A stretch of 64,000 bases of DNA from Cupriavidus sp. MP-37. GTDB lineage: Bacteria; Pseudomonadota; Gammaproteobacteria; Burkholderiales; Burkholderiaceae. Shown here one piece after another: positions 1 to 64,000 of this stretch. The notes under the pieces were generated by a model. The model searched no databases. It had not been told where the DNA came from and saw nothing but the letters and a program-made list of their open reading frames with translations. A program made the position numbers and the translations under genes. Positions within the stretch are counted from its first letter, which is position 1, and each line of letters begins with the position of its first letter. The DNA is taken from NCBI RefSeq assembly GCF_020618415.1, contig NZ_CP085344.1, positions 1,387,001-1,451,000 of the forward strand, in the 5' to 3' direction.

Positions 1-1
1 C

Positions 2-2149
<2,148 letters not shown>

Positions 2150-2170
2150 GTTTCGCCGAAGCGATGGTTT

Positions 2171-2190
2171 GCTCCCCTCTCCCGCAAGCT
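2171..2190. repeat. Left fragment of palindromic intergenic repeat (type A) cut by the IS
   Basis: The bases gctcccctctcccgcaagct match the left arm of the palindromic repeat seen intact at 17073-17200. The right arm resumes at 3449 after the insertion sequence. The uninterrupted element would have been a hairpin, ctcccgc paired with gcgggag, downstream of parC. Confidence 0.75.
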
Positions 2191-2238
2191 GTATGGACCG
2201 GGGACATGGGTAACACATGTGCCAGGACATGGGTAACA
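2191..2238. repeat. IS terminal inverted repeat, left
   Basis: Forty-eight bases matching the right-end repeat at 44 positions when reverse-complemented. Two copies of a GGACATGGGTAACA-like word occur inside it, about 24 bp apart, suggesting two transposase contact sites per end. Confidence 0.85.
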
Positions 2239-2252
2239 GTCCAGTCTCCAGT

Positions 2253-3365
2253 TTAATTGGCCTCCTGTAGGTCTATTGTGGCCACCTTCTGATGGCAGAA
2301 GTAGACATCAAAGGTGCCGTCCAAATCCACGCGAGGGCGCAGCGCTACGGGCGTTCCGACCAAGGCTCGTCCGACCCGGAACGTCTTTCCTCGGAAGCAG
2401 ATGCGCCCGCCGTCGCCTACCTTTCGCACGATGTCATCGCTGCCGTACTCGATAGGCGGGAGCTCGCGCGGCATCGTCCGTGGACTAGGCGCATAGCGGC
2501 TTGCGGGTGTCTCCATATCCAGGGCGTGGTGTGGGCGCTTGAAGTTGTACACGTGGCGCCAATGGCTGAAGTGATGCTGCGCATCGTCCAGATCCCGGAA
2601 GCGCTGGTTGGCCAACAGCTCTGCCTGCATGGTTCGATGGAAGCGCTCGTCCTTACCGTTGGTCTGCGGATGGCGAGGTCGGCTATGACTGAGCCGCACC
2701 CCCAGGCGGATCAGCCAAGCACCCAACGTGGTAAGTGCACGGGGCACTGGAGAACCCCAGGGCGGGCCGTTGTCTGCATTGATGCGCTCGGGCAGCCCAT
2801 AGCGCGCAAAAGCCTTCTCTAACGCTTCCTGTACGGATTCAAACTGTTCGTTGCCCAAGGCCCTGAGCAGCACATTGAACCGGGAGTGATCGTCCAAGAC
2901 CGTGAGTGGGTGGCACCGCTGCGTGTCGGTAGCGAAGTGGCCTTTAAAGTCAATTTGCCATAGTGCATTGGGCCGGTCGTGCTCGAAGCGCTGCCAGGCT
3001 GTAGCGGCCGAGCTGGCGGCCGGATCGATCAAGCCATGGCGGCGCAGCACCCAATTGACTGTGCTCGGGGCGATTTGGACGCAGTGGTCACGCTCCAGTA
3101 CGCGTGCGATCTTGCGGGCGCCCCAGGCCGAATGTTCGGCTCGGATCGCTAGCACGCCCTCTTCGACGGCAGCTGGAGTTCGGCCGGGAGAGCTATGTGG
3201 CCGCCGAGTTCGGTCGTCCAGATCCTCTCGGTTCAACCACTTGTAACCGGTCTTGCGACTGATGCAGAAGCGGCGGCAAAGCTCCGCAATATTGGCGTCC
3301 GCCTGGCGTGCCAGGCGGACGAACTCTTCTCTTTGCTGCTTCACGGTGTTTTGGCTCCAGGGCAA
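2253..3365 (-). CDS. IS481-family transposase
   Basis: A 370-residue DDE transposase that would catalyse movement of the surrounding element. An N-terminal helix-turn-helix region (about residues 10-60) contains the typical CRRFCISRKTGYKWL. It is followed by an rve integrase core with candidate catalytic residues Asp139 (WQIDFKG), Asp198 (NADNGPPW) and Glu240 (NGKDERFHRT). The start is a TTG codon at 3363-3365, giving MPWSQNT, the usual beginning of this family. It is preceded by a good Shine-Dalgarno sequence, GGGAGGA. A hairpin, CCCGCT/AGCGGG (3375-3392), lies just upstream and its arm abuts that ribosome site, so it may limit translation. The frame is intact. Confidence 0.93.
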   Translation of the reverse strand: MPWSQNTVKQQREEFVRLARQADANIAELCRRFCISRKTGYKWLNREDLDDRTRRPHSSPGRTPAAVEEGVLAIRAEHSAWGARKIARVLERDHCVQIAPSTVNWVLRRHGLIDPAASSAATAWQRFEHDRPNALWQIDFKGHFATDTQRCHPLTVLDDHSRFNVLLRALGNEQFESVQEALEKAFARYGLPERINADNGPPWGSPVPRALTTLGAWLIRLGVRLSHSRPRHPQTNGKDERFHRTMQAELLANQRFRDLDDAQHHFSHWRHVYNFKRPHHALDMETPASRYAPSPRTMPRELPPIEYGSDDIVRKVGDGGRICFRGKTFRVGRALVGTPVALRPRVDLDGTFDVYFCHQKVATIDLQEAN

Positions 3366-3396
3366 CGTTGTCCTCCCGCTGACTAAGCGGGAAAAG

Positions 3397-3444
3397 TGTT
3401 ACCCATGTCCTGGCACACCTGTTACCTATGTCCCCGGTCTATAC
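3397..3444. repeat. IS terminal inverted repeat, right
   Basis: Partner of the left terminal repeat. It differs at only four of 48 positions. It lies outside the transposase start, with a small hairpin (3375-3392) in between. Confidence 0.85.
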
Positions 3445-3556
3445 AGCTCGCGGGAGAGGGGCAGGGGGTGAGGGCAGGCCGTGGCATACCGCAGGCCTGA
3501 CTTCGAAGACGCTCCCGCCCTCACCCCAACCCTCTCCCGCAAGCGGGAGAGGGAGC
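3445..3556. repeat. Right part of type A composite palindromic repeat
   Basis: This resumes the repeat interrupted by the IS. It has gcgggagaggggc, then gggggtgagggc, a central tggcataccg segment, and an inverted second hairpin (ccctctcccgc aagc gggagaggg) ending near 3556. Order and central words match 17073-17200. It falls between the IS and the 3' end of the ABC exporter gene and codes for nothing recognisable. Confidence 0.8.
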
Positions 3557-3578
3557 CCCCAATCTGGTGGGCAACGCC

Positions 3579-5408
3579 TCAATCCACCCCCACGAATCCC
3601 CCCGTCTGATGCGCCCACAGCCGCGCATACAGCCCCCCATGCGCGAGCAACTCCGCATGCGTGCCGCTCTCGACGATATGCCCGTTGTCCAGCACCACCA
3701 GCCGGTCCATGCGCGCGATCGTCGACAGCCGGTGCGCGATGGCGATCACGGTCTTGCCCTGCATCAGCGTCTCCAGGCTTTCCTGGATCGCGGCTTCCAC
3801 TTCGGAATCCAGCGCCGAGGTCGCTTCGTCCAGGATCAGGATCGGCGCGTTCTTCAGCAGCACCCGCGCGATCGCGATGCGCTGGCGCTGACCGCCTGAC
3901 AGTTTCACGCCGCGCTCGCCGACCTGCGCCTCCAGCCCGGTGTTGCCGTGGGCATCGACCAGGTCGGGGATGAACTCGTCGGCGCGGGCGCGGTGCAGCG
4001 CCGCGGCCAGTTCGGCCTCGGTGCTGGAGGGCTTGCCGTACAGCAGGTTCTCGCGGATCGAGCGGTGCAGCAGCGAGGTGTCCTGCGTGACCATGCCGAT
4101 CTGCGCGCGCAGGCTTTCCTGCGTGACCGTGGCGATGTCCTGGCCGTCGATCACGATGCGGCCGCGCTCCACGTCGTAGAGCCGCAGCAGCAGGTTGACC
4201 AGCGTCGACTTGCCGGCGCCGGACGGGCCCACCAGGCCGATCTTCTCGCCCGGCCGCACCGTCAGGTTGACGCCCTCGATCACGCCCGAGCCCTTGCCGT
4301 AGTGGAACCCCACCTGCTCGAAGCGGACTTCGCCGTGCGTGACGCGCAGCGGCTGCGCGTTGGCGCGGTCGGTGACCTTGCGCGGCACCGCGATGGTCTT
4401 CATGCCGTCCTGCACCTGGCCGACGTTCTCGAAGATGCCGTTGACCACCCACATGATCCAGCCCGACATATTGTTGATGCGGATCACCAGCCCGGTGGTC
4501 AGCGCGATCGCGCCGGTGGTGACATGCCCGGTGCTCCACAGCCACACCGCCAGCCCGGTGGTGCCGGCGATCAGCGCGCCGTTCATCGCGGTGATGGTGA
4601 CGTCCATGCCGCTGACCATGCGCCCCGCCTGCCGCGTCTTCTCGGTCTGCTCGGACATGGCGTCGCGCGCGTAGTCTTCTTCCTGCCGGGTATGCGCGAA
4701 CAGCTTGAGCGTGGTGATATTGGTATAGCCGTCGACGATGCGCCCCATCAGCCGCGAGCGCGATTCGGTGGCGACCACCGAGCGCTGCTTCACGCGCGGC
4801 ACGAAGTACAGCAGCGCGGCGACGTAGCAGACGATCCACAGCAGCAGCGGAATCATCAGGCGCCAGTCGGCCTGCGCGAACAGCACCAGCGAACTGACGG
4901 CGTAGATCGCCACGTGCCACAGCGCGTCCACCGCCTGCACCGCGGAGTCGCGCAGCGAGAAGCCGGTCTGCATGATGCGCTGGGCGATGCGCCCGGCAAA
5001 GTCGTTCTGGAAGAACGACAGGCTCTGCTTGAGCACATAGCGATGGTTCTGCCAGCGGATCAGGTTGGACAGGCTGGGGCTGATCACCTGGTGCACCAGC
5101 ACGTCGTGCAGGCCGAAGAAGATGGGCCGCAGCAGCACCGCCACCACCGCCATCCACACCAGTTCGTTGCGGTGCCGGCTGAAGAATTCGGCGCCGGGCG
5201 TGGTCTGCGCCATGTCGACCAGCCGGCCGAGGAAGCTGAACAGCGCCACCTCGATCAGCGCGCCGACCAGGCCGACCAGCAACAGCAGCACGAACACGCC
5301 CCAGACCTCGCGCAGGTACCAGGTGTAGAAGCGCAGCACCTGGCCCGGCGGCTCGCGGTCGGGCATGTGGCGGAAGGGGTCGATCAGTCTTTCCAGGCGA
5401 CGCAACAT
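3579..5408 (-). CDS. ABC exporter, fused membrane and ATPase domains (MsbA/MdlB-like)
   Basis: A 609-residue half-transporter that would dimerise and export an unknown substrate, perhaps lipid or drug. The N-terminal half holds about six membrane spans. The C-terminal ATPase has Walker A GPSGAGKST (about residue 393), the signature LSGGQRQRIAIAR (about 501), Walker B ILILDEATSALD and the switch His in AIAHRLST. The chosen start, ATG at 5406-5408, gives MLRRLERLIDPF. The frame stays open to 5507, but that extension lacks a ribosome site and runs towards the lldP terminator. The gene stands alone, with lldP upstream on the same strand behind a terminator. Substrate cannot be deduced. Confidence 0.88.
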   Translation of the reverse strand: MLRRLERLIDPFRHMPDREPPGQVLRFYTWYLREVWGVFVLLLLVGLVGALIEVALFSFLGRLVDMAQTTPGAEFFSRHRNELVWMAVVAVLLRPIFFGLHDVLVHQVISPSLSNLIRWQNHRYVLKQSLSFFQNDFAGRIAQRIMQTGFSLRDSAVQAVDALWHVAIYAVSSLVLFAQADWRLMIPLLLWIVCYVAALLYFVPRVKQRSVVATESRSRLMGRIVDGYTNITTLKLFAHTRQEEDYARDAMSEQTEKTRQAGRMVSGMDVTITAMNGALIAGTTGLAVWLWSTGHVTTGAIALTTGLVIRINNMSGWIMWVVNGIFENVGQVQDGMKTIAVPRKVTDRANAQPLRVTHGEVRFEQVGFHYGKGSGVIEGVNLTVRPGEKIGLVGPSGAGKSTLVNLLLRLYDVERGRIVIDGQDIATVTQESLRAQIGMVTQDTSLLHRSIRENLLYGKPSSTEAELAAALHRARADEFIPDLVDAHGNTGLEAQVGERGVKLSGGQRQRIAIARVLLKNAPILILDEATSALDSEVEAAIQESLETLMQGKTVIAIAHRLSTIARMDRLVVLDNGHIVESGTHAELLAHGGLYARLWAHQTGGFVGVD

Positions 5409-5510
5409 GGCGGGTTCCCGTTGTGCCAGGCGCGCCCGGGCGTCTTCGTGGGACGCTGGGCGCGCATGTGAAGGAGCGAACGCAACATGATACGCGCCTC
5501 GTACCATGGA

Positions 5511-5536
5511 AAAAGCCCCGCCGGGAGCGGGGCTTT
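5511..5536 (-). terminator. Intrinsic terminator of lldP
   Basis: The stem AGCCCCGC/GCGGGGCT has a short loop and, read on the minus strand, is followed by a run of Ts. It lies about 70 bp past the lldP stop codon. Confidence 0.85.
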
Positions 5537-5606
5537 GGCTGAACGGCAGCGCGAAACCGCCTACGTGGAGGGGCCGGCCCTGAGCGGGACCGGCGCAGCC
5601 GCGTGC

Positions 5607-7289
5607 TCAGGGGTGATGGATCACCATATGCGTGAACGGCGGCACGTAGGCCTGCAGCGTCACGAACAGGCCCACCAGGATCGCCAGCACGATCGAGTGG
5701 AAGAACACGTAGCGCAGGATGTCGCCCTCGTGGCCATACCACTTGGTTGCGGTCGACGCGACCACGATCGACTGCGCGTCGATCATCTTGCCCATCACGC
5801 CGCCCGAGCTGTTGGCCGAGGCCATCAGCACCGGCGACAGCCCCAGCTGCTCGGCGGTGGTCTTCTGCAGGCCGCCGAACAGCACGTTCGAGGCCGTGTC
5901 CGAGCCGGTCAGCGCCACGCCCAGCCAGCCCAGCATGGTCCCGAACAACGGGTAGAACACGCCGGTGTGGGCAAAGGCCAGCCCCAGCGTGGCATCGAGG
6001 CCCGAGTAGCGCGTCAGGTAGCCGACCCCGAACATGGCGCAGATGGTCAGCAGCGAGTAGCGCACCAGCTTGATGGTTTCCCAGTACTCCTTGAACAGCC
6101 GCGGCACCGAGTAGCCCATCAGCAGGCCGCCGGCAATGGCCGAGACGAAGATGCCGGTGCCGGCCATCGACAGCACGTTGAAGTTGAACACCGCGCCTTC
6201 GATGACTTCCTTCGGCACCACCGGCGGCACCTTGACGATGGCCTTGTCGAGGCCCGGCACCGGGAATTTCCAGGCCCACAGGCTATCCATCAGCTTCTTG
6301 AACTCGGGGATGCCCCAGACGAACACGAACACCGTCAGGATCACCCACGGCATCCACGCCTTGGCCACCGAGATCCCGGCCGAGGCGGCGCTGGCGCGCG
6401 CGTCGGCTTCGAGCGCTTCGGGGTGGTCGACCTTGGAGTCGTCATGGCGGCCCAGGATCTTGGTCGAGGTCCAGATTTCCTTCGGATGCCAGACCTTCAG
6501 GAACAGCGTCAGCGCGCCCATCGACACCAGCGCGGCGATCACGTCGACCAGCCACGGGCCGTGGAAATTCGACACCAGGTATTGCGGGATGGCGAAGCTC
6601 ACGCCCGCCACCAGGATCGCCGGCCAGATCGCCAGCATGCCGCGGAAGCCGGCAAAGGCCCAGATCAGCCAGAACGGCACGATCACCGAAAAGAACGGCA
6701 GCTGCCGGCCGATCATCGCCGACAGGTCGAGCAGGTCGAGCCCGGTCACCGAGGCCAGCCCGATGATCGGCGCGCCCAGCGCGCCGTACGCCACCGGCGC
6801 GGTGTTGGCGATCAGCGCCAGGCCCGAGGCCGCCAGCGGCGAGAAGCCCAGACCGATGAGGATCGCGCCGGTCACGGCCACCGGCGTGCCGAAGCCGGCC
6901 GCGCCCTCGAAGAAGGCGCCGAAGCTGAACGCCACCAGCAGCAGCTGCAGGCGGCGGTCTTCGGTGATGCCGGAGATCGAGTTCTGCAACACCTTGAACG
7001 ATCCGTTCAGCGTGGTGAGCCGGTGCAGGAAGATGATGTTCAGCACGATCCAGCCGATCGGGAACAGTCCGGAGACGATGCCCAGCCCCGCCGCCTTGCC
7101 CGCCATGGCCGCCGGCATGCCGAACACGGTCGAGGCGACCACGATGCCGATCACCAGCGCCAGGCCGGCGGCCAGGTGCGCCTGCATATGGAAGAACGCC
7201 AGCGCTGCCAGCAGCACGGCGACGGGAATGCCCGCGGCAATGGTCGACAGCGCCATATTGCCTAGCGGGTCATAGACTTGACTCCACAC
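5607..7289 (-). CDS. lldP: L-lactate permease (LctP family)
   Basis: A 560-residue inner-membrane carrier of the LctP family, expected to import L-lactate (and probably glycolate) with protons. It is almost wholly hydrophobic, with 12-14 predicted spans. The N terminus, VWSQVYDPLGNMALSTIAAGIPV, aligns with that of E. coli LldP, as does the conserved GFGTPVAVTGAILIGLGFSP. The start chosen is GTG at 7287-7289, because AGAGGAGGA lies about nine bases upstream and family length (about 550) fits. The longer frame to 7466 adds 59 residues unlike the family. No lactate dehydrogenase gene or LldR-type regulator adjoins it. It ends at the terminator at 5511-5536. Confidence 0.92.
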   Translation of the reverse strand: MWSQVYDPLGNMALSTIAAGIPVAVLLAALAFFHMQAHLAAGLALVIGIVVASTVFGMPAAMAGKAAGLGIVSGLFPIGWIVLNIIFLHRLTTLNGSFKVLQNSISGITEDRRLQLLLVAFSFGAFFEGAAGFGTPVAVTGAILIGLGFSPLAASGLALIANTAPVAYGALGAPIIGLASVTGLDLLDLSAMIGRQLPFFSVIVPFWLIWAFAGFRGMLAIWPAILVAGVSFAIPQYLVSNFHGPWLVDVIAALVSMGALTLFLKVWHPKEIWTSTKILGRHDDSKVDHPEALEADARASAASAGISVAKAWMPWVILTVFVFVWGIPEFKKLMDSLWAWKFPVPGLDKAIVKVPPVVPKEVIEGAVFNFNVLSMAGTGIFVSAIAGGLLMGYSVPRLFKEYWETIKLVRYSLLTICAMFGVGYLTRYSGLDATLGLAFAHTGVFYPLFGTMLGWLGVALTGSDTASNVLFGGLQKTTAEQLGLSPVLMASANSSGGVMGKMIDAQSIVVASTATKWYGHEGDILRYVFFHSIVLAILVGLFVTLQAYVPPFTHMVIHHP

Positions 7290-7702
7290 GATCGAAATCC
7301 TCCTCTGATTTTTGGCTCGGGTGCCCGGGCGATCTGCGTGCCCTGGAACTCCCGCATGCGCTTTGCACCGGCGTGCGGCATCCGCCGCGCCGGCAAAGAA
7401 CCAGGATTTTAAAAAGGGCCCGATGGCGCTCGCCGTACATCGCGTCATGATCGCGATGAGCCACATTCAGGGATCAGGGTTTGCCCCGAGGAGCATGGCG
7501 GTTCACATGGGGCCCTTGCGGCACACCGGCCAGAGTACTCTAAACGACGCCCGTTGCAAAAGTATGCAAGCCAGCCGCGCGCCAGCATGACTTGCGACTG
7601 CGACGATTGCCGGCGGCTGGCGCGGGCGCGGCCATGGCGCCATACTGGCGGGCAGCGCGCCGGCACACCGCCGGCGCCATCCCATTTCGAGGCGAGGTTC
7701 CC
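7290..7702. other. Intergenic region between divergent lldP and LysE-type gene
   Basis: About 410 bp holding the promoters of both divergent genes. An A/T-rich block (attttaaaaagg, 7405-7416) includes TAAAAT on the minus strand, a possible -10 for lldP, but no good -35 is visible. Short frames here show no family resemblance and lack ribosome sites. No operator palindrome is convincing. Confidence 0.5.
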
Positions 7703-8356
7703 ATGACTGAATTCCTTCCGCCGTGGCCGCTGCTGACGGCCTTCGTGGTGGCCAGCCTGGCGCTGGCGATCACGCCGGGCCCGGCCGTGGTCTATATCGT
7801 CACGCGCACGCTGGCGCAGGGTCGGCAGGCCGGGCTGGCGTCGATCGGCGCGGTGGCGCTGGGCAACCTGGGCAACGCCATCGGCGCCTCGCTGGGGCTG
7901 GCGGTGCTGTTCTCGGTCTCGGCGCTGGCCTTCACGGTGGTCAAGTACGCCGGCGCGGCCTACCTGATCTGGCTGGGCCTGCGCGCCTTGCGCGGTTCAG
8001 GCCCCGGTGTCGACGGCGGCGCCCCCGAAATGGCGCCGCGCAGCCTGCGCCAGGTGGTGCGCGATGGCTTCGTGGTGGCGTTGCTCAATCCCAAGACCGC
8101 GATCTTCTTCGCGGCCTTCCTGCCGCAGTTCATGAATCCCGCGGGCTCGGCGCTGGCGCTGAGCCTGGTGCTGGGCGTGGCCTTCGTGCTGATCGCGGCG
8201 ACTACGGATGCGTGCTACGTGATGGCCGCCGCCGCGGTGATGCCGGCGCTGCGCCGCGCCGGCCGGGCACGCGCCATGGGCCGCTACCTGACCGGCGCGG
8301 CCTTTATCGGGCTGGGCGTGTTTACCGCGGCGTCGGGCTCGCGCGCGCCGAAGTAG
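7703..8356 (+). CDS. LysE/RhtB-family amino acid exporter
   Basis: A 217-residue inner-membrane protein of the LysE superfamily, which exports amino acids or related small molecules. The family motif ITPGPAVVYIVTRTLAQGRQAG lies near residues 20-40, and five or six hydrophobic spans follow. LNPKTAIFFAAFLPQF at about residue 130 is also typical. ATG at 7703 (MTEFLPPWPLL) is used because GGCGAGG precedes it. The upstream extension to 7592 is Ala/Arg-rich and unlike the family. It is monocistronic, convergent with the glutathione transferase gene only 27 bp away. The substrate is unknown; homoserine, threonine or leucine are common for the family. Confidence 0.88.
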   Translation: MTEFLPPWPLLTAFVVASLALAITPGPAVVYIVTRTLAQGRQAGLASIGAVALGNLGNAIGASLGLAVLFSVSALAFTVVKYAGAAYLIWLGLRALRGSGPGVDGGAPEMAPRSLRQVVRDGFVVALLNPKTAIFFAAFLPQFMNPAGSALALSLVLGVAFVLIAATTDACYVMAAAAVMPALRRAGRARAMGRYLTGAAFIGLGVFTAASGSRAPK

Positions 8357-8383
8357 GCAGGACGTGGAAAGAACCGCCGCGGC

Positions 8384-9028
8384 TCAGCGCAGCGGCAGTT
8401 CCAGGATGCCGCCGGCGGCGGGGCGGGCGCGCATGGCGTTGAGCCATCGTTCCAGCTCGGGGCGCGGCTGGTGCTGGCGCGGCAGGCCCAGCCAGCGGTG
8501 CGCGGCGCAGGCCAGCGAGATGTCGGCCATGGTGAAGCGGTCGCCGCCGATGAACTCGCGCCCGGCCAGCGCCCGGTCCAGCAGCGCGGCGAGCGGCTCG
8601 GTGCGCTCGCACGAGGCCTCGATCGCGGCCGCATCGCGCTCGGCTGCGGGCTTGCGCACCAGGTTCAGGAACGCCGTCACCATGGCCGGGCTGAAGGCGG
8701 TGGTCTGCCAGTCCATCCAGCGGTCGGCCGAGGCGCGCGCCTTCACGTCCTCGGGCCACAGCGTGCCTTCGCCGTAGCGCGCGCACAGGTAGCGCACGAT
8801 CGCATTGGACTCCCACAGCACGAAGGGCTCGCCGCCGACATCGGTGCCGCGGAAATCCTCGATCACCGGGATCTGGCGGTTAGGGTTCAGGCGCACGTAG
8901 GCCTCGGTGTCGAGGTCGCCCTTGGTCACGCCGATATCGACGCGCTCGTGGTCCAGGTGCAGCTCGCGCGCGCACCACACCACCTTCTGCACGTTGATGG
9001 AGGAAAGCCGGCCCCAGATACGCAACAT
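8384..9028 (-). CDS. Glutathione S-transferase family protein
   Basis: A 214-residue cytoplasmic protein. Its N-terminal thioredoxin-like domain (residues 1-80) contains NPNRQIPVIED and a glutathione-binding WESNAIVRYLCARYG segment. An all-helical C-terminal domain contains FTMADISLACAAHRWLGL, the usual GST N-capping region. It would conjugate glutathione to electrophiles, or act as an isomerase or dehalogenase. The ATG at 9026-9028 follows GGGAGA. It is the last gene of a minus-strand series, 38 bp after the aminotransferase gene, so a linked detoxification role is likely. The substrate cannot be read from sequence. Confidence 0.9.
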   Translation of the reverse strand: MLRIWGRLSSINVQKVVWCARELHLDHERVDIGVTKGDLDTEAYVRLNPNRQIPVIEDFRGTDVGGEPFVLWESNAIVRYLCARYGEGTLWPEDVKARASADRWMDWQTTAFSPAMVTAFLNLVRKPAAERDAAAIEASCERTEPLAALLDRALAGREFIGGDRFTMADISLACAAHRWLGLPRQHQPRPELERWLNAMRARPAAGGILELPLR

Positions 9029-9066
9029 GTCGTCTCCCAAGTGAAGTGCGCCCGTCTGCCGTGGCC

Positions 9067-10251
9067 TCAGGCCGCGCGCGGCTGCCGCGCCGCGGCGATG
9101 GCTTCGCGGAACAGCTCGCCGAGGATCGCCACGCCCTGCTCGATGCGCTCCGCCGGCACCGTGACAAAGGCCAGGCGCAGCGCGTTGCGCTTCGGGTTGT
9201 TGGCGTAGAACGGCGCGCCCGGCACGTAGGCGACGTTGCGCTTCACCGCTTCTTCCAGGATCACCATGCTGTCCAGGCCCTCGGGCAGCTCCATCCAGAT
9301 GAACATGCCGCCTTCGGGCGCATTCCAGCTGACGCCCTCGGGCATGTGGCGCTTGAGCGCATCCAGCATGGTCTGGCACTGCTTGCCGTAGAGCTCGCGG
9401 ATGGTCGGGATGTGGGTGTCGAGCAGGCCGTCGCGCACGGTCTCGTAGGCCACGCGCTGGGTGAAGGTGGGCGTGTGCAGGTCCGATGCCTGCTTGGCCT
9501 GGCACAGCTTGAAATGCAGCTCGGGCGGGGCGATCACGTAGCCCAGGCGCATGCCGGGGGCCAGGATCTTCGAGAACGAGCCCATGTAGATCACGCCGTC
9601 CGGGTTCATCGACAGCAGGCTCGGCAGCTGGTCGCCGGTGTAGCTGAGCGCGCCGTAGGGATCGTCCTCGACCAGCAGCACGCCCAGTTGCTGCGCGCGC
9701 GCCACCAGCGCCTGGCGGCGCTCGAGCGGCAGGCGCCGCCCGGTCGGGTTCTGGAAGTTGGGCAGGGCGTACAGGAAGCGCGCGCCGGCGCTCAGCTCGG
9801 GTGTCAGCGCCTCGGGCAGCAGGCCCTTGTCGTCGCTGGGGATCGAGACGAACTCCGGCTCGAACAGCGAGAACGCCTGCAGCGCGCCGAGGTAGCTGGG
9901 GGTTTCCACCATCACCTTGCTGCCCGGGTCGATCATCACCTTGGCGATCAGGTCCAGCGCCTGCTGCGAGCCGGTGGTGATCAGCACGCGCCCGACCGCC
10001 ACGTCATGGCGCCTGGCGACGAACTCGCGCAGCGGCAGGTAGCCTTCGGTCGCGGCGTATTGCAGCGCCGCCTGCGGGTTGTCGGCGAAGACGCGGGCCG
10101 TCGCGGCTTCCATCGCCGCTACCGGGAACGACGCCGGCGACGGCAGGCCGCCGGCGAACGAAATGACTTCCGGACGCTCGGTGACCTTCAGGATTTCGCG
10201 GATGGCCGAGCTGGTCAGTTGCTGCGCCCGGCGGGAAATGGCCCATTTCAT
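9067..10251 (-). CDS. PLP-dependent aminotransferase, 2-aminoadipate/LysN type (fold I)
   Basis: A 394-residue class I/II aminotransferase. The cofactor Lys lies in MGSFSKILAPGMRLGY, and the Asp that holds the pyridine nitrogen is in LLVEDDPYGALSY. The opening MKWAISRRAQQLTSSAIREILK and FAGGLPSPASFP resemble LysN/2-aminoadipate or valine-pyruvate type enzymes. The start is ATG at 10249-10251; an extension to 10320 is possible but unlike relatives. It lies 79 bp after ridA in the same direction. RidA removes reactive enamines made by PLP enzymes, so the pair makes sense together. The amino-group donor is not predictable. Confidence 0.9.
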   Translation of the reverse strand: MKWAISRRAQQLTSSAIREILKVTERPEVISFAGGLPSPASFPVAAMEAATARVFADNPQAALQYAATEGYLPLREFVARRHDVAVGRVLITTGSQQALDLIAKVMIDPGSKVMVETPSYLGALQAFSLFEPEFVSIPSDDKGLLPEALTPELSAGARFLYALPNFQNPTGRRLPLERRQALVARAQQLGVLLVEDDPYGALSYTGDQLPSLLSMNPDGVIYMGSFSKILAPGMRLGYVIAPPELHFKLCQAKQASDLHTPTFTQRVAYETVRDGLLDTHIPTIRELYGKQCQTMLDALKRHMPEGVSWNAPEGGMFIWMELPEGLDSMVILEEAVKRNVAYVPGAPFYANNPKRNALRLAFVTVPAERIEQGVAILGELFREAIAAARQPRAA

Positions 10252-10330
10252 GATGTGTCTCTTGTGGTCTGCGGTGATTCTGGGGAGAGCGGCCACGGCA
10301 ACGGCCGGCCGCTCAGTCAACGATATGGAT

Positions 10331-10798
10331 TCAGCCCTGCACTTCGGCGATCAGCTCGATCTCGACGCAGGCGCCCAGCGGCACCTGCGCCACGCCAAAC
10401 GCGCTGCGCGCGTGCTTGCCCTTGTCGCCGAAGACTTCGGCCAGCAGCTCGGAGGCGCCGTTGGTGACCAGGTGCTGCTCGGTGAAGTCGGTGGTCGAAT
10501 TGACCAGGCTCATCACCTTGACGATGCGGGTGACGCGGTTCAGGTCGCCGACATGCGCGTGCAGCGTCGCCAGCAGGTCGATGGCGACGGCGCGGGCGGC
10601 GGCCTTGCCGGTGTCGGTGTCGATGTCCTGGCCCAGCTTGCCGGTCCATACCTTGCCGTCCTTGCGCGCGATATGGCCCGACAGGAACACGGTGTTGCCG
10701 GTCTGCGCGGCCATCACGTAGGCGGCGGCGGGGGCGCTGACGGCAGGCAGTTCGATGCCGAGGCGGGCAAGGGTGTCGTAGACCGAGGTTTGGGACAT
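10331..10798 (-). CDS. RidA (YjgF/YER057c/UK114) family enamine/imine deaminase
   Basis: A 155-residue Rid protein. Relatives hydrolyse reactive 2-aminoacrylate-type enamines released by PLP enzymes and form trimers. The C-terminal stretch ARSAFGVAQVPLGACVEIELIAEV carries the conserved Arg (ARSAFG) and the P...VEIE motif of active Rid proteins. TGNTVFLSGHIARKDGKV matches the N-terminal region. At 155 residues it is longer than classic RidA (about 128), closer to the subgroup with an N-terminal extension. The gene lies between an exporter gene (11-bp gap) and an aminotransferase gene, which suggests it clears intermediates of that enzyme. Confidence 0.9.
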   Translation of the reverse strand: MSQTSVYDTLARLGIELPAVSAPAAAYVMAAQTGNTVFLSGHIARKDGKVWTGKLGQDIDTDTGKAAARAVAIDLLATLHAHVGDLNRVTRIVKVMSLVNSTTDFTEQHLVTNGASELLAEVFGDKGKHARSAFGVAQVPLGACVEIELIAEVQG

Positions 10799-10809
10799 GT
10801 AGGCTCCAG

Positions 10810-11808
10810 TCAGTGAATGCGTCCGGGAAGGATCGGTGGGGGTTCCGGGGCAGGTGCGGTTTGCTGCACGGCGGCGCGGCGGCCCAGGGCCACGACGGCA
10901 ATCACCGCCACCGCGAAGGCGATGGTGGCAGCGTCGAGCGGCTCGGACAGGATCAGCGCGCCGCCCGCCAGTGTCAGGAACGGCTGCAGCAATTGTATCT
11001 GGCCGACGCGGGCCACGCCGCCTTTTGCCAGGCCGGCGTACCAGAAAAGGAAGCCCACGAACATCGAGAACACCGAAACATAGGCCATGCCGCCCCAGGC
11101 CCGCGGCGATGCGGCCGCAATCGCCGGCAGGTCGCGCAGCGTCAGCCAGGCCACCACCGGCACCAGCACCGGCAGCGAGACCACCAGCGCCCAGCTGATG
11201 GTTTCGAGTCCGCCCAGCTCGCGCGACAGCTTGCCGCCCTCGGCATAGCCGAGCGCGCCCAGCAGCACCGCGCCGAACAGGAACCAGTCGGCATGCTGCA
11301 GGCCGCCGGCCCCCTGCCACACGGCAAAGCCGACCACCAGCGCGCTGCCGGCCACCGCCGACAGCCAGAACGCCGGCGATGGCCGCTCGCGCCCGAACCA
11401 CGCGGCGAATACGGCCGTCGCCAATGGCAGCAGGCCGATCACGATGGCGCCGTGGCTGGCCGGCACCTCGCGCATGGCCAGCGAGGAAAAGAGCGGGAAG
11501 CCCGCCACCACCCCCAGCGCGGTCACCGCCAGCCGCGCCCATTGACCGCCGCGCGGGCGCCGACCGGCGCGCAGCGCGCCGCGCCAGGCCAGCAGTGCCA
11601 GCGCCAGCAGCGCGGCCAGCACGGCCCGCGCCAGCGCGACGAAGACCGGGTCCAGTTCCGCCACCGCCATGCGCGTGAACGGCAGCGTCTGGCTGAAGAT
11701 CGCCACGCCAATCAGGCCCAGCAGCATGCCGCCGGAGGCGGGCGCGGCAGCAGCCGCAGGTGTCGTCGATGACAAGGGAGTTTGCGGAGCGGGGCGGCTG
11801 GCGGGCAT
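10810..11808 (-). CDS. EamA/DMT-family transporter
   Basis: A 332-residue integral membrane protein with about ten predicted spans arranged as two EamA repeats. The repeats are roughly residues 30-160 (from GMLLGLIGVAIFSQTLPFTRMAVAELDP) and 175-310 (ending QIQLLQPFLTLAGGALILSEPLD). Such proteins usually export amino acids or metabolites. The ATG at 11806-11808 gives a Pro/Ala-rich cytoplasmic head. It sits 38 bp after a LysE-type exporter gene and 11 bp before ridA, so two unrelated exporter types belong to the same apparent operon. The substrate is unknown. Confidence 0.88.
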   Translation of the reverse strand: MPASRPAPQTPLSSTTPAAAAAPASGGMLLGLIGVAIFSQTLPFTRMAVAELDPVFVALARAVLAALLALALLAWRGALRAGRRPRGGQWARLAVTALGVVAGFPLFSSLAMREVPASHGAIVIGLLPLATAVFAAWFGRERPSPAFWLSAVAGSALVVGFAVWQGAGGLQHADWFLFGAVLLGALGYAEGGKLSRELGGLETISWALVVSLPVLVPVVAWLTLRDLPAIAAASPRAWGGMAYVSVFSMFVGFLFWYAGLAKGGVARVGQIQLLQPFLTLAGGALILSEPLDAATIAFAVAVIAVVALGRRAAVQQTAPAPEPPPILPGRIH

Positions 11809-11846
11809 GGTTGGCCTCTGTGTTGTCGGGAGTGTCGGTTGCGTGG

Positions 11847-12509
11847 TCAGGCAACCGCGGGCACGCCGGGACGGGCCCCGAGCGCAATCCACAGCGCCGT
11901 CAGCGCCAGCGCCGCGCCCATGGCGCGGTTGAACCAGCGCACGCGCTGCCCGTGCTGCAGCCACTGCCGCAGCGACGCGCCCACCGCGCCATAGACGCCG
12001 TTGCTGACAAAGCCGAGCACGCCGAACACGCCGCACACCAGCAGCATGCGCTGCACCGGCGAGGACGCGCCCGCCATGTAAGACGCCGCCACCGCCAGCG
12101 CCAGCATCCACGCCTTGATGTTGGCGTACTGCAGCGCCGCCGACTGCCACACGCTGAGCGGGCGCAGCACCTGCTTTTCGGCCAGCGCGGTGCTGCGCGC
12201 GATCTTCCACGCCAGCCACAGCAGGTAGGCGACGCCGGCCGCGTGCACCGCGGCGGCCAGCGCCGGCTGCCCCAGCACCAGCGCGCCCACGCCCAGCGCG
12301 CACAGCGCCAGGATGCTGGCAAAGCCGAAGGCGACGCCGACGCAGTGCGGCAGCGTCGCGCGCAGGCCGAAGTTGGCCCCGGTCACCGCGGCGATGGTGG
12401 TGTTGGGCCCGGGCGTGAACAGGCCGACCGTGAGCAGCGTCAGCAGCGCCGCGAACTGCGCCGCGCTAAGGCCGGTGAGCAAGCCGGTGAGCAGTGCGGA
12501 AGCGGTCAT
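11847..12509 (-). CDS. LysE/RhtB-family exporter
   Basis: A 220-residue inner-membrane protein with about six spans. The LysE-family signature LFTPGPNTTIAAVTGANFGLRATLPHCVG lies near residues 30-60, and ALQYANIKAWMLALAVAASY corresponds to the conserved central NPK-like region. Its start codon overlaps the stop of the preceding 60-residue gene (ATGA at 12506-12509), so translation is probably coupled. It is the second LysE-type gene within 4 kb; the other, at 7703, is on the opposite strand and only distantly alike. Export of an amino acid or amine handled by the neighbouring aminotransferase is an inference. Confidence 0.88.
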   Translation of the reverse strand: MTASALLTGLLTGLSAAQFAALLTLLTVGLFTPGPNTTIAAVTGANFGLRATLPHCVGVAFGFASILALCALGVGALVLGQPALAAAVHAAGVAYLLWLAWKIARSTALAEKQVLRPLSVWQSAALQYANIKAWMLALAVAASYMAGASSPVQRMLLVCGVFGVLGFVSNGVYGAVGASLRQWLQHGQRVRWFNRAMGAALALTALWIALGARPGVPAVA

Positions 12510-12688
12510 GCGAACGCCACCGCCATGCGCCGGTTGGCGCGGCTCTTCTTTTCGATCCTGGTCACCGCCACCGCGCCGATGCGCACGGTCTGGTCGAGCC
12601 CGATCCCTTCGGCGCTGGCGGCCACGACGGTGGCGCTGCAGTGGCCGGGATACGGGTCTGCGTCGAAACGCTTGCGGGTGGCGGACAT
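12506..12688 (-). CDS. Small hypothetical protein, 60 residues
   Basis: I do not recognise this protein. It begins MSATRKRFDADPYPGHCSATVV, is hydrophilic with a short central hydrophobic patch, and ends basic (RIEKKSRANRRMAVAFA). It is probably real. Its ATG at 12686-12688 follows AAGGAGC at good spacing, and its stop codon overlaps the start of the downstream exporter gene by four bases. It lies 31 bp after the glyoxalase-like gene in a tight same-strand series. No signal peptide or membrane span is evident. It could be a small partner of the exporter, or simply a coupling reading frame. Confidence 0.65.
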   Translation of the reverse strand: MSATRKRFDADPYPGHCSATVVAASAEGIGLDQTVRIGAVAVTRIEKKSRANRRMAVAFA

Positions 12689-12719
12689 CGGGGGCTCCTT
12701 GGCTTTGTTCTAAGAATGG

Positions 12720-13397
12720 CTAGCGCAGGGTGCGGATGCCCTGCGCCGTTTCGATCTCGGCAATCAGTTCAGGCGGGCCGTCGCCCTGTTCCACCGCGAT
12801 CAGGTGGTCGGCGCCCAGCCAGGCCAGCCCCTGGCGCAGCAGCTCGGCGCGCGGATGGCGCGCGCACAACCGGCGCAGCGCCAGGTCCTGCCGCGGCAGG
12901 CTGGCGCCGGGGGCGGGGGCCACGTCCCACTGGATCAGGCTGGGCAGCGCGCCGTCGCCGGCGCTGCCCGCTTCGCCGGGCCAGGCCGGCAGGCTGCCGT
13001 CGGCCGGTACGGTGATGCGCCAGTGCAGGCGGTCGCGGCTCATGGGGATGACGGGGGCGATGCGCTCGGGATACTGGGCCTGCCAGCGGCTCAGGTCGGC
13101 GGGCCGTTCCACGCGCGCGGCCCAGTGCAGCAGGAACGGGCCATCGCGCAGGCGCTGCTGGACTGCTGCGGTGTCCAGGCCGAACCAGCGCGGCCGTGCC
13201 GGCGCGGCGGCGGCCGGATCGACGGCGATCACTTCCAGGTAGATGCCGCCGAACAGGCCTAGCACGCGGTTGTGCGTGCCCATGGCCGCATGCGCGCCGC
13301 CGCCCTGGGGCGCAATGCCCAGCACGCCGGCAATGTAGTCGGTGCCGGTATCGAGGTCAGGGGCGGCAACCACGAGGTGATCGAGGGCTAGCTTCAT
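12720..13397 (-). CDS. VOC/glyoxalase-like domain protein
   Basis: A 225-residue protein of the glyoxalase-like type (Glyoxalase_3-like). The N-terminal beta-alpha-beta unit, LALDHLVVAAPDLDTGTDYIAGVLGIAP, with His at residue 6, is followed by GTHNRVLGLFGGIYLEVIAVDP, where His and Glu would be metal ligands. The C-terminal half repeats the fold more loosely. Similar proteins are metal-dependent lyases, dioxygenases or isomerases, or have lost activity. It is the first gene of the seven-gene minus-strand cluster, starting 84 bp from the MocR regulator gene, so it is probably under that regulator. The reaction is unknown. Confidence 0.82.
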   Translation of the reverse strand: MKLALDHLVVAAPDLDTGTDYIAGVLGIAPQGGGAHAAMGTHNRVLGLFGGIYLEVIAVDPAAAAPARPRWFGLDTAAVQQRLRDGPFLLHWAARVERPADLSRWQAQYPERIAPVIPMSRDRLHWRITVPADGSLPAWPGEAGSAGDGALPSLIQWDVAPAPGASLPRQDLALRRLCARHPRAELLRQGLAWLGADHLIAVEQGDGPPELIAEIETAQGIRTLR

Positions 13398-13481
13398 CTT
13401 GGCTTGATGGTAGACAAGGTACTCGGTACAGTACCGGTACAGTTGAGCGGATCGTCTTCAGTACAGTTGCAGGAGCAGCAC
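13398..13481. promoter_or_regulatory. Divergent promoter region with spaced GTACAGT direct repeats
   Basis: The 84 bp between the divergent glyoxalase-like and MocR-type genes contain GTACAGT three times in the same direction, at 13426, 13437 and 13461. The last two extend to GTACAGTTG and are 24 bp apart. The first two are 11 bp apart, one helical turn. MocR-type regulators generally bind spaced direct repeats, so these are good operator candidates for both genes. Protein binding is inferred. Confidence 0.6.
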
Positions 13482-15029
13482 ATGGATGCCCATACCAGCA
13501 AGGGCGGCGCCGGCGGAGACAGCGCCGCCACGGCCCGCCAGAAGGATAGCCGAGGCCAGGCGCCTGCCGCACCGGCGCGCGCGCTGCAGCTGGTGCTGCC
13601 GTCCACGGCGCGGCTGCCCGACCCGATCCCGTCGGCACAGATGACGCTGGTCGAGCAGCTGACCGAATGGGCGCGCATGCGCATCGACGAGCGCGTGTTC
13701 CGCGCCGGCATGCGCATGCCGTCGATCCGGCAGCTGGCGCAGGAGAAGGGCATCTCGCGCTTTACCGTGGTCGAGGCGTACGAGCGGCTGGTGGCGCTGG
13801 GCTACCTGGAATCGCGCCGCGGCTCGGGCTTCTACGTGCGCGAACGGGCCCCGGCCGCGCCGGCAGCATCGGCAGCATCGGTCTCCCACGACGCCGCGGC
13901 GGCGCGCAAGATCGACGTGACCTGGCTGCTGCGCAGCATGTTCCATACCGCCGAGGCGCACAAGGCGCCGGGGCTGGGCTTCCTGCCCAACGACTGGCTC
14001 GACGGCGAGCTGATCGCCAGCGCGCTGCGCGGGCTCGGGCGCCAGCCCGGCAACCATTTCCTCGCCAGCGGCACGCCGCAGGGCTTCCTGCCGCTGCGCC
14101 AGCAGCTGCGCACCCGGCTGGAAGAACTGGAGATCCGCGCCGGCGCCGAGCAGATCGTGCTGACCTCGGGCATCACCCAGGCGCTCGACCTGATCGCGCG
14201 GCTTTACCTGCAACCCGGCGACGCGGTGCTGGTGGGCGACCCGGCCTGGTTCGTGATGTTCGGCCGCTTTGCCGCGCAGGGCGCGCAGGTGATCGGCGTG
14301 CCCTACACCGGCGAAGGGCCGGACCTGGAGGCGCTGGAGCGCATCGTGCAGGCGCGCCGCCCCAGGCTGTTCGTGATCAACTCGGTGCTGCACAACCCGA
14401 CCGGCACCTCGCTGTCGGCAGCCAAGGCCTTCCAGCTGCTGCGCCTGGCCGAGCAGTACGACTTCCTGATCGTCGAGGACGACATCTACTGCGACCTGTG
14501 CCCGCCCGGCCACGCCGCCACCCGGCTGGCCAGCCTGGACCAGCTGCGCCGGGTGATCTACCTGGGCAGCTTCTCCAAGACGCTGGCGGCCAACCTGCGC
14601 GTCGGCTTTGTCGCCGCGCACCCGGAAACGGCCGCGGCGCTGACCGACAGCAAGCTGCTGGCCGGGCTGGCCACGCCGGAGATCAACGAGCGGGTGCTGT
14701 ACAAGGTGCTGACCGAAGGGCATTACCGCAAGCATGTCGAGCGCGTGCGCACCCGGCTCGACCGGGCCCGCGACGACACCCGGCGCGCGCTGGAACGGCT
14801 GGGCCTGCGCCTGTTCCCCGGCCAGCACGCCGGCATGTACCTGTGGGCCGACTCCGGCCGCGATTCCAACGCCATCACCACCGCCGGCCATGAGGAAGGC
14901 TACCTGTTCGCCCCGGGCAGCCTGTTTTCGCCGTCGCAGATGCCGTCCGGCTGGATGCGCTTCAACGTCGCCAGCAGTGGCGACCCCGACATGCTGCGCT
15001 TCCTGGCGCAGCAGCTTGAACGGCTGTAG
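13482..15029 (+). CDS. MocR-family transcriptional regulator (GntR HTH + aminotransferase-like domain)
   Basis: A 515-residue fusion. A GntR-type winged helix (residues about 50-125; PSIRQLAQEKGISRFTVVEAYERL) precedes a fold I aminotransferase domain. The PLP Lys lies in YLGSFSKTLAANLRVGF and the Asp in FLIVEDDIYCDL, so the cofactor is probably bound and used for sensing. GabR and PdxR are related regulators. ATG at 13482 is chosen over 13404 because AGGAG (13471-13475) lies six bases upstream. The earlier ATG would place the coding start inside the repeat-bearing promoter. It is divergent from a seven-gene cluster that includes an aminotransferase and two exporters, which it probably controls. 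Confidence 0.9.
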   Translation: MDAHTSKGGAGGDSAATARQKDSRGQAPAAPARALQLVLPSTARLPDPIPSAQMTLVEQLTEWARMRIDERVFRAGMRMPSIRQLAQEKGISRFTVVEAYERLVALGYLESRRGSGFYVRERAPAAPAASAASVSHDAAAARKIDVTWLLRSMFHTAEAHKAPGLGFLPNDWLDGELIASALRGLGRQPGNHFLASGTPQGFLPLRQQLRTRLEELEIRAGAEQIVLTSGITQALDLIARLYLQPGDAVLVGDPAWFVMFGRFAAQGAQVIGVPYTGEGPDLEALERIVQARRPRLFVINSVLHNPTGTSLSAAKAFQLLRLAEQYDFLIVEDDIYCDLCPPGHAATRLASLDQLRRVIYLGSFSKTLAANLRVGFVAAHPETAAALTDSKLLAGLATPEINERVLYKVLTEGHYRKHVERVRTRLDRARDDTRRALERLGLRLFPGQHAGMYLWADSGRDSNAITTAGHEEGYLFAPGSLFSPSQMPSGWMRFNVASSGDPDMLRFLAQQLERL

Positions 15030-15054
15030 CGGGGCAACCGGCGCGCCCCCGGGT

Positions 15055-15082
15055 CTTGAAAATGGCCCGGGCGTCCCTATTT
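15055..15082 (+). promoter_or_regulatory. Sigma-32-type heat-shock promoter of htpG
   Basis: CTTGAAA (15055-15061), 13 bp, then CCCTATTT (15075-15082) closely matches the sigma-32 consensus CTTGAA and CCCCATnT with 11-16 bp spacing. It lies about 65 bp before the htpG start codon. Confidence 0.75.
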
Positions 15083-15146
15083 TTGCCGGCACGGCCCCGG
15101 CGGCCACCCAACCCATCCAGATTCGCCTGTTTTCAAGAGGAGAACC

Positions 15147-17057
15147 ATGACCGCACCGCACGAGACGATGAGCTTCCAGGCGGAAGTGAAGCAGCTGCTG
15201 CACCTGATGATCCACTCGCTGTACAGCAACAAGGAAATCTTCCTGCGCGAGCTGGTCTCGAATGCTTCGGACGCCACTGACAAGCTGCGCTTCGAGGCGA
15301 TCGCGAATCCGTCCCTGCTCGAGAACGACGCCGACCTGGCCATCCGCATCGAGGCCGATGCCCAAGCGCGCACGCTGAAGATCACCGACAACGGCATCGG
15401 CATGAGCCGCGACGAGGCCATCCGCAACCTCGGCACCATCGCGCGCTCGGGCACGAAGGAGTTCTTCCAGCAGCTGTCCGGCGACCAGCAGAAGGACGCC
15501 GCGCTGATCGGCCAGTTCGGCGTGGGCTTCTATTCGGCCTTTATCGTCGCCGACAAGGTCACCGTGGAAACGCGCCGCGCCGGCCTGGGCGCCGAGGAAG
15601 CGGTGCGCTGGGAAAGCACCGGCGACGGCGAGTTCACCGTCGACGCCATTGCGCGCGCCGAGCGCGGCACCACCATCACGCTGCACCTGCGCGAGGGCGA
15701 GGACGATTTCCTCTCCGCGTGGCGGCTGAAGGGCATCATCCAGAAGTATTCGGACCACATCTCGCTGCCGATCCGCATGCCCAAGGAAGTGTGGGACGCC
15801 GAAGCCAGCAGCTACAAGCGCACCGACGAGTGGGAGAGCGTGAACCAGGCCAGCGCGCTGTGGACCCGCGCCAAGTCCGACATCACCGACGAGCAGTACA
15901 CCGCGTTCTACCAGCACATCGCGCACGACAACGAGGCGCCGCTGGCGTGGACCCACAACCGGGTCGAGGGCCGCAGCGAATACACCCAGCTGCTGTACAT
16001 CCCGGCGCGCGCGCCGTTCGACCTGTGGGACCGCAACCACAAGGCCGGGCTCAAGCTGTACGTGAAGCGCGTCTTCATCATGGACGACGCCGAGCAGCTG
16101 CTGCCGGGCTACCTGCGCTGGGTCAAGGGCGTGGTCGATTCCGCCGACCTGCCGCTGAACGTGTCGCGCGAGCTGCTGCAGGAAAGCCGTGACGTGAAGG
16201 CGATCCGCGAGGGCTGCACCAAGCGCGTGCTGTCGATGCTGGAAACGCTGGCCGACAGCGAGGACGAAGCCGAGCGCGCCAAGTACGCCACCTTCTGGCA
16301 GCAATTCGGCCAGGCGCTCAAAGAGGGCGTGGGCGAGGACCAGGCCAACCAGGAGCGCGTGGCCAAGCTGCTGCGCTTTGCCTCGACGCACAACGACACC
16401 GCCGAACAGAACGTGGCGCTGGCCGCCTATGTCGGCCGCATGAAGGAAGGGCAGGACAAGATCTACTACGTCACGGCCGACACCTGGTCCGCGGCCAAGA
16501 ACAGCCCGCACCTGGAAGTGTTCCGCAAGAAGGGCATCGAAGTGCTGCTGCTGACCGACCGCGTCGACGAATGGATGCTGTCGTTCCTGCGCGAGTTCGA
16601 CGGCAAGGAACTGGTCTCGGTGGCGCGCGGCGACCTCGACCTGGGCAAGCTGGCCGACGAGGCCGAGAAGGCTGAGCAGGAAAAGGCCGAGGCCGACTGG
16701 AAGGACGTGGTCGAGCGCGCCAAGGCCGTGCTGGCCGGCAAGGCCAAGGACGTGCGCGTGACGCTGCGCCTGACCGAGTCGGCATCGTGCCTGGTCTCGG
16801 ACGAAGGCGACATGAGCGGCTACCTGCAGCGCCTGCTCAAGCAGGCCGGCCAGAAGGCGCCGGACGCGCAGCCGATCCTGGAACTGAACCCGGAACACGC
16901 GCTGGTCAGGAAGCTGCGCGACCTGCAAGGCGAGGAATCAGGCGAGGCCTTCAGCGACCGCCTGCAGGTGCTGTTCGACCAGGCGCTGCTGGCCGAAGGC
17001 GGCATGCTGGAAGACCCGGCCGCCTACGTACAGCGCGTGAACAAGCTGCTGGCCTGA
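15147..17057 (+). CDS. htpG: Molecular chaperone HtpG (Hsp90)
   Basis: The 636-residue bacterial Hsp90, a cytoplasmic ATP-dependent dimeric chaperone. The N-terminal GHKL ATPase domain shows [13 protein letters not shown] (catalytic Glu upstream in LRELVSN), [11 protein letters not shown] and [11 protein letters not shown]. The middle domain includes [15 protein letters not shown], and the C-terminal dimerisation domain runs to the end. Length matches E. coli HtpG (624). ATG at 15147 follows AGAGGAGA. The sigma-32-like promoter just upstream fits heat-shock control. A type A palindromic repeat follows the gene. Confidence 0.97.
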
Positions 17058-17072
17058 GCCAACGCGAAGGTG

Positions 17073-17200
17073 TGCTCCCCTCTCCCGCTTGCGGGAGAGG
17101 GGCCGGGGGTGAGGGCAGGCGCTGGCATACCGACGGCCGGACTTCGTTGACGCTCCGGCCCTCACCCCCACCCCTCTCCCACTTCGCGGGAGAGGGGAGC
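17073..17200. repeat. Type A composite palindromic repeat (complete)
   Basis: Two hairpins, ctcccgc(tt)gcgggag and ctcccacttcgcgggag, lie in inverted arrangement. They are separated by gggggtgagggc, tggcataccg and the complementary gccctcaccccc. It follows htpG directly and is non-coding. The same architecture occurs at 2171-3556 (split by the IS), and partial versions occur at 20538-20580, 40133-40180 and 44416-44462. Confidence 0.85.
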
Positions 17201-17302
17201 GTTTGCCGGAGTTCGTGGCAAGCGCAAACGTTCTCGCAAACCGGCGGCCTGCAACACGCGTCGTTCCGCCTTGGTCAGCAACCGGGACCCTGCGTTCTTG
17301 CC

Positions 17303-17806
17303 ATGCCCGAAACCATCCCCCCTCAACCGGATCTCCACCAGGGCCTGCCGCCCGTCATCGACGCCCACACCCGCGTGCTGGTACTCGGCAGCTTTCCCGG
17401 TGCCGCGTCGCTCGCCGCGCGCCAGTATTACGCCCATCCGCGCAACCAGTTCTGGCCGCTGCTGGGCGCGCTGACCGGCGAACCGCTGCCGCAGTTGCCC
17501 TATGCCGAACGGCTGGTGCGGCTGCTGGCGCATCGCATCGGCGTGTGGGACGTGCTGGGCGCGTGCCAGCGCGAAGGCAGCCTCGACAGCAATATCCGCT
17601 ATCCGCAGGCCAACGATTTCACGCGCCTGCGCGCACTGGCGCCGGCGCTGCGGCGCATCGGCTTCAATGGCGGCACCTCCGGCCGCTTTGCGCCGCAGTT
17701 TGCGGCGCAGGGCTACGAGACCGTGGTGCTGCCGTCGTCCAGCCCGGCGCATGCCGCGCGCAGCTTCGAGCAGAAGCTGGTGTTGTGGCGCGAGCTGCTG
17801 GCCTGA
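17303..17806 (+). CDS. DNA-deoxyinosine (hypoxanthine) glycosylase, UDG family 6
   Basis: A 167-residue uracil-DNA glycosylase superfamily protein that would remove deaminated purine (hypoxanthine) from DNA. VLGSFPGAASLAARQYYAHPRNQFWPLL near residues 30-60 is the characteristic first motif of family 6 (HDG). RIGVWDVLGACQREGSLDSNI and the second motif PSSSPAHAARSF follow. Family members lack the catalytic Asp of family 1 and use an Asn, for which the Asn of HPRNQFW is the candidate. ATG at 17303 (MPETIPPQPDL) fits family length (about 160-170). It stands alone between a repeat and the universal stress gene. Confidence 0.85.
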   Translation: MPETIPPQPDLHQGLPPVIDAHTRVLVLGSFPGAASLAARQYYAHPRNQFWPLLGALTGEPLPQLPYAERLVRLLAHRIGVWDVLGACQREGSLDSNIRYPQANDFTRLRALAPALRRIGFNGGTSGRFAPQFAAQGYETVVLPSSSPAHAARSFEQKLVLWRELLA

Positions 17807-18037
17807 GGGGCTTGCCGCCGGCCTTGCGTGTAGGGAATCAGCCTGCCCGGAAGTGACGCCTTCCGGATTGTCGTGGGCCATCGCGCACCTATACTGAAAT
17901 CGGGCCGGCCCATGATTCCAAACCGGGAGTATCGGCCGCTCCTTGTGCGCCTTGCGGGCTCGCACTTTCGGACGCATGGCGTGAATGCACCGGAAGTGAG
18001 TTGCCTGAGCCGGCAATATGCAGGCAAGGAGGCAATC

Positions 18038-18475
18038 ATGTTCAAGCATCTCCTGCTGGCGGTCGATGGCTCCGACCTGTCTGAATCGGCGTTCCGCAAG
18101 GCGCTCGTGCTGGCGCGGGACATGGGGGCGCGAACCACCGCGGTGCGCGTCTGTCCGAACTACCACGTGCTGACTTACCAGGTCGAGATGCTGGAGGACA
18201 CCCGCGAAACCTACGTCAAGGAGGCGGCGGCGGGCGCCACGCAGTACCTGCGCGAGCGCGCCGAGGAAGCCAGCGCGGCGGGCGTGCCGTGCGACACCGC
18301 CTACGCCGTCAACGACCATCCCTACGAAGCCATCATCAAGACCGCCGAGGACAAGGGCTGCGACCTGATCGTGATGGCGTCGCACGGGCGGCGCGGCATC
18401 CAGGGCATGCTGATCGGCAGCGAGACGCTGAAGGTGCTGACGCACAGCAAGATCCCGGTGCTGGTCTATCGCTAG
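18038..18475 (+). CDS. Universal stress protein (UspA family)
   Basis: A 145-residue single-domain universal stress protein. It opens with the strand MFKHLLLAVDGSDLSESAFRKAL, whose Asp is the usual nucleotide contact. It ends with DLIVMASHGRRGIQGMLIGSETLKVL, the glycine-rich phosphate-binding loop of the ATP-binding subclass. Such proteins are induced by starvation or oxidative stress; the exact role is unknown. ATG at 18038 follows AAGGAGG. The gene is monocistronic, with a terminator about 25 bp after its stop. Confidence 0.93.
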   Translation: MFKHLLLAVDGSDLSESAFRKALVLARDMGARTTAVRVCPNYHVLTYQVEMLEDTRETYVKEAAAGATQYLRERAEEASAAGVPCDTAYAVNDHPYEAIIKTAEDKGCDLIVMASHGRRGIQGMLIGSETLKVLTHSKIPVLVYR

Positions 18476-18500
18476 CGCCCCTGCGCGCGGCAGGATACAG

Positions 18501-18550
18501 GGCCCCGGCGGGCCCGGTTGCAAGACCGGCGCTGCCGGGGCCGCATTTTT
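18501..18550 (+). terminator. Intrinsic terminator of the universal stress gene
   Basis: The nine-base stem GGCCCCGGC/GCCGGGGCC encloses a smaller hairpin and is followed by gcattttt. It lies just after the universal stress gene. Confidence 0.75.
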
Positions 18551-18677
18551 GCCGCTGCCGATGGCTTCTGGCATCCTGAGGTCGGCCCCGGACTATCCTG
18601 CCGGGACCGCCGCCGCGCCTTTCTGTCACAATGCCGGCGGCTGGCGCGCCCGCCATGGTTCCAAAGGTGATCTCCCT

Positions 18678-19430
18678 ATGCGTATTTTCGGCATCAGCAT
18701 CCATATCCTCGTCGCACTGTTCTTTGCCGTGCACGCGGTGCGCACGCACCAGAACATGTACTGGCTGCTGATCCTGTTCCTGTTCCCTGGCCTGGGCAGC
18801 GTGGTCTATTTCTTTGCGATCTACCTGCCCGAACTGCGCCAGTCGCGCGGGGCGCGCGCGGCAACGCGCGCGATCTCGCAGCTGGTCGACCCCAACCGGG
18901 CGGTGCGCGAGGCCCGCACGGATTTCGACCGGGCCCCGACGGTGGCGCATCGCATGCGCCTGGGCGCGGCGCTGCTGGCCGCCGGCGAGCCGGCCGAGGC
19001 GCTGCAGCACTACCAGGCGGCGGCCAACGGCCCGTTCGCGACCGATCCCGCGCTGCTGCAGGGCCTGGCGCAGGCGCAGTTCGCCACCGGCGATGCGCCC
19101 GGCGCGGTGGCGACGCTGGAGAAACTGTTCGCGGCCAGTCCGCACGCGCGCCAGCAGCCGAAGCCGGCGCTGCTGTACGCGCAAGCCCTGGCCGCGACCG
19201 GCGCGGCCGGCACGCGCGCCGCCTTCGAGCAGGCGCTGACCAGCGCCAGCGACGCCGCGCCGCGCTGCCTGTTCGCCGACTGGCTGGCGGCCCAGCCCGA
19301 CGCCGCCGACCGCGAGCGCGCGCAACAGCTCTATGCCGATATCATCCACGACGCCCGCCACTGGCCGCGCCACGCCCGCGACCACAACCGCGCATGGCTG
19401 CAGCGGGCGCAGGCAGCGCTGGGCAAGTAA
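18678..19430 (+). CDS. TPR-containing membrane protein of unknown function
   Basis: A 250-residue protein. Two N-terminal hydrophobic helices (residues about 5-20 and 28-48, MYWLLILFLFPGLGSVVYFFAIYL) resemble a PLDc_N-type hairpin. A soluble, Ala-rich helical part follows, with TPR-like pairs such as RLGAALLAAGEPAEALQHYQAAANG (about residues 95-120). It is probably anchored in the inner membrane with the repeats in the cytoplasm. ATG at 18678 gives the two spans intact. It ends seven bases before the next candidate start, so the two genes may form an operon. I know relatives only as hypothetical proteins. Confidence 0.75.
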   Translation: MRIFGISIHILVALFFAVHAVRTHQNMYWLLILFLFPGLGSVVYFFAIYLPELRQSRGARAATRAISQLVDPNRAVREARTDFDRAPTVAHRMRLGAALLAAGEPAEALQHYQAAANGPFATDPALLQGLAQAQFATGDAPGAVATLEKLFAASPHARQQPKPALLYAQALAATGAAGTRAAFEQALTSASDAAPRCLFADWLAAQPDAADRERAQQLYADIIHDARHWPRHARDHNRAWLQRAQAALGK

Positions 19431-19436
19431 ATCCGC

Positions 19437-20360
19437 GTGCATTCCCGCCGCTTCAGTCCGCGCGGGATGAACGCCTTCCTCGACGACATGACCCTACTGA
19501 AACGCAAATCGATTGAAGCCGTGGCCTCGCGCCGTCCGGCCCGCGGCACCCGTACTCGTGGCGAGGCGCCGCCCCGCGCAGAAAAACGCATGACGCCGCG
19601 CTTTGCGCCGGTGACGTTCTCGGAAATGGAAGGGGTGCGCTACCTGCACTTCGGCACCGAGTGGGTGCAAGGGGCGATGCGGCTGCGCAAGCCGGATGCG
19701 ATCGAGCTGGAATACGCGCAGCAGATGATGGCCTGGCTGCTGTTCCTGTCGCCGTCGGTCGATGAATTCCATGTGGTCCAGCTGGGCCTGGGCGCCGCGG
19801 CGCTGACCAAGTTCTGCCATCGCCAGTTCCACCGCGCGCGCGTGACCGCGGTGGAGCTGAATCCCGCCGTGATCGTCGCCGGGCGCAGCATGTTCGGCCT
19901 GCGCGAGGACGACGCGCGCCTGACCGTGCGCGAGCAGGATGCCTGGGACTACGTCATGGACGGCGCCCACGCCGGCGCCATCGACGTGCTGCAGGTGGAC
20001 CTGTACGACGCTACCGCGCGCGGCCCGGTGCTGGACACCACCGCGTTCTACCGCGCCTGCCGCCGCACGCTGAAGGCGCCCGGCGTGATGACGATCAACC
20101 TGTTCGGCGACCACGACAGCTTTCCGAAGAACATCGAGCGCATCTGCGATGCCTTCGACAACCGCGTGCTGGTGTTCCCGGAAGTGCATGACGGCAACAT
20201 CATCGCGCTGGCCTTCAACGGGCCGGAGATCGATGTGTCTTGGGACGTGCTGGAAGCGCGCGCCGACGTGGTCGAGGACACCACCGGGCTGCCGGCGCGC
20301 GACTGGGTGAAGAAGCTACGCGCGGCGAATGCGCGGCAGGAAGAGCGGTTGAGGATCTAA
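19437..20360 (+). CDS. Spermidine synthase-like protein
   Basis: A protein of up to 307 residues with the Rossmann fold of the polyamine aminopropyltransferase family. The binding loop is VVQLGLGAAALTKFCHR (about residue 117), followed by TAVELNPAVIVAGRSMFGL and IDVLQVDLYDATARGPVLDTTAFYRACRRTLKAPGVM. The helical N-terminal domain of true SpeE is replaced by a short basic leader. The last two acidic residues of the SpeE active site are not clearly present, so polyamine synthesis is doubtful; a methyltransferase-type role is possible. The start is uncertain: ATG codons at 19437, 19467 and 19488 all lack a good ribosome site. It directly follows the TPR gene. Confidence 0.75.
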   Translation: MHSRRFSPRGMNAFLDDMTLLKRKSIEAVASRRPARGTRTRGEAPPRAEKRMTPRFAPVTFSEMEGVRYLHFGTEWVQGAMRLRKPDAIELEYAQQMMAWLLFLSPSVDEFHVVQLGLGAAALTKFCHRQFHRARVTAVELNPAVIVAGRSMFGLREDDARLTVREQDAWDYVMDGAHAGAIDVLQVDLYDATARGPVLDTTAFYRACRRTLKAPGVMTINLFGDHDSFPKNIERICDAFDNRVLVFPEVHDGNIIALAFNGPEIDVSWDVLEARADVVEDTTGLPARDWVKKLRAANARQEERLRI

Positions 20361-20380
20361 GCGAAAGCGCAAAAAGGGGA

Positions 20381-20520
20381 GAGCGGTGTTGGGTGTGCCC
20401 AAGCCGCCCGAACTCGCCCAGGCACGGTGTTCTCCCTCTCCCCTCATGGGGAGAGGGCCGGGGTGAGGGGTGGTCTAGCGAGGTACCACATCGAGCGAAG
20501 CCTCCGGTTTTTTCCAGCAC
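20381..20520. repeat. Type B dispersed repeat with palindromic core
   Basis: It starts gagcggtgttgggtg and passes through cccaagccgcccgaactcgcc and ggtgttctccctctccccTCATggggagagggccggggtgagggg. It continues to a ggttttttccagc segment. A close copy lies at 44221-44360 and two inverted shortened copies at 40252-40402. It lies between convergent genes. Confidence 0.8.
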
Positions 20521-20537
20521 CACGCCCGTTCAAACGC

Positions 20538-20582
20538 CCGCCCTCACCCCCGCCCCTCTCCCGCAAGCGGGAGAGGGGAGAA
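20538..20582. repeat. Type A palindrome (single hairpin)
   Basis: gccctcacccccgcccc followed by ctcccgc aagc gggag matches the right half of the type A element at 17073-17200. It lies about 20 bp past the 3' end of the peptide-binding protein gene and could end transcription of either convergent gene. Confidence 0.75.
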
Positions 20583-20602
20583 AGACCGCAGCGGCGATAC
20601 CC

Positions 20603-22252
20603 TCACTCCTTGTGGAAGAACTGCGCCAGCGACCACTCGTCGGTGCGCGCCTCGTACTTCAGCCCCTTCTTCATCGCCCACATCGCCAGCTGGCTGTGCG
20701 ACGGAATGATCGCGTGGTCGGCCAGCGCAAACTTTGCCGCGGTGCGGGCATTTTCCTCACGCGCCTTGTCGCTGCTGACCGTGGTCAGCGACTTCTCGAT
20801 CAGCTGGTCCAGTTGCGGGTTGCTGTACTTGCCCCAGTTCCAGGTGCCGTAGCCGGTCTTCGGGTTGGGCGTGCCGGTGATCGAGCGCAGCGCCACGTCG
20901 GCGGCGGCCGAGCCCCAGCCCAGCATCTGGAAGGCAAATTCGCCCTGGCGCGCGCGCGTGAAGTAGGCCGCCACCGGCATGGTTTCGACCCTGGTCTGGA
21001 TGCCGATGCGGGTCAGCATGCTGGCGGTGGCCTGGGCCACCGCGGCGTCGTTCAGGTAGCGGTTGTTGGTGGCGTGCAGCGTCAGGCCGAAACCGTCGGG
21101 GTAGCCGGCCGCGGCCAGCAGCTTCTTTGCGCCTTCCGGGTCATAGGCCTCGGGTTTGGTGCCGGGATGCCCGAAGATCTGCGGCGACACGATCGACGAC
21201 GCCGGCACCGCCAGCCCTTCCATGATGCGGCTGACGATGGCGTCGCGGTTCAGCGCCTTGCTGACAGCGGCGCGCACGCGCGCATCCTTGAACGGGTTCT
21301 TGCCCAGCGGCTTGCCGGCCTTGTCGGTGACGAAGGGCGGGTTGTCGCGCGACTGGTCCATCTGCCAGAAGATGGTGCGCCACGAGACCTGCTGCTCGAT
21401 CTTGAATTTCGGGTTCTGCCTGAGCTTGGCGACGTCGGCCGACGGCACGCTCTCGATCACGTCGACATCGCCCGCCAGCAGTGCGGCGCTGCGCGCGCCA
21501 TTGTCGGTAATGATGCGGAACACCGCGCGGTCCCACTCGGGTTTCGGGCCCCAGTAGTCGGGATTGCGCGCCATCACGATTTCCTGGCCGCGCGCAAAGC
21601 GCACGAACTTGAACGGGCCGGTGCCGATCATGGCCTTGCCCGAATCGAAATCGGTCTGGGTCAGCGTGGCGGCGATCTTCTTCGGCATGATCGGCACGCT
21701 GTTCAGGTCGTTGGCCAGGTTGGCGTAGTTGGGCACGCTCATGGTCAGGCGCACGGTGAGCGGGTCGGGCGTGTCGATGCGGGCGATCGGCTTGGTGTAG
21801 CTGGTGAACGAGCCCGGGCTGTTGACCAGCTTCTCCGGGCGCTCCAGCGACGCCTTGACGTCGTCGCTGGTAAAGGGCGAGCCATCGTGCCACTTCACGT
21901 TGGGACGCAGCTTGATCTCCCAGGTGATGGCGTTGACCGGCTTCCACGACAGCGCCAGGCCGGGGATGTAGCGGGCGTTCTTGTCCATGAACACCAGCGA
22001 TTCGAACACATGCAGGGCGATGGCGTTGTTGGGGCCGGCATTGTTCCAGTGCGGATCCATCGACGTGACGTCGGCCGCCAGGCCAATGCGCAGGTCTTCG
22101 GCCTGCGCGGCGCCGGCCGGCAGCAGCGCAAAGCCAGCGAACGCGGCGCTGCCGAATCCCAGCGCCGCGGCGGCACGGAGCACCGCGCGGCGCGCGGGGT
22201 GGGCCGGGCGGCGCGGCGGACGCTGCGGCGGCAAGGCGTGGAGGGTGGTCAT
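20603..22252 (-). CDS. ABC transporter substrate-binding protein, peptide/nickel family (SBP family 5)
   Basis: A 549-residue periplasmic binding protein of the DppA/OppA class. The N terminus has a twin-arginine-like signal (PARRAVLRAAAALGFG...GAAQA, cleavage about residue 52). The mature part opens EDLRIGLAADVTSMDPHWNNAGP, and the family signature WKPVNAITWEIKLRPNVKWHDGSPFTSDDV follows. MIGTGPFKFVRFARGQEIVMARNPDYWG is also characteristic. ATG at 22250-22252 follows GAGGAG. No permease or ATPase genes adjoin it, so it is an orphan binding protein. The ligand could be peptides, opines or glutathione. Confidence 0.92.
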   Translation of the reverse strand: MTTLHALPPQRPPRRPAHPARRAVLRAAAALGFGSAAFAGFALLPAGAAQAEDLRIGLAADVTSMDPHWNNAGPNNAIALHVFESLVFMDKNARYIPGLALSWKPVNAITWEIKLRPNVKWHDGSPFTSDDVKASLERPEKLVNSPGSFTSYTKPIARIDTPDPLTVRLTMSVPNYANLANDLNSVPIMPKKIAATLTQTDFDSGKAMIGTGPFKFVRFARGQEIVMARNPDYWGPKPEWDRAVFRIITDNGARSAALLAGDVDVIESVPSADVAKLRQNPKFKIEQQVSWRTIFWQMDQSRDNPPFVTDKAGKPLGKNPFKDARVRAAVSKALNRDAIVSRIMEGLAVPASSIVSPQIFGHPGTKPEAYDPEGAKKLLAAAGYPDGFGLTLHATNNRYLNDAAVAQATASMLTRIGIQTRVETMPVAAYFTRARQGEFAFQMLGWGSAAADVALRSITGTPNPKTGYGTWNWGKYSNPQLDQLIEKSLTTVSSDKAREENARTAAKFALADHAIIPSHSQLAMWAMKKGLKYEARTDEWSLAQFFHKE

Positions 22253-22378
22253 CGGGCAGGCTCCTCGTACGGGTCCGCGGGCCGCGGACAGGTTCTCAGG
22301 CGGGTTTGTCCCGCATTGTGCCGCTAAAGTGGCATGGTTGCAGCCTTCCCGCCAGGGCTGCCCGGTAAAATGGCGTCC

Positions 22379-23056
22379 ATGTTCGCCAATTCCCGCACCA
22401 TCGTCTCGGCGCAGTCCGAGGTTCATGAACACCTGGCCGCGCGCGTCGCGCGCCACCTGGCCGAGCCGTTCCGCAAGCCCATCGGCGAGCCCAGCCGGCG
22501 CGAGCTCGGCGCGGCGCTGCAGCGCTGGCAGCAGGCCGGCAGCGCGCCGCTGATCCTCGATGCCGGCTGCGGCGTGGGCGAAAGCACGCTGCGCCTGGCG
22601 ACGCAGTTCCCCGACCATTTCGTCATCGGCGTCGACCAGTCCGAAAAGCGCCTGGCCGCCGGCAAGGACTGGTGGGGCGAGGCGCCGATGCCGGGCAATT
22701 TCTGCTGGGCCCGCGCCGACCTGGTCGATGTCTGGCGGATGCTGCAGGCGGATGCGGTGCCGGTGGCGCGCCACTACGTGCTGTACCCGAACCCGTGGCC
22801 GAAGATCGGCCACCTGGGGCGGCGCTGGCAGGGGCATGCGGTGTTCCCGGCGCTGGCGGCGTGCGGCGATTACCTCGAGTGCCGCAGCAACTGGCGCATC
22901 TATATCGACGAGTTCGCGCAGGCGCTGGAACTGGTGGGACGGCCGGCGCGGGTCGAGGCATGGGCGCCGGCGCAGCCGATGACGCCGTTCGAGCGCAAGT
23001 ACGCGGCCTCCGGCCACGGCTTGTGGCGCTGCGTCAGCGAGCGCCGGCCCGGCTGA
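22379..23056 (+). CDS. TrmB-like SAM-dependent methyltransferase (tRNA G46-N7 type)
   Basis: A 225-residue class I methyltransferase related to TrmB, which makes 7-methylguanosine 46 in tRNA. ILDAGCGVGESTLRLA is the SAM-binding loop, VIGVDQSEKRL the ribose-binding acid, and YVLYPNPWPKIGHLGRRW the TrmB signature. The C terminus is less like TrmB: it has TPFERKYAASGHGLWRC rather than the usual T.FE.K....G..I.DL pattern. It could therefore be a paralogue acting on another substrate. ATGs at 22334, 22370 and 22379 are all possible starts with weak ribosome sites; the last, MFANSRTIVSAQ, is chosen for family-like length. It is divergent from the peptide-binding protein gene. Confidence 0.72.
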   Translation: MFANSRTIVSAQSEVHEHLAARVARHLAEPFRKPIGEPSRRELGAALQRWQQAGSAPLILDAGCGVGESTLRLATQFPDHFVIGVDQSEKRLAAGKDWWGEAPMPGNFCWARADLVDVWRMLQADAVPVARHYVLYPNPWPKIGHLGRRWQGHAVFPALAACGDYLECRSNWRIYIDEFAQALELVGRPARVEAWAPAQPMTPFERKYAASGHGLWRCVSERRPG

Positions 23057-23066
23057 ACGCCCAAAT

Positions 23067-23094
23067 GAAAACGGCCCGCAGTGCGGGCCGTTTC
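23067..23094. terminator. Bidirectional intrinsic terminator
   Basis: AAACGGCCCGCA and TGCGGGCCGTTT form a near-perfect stem with A- and T-rich flanks on the two sides. It separates the convergent TrmB-like and DUF2863 genes and can serve both. Confidence 0.88.
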
Positions 23095-23127
23095 GCCGTC
23101 TGGTGCGCCGGTGCGCGTCAGTGCGCG

Positions 23128-24330
23128 TCAGTGGAACAGCGGCTGCTGCGTGGGCGCGTCTTCGGGCAGTTCGGCGTGGACGATCTCGCCATTGCGGTCG
23201 GCGTACAGCGGCGTGCCGCAGTCTTCGCAGTATTCCGGATCGAACAGCGCGGCGTGGCGGAAGATGTCTTCGACGCCGGCATTGCGCAGCTCCTCGCAGA
23301 TCTGCTCGAGCGGGTTGCCCTTTTCGTCGGCATCGACCTCGCCGGCTTCGCGGCCGTAGACCGGCCAGACAATGCCGTAGATCACATCCTTCTCGCCGCG
23401 CATGGTGAAGCCGACGCGGTATTCCTCGACCACCTCTTCGCCGAAGGCGGCCACCACCGCGGCCAGCTGCCCCGCGGAGATGTCCAGCGTGCCGCACAGG
23501 TAGTTGACGGCGGCGCGCACGGTCAGCGGGCGGATGCTCTTGTCGGACTCGCGGCAGGACAGGAAGAACGCGTCCGGCAGCAGCAGCTCGAACTCGCAGC
23601 CCGGCAGCAGCAGCGCCACCGACGGTTGCACCTGGCTGCGCCATTGTTCCAGGCAGGTCGAGCGTTCGGCGTGGTGATCCTTGGCGTCTTCCTGCCAGCG
23701 GAACAGCGCCTGTTCGCGCGGCGCCACCACCACGGCCAGCAGGTAGCGCGGGTCGGCCAGGATCGGCGCGGTCTCGGGCAGGTCGCGCAGGTCGACCTTG
23801 GGCACCGTGCCGGCCAGTGCCGCCGCGGCCAGCTTGTGCGTCAGCGCGAAGGTGTCGCTGTGCGTGCGCGGCAGCTGGTCGATGCTGTACAGGTAGGGCG
23901 ACAGCGAGACCTTGGTGCCGTTGGCCAGCACGTGTGCCTGCAGGTGCACGGCCAGCGTCTGCGCCAGTTCCGGCTTGAGCGCGCCGGACGGGATGGCGTA
24001 GCGGGTGTGCGCGAGGATCGGCGCGGCGATCAGCAGCGCGTCATAGTGCTGGCCGTCGACCTCGATCGAGGCGGATTCGGCCAGCGTCTCGGCCTGCTCG
24101 GCGAGCACGTCGGAGGCATCGGCATTGTGCTTGAACAGATGCTCCAGCGCCGCGTCGAGCGCGGTCTGGCTACCGTTCTTCAGCAGGCGGCCAAGGCGCT
24201 GCGAAAGCCGCCGCTCCCAGTATCCGTCCTCCATGCGGCTGCCCGATGCGTCGAGGGCGAGCGCATCGGCCACCAGACGCTCGGCGTCGGGAGAGAGTCG
24301 CGGGGAAGCCTTGGGGCGAAAACCTGCCAT
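23128..24330 (-). CDS. DUF2863 family protein
   Basis: A 400-residue soluble protein with no signal peptide or membrane span, which I recognise as the DUF2863 family of Burkholderiales. Function is unknown. Visible features are an acidic, helix-rich N terminus, a central FRWQEDAKDHHAERSTCLEQWRSQVQPSV segment, and a C-terminal CEDCGTPLYADRNGEIVHAELPEDA. The single C..C pair there is a possible half zinc site. Its ATG is at 24328-24330. It follows the 51-residue membrane protein gene on the same strand after about 110 bp. Confidence 0.82.
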   Translation of the reverse strand: MAGFRPKASPRLSPDAERLVADALALDASGSRMEDGYWERRLSQRLGRLLKNGSQTALDAALEHLFKHNADASDVLAEQAETLAESASIEVDGQHYDALLIAAPILAHTRYAIPSGALKPELAQTLAVHLQAHVLANGTKVSLSPYLYSIDQLPRTHSDTFALTHKLAAAALAGTVPKVDLRDLPETAPILADPRYLLAVVVAPREQALFRWQEDAKDHHAERSTCLEQWRSQVQPSVALLLPGCEFELLLPDAFFLSCRESDKSIRPLTVRAAVNYLCGTLDISAGQLAAVVAAFGEEVVEEYRVGFTMRGEKDVIYGIVWPVYGREAGEVDADEKGNPLEQICEELRNAGVEDIFRHAALFDPEYCEDCGTPLYADRNGEIVHAELPEDAPTQQPLFH

Positions 24331-24437
24331 AGAAAGAAACCGTCCGTTTTTTGCGTAAAACGGTATTCTACTCGTTGCGTTGACAGGGAGACCGCTATAT
24401 GCGTGCGGCCGGTGTGAACGCTACGTCCCGCCGCGCT

Positions 24438-24593
24438 TTATTTCTCGGCCGGAGCGGACGCTGCAGGGGCCGCGGGCGCGTGGCTTTCGACACTGTGCGA
24501 CTCGCCGGACATGGACACGTCGCTGCCGCCCTTGGTCAGCAGGTAGAGGGCCGCGCCGGCGACCACGATGAATGCGATGAGGATCTTGACCAT
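24438..24593 (-). CDS. Small single-span membrane protein, 51 residues
   Basis: The translation is MVKILIAFIVVAGAALYLLT followed by KGGSDVSMSGESHSVESHAPAA and an Ala/Pro-rich end (APAEK). Residues 4-19 form one membrane helix and the tail is probably periplasmic. ATG at 24591-24593 follows AGGAGA at ideal spacing, and codon use matches the neighbours. No family is recognised. It lies between the acnA terminator and the DUF2863 gene. It could be a membrane anchor or a very short envelope protein. Confidence 0.72.
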   Translation of the reverse strand: MVKILIAFIVVAGAALYLLTKGGSDVSMSGESHSVESHAPAAPAASAPAEK

Positions 24594-24741
24594 GGTGTCT
24601 CCTGGTTCTGGGTGATGCCGGGGTCCGGCTTCCGGTCATTCGACCGTTGTTGTGCGCCACAGTTTGACAGCCATGGCTTGCGTGGAACTTACACGCGCCG
24701 GGTGGGCGCTTCAGGTGATGCCCGGGCCGCAAGGGCCAATG

Positions 24742-24790
24742 AAAAACGCCGCCTTGCCACGCCCCGGAAGGGGCAGGGCAGGCGGCGTCA
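24742..24790 (-). terminator. Intrinsic terminator of acnA
   Basis: On the minus strand the stem ACGCCGCC...GGCGGCGT encloses a second hairpin (gccccttccggggc) and ends in TTTTTC, about 35 bp past the acnA stop. Confidence 0.8.
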
Positions 24791-24823
24791 TGGCGCGGAT
24801 AGTGCGGATAACGCGGATAGCGC

Positions 24824-27529
<2,706 letters not shown>

Positions 27530-27744
27530 TGCCGTACTCCGATCGAAGAATGATGCGATGGCATTTGGCTCGGACCTGACTCGGGACCCCGATGCGCTGC
27601 CGCGGTGGTTGACCGCGGTCCGAGGCCGGCAGCGCACTGCAACTGCATACTCTAACCGGGGCGCGGCTTCGCCGCCACCCGGTACGGCAAGCAAAAAGGG
27701 CGCCGACGGCCGCCATACCGCGGCCGCCGGCGCCCCGGTACCGC

Positions 27745-28305
27745 TTACTGCTTGGGCGCGGCGGATTGCTGGGGGCTGCCCGGCTGAATCGTCTGGCCGT
27801 CCGGCGGCGTGACCAGCAGCGGCGTGGTCGCCGGCGCGCGCAGGCCGCCGGCCTGGGTCGGGGCCGCGGCGCCGGCCTGCATGGCGGCGCTCTGGCAGTC
27901 GTCGGCCAGGCGCTGGCCCAGGTTCTTGTTGAACAGCATGGCCTTGCTCGGGATCACCACCAGGTCCAGGCCGGTGCGGGCGTCGTAGTAGCGGTCGGCG
28001 CCGGTCACCGTGGCCTGGCGCGGCAGCTTGTAGTCGCGGCCTTGCCAGTGCACGGTCAGGATTTCGTCGCGCAGCATGTCGCCGGAGATATACAGGCTGT
28101 TGCCCAGTTCGCACTGCCACTTCTCGCCGCTCGGGGTCACCGCCGCGGCGGTGCCGGCCGCGGCGGCCGCGCCGGCGGCGGCCTTCTTCTTGGTCGACGA
28201 CTTCTTCTTGGTGGTGGTCTTCTTGGCCGGCTCCTGCGCCATCACGGCGGTGGCAGTGGTCAGGCTGAAGGCGCCGATGCAGGCGGCAAGGACAAGATGT
28301 TTCAT
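27745..28305 (-). CDS. Secreted MliC-like protein (putative lysozyme inhibitor domain)
   Basis: A 186-residue exported protein. Residues 1-23 ([23 protein letters not shown]) are a signal peptide without a lipobox Cys. A Lys/Ala-rich linker ([18 protein letters not shown]) follows. A compact domain at about residues 60-140 starts [14 protein letters not shown], continues [44 protein letters not shown] and ends LADDCQ. Paired Cys, V.W.G..Y.LP and the G..RY...L pattern resemble MliC/PliC C-type lysozyme inhibitors. The tail is Pro/Gln-rich. ATG at 28303-28305 is used since the longer frame would bury the signal peptide. The lysozyme-inhibitor role is a structural guess. Confidence 0.68.
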
Positions 28306-28462
28306 TTTGTGAGTGCCTTTCGGATACTGAAATCGAGTTATGGTCAAGTGCCGCCGGCAGGCGGCCGGCGCTGGGTTTATTGCCGCCGCTATTCTCTACG
28401 ATTTGGCCGGGGCGGCGTAGTGCTCTGGGCTTTGGTTACATAATCGGCGCCGCTGTTGGGCC

Positions 28463-28531
28463 GGCTTCACTTGCGCGGCTTCACTTGCGCGGACTTACTT
28501 GCGCGGACTTACTTGCGCGGACTTACTTGCG
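28463..28531. repeat. Tandem repeat, 14-bp unit, nearly five copies
   Basis: The units ggcttcacttgcgc (28463 and 28477) and ggacttacttgcgc (28491 and 28505) are followed by a partial copy (28519-28531). The last copy overlaps the final codons and stop of the 2-methylcitrate synthase-type gene on the minus strand. It therefore looks like slippage that duplicated the gene's 3' end. Copy-number change would not affect the protein. Confidence 0.88.
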
Positions 28532-29710
28532 ATCCTTGATCGGCACGAACTTCAGGTTCTCCGGCCCGGTGTAATTGGCGCTGGGGCGGATGATCTTGTT
28601 GTCGATGCGCTGCTCGATGATGTGCGCTGCCCAGCCCGAGGTGCGCGCGATCACGAACAGCGGCGTGAACATCGCCGTCGGCACGCCCATCATGTGGTAG
28701 CTGACCGCGCTGAACCAGTCCAGGTTGGGGAACATCTTCTTGATGTCCCACATCACGGTTTCGAGCCGCTCGGCGATGTCGAACATCTTCATCGAGCCGG
28801 CGTCTTTCGACAGCTTCTTCGCCACTTCCTTGATCACCTGGTTGCGCGGGTCGCCGGTGGTGTACACCGGGTGGCCGAAGCCGATCACGACTTCCTTGTT
28901 CTCGACGCGGCGGGTGATGTCGGCCTGGGCCTCGTCCGGGTTGTCGTAGCGCTTCTGGATCTCGAACGCGACCTCGTTGGCGCCGCCGTGCTTGGGGCCG
29001 CGCAGCGCGCCGATCGCGCCGGCGATCGACGAATACATGTCCGAACCCGTGCCGGCGATCACGCGCGCGGTGAAGGTCGAGGCGTTGAACTCGTGCTCGG
29101 CGTAGAGGTTGAGCGAGGTGTTCATGGCGCGCTCCCACAGCGCCGACGGCTTCTCGCCGTGCAGCAGGTGCAGGAAGTGGCCGCCGATCGATTCATCGTC
29201 GGTTTCGACCTCGATGCGGCGGCCGTTGTGGCTGTAGTGGTACCAGTACAGCAGCATCGAACCGAGGCTGGCCATCAGGCGGTCGGCGATGTCGCGCGCG
29301 CCCGGGGTGTTGTGGTCTTCCTTCTCCGGCAGCACGGTGCCCAGCACCGACACGCCGGTGCGCATCACGTCCATCGGGTGCGCGCTGGCGGGCACCCATT
29401 CCAGCGCCGCCTTGACGTTGGCGGGCAGGCCGCGCAGCGACTTCAGCTTGGCCTTGTAGGCGGCCAGCTCGGACTTGGTCGGCAGCTTGCCGTGCACCAG
29501 CAGGTGGGCGATTTCCTCGAACTCGCAGGCCTCGGCGATGTCGAGGATGTCGTAGCCGCGGTAGTGCAGGTCGTTGCCGGTACGGCCGACGGTGCACAGC
29601 GCGGTGTTGCCGGCGACAACGCCGGACAACGCGACGGATTTCTTGGCCCGCGGCGCGGCCGGCTCGCTGCCCGGGGCCTCGGCGGCGGGTGCGGACTTCA
29701 AAGCGGACAT
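28523..29710 (-). CDS. prpC: 2-methylcitrate synthase-type citrate synthase
   Basis: A 395-residue citrate synthase-family enzyme. Sequence style and length match 2-methylcitrate synthase (propionyl-CoA + oxaloacetate), which often has citrate synthase activity too. Catalytic regions are visible: [11 protein letters not shown] after GPKHG, the second His in [18 protein letters not shown], and the Asp in [25 protein letters not shown]. An Ala/Pro-rich leader of about 25 residues precedes the conserved core. No prpB or prpR gene adjoins it. It lies between a CitE-like gene (50 bp away) and acnA, so it may be a second copy with a TCA-linked role. The PrpC name is by similarity. Confidence 0.88.
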
Positions 29711-29760
29711 CCTGGTCTCCTCGGGCGCTGCCCGGATGGTTCTTGTTATCGGTATCGGCT

Positions 29761-30741
29761 TCAGGCGAAGAACAGCGCTTCCACATTGGCCGGCAGCGGC
29801 GTGCCGGTGGCCTGCGCACGCTGCAGCAGCGACCAGTAATAGCGGTAGCTGGCGCGGTCGTGCAGCTGCCCTTCATGGCGGATCGGCGCCCAGTTGTTCT
29901 CGTGCGCCGCCAGCAGGATCTGGCTGGCCGCGCCGATCTCTTCCGCGCCAGGGCGGAAGGCCGCCACGATCGGGGCGATCTGGCCCGGATGGATGCTCCA
30001 CTTGCGCAGGTAGCCGAACTCGCTGCGCGCGCGCAGCGCATCGTCGCCGGCGCGCTGCGGCGCCTGCACGTCGGTGCTGACGTTGTGCGACGGCACCTTG
30101 CCGTGGCGGTGGCAGGCGGCGGAGATTTCCAGCATGGCGCGGCGCACCAGCGGGTGCTCGAATTGCTGCGGCGAGCGCATGGCCTCGCCGGGAATCGCGC
30201 CATGGTGCGCCGAGACAAAGTCCATCAGGCCGAAGCTCAGGCATTCCACCTGCACCAGCGCGGCGATATCGAAGGCCTGCTCCAGCGCGGCATGGGTTTC
30301 GATCAGCACATGGATCGGGATATGGCGGGCAATGCCGGCACTGCGCGCGACCTGGTTGACATGGTCGGTCACGCGCGCGACCTCGACCACGTCGGTGACC
30401 TTGGGCACGACCACATAGGCCAGCCGCGCCCCGGCGGCGCGCACCAGCACGTCGACATCCTGGCGCCAGCTGGGGTGGGCCGGATCATGGATGCGCACGC
30501 CCACCCGGTTGTGGGCATTGAGCGGGCCGTTGACCAGCTGCGCGCACAGTTCGGCGTGCTCGCGCTCGTGGCCCACGGCGGCGCCGTCCTCGCAGTCGAA
30601 GGTGATGTCGAAGACCGGGCCAAGCTCTTGTTGCAAGGCCAGCGACTTGCGCATCAGCTTTTCGCTGCCCGCGTAGTGGTCACACACCGGCAACTGGACC
30701 GGGATGGCTTCGCCCTGGAACAAGACCTCGGAAGGATGCAC
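29761..30741 (-). CDS. HpcH/HpaI aldolase/citrate lyase family protein (CitE-like)
   Basis: A 326-residue TIM-barrel CoA-ester lyase of the CitE-like group. Relatives cleave malyl-CoA or citramalyl-CoA, or act as malyl-CoA thioesterases. Visible motifs are [14 protein letters not shown] (metal-ligand region), [20 protein letters not shown] (Arg contact), [28 protein letters not shown] (metal-binding Glu) and [14 protein letters not shown] near the end. No other citrate lyase subunit is nearby, so it is not part of a CitDEF complex. It lies between mdh and prpC on the same strand, linking it to C4/C6 acid metabolism. The exact substrate is not known. Confidence 0.85.
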
Positions 30742-30798
30742 GTGGATTCGGAAAGTTGAAGTTGGCGGACAGGGCAGGGCCGCATCGCCGCTGCCTAT

Positions 30799-30850
30799 GA
30801 AAAAACCGGGGTCCGCGCCGATTCTTGAATCGTTGCGGAACCCCGGTCCT
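30799..30850 (-). terminator. Intrinsic terminator of mdh
   Basis: ACCGGGGT and ACCCCGGT pair around a loop containing gattc/gaatc. Read on the minus strand the hairpin is followed by a run of Ts. It separates mdh from the CitE-like gene. Confidence 0.82.
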
Positions 30851-30869
30851 TGTTCGAGCGTTCGGAAGA

Positions 30870-31853
30870 TCAGCCCAGCAGATGCTGCACGCCGGCCTTT
30901 TCTTCTTCCAGTTCCTGCAGGGTGATGTTGATCTTTTCCTGGCTGTAGGCGTCGATCTCCAGACCCTTGACGATTTCGTACTTGCCGTTGGCGGTGGTCA
31001 CCGGGAAGCCGAACATGGTGTCGGCCGGAATGCCGTATTCACCGTTCGACGGGATGCCCATGGTGACGACCTTGCCATTGCTGCCCAGCACCCAGTCGCG
31101 CACGTGGTCGATGGCGGCGTTGGCTGCCGAAGCGGCCGACGACAGGCCACGGGCCTCGATGATGGCGGCGCCGCGCTTGCCGACGGTCGGCAGGAACACG
31201 TCGTTGTTCCACACCGGGTCGTTGATCAGGTCCTTGACGCTCTGGCCGTCGACGGTGGCGTAGCGGTAGTCGGCGTACATGGTCGGGCTGTGGTTGCCCC
31301 ACACGAACAGCTTCTCGATCGACGACACCGGCTTGCCGGTCTTGGCGGCGATCTGCGACAGCGCGCGGTTGTGGTCCAGGCGCAGCATCGCGGTGAAGTT
31401 CTCGCGCGGCAGGTTCGGGGCCGACTTCATGGCGATGTAGGCGTTGGTGTTGGCCGGGTTGCCGACCACCAGCACCTTGACATTGCGGCTGGCGACTTCA
31501 TCCAGCGCCTTGCCCTGCACGGTGAAGATCTGGGCGTTGGCTTCGAGCAGGTCCTTGCGCTCCATGCCCTTGCTGCGCGGACGGGCGCCCACCAGCAGGG
31601 CGACGTCGGCGTCCTTGAAGGCAACCTTGGGGTCATCGGTGATGACCACGCCGGCCAGCAGCGGGAACGCGCAGTCTTCCAGTTCCATCACCACGCCCTT
31701 GACGGCTTGCTGGGCTTGCGGGAGGTCGAGCAGTTGGAGGATGACCGGCTGGTCTTTGCCCAGCATGTCGCCGTTGGCGATGCGGAACAGCAGGGAGTAG
31801 CCGATCTGGCCAGCGGCGCCGGTCACTGCGACGCGCATTGGGGCTTTAGCCAT
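30870..31853 (-). CDS. mdh: Malate dehydrogenase
   Basis: A 327-residue NAD-dependent malate dehydrogenase (malate to oxaloacetate). The Rossmann loop is [21 protein letters not shown], the substrate Arg region [15 protein letters not shown], and the catalytic Asp/His pair lies in LRLDHNRAL and [13 protein letters not shown]. Length and the [19 protein letters not shown] start match the MDH type 2 group of beta-proteobacteria. It is divergent from the GntR regulator gene, with a perfect palindrome between. A terminator follows it. Confidence 0.97.
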
Positions 31854-32265
31854 GAGTAAATCTCCAAACGATAGAAGGGGGGATGCCGGTCGGTGGCGCG
31901 CCGGCGCCAGGCAGAGGCGCGCGGTGTGTCACCGGGTGCTGGTTGTCGCCACAGCGGGGAGCGGCCGTCCGCCGGAGCCAGGTGGCGGGGCCGGTGGGGG
32001 AGAGCCACAACGGGTCATGGTGATGCAACAAAGCGTTAGTCTACTGCGAAGCGAGGCGCCATTTCCAGACCGTGCCGCCGCGGGCGCGGTACATTTCCGC
32101 CCTGGGGCGGCAGCTGGCGGGCCTGGAGGCGGGCGATCGCGGGCGTGGACCAGCGCGAGTGTAGGCCTGGCCTCTCTATCCTGTCAATTCATATGTCTTA
32201 TATAAGACATAAGACAATTAACGTAAGGCTGGACGTTACTCGCCCTTTTGTGGTGAAATCGCGCT
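31854..32265. promoter_or_regulatory. Divergent mdh / gntR control region
   Basis: About 410 bp between mdh and the GntR-type regulator gene. The mdh-proximal part is GC-rich and shows nothing recognisable. The gntR-proximal part changes to A/T-rich sequence around 32182-32225, where promoters probably lie. It carries the palindrome listed separately. Confidence 0.6.
32192..32211. promoter_or_regulatory. Perfect 20-bp palindrome, probable GntR operator
   Basis: TATGTCTTAT is followed immediately by its reverse complement ATAAGACATA. A further half-like word, AAGACAATTA, comes next. It is 54 bp before the regulator start codon and contains TATATA, a possible -10, at its centre. This fits autoregulation by the adjacent GntR/HutC protein, and control of mdh is also possible. 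Binding is inferred. Confidence 0.7.
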
Positions 32266-33168
32266 ATGTCCTCCCTGCCTACGTCCCTGACCGGCGCGGC
32301 CACACCCGGCGCGCAGGAATCTGGCGCCGCCACGCCTGGCGCCGGGACGCAGCCGCTTTCGCCGCCGGCGCCCGCGCCGGCCGCCGCGCCGCAGGCCGCC
32401 CCGCCAACTGGTGCCGCTTCTGGTCCCGCTCCTGGTCTGCAGTCAGTGCCATCGCCCACGTTCAGCCCGCTTTACCAGCAGATCAAGGCGCTGATCACGC
32501 GCAGCCTGCAATCCGGCGAATGGAAGCCCGGCGAGATGATTCCCAGCGAGATGGAGCTGGCGTCGCGCTACAAGGTCAGCCAGGGCACGGTGCGCAAGGC
32601 CATCGATGAGCTTGCCGCCGAGAACCTGGTGGCGCGCCGCCAGGGCAAGGGCACCTTCGTGACCACGCACCATGAAGACGTGGTCAAGTTCCGCTTCCTG
32701 CGCCTCGTCCCGGACGAAGGCGAACCCCATTATGGCGCCAGCCACGTGCTGGAATGCAAGCGCCTGCGCGCCCCGGCCGAAATCGCGCGGCTGCTCGACA
32801 TCCGCACCGGCGACAGCGTGGTGCAGATCCGCCGCGTGCTGACGTTCTCCGGCGAATCGACCGTGCTGGACGAAATCTGGCTGCTCGGCGCCAACTTCAA
32901 GGGCCTGACCGCGGAAAAGCTGACCGAGTGGAAAGGGCCCATGTATGCATTGTTCGAGGCCGAATTCGGTACGCGCATGATCCGCGCCTCGGAGAAAATC
33001 CGCGCCGTGCCGGCCGATGAAACCGCGGCCGGGCTGCTGTCCGTGCCGGTGGGCTCGCCGCTGCTGTCGGTCGAGCGCGTTTCCTACACCTATGGCGACC
33101 GCCCCGTGGAAGTGCGCCGTGGGCTGTATGTCACGACCCGGCACTATTACCAGAACGACCTGAGCTGA
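32266..33168 (+). CDS. GntR-family transcriptional regulator, HutC subfamily
   Basis: A 300-residue regulator. The first 65 residues are an Ala/Pro-rich, probably disordered leader. The GntR winged helix then runs from LYQQIKALITRSLQSGEWKPGEMIPSEMELASRYKVSQGTVRKAIDELAAENLVARRQGKGTFV. A UTRA effector domain (about residues 150-295) ends RRGLYVTTRHYYQNDLS. The HutC-type UTRA domain binds small metabolites. The gene lies between mdh and sdhC and all its neighbours encode TCA enzymes, so it probably senses a TCA-related acid and controls them. A shorter start further into the leader is possible. Confidence 0.9.
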   Translation: MSSLPTSLTGAATPGAQESGAATPGAGTQPLSPPAPAPAAAPQAAPPTGAASGPAPGLQSVPSPTFSPLYQQIKALITRSLQSGEWKPGEMIPSEMELASRYKVSQGTVRKAIDELAAENLVARRQGKGTFVTTHHEDVVKFRFLRLVPDEGEPHYGASHVLECKRLRAPAEIARLLDIRTGDSVVQIRRVLTFSGESTVLDEIWLLGANFKGLTAEKLTEWKGPMYALFEAEFGTRMIRASEKIRAVPADETAAGLLSVPVGSPLLSVERVSYTYGDRPVEVRRGLYVTTRHYYQNDLS

Positions 33169-33331
33169 AACGCCGGCGCCGCGCCTGGATGCGTGCGCCG
33201 ATTATTGTCGGTCTGGCCGTGGTAACGCCGGCTGTCGTGCGACGCGGTGGTTGTCGCGGGACGCGGTCGCCGGATGTGCCTGGTGTGCGATTGTCGGGCG
33301 GCGCTTGTCGGGGTGTGATAGCAGAAAATTA

Positions 33332-33362
33332 TTGGTGCAGCGCGCAACAAAGGCGCTAAAAT
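33332..33362 (+). promoter_or_regulatory. Candidate promoter of sdhCDAB
   Basis: TTGGTG (33332-33337) and TAAAAT (33357-33362) are separated by 19 bp, slightly long. The pair lies about 80 bp before the sdhC start in an A/T-richer patch. The region upstream repeats TTGTCG several times. Confidence 0.4.
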
Positions 33363-33444
33363 CTCATGGATTTGCCCTAATGCATCCCGTTGCATGCAGG
33401 CAATGGCAGTTTCGTTTCTTTGTTTACCGCTAATGGGGTCTCGC

Positions 33445-33855
33445 ATGGCTGAAGCCGTCAAACAAGCCAGGCCGGAGTTCCGGAATATCGGTATTTCGCA
33501 GATCGCGAAATACCGGTTGCCCTGGGCCGGCAAGGTATCCATCCTGCATCGCGTGAGCGGTGCACTGATGTTCCTCCTCCTTCCCTTCGTCCTGTATCTG
33601 TTTGAGCAGAGCATCACCTCCGAACTGAGCTTCGCAAAGTTCTCGGCCCTTCTGTCCGGCGGCTTTGTCAAGCTGGTTGTGCTGGCCCTGATCTGGGGTT
33701 ATCTGCATCACTTCTGCGCCGGCATCCGCTTCCTGCTGCTGGATGTGCACGTTGGTGTCTCCAAGCCCGCCTCGGCCAAGTCTGCCATCAGCGTGCTGGT
33801 TGTGAGCCTGCTGCTTACCCTGATTTTCGGCCTGAAGCTGTACGGCCTGTTCTGA
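33445..33855 (+). CDS. sdhC: Succinate dehydrogenase cytochrome b556 subunit
   Basis: A 136-residue membrane anchor of complex II. The signature KVSILHRVSGALMFLLLPF lies at about residues 30-50, and YLHHFCAGIRFLLLDVHVGV, containing the haem-ligand His, at about residue 90. Three membrane spans are visible. It helps bind haem b and ubiquinone. ATG at 33445 starts MAEAVKQARPEFRNI; the earlier frame from 33394 overlaps the leader. First gene of sdhCDAB, 11 bp before sdhD. Confidence 0.95.
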   Translation: MAEAVKQARPEFRNIGISQIAKYRLPWAGKVSILHRVSGALMFLLLPFVLYLFEQSITSELSFAKFSALLSGGFVKLVVLALIWGYLHHFCAGIRFLLLDVHVGVSKPASAKSAISVLVVSLLLTLIFGLKLYGLF

Positions 33856-33866
33856 GGAGAATCAAG

Positions 33867-34232
33867 GTGGCAAATAACAATATCGGTCCCAAGCGTCTTG
33901 TCGTCGGTGCGCACTACGGTCTGAAAGACTGGCTCGCGCAACGCGTCACCGCCGTGGTCATGGTGGTCTTCACCGTGATCCTGGCGATTGCCTTCCTGCT
34001 GTCGAACGGCGCTTCGTATGAAGCGTGGGCAGGGCTCTTCGCCAACCAGTGGATGAAGATCATCACGTTCCTGACCATCCTGTCGCTGCTGTATCACGCC
34101 TGGATCGGCGTGCGCGATATCTGGATGGACTATGTGAAGCCGATGGCGGTGCGCCTGGTGCTGCAAGTTCTTACGATTCTGTGGCTCGTCGGTTGCGCGG
34201 GCTACGCTGCTCAGATTCTCTGGAGGGTGTAA
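33867..34232 (+). CDS. sdhD: Succinate dehydrogenase membrane anchor subunit
   Basis: A 121-residue second membrane anchor of complex II with three spans. GLKDWLAQRVTAVVMVVFTV is the conserved first-helix region (its Arg near the quinone site). LLYHAWIGVRDIWMDYVKP includes the haem-side His and the Asp-Tyr pair of the quinone pocket. It starts with GTG at 33867, supported by GAGGAG about eight bases upstream. It ends three bases before sdhA. Confidence 0.93.
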   Translation: MANNNIGPKRLVVGAHYGLKDWLAQRVTAVVMVVFTVILAIAFLLSNGASYEAWAGLFANQWMKIITFLTILSLLYHAWIGVRDIWMDYVKPMAVRLVLQVLTILWLVGCAGYAAQILWRV

Positions 34233-34235
34233 TAA

Positions 34236-36014
34236 ATGGTCGCAGTCAAGACTGGATTGCCGCGTCGCCGCTTTGACGTGGTCATCGTCGGTGCTGGCGG
34301 CGCCGGGATGCGCGCATCCCTCCAGCTCGCGGAAGCCGGCCTCAACGTGGCCGTGCTGTCCAAGGTGTTCCCGACCCGCTCGCACACCGTGGCGGCGCAG
34401 GGCGGCATCGGTGCCTCGCTCGGCAACATGAGCGAGGACAACTGGCACTATCACTTCTACGACACCATCAAGGGCTCGGACTGGCTGGGCGACCAGGATG
34501 CGATCGAGTTCATGTGCCGGGAAGCGCCCAAGGTCGTGTACGAGCTCGAGCACTTCGGCATGCCGTTCGACCGCAACCCCGACGGCACCATCTACCAGCG
34601 CCCGTTCGGCGGCCACACCGCCAACTACGGTGAAAAGCCGGTGCAGCGCGCCTGCGCCGCGGCTGACCGTACCGGCCACGCGCTGCTGCACACGCTGTAC
34701 CAGCGCAACGTGCGCGCCAAGACCCACTTCTTCGTCGAATGGATGGCGCTGGACCTGATCCGCGACCAGGACGGCGACGTGCTGGGCGTGACCGCGCTGG
34801 AAATGGAAACCGGCGAGGTCTACATCCTCGAGGCCAAGACCACGCTGTTCGCGACCGGCGGTGCCGGCCGCATCTACGCCGCTTCCACCAACGCCTTCAT
34901 CAACACTGGTGACGGCCTGGGCATGGCCGCGCGCGCGGGCGTGCCGCTGGAAGACATGGAGTTCTGGCAGTTCCACCCGACCGGCGTGGCCGGCGCGGGC
35001 GTGCTGATCACCGAAGGCGTGCGCGGCGAGGGCGGTATCCTGCGCAACAAGGACGGCGAGCGCTTCATGGAGCGCTATGCGCCGACGCTGAAGGACCTGG
35101 CGCCGCGCGACTTCGTCTCGCGCTCGATGGACCAGGAAATCAAGGAAGGCCGCGGCTGCGGCCCGAACGGCGACTATGTGCTGCTCGACCTGACCCACGT
35201 CGGTGCCGAGACCATCATGAAGCGCCTGCCGTCGATCCGCGAGATCGGCCTGAAGTTCGCCAACGTCGACGCGATCAAGGAACCGATCCCGGTGGTCCCG
35301 ACCATCCATTACCAGATGGGCGGCATCCCGACCAACTATCACGGCCAGGTGGTGGTGCCGAAGAACGGCAACCCGAACGAGGTCGTCAACGGTTTCTACG
35401 CGATCGGCGAGTGCTCGTGCGTGTCGGTGCACGGCGCCAACCGCCTGGGCACCAACTCGCTGCTCGACCTGGTGGTGTTCGGCCGCGCTGCCGGCAACCA
35501 CATCATCGCGCAGAACCTGAAGCAGAAGGAGCACAAGCCGCTGCCGGCCGATGCCGCCGACCGCGCGCTGTCGCGCCTGGCCAAGCTGCAGTCGTCGTCG
35601 TCGGGCGAGTACACGCAGGATGTCGCCAACGACATCCGCAAGAACATGCAGTCGCATGCCGGCGTGTTCCGTACCCAGAAGCTGATGGACGAGGGCGTCG
35701 AGCGCATCCTGGAAGTGAGCGAGCGCGCCGCCAACATCCACCTGAAGGACAAGTCCAAGGTCTTCAACACCGCGCTGGTGGAAGCCCTGGAAGTGGCCAA
35801 CCTGGTGGAAGTGGCCAAGGCCACCATGATCTCGGCCGCGGCCCGCAAGGAATCGCGCGGTGCCCACGCGCACAGCGACTTCCCCAACCGCGACGACCAG
35901 AACTGGCTCAAGCACACGCTGTTCTACAGCGAAGGCAACCGCCTCGACTACAAGCCGGTGAAGATGGAACCGCTGACGGTGGAAAGCGTGCCGCCGAAGG
36001 CCCGTACCTTCTGA
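34236..36014 (+). CDS. sdhA: Succinate dehydrogenase flavoprotein subunit
   Basis: The 592-residue catalytic subunit of complex II, oxidising succinate to fumarate. The FAD-binding loop is VVIVGAGGAGMRASLQLAEAG, and covalent FAD attachment is expected at the His in PTRSHTVAAQGG. ATGGAGRIYAASTNAFINTGDG, the active-site region FWQFHPTGVAGAGVLITEGVRGEGG and SCVSVHGANRLGTNSLLDLVVFGR are all intact. Length matches the E. coli subunit (588). It is translated from a tight sdhCDAB unit, and sdhE, which inserts the flavin, lies downstream. Confidence 0.98.
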   Translation: MVAVKTGLPRRRFDVVIVGAGGAGMRASLQLAEAGLNVAVLSKVFPTRSHTVAAQGGIGASLGNMSEDNWHYHFYDTIKGSDWLGDQDAIEFMCREAPKVVYELEHFGMPFDRNPDGTIYQRPFGGHTANYGEKPVQRACAAADRTGHALLHTLYQRNVRAKTHFFVEWMALDLIRDQDGDVLGVTALEMETGEVYILEAKTTLFATGGAGRIYAASTNAFINTGDGLGMAARAGVPLEDMEFWQFHPTGVAGAGVLITEGVRGEGGILRNKDGERFMERYAPTLKDLAPRDFVSRSMDQEIKEGRGCGPNGDYVLLDLTHVGAETIMKRLPSIREIGLKFANVDAIKEPIPVVPTIHYQMGGIPTNYHGQVVVPKNGNPNEVVNGFYAIGECSCVSVHGANRLGTNSLLDLVVFGRAAGNHIIAQNLKQKEHKPLPADAADRALSRLAKLQSSSSGEYTQDVANDIRKNMQSHAGVFRTQKLMDEGVERILEVSERAANIHLKDKSKVFNTALVEALEVANLVEVAKATMISAAARKESRGAHAHSDFPNRDDQNWLKHTLFYSEGNRLDYKPVKMEPLTVESVPPKARTF

Positions 36015-36048
36015 GCACCGCATCGTAGAGATAACAGGACCCACAGAA

Positions 36049-36750
36049 ATGAAGCGTATTTTCGAAGTCTACCGCTACGATCCGGACAAGGATGCGGCAC
36101 CGCGCATGCAGACCTACGAGGTCGAGCTGGACGGCCACGAGCGCATGCTGCTGGACGCGCTGGTGAAGCTGAAGAAGCTGGACGAGACCATCTCGTTCCG
36201 CCGTTCGTGCCGCGAAGGCGTGTGCGGCTCGGACGCGATGAACATCAACGGCAAGAACGGCCTGGCGTGCCTGACCAACATGCGCGAGCTGCCGGACCGC
36301 ATCGTGCTGCGTCCGCTGCCCGGCCTGCCGGTGGTGCGCGACCTGATCGTCGACATGACGAACTTCTTCAAGCAGTACAACTCGATCAAGCCGTTCCTGA
36401 TCAACGACGAGCCGCCGCCCGAGAAAGAGCGCCTGCAGTCGCCGGAAGAGCGTGACGAGCTGGATGGCCTGTACGAGTGCATCCTGTGCGCCAGCTGCTC
36501 GACCTCGTGCCCGTCGTTCTGGTGGAACCCGGACAAGTTCGTCGGCCCCGCCGGCCTGCTGCAGGCTTACCGCTTCATCGCGGACAGCCGCGACCAGGCC
36601 ACCAACGAGCGCCTGGACAACCTGAACGACCCGTACCGCCTGTTCCGTTGCCACAGCATCATGAACTGCGTCGACGTGTGCCCGAAGGGTCTGAACCCGA
36701 CCAAGGCCATCGGCAAGATCAAGGAGCTGATGGTCCGCCGCGCGGTGTGA
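36049..36750 (+). CDS. sdhB: Succinate dehydrogenase iron-sulfur subunit
   Basis: A 233-residue electron-transfer subunit of complex II. All three cluster motifs are present: [2Fe-2S] in FRRSCREGVCGSDAMNINGKNGLAC, [4Fe-4S] in CILCASCSTSCPSFWW, and [3Fe-4S] in CHSIMNCVDVCPKGLNPTKAI. The sequence is full length (E. coli 238). It lies 34 bp after sdhA and about 80 bp before sdhE in the same direction. Confidence 0.98.
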   Translation: MKRIFEVYRYDPDKDAAPRMQTYEVELDGHERMLLDALVKLKKLDETISFRRSCREGVCGSDAMNINGKNGLACLTNMRELPDRIVLRPLPGLPVVRDLIVDMTNFFKQYNSIKPFLINDEPPPEKERLQSPEERDELDGLYECILCASCSTSCPSFWWNPDKFVGPAGLLQAYRFIADSRDQATNERLDNLNDPYRLFRCHSIMNCVDVCPKGLNPTKAIGKIKELMVRRAV

Positions 36751-36828
36751 TCCCGCGGCTGTCTAAGCAGTAAGCGGCGCGTCAGCCAGAGCGGTTATAT
36801 CTGGCAGGCGCGCCGAAAGTAGGAAGCC

Positions 36829-37116
36829 ATGACTGAGAGTCCTGCCACCACCTTCTCCCATCAGGCCGATCCGCACAAGCGCGCCCGGTTGCGCTGGCGT
36901 GCCCGCCGCGGCCTCCTGGAGAACGACATCATCGTCGAACGTTTCTTCAACCGTTACGAGGAGAGCCTGTCCGACGAGGATGTGGCTGCGCTGAGCCAGC
37001 TGTTCGAGCTCAGTGACAACGAGTTGATGGACCTGCTCCTTGCGCGCAAGGAACTGGACGGTGAGCTCGACACGCCCCCGATGCAGCGAGTCATCGCCCT
37101 GCTGCGTACGGTCTGA
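36829..37116 (+). CDS. sdhE: FAD assembly factor SdhE
   Basis: A 95-residue cytoplasmic protein of the SdhE/YgfY (Sdh5) family, needed for covalent flavinylation of SdhA. The key RGxxE motif is in [29 protein letters not shown], near residue 27. The remainder, [24 protein letters not shown], is the usual helical bundle. It sits between sdhB and gltA, so it is co-expressed with its client. Confidence 0.95.
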
Positions 37117-37159
37117 GTTTTGGTCAACATTATTATTCACAGCATTTGAAGGATCCGAC

Positions 37160-38461
37160 ATGACGCCGTCCGATGTGAAAGCCACGCTATCGTTCTCCGA
37201 TGGTTCCCCCAGCGTTGAGCTGCCGATCTACAAGGGTACGGTTGGCCCGGACGTGATCGACATTCGCAAGCTGTACGGACAAACCGGTAAGTTCACCTAC
37301 GACCCCGGTTTCATGTCGACGGCTTCGTGCAATTCCAAGATCACCTATATCGACGGCGACAAGGGCGAGCTGCTGTACCGCGGCTACCCGATCGAGCAGC
37401 TGGCGCAGAAGTGCGACCACCTCGAGACCTGCTACCTGCTGCTCAAGGGCGAACTGCCCAACGCCAAGCAGAAGGAAGAATTCGTCGGCCATGTGATGAA
37501 CCACACCATGGTCCACGAGCAGATGCAGTTCTTCATGCGCGGCTTCCGCCGCGATGCGCACCCGATGGCCGTGCTGACCGGCATGGTCGGCGCCATGAGC
37601 GCGTTCTACCACGACGCCATGGACATCGACGATCCGCACCAGCGCGAGATCTCGGCCATCCGCCTGATCGCCAAGATGCCGACCCTGGTGGCGATGGCGT
37701 ACAAGTACAACATCGGCCAGCCGTACATCTACCCGCAGAACGACCTGTCCTACTCGGGCAACTTCATGCGCATGATGTTCGCCACGCCGTGCGCCCCGTA
37801 CACCGTGAACCCGGTGCTGGAGCGCGCGCTCGACCGCATCTTCATCCTGCACGCCGACCACGAGCAGAACGCGTCGACCTCGACCGTGCGCCTGGCCGGT
37901 TCGTCGGGCACCAACCCGTTCGCCGCCATTGCCGCGGGCGTGGCCTGCCTGTGGGGTCCGGCCCACGGCGGCGCCAACGAAGCCGCGCTGAAGATGCTGG
38001 AAGAAATCGGCAGCGTCGACAACATCAACGAGTTCATCAAGCAGGTCAAGGACAAGAACTCGGGCGTGCGCCTGATGGGCTTCGGCCACCGCGTGTACAA
38101 GAACTACGATCCGCGCGCCAAGCTGATGCGCGAAACCTGCCATGAAGTGCTGAACGAGTTGGGCCTGCACAACGACCCGCTGTTCAAGCTGGCCATGGAG
38201 CTGGAAAAGATCGCGCTGGAAGACGAATACTTCGTCAGCCGCAAGCTGTACCCGAACGTCGACTTCTACTCGGGCATCGTGCAGCGCGCGCTGGGCATCC
38301 CGACCTCGCTGTTCACCTGCATCTTCGCGCTGGCCCGCACCCCGGGCTGGATCTCGCAGTGGGAAGAGATGATCACCGATCCGGAATACAAGATCGGCCG
38401 TCCGCGCCAGCTGTTCGTCGGCGCCGCCACCCGCGACGTGCCGGACGTGGCCAAGCGCTAA
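37160..38461 (+). CDS. gltA: Citrate synthase
   Basis: A 433-residue citrate synthase of the Gram-negative hexameric type, condensing acetyl-CoA and oxaloacetate. Active-site regions are [15 protein letters not shown] (first His), [19 protein letters not shown] (second His) and [20 protein letters not shown] (Asp). [20 protein letters not shown] is also conserved. ATG at 37160 starts [22 protein letters not shown], and the upstream extension overlaps sdhE. The gene is 43 bp after sdhE and ends in a clear terminator. Confidence 0.97.
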
Positions 38462-38995
38462 GCGGATCCCGCCGCTGCGCAGCGCAGCAATTCCAGACGC
38501 CCCGGCCCGCCGGGGCGTTTGTCTTTGTGGGCCGGCCGCGGTTGTGCAGCGCGGCGCCGGCAAGGGCAGGAAATTGCACCCCGAATGGTCCGGGGCGCAA
38601 TTTGTGGATGATTGTGTCGCGTTTGCCCAAATCGGTTCCGCATAAATTGTGCGATAGTCGCGTGCGGCGGGAAATTTGACCCTATAATGCGGGCTGCTTT
38701 GCCGACGGCAGCCGGGCCACCCTTCCGGCATGCGGTGCGGCAAGCGGGGCAGGCGAATCGCTTGCGCAATAGAGAACGCATCAAACGTTGTCTTTCCGAA
38801 CCTTGGTCCCCATACCTCAGCGGGACTGACACTTGCCGGGCCCCGCATACGCTGTCTCTTCCTTGCAGGCCCGTCTTCCGCGTCTCGGGTGGCGCTTCTG
38901 CGAGTCCCGATCCCAATAGTCCGCGGGTGTTGTTCGATTGCGCAGGTCATACCGCTTCTGCCCGGTTGACCCAAACATAAATCGAGGAGCTCCTG
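38462..38995. promoter_or_regulatory. Intergenic region with braC promoter and long leader
   Basis: About 530 bp. It holds the gltA terminator, then an A/T-rich region with a consensus -10 TATAAT at 38683-38688 (aaatttgaccctataatgcg). The -35 region is not clear. From there about 300 nt of transcribed leader would precede the binding-protein start codon. Reading frames in the leader have no ribosome sites and resemble no family. Confidence 0.55.
38497..38525 (+). terminator. Intrinsic terminator of gltA
   Basis: ACGCCCCGGC/GCCGGGGCGT hairpin followed by ttgtctt, 35 bp after the gltA stop. It would end the sdhCDAB-sdhE-gltA transcript. Confidence 0.85.
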
Positions 38996-40111
38996 ATGAC
39001 GCTGTCCCGTCTTTCCACCATTTCGCTGGCTGCCATGCTGGCTACCTTCGGCGCCGCCGCCAACGCCGAAACCGTGAAGATCGCCATTGCCGGCCCGATG
39101 AGCGGCTCGGTGGCGCAGTATGGCGACATGGTCAAGGCCGGTGCGCTGACCGCCGTCGAACAGATCAACGCAGCCGGCGGCGCCGGCGGCAACAAGTTCG
39201 AGGTGGTGCTGATGGACGACGCCTGCGAGCCGAAGCAGGCGGTCGCGGTGGCCAACAAGATCGTCAGCCAGAACATCAAGTACGTGATCGGCCACGTGTG
39301 CTCGGGCTCGACCATCCCGGCCTCGGACATCTACGAGAACGAAGGCATCGTGATGGTGACGCCGTCGGCCACCGCGCCGCAGCTGACCGAGACCAAGAAG
39401 CGCAACTTCATCTTCCGCACCATCGGCCGCGACGACCAGCAGGGCCCGGCCGCCGCCCAGTACATCATCGGCAAGGTCAAGCCGAAGAAGGTCGCCGTGC
39501 TGCACGACAAGCAGTCGTACGGCCAGGGCATCGCCAGCTCGGTGAAGAAGGACCTGGAAGCCGCCAAGATCCCGGTGGCCGTGTTCGAAGGCATCAACGC
39601 CGGCGACTCGGACTACTCGGCCGTGATCACCAAGCTCAAGTCGCAGGGCGTGGACTTCGTCTACTTCGGCGGCTACCACCCGGAAATGGGTCTGCTGCTG
39701 CGCCAGGCGCGCGAGCAGGGCGTGAAGGCCGCCTTCATGGGCCCCGAGGGTGTCGGCAACAAGGACGTGACCGCGATCGCCGGCCCGTCGTCGGAAGGCA
39801 TGCTGGTGACGCTGCCGGCCGACTTCTCGGCCGATCCGGCCAACGCCGGCCTGGTCAAGGCCTTTGCCGACAAGAAGCGTGACGCCAACGGTCCGTTCCA
39901 GATGCCGGCCTATGCCGCGGTCAAGATCATCGGCGACGCCATCGCCGGCGCCAAGAGCACCGATCCCGCCAAGGTTGCCGCGTACATGCACAAGAACGCC
40001 TTCACCACGCCGATCGGCAAGGTCGAGTACGACGCCAAGGGCGACCTGAAGTCCTTCAAGTTCGTGGTCTACACCTGGCACAAGGACGCCAGCAAGACCG
40101 CCGCGAACTAA
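38996..40111 (+). CDS. braC: Branched-chain amino acid ABC transporter, substrate-binding protein
   Basis: A 371-residue periplasmic receptor of the LivJ/LivK/BraC type (Leu/Ile/Val and sometimes other amino acids). The N-terminal 24 residues (MTLSRLSTISLAAMLATFGAAANA) are a signal peptide. The mature protein opens ETVKIAIAGPMSGSVAQYGDM, the family start. VCSGSTIPASDIYENEGIVMVTPSATAPQLTE forms the ligand-contact region. ATG at 38996 follows GAGGAG. The permease and ATPase genes livHMGF follow, but after 331 bp of palindromic repeats rather than in a tight operon. Confidence 0.94.
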   Translation: MTLSRLSTISLAAMLATFGAAANAETVKIAIAGPMSGSVAQYGDMVKAGALTAVEQINAAGGAGGNKFEVVLMDDACEPKQAVAVANKIVSQNIKYVIGHVCSGSTIPASDIYENEGIVMVTPSATAPQLTETKKRNFIFRTIGRDDQQGPAAAQYIIGKVKPKKVAVLHDKQSYGQGIASSVKKDLEAAKIPVAVFEGINAGDSDYSAVITKLKSQGVDFVYFGGYHPEMGLLLRQAREQGVKAAFMGPEGVGNKDVTAIAGPSSEGMLVTLPADFSADPANAGLVKAFADKKRDANGPFQMPAYAAVKIIGDAIAGAKSTDPAKVAAYMHKNAFTTPIGKVEYDAKGDLKSFKFVVYTWHKDASKTAAN

Positions 40112-40132
40112 GGCGCTTGCACTCCCGACGGG

Positions 40133-40180
40133 TTGCTCCCCTCTCCCGCTTGCGGGAGAGGGGCAGGGGGTGAGGGCGGG
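40133..40180. repeat. Type A palindrome after braC
   Basis: gctcccctctcccgc tt gcgggagagggg followed by cagggggtgagggcggg matches the left half of the type A element. It lies about 20 bp past the braC stop and can form a strong hairpin. Confidence 0.78.
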
Positions 40181-40251
40181 AGTCTCAACGGCTGGGGGCG
40201 GCGGGTTAACACCGTTGGCCCCGCTTGATGTGGCTCCTTGCTGGCCCACCC
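40181..40251. other. Spacer between palindromic repeats upstream of livH
   Basis: A 70-bp stretch with no gene or recognisable signal. It links the type A palindrome to the tandem type B copies. Confidence 0.5.
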
Positions 40252-40402
40252 CTCACCCCGGCCCTCTCCCCATGAGGGGAGAGGGAGGACACCTTGCTTT
40301 GGCAAGTTCGAGTGGTTTTGGTGCATTGCTCACCCCGGCCCTCTCCCCATGAGGGGAGAGGGAGAACACCTTGCTTTGGCAAGTTCGAATGGCTTGGGCG
40401 CA
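40252..40402. repeat. Tandem duplication (77-bp unit) of type B repeat
   Basis: Two adjacent copies start at 40252 and 40329. Each runs ctcaccccggccctctccccatgaggggagaggga, then acaccttgctttggcaagttcga and a tggyttkgkgca end. They are inverted relative to the type B copies at 20381 and 44221 and contain the same flank next to the palindrome. The second copy ends about 40 bp before livH. Confidence 0.85.
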
Positions 40403-40442
40403 TCCTGCCGAGGCCAGTTCCGGCGCCTACGAGGCTTCCCCA

Positions 40443-41369
40443 ATGAATGAATTCCTTCCACAGTTCACCCAGCAGCTGGTCAACGGCCTGACGCTGGGTG
40501 CGATCTATGCGCTGATCGCCATCGGCTACACAATGGTCTACGGCATCATCGGCATGATCAATTTCGCGCACGGCGAGATTTACATGATCGGTGCCTATGT
40601 CGGCCTGGTCACGCTCACCGCCATTGGCGCCCAGGCGGGCTACCCCCTGCCGCTGGTGCTCGGCGCCGCCTTGCTGGTGTCGGTGCTGGTCACCGGCGTC
40701 TACGGCTATGCGGTCGAGCGGGTGGCATACCGCCCCTTGCGCGGCGGGCCGCGGCTGGTGCCGCTGATCTCGGCGATCGGCATGTCGATCTTCCTGCAGA
40801 ACTATGTCCAGATCGGGCAGGGCGCGCGCGATGTATCGGTGCCGGTGCTGATCTCGGGCGCGATCGAGTTCCAGATGGGCGGCGACTTCACCGTCACGGT
40901 GCCGTACTCGCGCCTGCTGATCGTCGGCGTGACGCTGGCGCTGATGGTGGCGCTGACGCTGTTCATCGGCCGCTCGCGCATGGGCCGCGCCTGCCGCGCC
41001 TGCGCCGAGGACATGCGCATGGCCAACCTGCTCGGCATCGACACCAACAAGGTGATCTCGTTCACCTTCGTGCTGGGCGCGATGCTGGCGGCGGTGGGCG
41101 GCGTGCTGATCGGGCTGACCATCGGCAAGCTCAATCCCTTCATCGGCTTCATTGCCGGCATCAAGGCCTTTACCGCGGCGGTGCTGGGCGGCATCGGCAG
41201 CATCCCGGGCGCGATGCTCGGCGGCGTGCTGCTGGGCCTGGCGGAAACCTTCGCCTCGGGCTACATGCCGGCCGAATACAAGGACGTGGTGGCCTTCAGC
41301 CTGCTGGTGCTGGTGCTGCTGTTCCGTCCGACCGGGCTGCTGGGCAAGCCCGATGTCGAAAAGGTCTGA
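40443..41369 (+). CDS. livH: Branched-chain amino acid ABC transporter, permease LivH
   Basis: A 308-residue inner-membrane permease. It has about eight spans. QQLVNGLTLGAIYALIAIGYTMVYGIIGMINFAHGEIYMIGAYVG is the family N-terminal signature, and FIGFIAGIKAFTAAVLGGIGSIPGAMLGG is the cytoplasmic EAA-like loop that contacts the ATPases. ATG at 40443 gives MNEFLPQFTQQLVNGL; the upstream frame runs into repeats. It pairs with LivM, 12 bp downstream. Confidence 0.95.
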   Translation: MNEFLPQFTQQLVNGLTLGAIYALIAIGYTMVYGIIGMINFAHGEIYMIGAYVGLVTLTAIGAQAGYPLPLVLGAALLVSVLVTGVYGYAVERVAYRPLRGGPRLVPLISAIGMSIFLQNYVQIGQGARDVSVPVLISGAIEFQMGGDFTVTVPYSRLLIVGVTLALMVALTLFIGRSRMGRACRACAEDMRMANLLGIDTNKVISFTFVLGAMLAAVGGVLIGLTIGKLNPFIGFIAGIKAFTAAVLGGIGSIPGAMLGGVLLGLAETFASGYMPAEYKDVVAFSLLVLVLLFRPTGLLGKPDVEKV

Positions 41370-41381
41370 GGGAGGCGAGAC

Positions 41382-42658
<1,277 letters not shown>

Positions 42659-42662
<4 letters not shown>

Positions 42663-42721
42663 ATGCGGCAATGAATGCGCCGATGAATGCGCCGATGAAT
42701 GCGCCGATGAATGCGCCGATG
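42659..42721 (+). repeat. 12-bp tandem repeat with in-frame start codons at livG 5' end
   Basis: Five near-identical units of atgaatgcgccg (first unit atgaatgcggca), followed by atgcatgcaacg. Each unit begins with ATG in the livG frame and encodes MNAP. Unit number should be prone to slippage but always keeps frame. Confidence 0.92.
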
Positions 42722-43491
42722 CATGCAACGGCAGAACTGCTGAAGGTGTCGGGCCTGCAGATGCGCTTCGGCGGCCTGCTGGCCGTCGACGGCATCGATT
42801 TCGATGTGCGCAAGGACGAGGTCTTTGCCATCATCGGCCCGAACGGCGCCGGCAAGACCACGGTGTTCAACTGCGTCGGCGGCTTCTACAAGCCGACCGC
42901 GGGCGACGTGACGCTCGACGGCCATGCCATCGCCGGCCTGCCGAGCCATATGGTGGCGCGCAAGGGCCTGGTGCGCACGTTCCAGAACATCCGCCTGTTC
43001 AGGAACCTGACCGTGGTCGAGAACCTGCTGGTGGCGCAGCACCTGCAGGTGCAGTCCGGCATCCTGCGCGGCCTGTTTGCAACCCCGGCCTACCGCCGCG
43101 CCGAGCGCGACGCGCTGCAGCGCGCCGCGCAGTGGCTGGAGCGCATGGGCCTGACCAGCGTCGCCAACCGCGAGGCCGGCACGCTTTCCTACGGCCACCA
43201 GCGCCGGCTCGAGATTGCGCGCTGCATGATCACCCAGCCGCGCCTGCTGATGCTGGACGAGCCCGCCGCCGGCCTCAACCCGCAGGAGAAGATCGAGCTG
43301 CAGCAGCTGATCGACCAGCTGCGGCGCGAGTTCGGCATTGCCGTGCTGCTGATCGAGCACGACATGAGCCTGGTGATGGGCGTGTCCGACCGCATCCTGG
43401 TGATGGAGCACGGCAAGCCCATCGTGATCGGCAAGCCCGACGAAGTGCGCAACGACCCGCGCGTGATCAAGGCCTACCTGGGAGAGGACTG

Positions 43492-43492
<1 letters not shown>
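42659..43492 (+). CDS. livG: Branched-chain amino acid ABC transporter, ATP-binding protein LivG
   Basis: A 277-residue cytoplasmic ATPase of the importer. Walker A is [14 protein letters not shown], the signature [13 protein letters not shown], Walker [14 protein letters not shown], and the switch His lies in [11 protein letters not shown]. The first ATG (42659-42661) overlaps the livM stop. The first 20 residues are a repeat of MNAP from a 12-bp tandem repeat, and in-frame ATGs occur every four codons up to 42719. Translation could begin at any of these without changing the core. Confidence 0.94.
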
Positions 43493-44193
<701 letters not shown>

Positions 44194-44220
44194 CGAAGCC
44201 GCCCCAAGACCGAAGGGAGG

Positions 44221-44360
44221 GAGCGGTTTTGGGTGCACCCAAGCCGCCGGAGCTAGCCCAAGCAAGGTGTTCTCCCTCTCCCCTCACGGGGAGAGGGCCG
44301 GGGTGAGGGGTGGGCTAGCAAGGAACCACCAAAAGCGAGGCCAACGGTTTTTTCCAGCGT
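44221..44360. repeat. Type B dispersed repeat
   Basis: gagcggttttgggtgcacccaagccgccggagctagccc, then ggtgttctccctctccccTCACggggagagggccggggtgaggggtgg, and on to ggttttttccagc. The order and most bases agree with 20381-20520 over about 140 bp. It follows livF. Confidence 0.82.
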
Positions 44361-44415
44361 GGCGGCCTTCGCAAGGCCTGTGGTTTTATCCAACCCCGGA
44401 GGCTTCGGCCCGCGC

Positions 44416-44462
44416 CGGCCCTCACCCCCGGCCCCTCTCCCGCGCGCGGGAGAGGGGAGCAA
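44416..44462. repeat. Type A palindrome (single hairpin)
   Basis: ccggccctcacccccggcccctctcccgc gc gcgggagaggggagc, the right-half version of type A. As at 20538-20582 it follows a type B repeat by about 60 bp, so the B-then-A arrangement recurs. Confidence 0.78.
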
Positions 44463-44570
44463 ACCAGCACCACGCCGGCCTTTTCGCCATCCGCGAAATC
44501 CCCCTTTCGCCAATCACATTACATCGCGGGCGCCTTCCGGGCCAGGCTGGGCGCGGTTCGCCATACCCCC

Positions 44571-44581
44571 TGTGGCATAAT
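44571..44581 (+). promoter_or_regulatory. Candidate -10 region of leuCDB promoter
   Basis: TGTGGCATAAT resembles an extended -10 element. The -35 is weak (gcggtt around 44553). It lies about 190 bp before leuC, downstream of the repeats. Confidence 0.4.
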
Positions 44582-44770
44582 CGATTGCCAAGTCAAGCAT
44601 TGCCGCAACGCTTGAAATAACGCCCGCTTCCGGCGGCTTCCGGCGCGATCGTCATGATTGCCTGCCGGCTCGCAAGCCGCCGACCGGAGCGGAAAAAACC
44701 CCTGCAAACTACTGCGCGGTCGCCGCGGTCCGGCCTGCCAAGGCACGGTCAGCGGTCCCGCCATCGCATC

Positions 44771-46180
44771 ATGGCCAAGACGCTCTACGACAAACTCTGG
44801 GATGACCACACCGTCCACGTCGAGGAAGACGGCACCACGCTGCTCTACATCGACCGCCACCTGCTGCACGAAGTGACCAGCCCGCAGGCGTTCGAGGGCC
44901 TGAAGCTGGCAGAGCGTCCGGTGTGGCGCGTCAGCGCCAACCTGGCGGTGTCGGACCACAACGTGCCGACCACGGACCGCAGCCAGGGCATTGCCGATCC
45001 GGTGTCGAAGCTGCAGGTCGATACGCTCGATGCCAACTGCGACAGCTACGGCATCACCCAGTTCAAGATGAACGACCACCGCCAGGGCATCGTGCACGTG
45101 ATCGGGCCCGAGCAGGGCGCGACGCTGCCGGGCATGACGGTGGTGTGCGGCGACTCGCATACCAGCACCCACGGCGCCTTCGGCGCGCTGGCGCACGGCA
45201 TCGGCACCTCGGAAGTCGAGCACGTGCTGGCCACGCAGACGCTGCTGGGCAAGAAGGCCAAGAACATGCTGGTCAAGGTGGAAGGCAAGCTGCCGCGCGG
45301 CTGCACCGCCAAGGACATCGTGCTGGCCGTGATCGGCAAGATCGGCACCGCCGGCGGCACCGGCTACACCATCGAGTTCGCCGGCTCTGCCATCCGCGAC
45401 CTGACCATGGAAGGCCGCATGACGGTCTGCAACATGGCCATCGAAGCGGGCGCACGCGCCGGCCTGGTGGCGGTGGACGAGGTCACGCTGGAATACGTCA
45501 AGGGCCGTCCGTATGCGCCGCAGGGCGTGGAGTGGGAGCAGGCCGTGGCCTACTGGCGCACGCTGCATTCCGATGCCGGCGCAAAGTTCGACCAGGTGGT
45601 CGAGCTGCGCGCGGAGGACGTGCGCCCGCAGGTGACCTGGGGCACCTCGCCGGAAATGGTCATCAGCATCGAAGACCGCGTGCCGGATCCAGAGAAGGAA
45701 AAGGATCCGAACAAGCGCAACGCCATGGAGCGGGCGCTGGAATACATGGGCCTGCAGCCCAACGTGCCGGTCGAGAGCATCAGCATCGACAAGGTCTTCA
45801 TCGGTTCGTGCACCAACAGCCGCATCGAGGACATGCGCGCCGCCGCGTGGGTGGTGCAGAAGCTGGGCCGCAAGGTTGCGTCGAACGTCAAGCTGGCGAT
45901 GGTGGTGCCGGGCTCGGGCCTGGTCAAGGAACAGGCCGAGCGCGAAGGGCTGGACCAGGTCTTCAAGGCCGCCGGCTTTGAATGGCGCGAGCCCGGCTGC
46001 TCGATGTGCCTGGCGATGAATGCCGACCGCCTCGATCCGGGCGAGCGCTGCGCCTCGACCTCGAACCGCAACTTCGAAGGCCGCCAGGGCGCGGGCGGGC
46101 GCACCCACCTGGTGAGCCCGGCGATGGCCGCCGCCGCTGCCATCGAGGGCCATTTCGTCGATATCCGCAAGCTGGGCTGA
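44771..46180 (+). CDS. leuC: 3-isopropylmalate dehydratase large subunit
   Basis: The 469-residue aconitase-fold subunit that isomerises 2- to 3-isopropylmalate in leucine synthesis. The [4Fe-4S] ligands are in [17 protein letters not shown] and [44 protein letters not shown] and the C-terminal [35 protein letters not shown] are typical. ATG at 44771 starts [13 protein letters not shown] as in relatives. leuD follows after 20 bp and leuB after that. leuA is not here. Confidence 0.97.
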
Positions 46181-46200
46181 ACAAGCAAGGACAGAGCATC

Positions 46201-46851
46201 ATGGAAAAGTTCACCGTACACAGCGGCCTGGTCGCGCCGCTCGACCGCGAGAACGTCGACACCGACGCCATCATCCCGAAGCAGTTCCTGAAGTCGATCA
46301 AGCGCACCGGCTTCGGCCCCAACCTGTTCGACGAGTGGCGCTACAAGGATGTGGGCGAGCCCGGCATGGACAACAGCAAGCGTCCGCTGAACCCGGACTT
46401 CGTGCTGAACCAGCCGCGCTACCAGGGCGCGTCGATCCTGCTGGCGCGCCGCAACTTCGGCTGCGGCAGCTCGCGCGAGCACGCGCCGTGGGCGCTGACG
46501 CAATACGGCTTCCGCGCCGTGATCGCGCCCAGCTTCGCCGACATCTTCTTCAACAACTGCTACAAGAACGGCCTGCTGCCGGTGGTGCTGAGCGAGCAGC
46601 AGGTCGACCACCTGTTCAACGAGACCAACGCGTTCAACGGCTACCAGCTCACCATCGACCTGGACAAGCAGGTGGTGCTGACGCCGTCGGGGCAGGGCTA
46701 TGAATTCGACATCGCCCCGTTCCGCAAGTACTGCATGCTGAACGGCTTCGACGATATCGGCCTGACCCTGCGCCATGCCGACAAGATCAAGGCCTTCGAG
46801 GCCGAGCGCGTGGCGAAGATGCCGTGGCTGAACAACCGCCTGGTCGGATAA
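46201..46851 (+). CDS. leuD: 3-isopropylmalate dehydratase small subunit
   Basis: The 216-residue swivelling subunit that completes the LeuCD dehydratase. It opens [39 protein letters not shown]. It contains [47 protein letters not shown], the substrate-recognition loop and Ser-Arg motif. Full length (about 215 is usual for beta-proteobacteria). ATG at 46201 is 20 bp after leuC. Confidence 0.97.
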
Positions 46852-46873
46852 GGCTCTACGAGGAAAGACAACA

Positions 46874-47941
46874 ATGAAGATCGCAGTCCTGCCGGGTGAC
46901 GGCATCGGTCCTGAAATCGTTGCGGAGGCCGTCAAGGTCCTGAACGCGCTCGACGAGAAGTTCGAACTGGAAACCGCGCCGGTGGGCGGCGCCGGCTACG
47001 AGGCCGAAGGCCATCCGCTGCCGGAAAACACGCTCAAGCTGGCCAAGGAAGCCGACGCCATCCTGTTCGGCGCCGTCGGCGACTGGAAGTACGACAGCCT
47101 GGAGCGCGCGCTGCGCCCCGAGCAGGCCATCCTGGGCCTGCGCAAGCACCTGCAGCTGTTCGCCAACTTCCGACCGGCGATCTGCTATCCGGAACTGACC
47201 GGCGCCTCGAGCCTGAAGCCCGAGCTGGTGGCCGGCCTCGACATCCTGATCGTGCGCGAACTGAACGGCGACATCTACTTCGGCCAGCCGCGCGGCCTGC
47301 GCGAAGCGCCGGACGGCCTGTTCCAGGGCGCGCGCGAAGCCTTCGACACCATGCGCTACAGCGAGCCGGAAATCCGCCGCATCGCGCATGTGGCGTTCCA
47401 GGCCGCGGCCAAGCGCGGCAAGAAGCTGTGCAGCGTCGACAAGGCCAACGTGCTCGAGACCTTCCAGTTCTGGAAGGACATCGTGATCGACGTCAGCAAG
47501 GAATATCCGGAAGTCGAGCTGTCGCACATGTACGTCGACAACGCCGCGATGCAGCTGGTCAAGGCGCCCAAGAGCTTCGACGTGATCGTCACCGGCAATA
47601 TGTTCGGCGACATCCTGTCGGACGAAGCCGCGATGCTGACCGGCTCGATCGGCATGCTGCCGTCGGCGTCGCTCGATGCCAACAACAAGGGCCTGTACGA
47701 GCCCTCGCACGGCTCGGCGCCGGACATCGCCGGCAAGGGTATCGCCAATCCGCTGGCGACCATCCTGTCGGCGGCGATGATGCTGCGCTACTCGCTGAAC
47801 AAGGCCGAGCAGGCCGACCGCATCGAGAACGCCGTCAAGAAGGTGCTGGCCCAGGGCTACCGCACCGGCGACATCCTGACGCCGGGCTGCAAGCAGGTCG
47901 GCACCCGCGAGATGGGTGAAGCGGTGCTGGCGGCACTGTAA
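46874..47941 (+). CDS. leuB: 3-isopropylmalate dehydrogenase
   Basis: A 355-residue NAD-dependent decarboxylating dehydrogenase, the third step of leucine synthesis. [23 protein letters not shown] starts the protein. [14 protein letters not shown] and [15 protein letters not shown] carry substrate Args. The metal-binding [26 protein letters not shown] and the NAD-binding [28 protein letters not shown] are intact. It is 22 bp after leuD. A dispersed inverted repeat lies shortly after its stop. Confidence 0.97.
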
Positions 47942-47978
47942 GCGTCAACACAATTGCATTAAGGTAACAAGCACCGCC

Positions 47979-48045
47979 GTCATTCCCGCGCAGGCGGGAA
48001 TCCAGCGTCTTAAAAGTCACTGGGTTCCCGCCTGCGCGGGAACGA
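47979..48045. repeat. Dispersed inverted repeat (ATTCCCGCG...CGCGGGAA type)
   Basis: cattcccgcgcaggcgggaatccag, a 20-base spacer, and gggttcccgcctgcgcgggaacgac are inverted copies of one another, and each arm is itself a hairpin. This palindrome type is widespread in proteobacterial intergenic DNA. It follows leuB and may act as its terminator or stabiliser. It is unrelated to types A and B. Confidence 0.82.
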
Positions 48046-48148
48046 CGATGATCAGGCCAAAGCTGATCCTGCCCGTTCGGTGCGTTTCTTGAATTCGTCC
48101 CCAATTTGCACGCTGCGGCAGCGCCGCAAAATCGTGTAGACTCTGCCG

Positions 48149-48280
48149 ATGGCCCGATTTTCCCAGTCCACCCTGACTGCTGTTGTCGCCCTGACCGCTA
48201 CCCGCGGCCCGGTTGGCACGATTTCGCTTGGCCAGACCGCAACGACGATTAAAACCATTATTAAAACCGCGATCGCCTAG
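48149..48280 (+). CDS. Candidate leader peptide upstream of asd, 43 residues
   Basis: The frame begins MARFSQSTLTAVVALTATRG, continues PVGTISLGQ and ends TATTIKTIIKTAIA before TAG at 48278-48280. Ten of 43 codons are Thr, and the last 14 codons hold five Thr, four Ile and two Lys. Asd lies at the branch to Lys, Thr and Ile, so this composition suggests an attenuation leader. A nine-base-pair stem (48304-48346) follows. Against this, no clear ribosome site precedes the ATG and the stem is not followed by Ts. Translation is unproven. Confidence 0.4.
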   Translation: MARFSQSTLTAVVALTATRGPVGTISLGQTATTIKTIIKTAIA

Positions 48281-48303
48281 ATCCGTTCGTCGTGCCTGCC
48301 CGT

Positions 48304-48346
48304 CTTCCCCGCGCAGCCACGCCGGGCGAGGAAAATGGCGGGGAAG
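48304..48346 (+). other. Hairpin between the candidate leader and asd
   Basis: CTTCCCCGC (48304-48312) pairs perfectly with GCGGGGAAG (48338-48346) around a 25-base loop and ends 24 bases before the asd start codon. TAAAAATC follows rather than a T-run, so it is not a normal terminator. It could affect asd translation or be part of an attenuator. Confidence 0.5.
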
Positions 48347-48370
48347 TAAAAATCACATCCGAGGTAAATC

Positions 48371-49507
48371 ATGATTGTAGGTCTCGTCGGTTGGCGGGGA
48401 ATGGTCGGCAGCGTCCTGATGCAGCGCATGCAGGAAGAGCGTGATTTCGACCATATCGAGCCCGTCTTCTTCAGCACGTCCAACGCCGGCGGCAAGGCGC
48501 CCGCCATGGCCAAGAACGAAACCACGCTCAAGGATGCCAACGACATCGAGGCACTGAAGAAGTGCGACGTGGTGCTGACCGCCCAGGGCGGCGACTACAC
48601 CAACGAGGTCTTCCCCAAGCTGCGCGCGGCGGGCTGGAAGGGCTACTGGATCGACGCGGCATCGTCGCTGCGGATGAAGGACGATGCCATCATCGTGCTT
48701 GATCCGGTCAACCAGGGTGTGATCAAGGACGCGCTGTCCAAGGGCGTCAAGAATTTCATCGGCGGCAACTGCACCGTCAGCTGCATGCTGATGGGCCTGG
48801 GCGGCCTGTTCCAGGCCGACCTGATCGAGTGGATGACCTCGATGACCTACCAGGCGGCCTCGGGCGGCGGCGCGCAGCACATGCGCGAACTGCTGACCCA
48901 GTTCGGCACGCTCAACGCGTCGGTCAAGCCGCTGCTGGACAACCCGGCGTCGGCCATCCTGGAGATCGATCGCCAGATCCTGTCGACCCAGCACGGCCTG
49001 TCGGCGGAAGAAACCAGGCAGTTCGGCGTGCCGCTGGCCGGCAACCTGATCCCCTGGATCGACAAGGACCTGGGCAACGGCCAGTCCAAGGAAGAGTGGA
49101 AGGGCGGCGCCGAGACCAACAAGATCCTGGGCCGCGGCGAGGGCTTCCTGGGCGCGACCGGCGCCACGCCGATCTCCGTCGACGGACTGTGCGTGCGCAT
49201 CGGCGCGATGCGCTGCCACTCGCAGGCGCTGACCATCAAGCTGCGCCGCGATGTGCCGCTGGACGAGATCGAAGGCATGCTCGCCGCGCACAACCCGTGG
49301 GCCAAGGTGGTGCCGAATACGCGCGAAGCCAGCATGACCGACCTGACCCCCGCCGCCGTGACCGGCACGCTGACGATCCCGGTCGGCCGCCTGCGCAAGA
49401 TGCAGATGGGCGGCGAGTACCTGTCGGCCTTCACCGTCGGCGACCAGCTGCTGTGGGGCGCGGCCGAACCGCTGCGCCGCATGCTGCGTATCCTGATCGA
49501 GTCCTGA
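48371..49507 (+). CDS. asd: Aspartate-semialdehyde dehydrogenase
   Basis: A 378-residue NADPH-dependent enzyme that makes aspartate semialdehyde for Lys, Met, Thr and diaminopimelate synthesis. The NADP loop is [18 protein letters not shown], the active-site Cys is in [15 protein letters not shown], and the general-base His is in [16 protein letters not shown]. Length and sequence match the E. coli-like Gram-negative form (367). ATG at 48371 follows CGAGG. A weak terminator-like hairpin follows at 49587-49615. Confidence 0.97.
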
Positions 49508-49586
49508 TCGAGCCCTGACTGCAGGCCGCTGCCTGTGACCTGGTTGCGTGCGTTGCAGCCAGGCAACAGAATGCAGCGCTTTGCTT

Positions 49587-49615
49587 ACGACGCCGCGCCC
49601 ATGCGCGGCGTTGTT
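49587..49615 (+). terminator. Possible terminator of asd
   Basis: GACGCCGCG/CGCGGCGTT hairpin followed by gttgttgt. The T-run is interrupted, so strength is doubtful. The rest of the interval to fimV (to 49804) shows no further clear signal. Confidence 0.5.
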
Positions 49616-49804
49616 GTATCCGGGCGCCTATTTTGCTGGGCGATGCGTCACAATACGCCGGCATGCGCCCCGCGCCGGCAGGGACCGGCGCCTGCGCGCG
49701 GGCTGGCAAAGGGGCCGTTCAGAATGCTCCGCCGGCCGGGCGGACCTGGTTTATGGGGTCGGTTTGTCGATTCATATCGCTACTAAAACATAACGGAGCA
49801 CAAG

Positions 49805-52639
49805 GTGAGTGTGAGCCAACATCGCCGGAAAGATGCGCCTACTGCCCGTCAGCGCTGGTCAACGCTGGCCGTCACGGCACTGGGCCTGCTGCTTGCGCAG
49901 CCGGCCGCCTATGCCGCGGGGTTCGGGCAATTGCGGGTTCAGTCGAATCTGGGGCAGCCGCTGCAGGCTGAGATCGACATCAGCGGGGTCACCGCCGAGG
50001 AGGCCGCGGGGCTCAGCGTCAAGCTGGCGCCGCCCAGCGCCTATGCCGCGGCCGGCTTGACCTATCTGCCGGCCGTGGGCAGCCTGCGGCTGGAAGTGGA
50101 GCGCCGCGCCAACGGCAGCTACGTGGCACGGGTGCGCTCCAGCCAGCCGATCAGCGAGCCCTTCGTCGATATCCTGCTCGACATGAGCTGGGCCAGCGGC
50201 AAGGTCTCGCGCGCCTACACCTTCCTGCTCGACCCCGCCGGGGCCAGGGCCTCCAACCAGACTTTCTCGCCGGCCCCGGTGGTGCAAGCCGCCACACCCG
50301 ACGCACCGGCCGCGCCGGCACCTGCCGCCGCGCAAGCTGCGCCGGCCCAGCAGGCCGCGCCCACCGCCGAGGCCGAGCCGGCCCGGCCGGCCGCACCAGC
50401 CCGCCCCGCGCGCCAGAGCGCCAGGCGCGCCGCGGCGCCGGCCGCGGGCACCGACATGGCCCCCGGCGGCGGCTACACCGTGCAGCGCGGCGACACGCTC
50501 TATGGCATCGCCGGCGAAGCCGTGCAGGGCCAGGAATCGGTCTCGCTGGACCAGATGCTGGTGGCGCTCTATCGCAACAACCCCAACGCCTTTATCGGCG
50601 GCAACATGAACCGCCTGCGCAGCGGCGCGGTGCTGCAGGTGCCGACCCAGCAGCAGGCGCAGGCGGTCTCGCCCAGGGCGGCGCGCCGCGAAGTGGTGGC
50701 GCGCACGCAGGGCTTCGACGCCTACCGCAGCCGGCTGGCCAGTGCCGCCGCGGCCAAATCGGTCGAGCCCGACAGCGGCCGCCAGCAGTCCGGCAACGTG
50801 ACCGCGCGCGTGCAGGAGCAGGCGGCGCCGACTGACGGCCCGCGCGATGAGCTCAAGCTCAGCAAGGCCGCACGTGGCGCGCAGGCCGACGCCGCGGCCA
50901 GGGCCGAAGCCGAAGTCGCGCGCGAGCGCCAGCTGAAGGAAGCCGAGGCGCGCCTGGCCCAGCTGCAAAAGAATGTCGGCGACATGCAGAAGCTGCTCGA
51001 GCTGAAGAACGCCGAGATCGCCAAGCTCAGCCAGGCCAACCAGGCTGCGCTGGCCGACAAGGAAAAGGCTGACGCCGCCGCCCGCGCGGCTGCCGCAGCG
51101 CCGGCCGTGGTGCCGGCCGAGCCGCCCAAGGCCGATGCCGTCGCGAGCACCGCCGCGGCCGCAGCAACCGCTGCAGCGGTCGCGAATGCGGCGAGCGCGC
51201 CTGCCGTGCCGGCGGCCGGCGCCAGTGCCGCGGCTGCGGTGGCGTCCGCGGCAGCCTCCGCCGTGGCCGCGGCCCCCGCCTCGCAGCCCGCCGCCGACGT
51301 GGCAGCCAACCCGGCGCAAGGTGCCGCATCGACGCCTGCGGCCAAGCCTGTGCCGCCGGTGGTCGCACAGCCCGCGCCGGTGCCCGAGCCGTCGTTCCTC
51401 GATGGCCTGCTGGCCAACCCCATGCTGCTGCCGGGCGGCGGCCTGGTGGTGGCGCTGCTGGGCGTGTATGCGATCTATCGCCGCCGCCAGAAGCAGAAGG
51501 AGAGCGAGGCCAGTGGCTTCGGCGACAGCATCCTGTCGCAGGAAAGCACGGTGATGGCCGGCGCCAACTCGCTGTTCGGCACCGCCGGTGGCCAGAGCGT
51601 CGACACTTCCCAGCACAGCGTGTTCGGCGCCGACTTCCGCATCGGCAACAACACGCCCGAAGCCAACGAGGTCGATCCGATCGCCGAGGCCGAGGTCTAT
51701 ATCGCCTACGGGCGCGATGTGCAGGCCGAGGAAATCCTGCGCGAAGCCCTCGAGAAACACCCGGAGCAGCAGCCGGTACGGCTCAAGCTCCTGGAGATTT
51801 ACAGCAACAGACAGGATGTGGAAGGGTTCCGCGTGATTGCAGAGGAAATGTTCGCCCAGACCGGCGGACACGGAGCGGAATGGCTGAAGGCCGCGGAAAT
51901 GGGGCGTGCGCTGGAGCCCGGCAACGCGCTGTTCATGGTGGTGGCGCCGGAGGCTGCGGGCCCCGATACGGCATCGCCGGCAACCGACCAGTGGCGCACG
52001 CAGGATCCGTCGCAGAACCCCGCCTCGATCGCGCGGCTGGAGCCGTCGCTGGGCGACCTGTCGCTGCCGCTGGATGCCTTCCCGGCGCCGGCCGCCGGCG
52101 ACCCGATCGTCGCGCCGGCTTCGGCGGCGATGGTGTTCGGCGCCGAGACGCCGCAGCCGGGCGAGGCTGTGCGCCTCGACATGGGCCTGCCGGGCGCCGA
52201 TCCGCTGGCCGATGACGACGTGCCCACGCTCGACACGCCGACCCGCGGCCGCCCGCTGGAGTTCGACATGTCGGGGCTGTCGCTGGACCTGGGCAGCGCC
52301 CCGCAAGGCAATGCCGCGGCCCCCGCCGCGCTCGACGAGGCCTCGGTGCCGCTGCCCGCCACCACCATGCTGCGCGACGGCAAGCTGGCCGAGCCGATCG
52401 ACCTGTCGCGGGTGGCACCCGACACCGCCGGCAACCTGGGCCAGAGCGTGTCGCCGAGCACGCTGTCGGCCGACGGCATGGACGGCGGGCGCGACATGCA
52501 GATCAAGCTGGACCTGGCGCGCGCCTATATCGAGATCGGCGACAAGGAAGGCGCGCGCGAACTGCTGCAGGAAGTGGTCGAGCAGTCGCAGGATCCGCTG
52601 CAGGCCGAGGCCCGCTCGCTGCTGCTCGAAGTGGCCTGA
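49805..52639 (+). CDS. fimV: FimV/HubP-family polar landmark protein
   Basis: A 944-residue inner-membrane protein. FimV/HubP proteins bind peptidoglycan and organise the cell pole, and support type IV pilus function. A signal peptide (cleavage about residue 38, after AAYA) is followed by the conserved FGQLRVQSNLGQPLQAEIDISGV. A LysM domain (about residues 220-280; YTVQRGDTLYGIAGEA) comes next. A coiled coil (about 360-430), an Ala-rich linker, one membrane span (about 538-560) and an acidic cytoplasmic part follow. The last 50 residues (RDMQIKLDLARAYIEIGDKEGARELLQEVV) are the FimV C-terminal TPR-like motif. It starts with GTG at 49805 after GGAG. Confidence 0.93.
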   Translation: MSVSQHRRKDAPTARQRWSTLAVTALGLLLAQPAAYAAGFGQLRVQSNLGQPLQAEIDISGVTAEEAAGLSVKLAPPSAYAAAGLTYLPAVGSLRLEVERRANGSYVARVRSSQPISEPFVDILLDMSWASGKVSRAYTFLLDPAGARASNQTFSPAPVVQAATPDAPAAPAPAAAQAAPAQQAAPTAEAEPARPAAPARPARQSARRAAAPAAGTDMAPGGGYTVQRGDTLYGIAGEAVQGQESVSLDQMLVALYRNNPNAFIGGNMNRLRSGAVLQVPTQQQAQAVSPRAARREVVARTQGFDAYRSRLASAAAAKSVEPDSGRQQSGNVTARVQEQAAPTDGPRDELKLSKAARGAQADAAARAEAEVARERQLKEAEARLAQLQKNVGDMQKLLELKNAEIAKLSQANQAALADKEKADAAARAAAAAPAVVPAEPPKADAVASTAAAAATAAAVANAASAPAVPAAGASAAAAVASAAASAVAAAPASQPAADVAANPAQGAASTPAAKPVPPVVAQPAPVPEPSFLDGLLANPMLLPGGGLVVALLGVYAIYRRRQKQKESEASGFGDSILSQESTVMAGANSLFGTAGGQSVDTSQHSVFGADFRIGNNTPEANEVDPIAEAEVYIAYGRDVQAEEILREALEKHPEQQPVRLKLLEIYSNRQDVEGFRVIAEEMFAQTGGHGAEWLKAAEMGRALEPGNALFMVVAPEAAGPDTASPATDQWRTQDPSQNPASIARLEPSLGDLSLPLDAFPAPAAGDPIVAPASAAMVFGAETPQPGEAVRLDMGLPGADPLADDDVPTLDTPTRGRPLEFDMSGLSLDLGSAPQGNAAAPAALDEASVPLPATTMLRDGKLAEPIDLSRVAPDTAGNLGQSVSPSTLSADGMDGGRDMQIKLDLARAYIEIGDKEGARELLQEVVEQSQDPLQAEARSLLLEVA

Positions 52640-52653
52640 GCTATCATTGGCGG

Positions 52654-52727
52654 TCCGGCCGCGGCACGCGCTGCCGCGGCCGGAAGCGATGCGCCGGAAG
52701 CGTCCCTTCCGGCGCATTTGCTTTTCC
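52654..52727 (+). terminator. Two hairpins after fimV, the second terminator-like
   Basis: TCCGGCCGCGGCA/TGCCGCGGCCGGA (52654-52684) is a perfect inverted repeat. It is followed by ATGCGCCGGAAG/CTTCCGGCGCAT (about 52689-52717) and ttgctttt. It probably ends the fimV transcript. truA begins 42 bp later. Confidence 0.7.
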
Positions 52728-52768
52728 GGCGCACAGAGGCTGCGCGCCGCCATGCTTTTTCCCCTGAC

Positions 52769-53587
52769 ATGAACCGCATCGCCCTTGGCCTGCACTACGA
52801 CGGCGCCGCCTTCTCCGGGTGGCAGTCGCAGCCGCACCGCAATACCGTCCAGGACCACCTCGAAGACGCCATCGAGCGCTTTGCCGGCGTGCGCCTGCTG
52901 ACCACGGTGGCCGGGCGCACCGATGCCGGCGTGCACGCGCTGGGCCAGGTGATCCACCTGGACACCGAACTGGTGCGCGAGCCCTTTTCCTGGGTGCGCG
53001 GCGTCAACGCCTTCCTGCCGCCGTCGATCGCGCTGCAATGGGCGCTGCCGGTCGACGACGGCTTCCATGCCCGCTTCCTGGCGTACGAGCGCATGTATTA
53101 CTACGCGCTCTACACCGGTCCGCACCGGGTGCCGATGGTGCATGGCCGCGCCGGCTACCAGATGCTGCCACCCGGGCAACGGCTCGACGTGGACGCCATG
53201 CGCGCAGCCGCGGCGCACCTGATCGGCGAGCATGATTTTTCCGCGTTCCGCGCCGCGGAATGCCAGGCCAAGTCGCCGGTCAAGACCATGTACGACGTCA
53301 CCATCCGCGACGACGGCAACTGGGTGTTCCTGCGCTTCCGCGCCAGTGCCTTCCTGCACCACATGGTGCGCAACCTGATGGGCTGCCTGGTGGCGGTGGG
53401 GCGCGGGCGCTACCCGCCGCAGTGGCTGGCGCAGGTGCTGGCCGGGCGCGACCGCAAGCTGGCAGCGCCTACCTTCATGCCGGACGGCCTCTACCTGGTC
53501 GGAGTCAAGTATCCTGATGCTTACCCGATCCCCGCGGCCGACCCGTCCGCGAGCCTGTTCCATGGAGTGTTCGATGACGCAGCCTGA
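52769..53587 (+). CDS. truA: tRNA pseudouridine(38-40) synthase
   Basis: A 272-residue enzyme that isomerises uridines 38-40 in the tRNA anticodon arm. The catalytic Asp is in [44 protein letters not shown] is the usual start, and [25 protein letters not shown] is the conserved C-terminal motif. ATG at 52769 is preferred over the frame from 52718. It overlaps trpF by 14 bases, so translation is coupled. Confidence 0.96.
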
Positions 53588-54296
53588 GGGCAGCGCGGCG
53601 CACAAGCCGCAGCGCACCCGCATCAAGATCTGCGGCCTGACCCGCGAGGACGACGTGCGCGCCGCGGTCGACGCCGGCGCGGACGCGATCGGGCTGGTGT
53701 TCTACCCGAAAAGCCCGCGCTACGTCGATGTGGCGCAAGCCGCGGCGCTGGCCGAGGCCGCCGGGCCGTTCGTCGCGGTGACGGGCCTGTTCGTCAACGC
53801 CGAGCTGGAAGACATTGCCCATGTGGCCGAGCGTGTGCCGCTGACGCTGCTGCAACTGCACGGCGACGAGACGCCGCAGTTCTGCACGCAGGCAGCGCAG
53901 CGCTGCCGGCTGCCGTTCCTGCGCGCCGCCCGTGTCCGCCCGGGCCTCGATTTGATAGAATTCGCCGATCAATACCGTGATGCCGCTGCCTTGCTGCTCG
54001 ATGCCTTCGTCGAAGGCTATGGCGGTGGCGGCCACGTCTTCGACTGGACCCTGATTCCTCCGGCATGGCTTCCGCCCAATCCCCCGGTTATGGCAACCGG
54101 CAACCCGAACGCAAGCGGCGCTCCTCGCATCGTTTTGAGTGGTGGGTTGAACGCGCAAAACGTCGCTGGCGCGATTGAGCGCGTGCGCCCCTACGCCGTC
54201 GATGTCAGCAGCGGGGTAGAGGCCGCCAAGGGCGTGAAGGACCACGCCCGCATTGCCGAATTCGTGCGCGCCGTCCGCAGCGCCAGCGCAGGATGA
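53574..54296 (+). CDS. trpF: Phosphoribosylanthranilate isomerase
   Basis: A 240-residue TIM-barrel enzyme of tryptophan synthesis that opens the ribose ring of phosphoribosylanthranilate. The catalytic Cys is in [13 protein letters not shown] and the catalytic Asp in the [23 protein letters not shown] region. [12 protein letters not shown] and [13 protein letters not shown] are also typical. The start at 53574 (MTQPEG) follows GGAG and lies inside the end of truA. It heads the trpF-trpB-methyltransferase-trpA group. About 120 bp separate it from trpB. Confidence 0.95.
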
Positions 54297-54417
54297 GCCG
54301 GGTCGAGGTCCGATCCCTTCCGCATCCCGCGCCCGCCGCTCCCGAGCCGTCGCGCACCCAGTCAACCAGGCGAGCCTTGCCGTGCCAGGCCAGGCCGCTG
54401 TTCCGAAGAGCCTAGAC

Positions 54418-55611
54418 ATGTACGACCTGCCCGATTCCCGCGGCCATTTCGGCCCCTATGGCGGCACCTTCGTGTCCGAAACGCTGGTGCACGCGCTCGA
54501 TGAGCTGCGCGACGCCTATGCGCATTACCAGAAGGATCCCGAGTTCGACGCCGAATTCCGCCGCGAGCTGAAGCACTTCGTCGGCCGCCCGTCGCCGATC
54601 TACCACGCGCAGCGCTGGAGCGAGACGCTCGGCGGCGCGCAGATCTACTTCAAGCGCGAGGACCTGAACCACACCGGCGCGCACAAGATCAACAACGTCA
54701 TCGGCCAGGCGCTGCTGGCCAGGCGCATGGGCAAGCCGCGCGTGATCGCCGAGACCGGCGCCGGGCAGCACGGCGTGGCCACGGCCACCATCGCCGCCCG
54801 CTTCGGCATGGAGTGCGTGGTCTACATGGGCGCCGAGGACGTCAAGCGCCAGGCCGCCAACGTCTACCGCATGAAGCTGCTGGGCGCGACCGTGGTGCCG
54901 GTGGAAAGCGGCTCGCGCACGCTCAAGGACGCGCTCAACGAGGCCATGCGCGACTGGGTCACCAACGTCGAGAACACCTTCTACATCATCGGCACCGTGG
55001 CCGGCCCGCACCCGTACCCGATGATGGTGCGCGACTTCCAGTGCGTGATCGGCGAGGAAGCCAAGCTGCAGATGCCGGAAATGACCGGGCGCCAGCCGGA
55101 TGCGGTGATCGCCTGCGTCGGCGGCGGCTCCAATGCCATGGGCATCTTCTACCCGTACATCGAGCACCAGGACGTGCAGCTGATCGGCGTCGAAGCCGCC
55201 GGCGATGGCCTCGACACCGGCCGCCACGCGGCTTCGCTGACCGGCGGCACGCCGGGCGTGCTGCACGGCAACCGCACCTACCTGCTGCAGGACGACAACG
55301 GCCAGATCATCGAGACCCATTCGGTCTCGGCCGGCCTGGACTACCCCGGCGTCGGCCCCGAGCATGCCTGGCTCAAGGACAGTGGCCGCGCGCAGTATGT
55401 GCCGGTCACCGACGAGGAAGCGCTCAAGGCTTTCCACGACTGCTGCCGCATCGAGGGCATCATCCCGGCGCTGGAATCGAGCCATGCCATCGCCTATGCC
55501 TGCAAGCTGGCGCCGACGCTGCCCAGGGACAAGCTGCTGCTGGTGAACCTGTCCGGCCGCGGCGACAAGGACATGCACACCGTGGCCGAGCGCGCGGGGC
55601 TCAAGCTCTGA
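54418..55611 (+). CDS. trpB: Tryptophan synthase beta chain
   Basis: A 397-residue PLP enzyme that joins indole and serine. The PLP Lys is in [19 protein letters not shown]. The phosphate-binding loop is [14 protein letters not shown], and [20 protein letters not shown] is the conserved catalytic Glu region. The start at 54418 ([21 protein letters not shown]) has GAAGAG upstream; the frame back to 54253 overlaps the 3' end of trpF. Its stop overlaps the next start (TGATG at 55609-55613). Confidence 0.97.
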
Positions 55612-56525
55612 TGCGCGCGCTGCCTCCGACCGGACTTGCCGTGGGCGGCGCCGGCGCGCCGGATGCTGCCGGCGCCCCCGACTCCGCCCAGTTGCGCCTG
55701 TTCCAGGAAGACATGTTCGAGGGCATTGCCCGCCTGCCGGACGGCTCGGTGGACCTGATCGTCGCCGATCCGCCGTACGGGCTGGGCAAGGACTACGGCA
55801 ACGATTCCGACCTGCTGTCGGGCCAGGCCTACCTGGACTGGTCCGAGCGCTGGATGGACGCGGTGGTGCCGAAGCTCGCGCCCAGGGGCACGCTCTACCT
55901 GTTCTGCACGTGGCAGTACTCGCCGGAGCTGTTCGTGATGCTGAAGCGGCGCCTGACCATGATCAACGAGATCATCTGGGACCGCCGCGTGCCCAGCATG
56001 GGCGGCACCACGCGCAAGTTCTCGTCGGTGCACGACAACATCGGCTTCTTCGCCAAGGCGCGCGACTACTACTTCGATCTCGACCCGGTGCGCATCCCGT
56101 ACGACCCCGAGACCAAGAAGGCGCGCAGCCGGCCGCGTTTCGAAGGCAAGAAGTGGCTGGAGGTGGGCTACAACCCGAAGGACCTGTGGAGCGTCTCGCG
56201 CATCCACCGCCAGGACCCGGAGCGCGCTAACCATCCGACGCAGAAGCCGCTGGAGATCGTCGAGCGCATGGTGCTGTCGAGCTGCCCGCCGGGTGGCCTG
56301 GTGCTGGATCCGTTCGCCGGCAGCGGCACCACCGCGGTGGCGTGCCTGCGCCACGGCCGGCGCTTTGTCGGCTACGAGATCAACCCGGAGTACGTGCAGG
56401 TGGCGTGCGGGCGCGTGGCCGCGGCAGCGCAAGCCATGCCCGCGATCGAGCCCGATGCCGCCCCAACCCTGGCCGCCGCCAATGACGATGCCTCGCCGGC
56501 GCCGCGGCCTCACCTGATTCCCTGA
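55611..56525 (+). CDS. Orphan site-specific DNA methyltransferase, beta class (N6-adenine or N4-cytosine)
   Basis: A 304-residue DNA methyltransferase. The catalytic motif IV DPPY occurs early ([15 protein letters not shown], about residue 50) and the SAM-binding motif FAGSGTT late ([32 protein letters not shown], about 225-255). This is the beta-class order of CcrM-like enzymes. A central part (about 120-200) would hold target recognition. No restriction gene is near. Its ATG overlaps the trpB stop, and its stop is one base before the trpA start, so it is embedded in the trp operon. From memory, a Ralstonia relative methylates adenine in GTWWAC; the same target here is inferred. Confidence 0.9.
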
Positions 56526-56526
56526 T

Positions 56527-57324
56527 ATGTCCCGTATCCAGAAGACGTTCGCGGCGCTGGCCGCGCAGCAGAAGAAGGGCCTGATTCCGTTCATCACCGC
56601 CGGCGATCCCGAGCCCGGCCTGACCGTGGCGCTGATGCACGCGCTGGTGGCGGGCGGCGCCGACGTGATCGAGCTGGGGGTGCCGTTCTCCGACCCCATG
56701 GCCGACGGCCCGGTGATCCAGCGCGCCTCCGAGCGCGCGCTGGCGCAGGGCGTGTCGCTGACGCAGGTGCTGCAGTGGGTTCGCGAGTTCCGCCAGACCA
56801 ATGCCGATACGCCGGTGGTGCTGATGGGCTATGCCAACCCGATCGAGCGCATGGGCGAAGCGGCTTTTGCCAAGGCTGCCAGCGCCGCCGGCGTCGACGG
56901 CGTGCTGGTGGTCGACTATCCGCCCGAGGAGTGCGAGTCGTTCGCCGGGCTGATGCGCGACCACGGCATGGACCCGATCTTCCTGCTGGCGCCGACCTCG
57001 ACCGATGCGCGCATCGAGGCGGTCGCGCGTGTCGCCAGCGGCTACCTGTACTACGTCTCGCTCAAGGGCGTGACCGGCTCGGCCGCGATCGACCTCGACA
57101 GCGTGGCGGCGCGCCTGCCGCTGATCAAGCAGCACGCCAACCTGCCGGTGGGGGTGGGCTTCGGCATCCGCGACGCGCAGACCGCGCGCGCGATCGGCAG
57201 CGTGGCCGATGCCGTGGTGATCGGCAGCCGGCTGGTGCAGTTGCTGGAAGACACGCCGCGGGAGCAGGCCGTGGCGAAGCTGCAATCGTTCATCGCCGAA
57301 ATTCGTCAGGCGCTGGACGCCTGA
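56527..57324 (+). CDS. trpA: Tryptophan synthase alpha chain
   Basis: A 265-residue TIM-barrel subunit that releases indole from indoleglycerol phosphate. The catalytic Glu and Asp lie in [26 protein letters not shown]. The phosphate loop region [27 protein letters not shown] and the [12 protein letters not shown] loop are intact. It follows the methyltransferase gene immediately. Confidence 0.97.
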
Positions 57325-57515
57325 AGTGATCCTGAAGTGATCCATTGCCGGCTTGGATTCGCCTGAAAGGTGCGTTATGGTGCGCAATTCGCGCGTTGCG
57401 CTTCGGGCTCACCGCGCCGGCATGGTAAATTCGCGGGTTGATTCCCTGCCTTCCGCCAACCGGCGCCCCGACCATGGGTCTGCCGGCGGACCGCAGTCAT
57501 CCGAAAGGAGCTTTC

Positions 57516-58388
57516 ATGAGCTGGTTGGATAAACTCCTGCCCCCCAAGATTCAACAGACCGACCCCAGCACCCGCAAGGGCATCCCCGAGGGGTTGTGGG
57601 TCAAGTGCCCGTCGTGCGAGTCCACCCTGTACCGGACCGACGTCGAGGCCAACCTGCACGTCTGCCCCAAGTGCGACCACCATATGCGCATCAGCGCACG
57701 CGCGCGGCTGGACGCGCTGCTGGACGCCGAGGGCCGCTATGAGATCGGCCAGGAAATCGTGCCGGTCGACGCGCTCAAGTTCAAGGATTCCAAGAAGTAC
57801 CCGGACCGCATCAAGGCCGCCATGGAAGACACCGGCGAGACCGATGCCATGGTGGTGATGGGCGGTGCCATCCACACCATCCCGGTGGTGGCGAGCTGCT
57901 TCGAGTTCGAGTTCATGGGCGGCTCGATGGGCTCGGTGGTGGGCGAGCGCTTCGTGCGCGGCGCGCAGGCCGCGCTCGAGCAGAAGGTGCCGTTCATCTG
58001 CTTTACCGCCACCGGCGGCGCACGCATGCAGGAAAGCCTGCTGTCGCTGCTGCAGATGGCCAAGACCACGGCGATGCTGAACCAGCTGAGCGCGGCCAAG
58101 CTGCCGTTCATCAGCGTGCTGACCGACCCGACCATGGGCGGCGTGTCGGCTTCGTTCGCCTTCCTGGGCGACGTGGTGATCGCCGAACCGAAGGCGCTGA
58201 TCGGCTTTGCCGGCCCGCGCGTGATCGAGCAGACCGTGCGCGAGAAGCTGCCGGAAGGCTTCCAGCGCTCGGAATTCCTGCTGACCAAGGGCGCCATCGA
58301 CATGATCGTCGACCGCCGCAAGATGCGCGCCGAACTGGCGCAGCTGCTGGCGCTGCTGCAGAAGCAGCCCGCCGACGCGGTGGCCTGA
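57516..58388 (+). CDS. accD: Acetyl-CoA carboxylase carboxyltransferase subunit beta
   Basis: A 290-residue subunit of the carboxyltransferase that forms malonyl-CoA for fatty acid synthesis. The N-terminal four-Cys zinc ribbon is [44 protein letters not shown] and [22 protein letters not shown] form the CoA site. ATG at 57516 ([12 protein letters not shown]) follows AAAGGAG. About 190 bp separate it from trpA and include a short inverted repeat, GCGCAA/TTGCGC (57382-57401). The terminator-like hairpin after it may partly separate it from folC. Confidence 0.97.
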
Positions 58389-58410
58389 CGCGGCCCCGGT
58401 CGCGATCCTG

Positions 58411-58437
58411 AAGGCGCGGGTGGTTGACGCGCCTTTC
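58411..58437 (+). terminator. Possible terminator between accD and folC
   Basis: AGGCGCG/CGCGCCT hairpin followed by ttcgccttttc. The T-tract is interrupted, so read-through into folC is likely. Confidence 0.5.
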
Positions 58438-58535
58438 GCCTTTTCTGGACGCGCGTGGCGCGGGCCCTTGACTTTGCGCCCGCCTGCCCGAATCTGGTAG
58501 CAAACGCTTCAAAACGCTTCCCTCGCACACCTGAA

Positions 58536-59846
58536 ATGCCTGTCTTCCACACGCTCCCCGAATGGCTCGCCCATCTCGAAACCGCCCATCCCGTGGGCAT
58601 CGACATGGGCCTGACGCGCATCACGCGCGTGAAGGAAGCCCTGGGGCTGCGCATCGACGCCGCGGTCTTTACCGTGGGCGGCACCAACGGCAAGGGCTCG
58701 ACCTGCGCCATGCTCGAGCGCATCCTGCTGGAAGCCGGCTACAAGGTGGGCTGCCATACCTCGCCGCACCTGATCTCGTTCAACGAGCGCGCGCGCCTGA
58801 ACGGCGAGATCGCCACCGACGCGCAGCTGCTGCCGCACTTCGAGGCGGTCGAGCATGCGCGCAACAGCTTTGCCGACCCGGTCAGCCTGACCTACTTCGA
58901 GTTCACCACGCTGGCGATCCTGCATTGCTTTGCCGCGGCCGGCCTCGATGCGATCGTGCTGGAAGTGGGGCTGGGCGGCCGCCTCGACGCGACCAATGTG
59001 ATCGATACCGACTGCGCCATCATCACCAGCGTCGATATCGACCATACCCAGTACCTGGGCAACACCCGCGAGGAAATCGGCTACGAGAAGGCCGGCATCT
59101 TCCGTCCGGGCGTGCCCGCGATCTGCGGCGACCCGGTGCCGCCCAAGTCGCTGCTGGCACATGCCGAAGCGGTCGGCGCCGAGCTGTGGCTGGTGGGGCG
59201 CGACTACCATTTCCAGGCCGCCAAGGGCCAGGAGCGCCAGCAATGGGACTGGAGCGGCGGCGGGCGCAAGCTCAACGGCCTGGGCTACCCGGCGCTGCGC
59301 GGCGCCAACCAGCTGCTGAATGCATCCGCGGCGCTGGCGGCGCTGCAGGCGCTGCGCGAGCGTCTGCCGGTGAGCGCGCAGGAAGTGCGCAACGGACTGG
59401 CCTTCGTCGAGCTGCCGGGCCGGTTCCAGGTGCTGCCGGGCCGTCCGGCCGTGATCCTCGACGTGGCGCACAATCCGCACGCGGCCGCCACGCTGGGGCA
59501 GAACCTCGAGAACATGGGCTTCTTCCGCTACACCTATGCGGTGTTCGGGGCGATGCAGGACAAGGACATCGCCGGGGTGCTGCAGCATGTGGCCGACAAG
59601 GTCGACCACTGGTGCCTGTGCGACCTGCCGACCGAGCGCGCGGCCAGCGCCGCGGACCTGCTCGGCAAGCTCGAGGCAGGGGGCTTCCAGCCCGGCCCGG
59701 ATGCCACCGCGGCCTGCTTTCCCAGCCCCGAGGCGGCATTCCGCGACGCCATCGAGCGTGCCACCGAGAATGATAGAATTCTGGTCTTCGGATCGTTCTA
59801 TACCGTCGCCGGCGTGATGGCCTATCGTGCCACGCAGGCTAACTGA
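58536..59846 (+). CDS. folC: Bifunctional dihydrofolate synthase / folylpolyglutamate synthase
   Basis: A 436-residue ligase that adds glutamate to dihydropteroate and folates. The ATP loop is FTVGGTNGKGSTCAMLERILL. HTSPHLISFNERARLNG, FEFTTLAILHCFAAAGLDAIVLEVGLGGRLDATNVID and ILDVAHNPHAAATL are family motifs. ATG at 58536 gives MPVFHTLPEWLAHLE; an earlier frame from 58455 lacks a ribosome site. It starts the folC-dedD-cvpA-purF order also known from E. coli. Confidence 0.96.
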   Translation: MPVFHTLPEWLAHLETAHPVGIDMGLTRITRVKEALGLRIDAAVFTVGGTNGKGSTCAMLERILLEAGYKVGCHTSPHLISFNERARLNGEIATDAQLLPHFEAVEHARNSFADPVSLTYFEFTTLAILHCFAAAGLDAIVLEVGLGGRLDATNVIDTDCAIITSVDIDHTQYLGNTREEIGYEKAGIFRPGVPAICGDPVPPKSLLAHAEAVGAELWLVGRDYHFQAAKGQERQQWDWSGGGRKLNGLGYPALRGANQLLNASAALAALQALRERLPVSAQEVRNGLAFVELPGRFQVLPGRPAVILDVAHNPHAAATLGQNLENMGFFRYTYAVFGAMQDKDIAGVLQHVADKVDHWCLCDLPTERAASAADLLGKLEAGGFQPGPDATAACFPSPEAAFRDAIERATENDRILVFGSFYTVAGVMAYRATQAN

Positions 59847-59954
59847 AGCGGGCGTCCCGGCGCGCGCTGTGCTGGCAACCCCGGCGGCCTTGGCCGATCA
59901 CTGAGCGGCAAACGCAACGAGCGGCCCACCGGGGCCGTATCACCGAACCAATCT

Positions 59955-60686
59955 ATGGGCCTGCTTTCGCTGTTTTCTTCCCGCAAGGGCAACGACCCGG
60001 CACCGGAGCGTGCCCGGCGCCAGCGCGCCGACACGGGTGCGGGCATCGCCTCGTCGCGCCGCCTGGCCGACGAGTATGCCGACGACACGCTGGACCCTGA
60101 ATTCCCGCAGAAGCAGCGCGCGCGCCGCCGGCTGATCGGCGCCGTGGTGCTGATGGTGGCCGCCGTGATCGTGCTGCCGATCGTGTTCGAGACCAAGCCG
60201 CGGCCGGTGTCCGACGACGTCTCGGTCAAGGTCGCCAACGGTGTCACCAGCTCGCAGAAGCCGCGTGTCGAGCCGCGCAAGGCCGATCCGCTGCCGCCCG
60301 CGCCGGCGTCGCGAAACGATGCCGCCGCGCTGGATGCCGGCGAGGAAATCGTCAATGCGCCGAAGGCCACGGCGGCTGCCGCCGACAAGCCCGCGCAGCG
60401 CACCGAAGCCAAGGCCGAGCCCAAGCCGGAAACCAAGGCCGAAGCCAGGAGCGGCAGCGGCAAGTACCTGATCCTGATCGGCGCGTTTTCTTCCGAAGAG
60501 CGCGCCAAGGGCTGGCTGGCCAAGCTCAAGGCGAGCAAGGTGCCGGCCTATGTCGAAAGAAAAGTGCTGGCCGATGGCGAGCGCATCCTGCTGCGTGCCG
60601 GTCCCTTCAACGACCGCGACGCCGCCGACGCCGCCGACAAGCGCGTGCGCGCCGTGGGGCTGACCTCGAAGGTCGTGGAACAGTAA
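59955..60686 (+). CDS. dedD: SPOR-domain cell-division protein (DedD-like)
   Basis: A 243-residue protein anchored by one membrane span (about residues 57-78, LIGAVVLMVAAVIVLPIVF). A Lys/Ala/Pro-rich periplasmic linker follows. A C-terminal SPOR domain (about 165-240; GKYLILIGAFSSEERAKGWLAKLKAS...GERILLRAGPFNDRDAADAADKRVRAVG) binds denuded septal peptidoglycan. Position after folC and before cvpA matches dedD of E. coli. Its ATG is at 59955. Confidence 0.92.
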   Translation: MGLLSLFSSRKGNDPAPERARRQRADTGAGIASSRRLADEYADDTLDPEFPQKQRARRRLIGAVVLMVAAVIVLPIVFETKPRPVSDDVSVKVANGVTSSQKPRVEPRKADPLPPAPASRNDAAALDAGEEIVNAPKATAAAADKPAQRTEAKAEPKPETKAEARSGSGKYLILIGAFSSEERAKGWLAKLKASKVPAYVERKVLADGERILLRAGPFNDRDAADAADKRVRAVGLTSKVVEQ

Positions 60687-60726
60687 GGGCGCCGCGGCCG
60701 GCGCGGGTGCGCGGCCGCCAGCAACG

Positions 60727-61224
60727 ATGCAGCCGACTTTCTTCGACTATGCCGTGGTCTTCATCCTGCTGGCCTCGGGCCTGCTGGGCGTGCTGCGCGG
60801 GCTGGTGCGCGAGGTGCTGTCGCTGATCGGCTGGGTGGTGGCGTTCTGGGTGGCGTTCCGCTACGGCGCGGTGGCCGCGGGCTGGATGCCCGAGTCATTG
60901 CCGGGCGGCGAGCTGGCCCGCCATGCGCTGGGCTTCGTGGTGCTGCTGATCGGCACCGTGCTGGGGGCCTCGCTGGCCGGCATGGTGGTCGGGCAATTGC
61001 TGGAGAGCACCGGCCTCAAGCCCGCCGACCGCGGCCTGGGCCTGGTGTTCGGGCTGCTGCGCGGCGTGCTGCTGGTGATGGTGATGGTGACGCTGGCCAG
61101 CCTGACGAAATTGCCGGAAGAACCGTTCTGGCGCGATGCGGTGAGCCGCCCGTATGTGATGCAGGCCATGGAGTCGATCAAGCCATGGCTGCCGCCGGAG
61201 CTGGCGAAGTACGTGAAGACATAG
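60727..61224 (+). CDS. cvpA: CvpA family protein
   Basis: A 165-residue inner-membrane protein with about four spans, homologous to the E. coli colicin V production protein. It opens FFDYAVVFILLASGLLGVLRGLVREVLSLIGWVVAFWVAFRYG, the family signature, and contains LKPADRGLGLVFGLLRGVLLVMVMV. Relatives affect envelope stress and colicin V export; the biochemical role is unresolved. It is 40 bp after dedD and 110 bp before purF. Confidence 0.93.
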   Translation: MQPTFFDYAVVFILLASGLLGVLRGLVREVLSLIGWVVAFWVAFRYGAVAAGWMPESLPGGELARHALGFVVLLIGTVLGASLAGMVVGQLLESTGLKPADRGLGLVFGLLRGVLLVMVMVTLASLTKLPEEPFWRDAVSRPYVMQAMESIKPWLPPELAKYVKT

Positions 61225-61334
61225 GACATAAGGCCGGGCACGTCGCGCGGCTGGTAGTAACGCAGGCCTTCGGGCCCGGAGGATCCCGGGCCGGGCTGCG
61301 CCCCCTGAATCAAAGCCTTTCCTGGGAGCTTGGC

Positions 61335-62864
61335 ATGTGCGGTATCGTCGGTGTGGTTTCAGCCACGCCTGTCAACCAATTGATTTACGACAGCCTGCTG
61401 TTGTTGCAACATCGCGGACAGGATGCTGCCGGCATCGCCACCGCCAACGGCAGTACCTTCCACATGCACAAGGCCAACGGCCTGGTGCGCGATGTCTTCC
61501 GCACCCGCAATATGCGCGGCCTGCCGGGCACCGCAGGCATCGGCCAGGTGCGCTACCCGACCGCCGGCTCGGCCTCGAGCGAGGAAGAGGCGCAGCCGTT
61601 CTACGTCAACGCCCCCTACGGCGTCATCCTGGCGCATAACGGCAACCTGACCAACTGGCAGCAGCTGCGCGAGGAAATGTTCCGCCGCGACCGCCGCCAC
61701 ATCAACACGCACTCGGACACCGAGGTGCTGCTGAACGTGCTGGCCGACGAGCTGCAGCGCGCCAGCAACGGCATGGCGCTCGATCCGGAAACGATCTTCA
61801 AGGCCGTGGCGGGCATGCACCGGCGCGTGCGCGGCTCGTACGCGATCGCGGCGCAGATCGCCGGCTACGGCATGCTGGCCGTGCGCGACCCGTTCGGCAT
61901 CCGGCCGCTGTGCCTGGGCAGCGTCGAGACGCCTACCGGCAAGGAATGGATGGTGGCCTCCGAGTCCGTGGCGCTGGAAGGCATCGGCTACAAGTTCGAA
62001 CGCGACGTGGCGGCGGGCGAGGCCATCTTCATCGACCTCGACGGCAAGCTCTACAGCAAGCAGTGCGCCGACAACCCGGTGCTGACGCCGTGCATCTTCG
62101 AATACGTCTACCTAGCCCGCCCGGATTCTTGCATCGACGGCGTGCCGGTCTACGACGCGCGCCTGCGCATGGGCGACTACCTCGCCGAGAAGATTCGCCA
62201 GGAAGTGTCGGCCGGCGATATCGACGTGGTCATGCCGATCCCGGACAGCAGCCGCCCGGCCGCGATGCAGGTGGCCAACCGCCTGGGCGTCAATTACCGC
62301 GAAGGCTTCTTCAAGAACCGCTATGTCGGCCGCACCTTCATCATGCCGGGCCAGGCGGTGCGCAAGAAGTCGGTGCGCCAGAAGCTCAACGCCATGGGCG
62401 TGGAGTTCAAGGGCAAGAACGTGCTGATCGTCGACGACTCGATCGTGCGCGGCACCACCTCGTTCGAGATCGTGCAGATGGCGCGCGACGCCGGCGCCAA
62501 CAAGGTGATCTTCGCCTCGGCCGCGCCGCCGGTGAAGTTCCCCAACGTGTACGGCATCGACATGCCGACCCGCAGCGAGCTGGTGGCGCACAACCGCACC
62601 CACGAAGAGATCGCCAAGATCATCGGCGCGGACAAGCTGGTGTACCAGGACGTCGAGGCGATGAAGCAGGCGGTGCGCGACATCAACCCCGCGCTGAAGG
62701 ACTTCGATGCGTCGTGCTTCGATGGCCGCTACGTTACCGGCGATATCGACGAGGCTTACCTGGACCGCCTGGAAACGGCGCGCAGCCAGGCCGACCGCGA
62801 CGGCACCGGCGCCGACACTGAGCGCTCGTCGCTGCACCTGCAGCGCTCCGGCGGCAACGAGTAA
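61335..62864 (+). CDS. purF: Amidophosphoribosyltransferase
   Basis: A 509-residue enzyme catalysing the first committed step of purine synthesis (PRPP + Gln to phosphoribosylamine). The nucleophile is Cys2 (MCGIVGVVS), exposed after Met removal. The N-terminal Gln amidotransferase domain shows LLLLQHRGQDAAGIAT and ILAHNGNLTNW. The PRPP loop in the C-terminal domain is VLIVDDSIVRGTTSFEIVQMAR. ATG at 61335 is required to place Cys at position 2. It ends the folC-purF group; a GC hairpin (62902-62924) follows its stop. Confidence 0.97.
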   Translation: MCGIVGVVSATPVNQLIYDSLLLLQHRGQDAAGIATANGSTFHMHKANGLVRDVFRTRNMRGLPGTAGIGQVRYPTAGSASSEEEAQPFYVNAPYGVILAHNGNLTNWQQLREEMFRRDRRHINTHSDTEVLLNVLADELQRASNGMALDPETIFKAVAGMHRRVRGSYAIAAQIAGYGMLAVRDPFGIRPLCLGSVETPTGKEWMVASESVALEGIGYKFERDVAAGEAIFIDLDGKLYSKQCADNPVLTPCIFEYVYLARPDSCIDGVPVYDARLRMGDYLAEKIRQEVSAGDIDVVMPIPDSSRPAAMQVANRLGVNYREGFFKNRYVGRTFIMPGQAVRKKSVRQKLNAMGVEFKGKNVLIVDDSIVRGTTSFEIVQMARDAGANKVIFASAAPPVKFPNVYGIDMPTRSELVAHNRTHEEIAKIIGADKLVYQDVEAMKQAVRDINPALKDFDASCFDGRYVTGDIDEAYLDRLETARSQADRDGTGADTERSSLHLQRSGGNE

Positions 62865-62920
62865 GCCGCGCGCCGCGCGCCCGTGCGTTGACGGATGCGA
62901 AGCCCGGCCGTAACATGGCC

Positions 62921-62985
62921 GGGCGTCGATTTGATAGTCAGCTTGCGGACGCGGGTCCAGCCCGAAACAGCTAAAGAGATGGGGG
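62921..62985 (+). ncRNA. SAM-II (SAM-alpha) riboswitch upstream of metZ
   Basis: The sequence reads gggcgtcGATTTGAtagtcaGCTTGCggacgc, a linker, then cgaaacaGCTAAAgagatgggg. It matches the SAM-II consensus in order: a P1 stem (GCGTC 62923-62927 with GACGC 62948-62952), the GATTTGA box, the GCTTGC box and the 3' GCTAAA box that forms the pseudoknot. SAM-II switches respond to S-adenosylmethionine and control methionine synthesis genes, which fits metZ. The assignment rests on remembered consensus features. Confidence 0.85.
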
Positions 62986-63068
62986 TTGCAACGTTTGCCG
63001 GGGCGCGCAGTGCTTGCGCAACTGGCCGCCCGACCGCCACAGCCCGCCGAAGGCCTCCGCAGAACAGC

Positions 63069-63107
63069 AAGCCCGTCGATCCGACCATCCGATCGCACGG
63101 GCTTTTT
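63069..63107 (+). terminator. Intrinsic terminator between riboswitch and metZ
   Basis: AAGCCCGT (63069-63076) pairs with ACGGGCTT (63097-63104), extended inward by CGAT/ATCG, and is followed by TTTTTT. It lies 70 bp before the metZ ATG, after the riboswitch, so it probably acts as the conditional off-switch. Confidence 0.9.
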
Positions 63108-63177
63108 TCATGGCCGGCCGCCTTGCCGCGGCAGGCCACAACCATCGCATTCGCGCGGGTACGACCGCGCCACCAGC

Positions 63178-64000
63178 ATGAACCAACCGCTCAACCCCGA
63201 ATCGCTCGGCATCGATACCCTCGGCGTGCGCGCCGGCACGCTGCGCAGCGAGTTCATGGAGCACTCCGAGGCCATGTACCTGACCTCGAGCTTCTGCTTC
63301 AACAGCGCCGCCGAGGCCGCCGAGCGCTTTGCCAACTCGGAAGAGGGCTACACCTATTCGCGCTTCACCAACCCGACCGTATCGATGTTCCAGTCGCGCC
63401 TGGCCGCGTTGGAAGGGGCGCAGGCGTGCATGGCGACCGCCTCGGGCATGAGCGCGATCCTGTCGGTGGTGCTGTCGTCGATGCAGGCCGGCGACCACCT
63501 GGTCAGCTCGCGCGCGATCTTCGGCTCGACCATGACGCTGTTCAACAATATCTTCGGCAAGTTCGGCGTCGAGACCACCTTTGTCGATCCGACCGACCTG
63601 GAAGCGTGGCGTGCGGCAGTCCGCCCGAACACCAAGCTGTTCTTCCTGGAAACGCCGTCGAACCCGCTGACCGAGGTGGCTGACATCGCGGCGGTGGCGG
63701 ACATTGCCCACGATGCCAACGCGCTGCTGGTGGTCGACAACTGCTTCTGCTCGCCCGCGCTGCAGCAGCCGATGAAGTTCGGCGCCGACATCGTGGTGCA
63801 CTCGGCCACCAAGCATATCGACGGCCAGGGCCGCGTGCTGGGCGGCGCGGTGCTGGGCACGCACGACTTCATCATGGGCAAGGTGTTCCCGTTTGTCCGC
63901 ACCGCCGGGCCGACGCTGTCGGCTTTCAATGCCTGGGTGCTGCTCAAGGGCATGGAGACGCTGGCGATCCGCATGGAGCGCCATTCGGCCAGCGCGCTGG
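63178..64000 (+). CDS. metZ: O-succinylhomoserine sulfhydrylase, 3' end outside the window
   Basis: The first 274 residues of a cystathionine gamma-synthase-type PLP enzyme; the frame is open at the window edge. It begins MNQPLNPESLGIDTLGVRAGT. YTYSRFTNPTVSMFQSRLAALEGAQACMATASGMSAI contains the cofactor-phosphate and substrate contacts. LLVVDNCFCSPALQQP carries the PLP Asp and VHSATKHIDGQGRVLGG the PLP Lys. This pattern, and the place after purF, fit MetZ, which makes homocysteine from O-succinylhomoserine and sulfide. MetB-like activity cannot be excluded. The SAM-II switch upstream supports a methionine role. Confidence 0.92.
   Translation, partial: MNQPLNPESLGIDTLGVRAGTLRSEFMEHSEAMYLTSSFCFNSAAEAAERFANSEEGYTYSRFTNPTVSMFQSRLAALEGAQACMATASGMSAILSVVLSSMQAGDHLVSSRAIFGSTMTLFNNIFGKFGVETTFVDPTDLEAWRAAVRPNTKLFFLETPSNPLTEVADIAAVADIAHDANALLVVDNCFCSPALQQPMKFGADIVVHSATKHIDGQGRVLGGAVLGTHDFIMGKVFPFVRTAGPTLSAFNAWVLLKGMETLAIRMERHSASAL

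Follow-up and report, generated by a model that had tools for sequence, protein, structure and literature searches.

The purF–metZ intergenic region

The window, by which we mean the entire stretch of 64,000 nucleotides of Cupriavidus sp. MP-37 DNA that was analyzed, ends within a metZ gene. The gap between purF and this gene holds on the plus strand, in order, a promoter-like pair, a compact aptamer (62923-62979), a linker and an intrinsic terminator (Table 1). The downstream gene is metZ, as the original prediction had it: the product is an O-succinylhomoserine sulfhydrylase (NF006003, 719.8 bits, cut-off 522). Likewise, the three boxes GATTTGA, GCTTGC and GCTAAA and the GCGTC/GACGC stem that had been claimed are all present, as is a terminator with six Ts, which had been placed about 70 bp before metZ and was found 69 nt before its ATG. 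For the segment 63067-63104 the folding energy is -20.3 kcal/mol (z -5.1), which 0 of 200 shuffles equalled, and the terminator is not among the entries of a simple pattern scan of the window. As RNA, the boxes GAUUU, CUUGC and GCUAAA at 62928, 62942 and 62970 agree with the SAM_alpha consensus and comprise what we take to be the residues contacting SAM.

Table 1. Features of the metZ leader and of the two further copies of the element in the same genome
Feature	Position	Strand	Evidence and remarks
purF	61335..62864	+	Upstream gene; TIGR01134, 509.6 bits, cut-off 350
Promoter-like TTGACG-17-TAACAT, sigma-70-like	62888..62916	+	Pattern scan; conserved boxes
P1, 5' strand (GCGTC)	62923..62927	+	Covariation with 62948-62952 in 104 distinct rows
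L1 box GATTTGA	62928..62934	+	GAUUUGA is the SAM_alpha consensus in the alignment
P2, 5' strand (TCAGCTTGC)	62938..62946	+	Covariation with 62970-62979; contains GCTTGC at 62941-62946
P1, 3' strand (GACGC)	62948..62952	+	Covariation with P1 5' strand
Small extra L3 hairpin (GGG/CCC)	62953..62963	+	Alignments of relatives, where its length varies; absent in most members
P2, 3' strand (GCTAAAGAGA)	62970..62979	+	Covariation; contains the GCTAAA box at 62970-62975
Intrinsic terminator, hairpin and six Ts	63069..63108	+	Folding energy, conservation in genus; hairpin 63069-63104, Ts 63103-63108
metZ start	63178..64000	+	Gene extends beyond the window end; NF006003 matched over its entire length on locus L031
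metX copy	L242:680-774 (C1:165679-165773)		R1 38.9 bits; long L3, terminator-like hairpin
metK variant	L243:562-640 (C1:184861-184939)		R1 28.3 bits, R2 66.6 bits; directly before metK

Across 28 sequences from the genus, 49 of the 54 aptamer positions are invariant, along with 33 of 42 in the terminator (63067-63108) and 22 of 29 in the promoter, against 7 of 86 in the linker. The aptamer and terminator of another record titled Cupriavidus (L094) are nearly identical to those of the window. The TTGAC box stands 40 nt before GATTTGA in all 28 genus sequences. Of its occurrences in the 110 nt scanned at each of 114 listed loci, 66 precede GATTTGA by 38-52 nt and 11 lie at other distances. Because TTGAC sits at this fixed distance, transcripts probably begin at P1, near 62923, a start deduced from the conserved promoter boxes. 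This would agree with the SAM-II transcripts described by Corbino 2005 (PMC1273637), which begin near P1.

The -10 box is itself flanked by an inverted repeat, GCCCGGCC-GTAACAT-GGCCGGGC (62902-62924), with a hairpin energy of -20.7 kcal/mol. By eye, it is retained in nearly all the 28 genus sequences, and a hairpin at the end of purF or an operator are candidate readings.

Phyletic spread and membership in the SAM-II class

A strict pattern of the core of the element recovered at least 117 loci among the matches listed, 80 of them with titles; it gives no frequencies. Alpha-, beta- and gamma-proteobacteria all have the core: the titles include Bradyrhizobium, Bosea, Microvirga and Rhodoplanes alongside many beta- and some gamma-proteobacteria. 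Searched for by genome, a core pattern was found in 28 of 60 genomes of the genus and 53 of 150 of the family (the source genome included in both), as against 0 in the control columns shown for the reversed pattern. We also built a covariance model (R1) from 27 diverse members, one of which is the window. It matched the window with 61.3 bits (genome-wide E 2e-12), a score that is partly so by construction. It further matched 112 of 150 genomes of the order, 59 of 60 of the genus and 41 of 299 of the phylum, with a copy of at least 58 bits, the metZ type, in 28 of the 60 genus genomes.

Both helices are borne out by covariation, for which, as for the terminator and pairing counts below, relatedness is uncorrected. 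Of the cells of P1 and P2 in 104 distinct rows, 98.0% are paired; sliding the partners brings this down to 22-67%. The covariation score of 0.200 compares with 0.063 in shuffles. Since the pattern loci have fixed core letters, covariation can be read at the free positions only. Thus, the outer of the five P1 pairs is GC in 85 rows, AU in six, CG in five, UA in five and other in three, and the fourth is CG in 93, UA in nine and GC in two. The free pair of P2 (U62938-A62979 in the window) is UA in 42, AU in 22, UG in nine, CG in seven, GC in six, GU in two and other in 16. In a wider set, this pair is Watson-Crick in 113 of 169 cases (63.8 expected; reached in 0 of 2000 permutations); the next pair outward gives no such signal (36 of 169, 45.6 expected). 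One of the sequence sets was drawn from the window plus 95 loci that we picked out of 250.

The genes behind 245 elements of the window type, many of them from close relatives, are metZ in 144 cases, metX in 17, metK in four and others in 73, with seven sequences too short to tell. The window element thus shows the P1 stem, the pseudoknot of L1 with the 3' strand of P2, the boxes and a methionine gene downstream, and falls short of the RF00521 cut-off. By homology we regard its SAM-II class identity as close to certain, and we infer SAM to be its ligand. Homology and covariation, together with the gene context, give good support to the SAM-II identity put forward in the original prediction.

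On the phyletic range of the class, a few members outside the alpha-proteobacteria are described in Corbino 2005 (PMC1273637), SAM_alpha is confined to two alpha-proteobacterial orders in Leyn 2014 (PMC4239095), and Meyer 2009 (PMC2704228) has SAM-II commonest in alpha-, beta- and gamma-proteobacteria.

Some relatives carry two SAM-II-like cores in tandem, on one strand and within 320 nt. We observed 14 such pairs in the loci L032-L148 (L054, L060, L061, L063, L073, L079, L080, L081, L097, L110, L112, L136, L137 and L144), some with a terminator between both cores. Behind SAM-II-like elements in L004, L009, L014, L234, L255, L264 and L278 lies a small protein starting with MFDC or MYDC; the L009 protein matched no Pfam family up to E 1.

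Rfam matches and the strand of RF02424

At the curated cut-offs the window matches no Rfam family. The original prediction had proposed a SAM_alpha (RF00521) covariance hit as a check, and this the window itself fails: a relaxed scan aligned 30 nt of the plus strand with 13.4 bits, as against a cut-off of 36. We suspect the L3 hairpin to be the cause of this low score, and the curated cut-off is an operational limit rather than a structural one. A SAM_alpha search of the whole genome found nothing, with the control genomes equally silent, and the model gave 0 hits in the four genomes searched in the family; SAM-V (RF01826) is not among the matches up to E 10 within 62860-63200. Among 18 core loci scanned, five exceed the SAM_alpha cut-off: two from alpha-proteobacteria (L045, L036), two from beta-proteobacteria (L032, L060) and one from a metagenome-assembled genome titled Pirellulaceae (L097). 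The remaining 13 comprise two Paraburkholderia loci above the RF02424 cut-off on the opposite strand and 11 above neither, including four from alpha-proteobacteria.

RF02424 is also the best match of the window in the relaxed scan, on the minus strand and over its full length (52.3 bits, E 7.3e-11, below the cut-off of 70, which L043, L047, L177 and L182 exceed). Among 150 order genomes (the source genome included), SAM_alpha has places in 65, in 26 of them above the cut-off, and RF02424 has 30 places in 29 genomes. Opposite-strand overlap with a SAM_alpha place is seen for 18 of these 30 and same-strand overlap for 0; the other 12 coincide with no SAM_alpha place. The strand can be judged from wobble pairs, with 16 G-U as against three A-C cells favoring the metZ (plus) strand, and the promoter and T-tract lie on this strand, not on the minus strand modelled in RF02424. 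The simplest reading of RF02424, in our view, is that it models a SAM-II leader and its terminator in reverse complement.

RNAs from this family have been reported. Bp2_Cand287 gave an RT-PCR product and precedes methionine genes in most genomes (Khoo 2012, PMC3521395); RIT77, 135 nt by its coordinates, is listed as Bp2_287 and equated with BTH_s31 in a review (PMC10987360), and BTH_s31 is given as 143 nt in PMC4035088. For the terminated leaders we predict lengths of 135-146 nt (L177-L194) and 112-113 nt (L195-L201), to be set beside the published RNAs by length.

Terminators in relatives and the proposed switching step

A terminator lies within 260 nt in 77 of the 117 listed pattern loci. 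By title we assigned 71 of the 117 to a class: 21 alpha-, 40 beta- and 10 gamma-proteobacterial loci, of which four, 34 and seven, respectively, have the terminator, and 17, six and three have none reported by this finder. The class counts exclude the other 46 loci, of which 37 had no title shown and nine bore other titles; 32 of these 46 have a terminator.

To examine the pairing of aptamer and terminator we used 61 short-leader members, in which the terminator starts within 40 nt, with 386 other terminators from the same loci and 50 scrambled probes as controls. The duplex energy with AGCUAAAGCG, the 3' strand of P2, averages -9.3 kcal/mol as against -5.9 in the 386 controls, and runs of at least six Watson-Crick pairs with this strand occur in 22 of 61 members and 16 of 386 controls, a result matched by none of the scrambled probes. 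For the P2 5' strand the corresponding counts are 14 of 61 and 11 of 386 (matched by one of 50 probes). The P1 3' strand is slightly enriched (7/61 vs 20/386; five of 50 probes) and the P1 5' strand is not (2/61 vs 52/386; 13 of 50). As the P2 strands are complementary to the terminator in these short-leader members, P2 formation and antitermination would be mutually exclusive there, a relationship that does not extend to the window.

Once the 3' arm of the terminator is omitted, each of the 28 genus sequences gives a predicted pairing of its 5' arm with the aptamer (mean probability 0.50-0.84). The best candidate antiterminator joins GCUUGC 62941-62946 with GCAAGC 63067-63072 and is retained, by eye, in 27 of the 28. 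Against shuffled terminators, this aptamer–terminator pairing has a z of -0.35 in the window, where 161 of 500 shuffles are as good, and a mean z of -0.42 (range -2.23 to 0.38) in the 28 genus sequences, which is not beyond shuffles. A weak trend is seen in 33 related Burkholderiaceae leaders, with a mean z of -1.10 overall and of -1.02 for the P1 5' strand, positive in 10 of the 33. Because the pairing is no better than in shuffles, the switching step in the genus of the window is one that we infer.

A different antiterminator, GTTGC 62985-62989 with GCAAC 63018-63022, had been suggested in the original prediction. The pair exists in the window, but it is conserved in just two of 28 genus sequences, and we discarded it.

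Further copies and the wider methionine regulon

The genome holds two further copies of the element, one before metX and a diverged variant before metK (Table 1). A second model (R2) was built from 17 metK-type variants, the copy of this genome included, and in 17 variant sequences P1 and P2 also covary (score 0.268 vs 0.096). Among 30 R2 loci fetched, 13 lie before metK, two before metZ and 11 before other genes, with four left unread by the pattern; R2 also matches the metZ type. In eight metK loci no Rfam family matched at the variant up to E 0.05, and up to E 10 the copy in this genome gave only isrH, at 7.6 bits on the other strand. The variant, SAM-II-like and without an Rfam match, may have a different affinity or ligand.

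Judging by eye from the first residues, we also observed the same element in front of metH-like genes (L005, L022, L030, L052, L085, L227, L248), metN-like genes (L010, L020, L037, L065) and aspartokinase-like genes (L035, L124).

Proposed mechanism and its alternatives

We consider it likely that the metZ leader is a SAM-II-class riboswitch acting as an OFF switch of metZ by early termination of transcription. Transcription from the leader's own promoter would start at P1. With SAM abundant, the P1/P2 pseudoknot would be stabilized and the terminator hairpin would form, releasing a leader RNA of about 186 nt; with SAM scarce, the aptamer strands would instead pair with the terminator and metZ would be transcribed. 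Such transcriptional OFF control would best fit the features of the leader. The original prediction had likewise favored control through the terminator, which is the likeliest mode and is not unusual for SAM-II (PMC1273637, PMC9373788). Putative terminators behind many members, with a proposed OFF-switch role, are described in Corbino 2005 (PMC1273637), and SAM-II termination yielding a leader RNA of about 100 nt is predicted before metZ of S. meliloti in Scheuer 2022 (PMC9373788).

The terminator might nevertheless work without being driven by SAM. It would then be a leaky attenuator that acts constitutively and gives rise to a small RNA, with SAM acting on, for instance, stability or promoter activity. 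We hold this to be unlikely, though that no antiterminator exceeds shuffles in the genus of the window speaks for it, as does the terminator of S. meliloti metA, which is described without a predictable SAM-II-driven antiterminator (PMC9373788). Against it stand the match of the P2 strands to the terminator in the short-leader relatives and the joint conservation of aptamer and terminator while the linker drifts. If, on the other hand, the aptamer hid the ribosome site and blocked translation of metZ, as is known for a compact metagenomic SAM-II (PMC9373788), one would have to account for a metZ start about 198 nt behind the 3' strand of P2 with a strong terminator in between, and we find this very unlikely.

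We give equally little credence to the idea that the SAM-II fold here binds a different ligand, for instance SAH: variants with changed ligands exist in other riboswitch classes, for example from SAM-I to spermidine (PMC10853860), but the boxes of the window agree with the SAM_alpha consensus and the A. tumefaciens SAM-II RNA rejects SAH (PMC1273637). Most improbable of all is that the functional product is a minus-strand small RNA, with the SAM-II likeness of the plus strand a by-product. The full-length 52.3-bit match to RF02424, the four loci above its cut-off and the very name of that family would suggest it; the wobble count of 16 to three for the plus strand, the promoter and T-tract on that strand, and the coincidence of 18 of 30 RF02424 places with SAM_alpha places in opposite orientation, and of 0 in the same orientation, all speak against it.

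Implications and relation to known systems

Taken together, the results allow a broader reading: a large, overlooked SAM-II regulon of beta-proteobacteria, split in print between the metXZ element and a mis-stranded small RNA family, which would include a metK aptamer of the form GAKUUAA .. ACAACUUGC .. GCUAAAGCG, and in which the P2 strands of beta- and gamma-proteobacteria would double as antiterminator strands. We offer this joint reading tentatively, being slightly more inclined to doubt than to accept it as a whole. Riboswitches of this kind are already known; the novelty would lie in this branch, in the way it has been misfiled and in the metK variant. If correct, two published orphan RNAs would join a known riboswitch class, the strand of an Rfam family would be corrected, and beta-proteobacteria, in which metK is listed without a known methionine regulator (Leyn 2014, PMC4239095), would gain control for metZ, metX and probably metK. 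Whether SAM-II P2 strands serve as antiterminators would also become directly testable.

Among known systems, the closest is SAM-II itself (metA motif, SAM_alpha, RF00521), which shares with the window element P1, the P2 pseudoknot, the three boxes, a start near P1, the association with methionine genes and, behind many members, a terminator (PMC1273637). Unlike RF00521 members, the window element scores 13.4 bits (cut-off 36), carries the extra L3 hairpin and comes from a beta-proteobacterial host. The SAM-II element of S. meliloti metZ (Scheuer 2022, PMC9373788) is alike in class, gene and predicted SAM-driven termination but is alpha-proteobacterial, and it is likened by description, not by sequence. 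The tandem SAM-II-like aptamers of some relatives resemble the SAM-II/SAM-V tandem of Ca. Pelagibacter, with the difference that neither the window nor the metK variant has a SAM_V match.

The window element is probably the metXZ RNA of Leyn 2014 (PMC4239095), with whose text description we compared it. That element is reported as new, with six conserved regions and a terminator, in 35 beta-proteobacterial genomes; it lies before metX or metZ and has a possible pseudoknot followed by the terminator. The window element and the metX copy occupy this same position, before metX or metZ of a beta-proteobacterium and with a terminator, and two Methylophilales relatives (L032, L057) have the core of the window before metZ, as reported there for Methylophilales. 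The published account differs in presenting the element as new, not as SAM-II, and in proposing an antiterminator from regions 3 and 4. In the open-access literature searched, we found no link of metXZ or Bp2_287 to SAM-II, which is weak evidence of absence. Bp2_287 (RF02424; Khoo 2012, PMC3521395), finally, covers the same DNA with a full-length match and likewise precedes methionine genes, but is modelled on the strand opposite to that of the window element.
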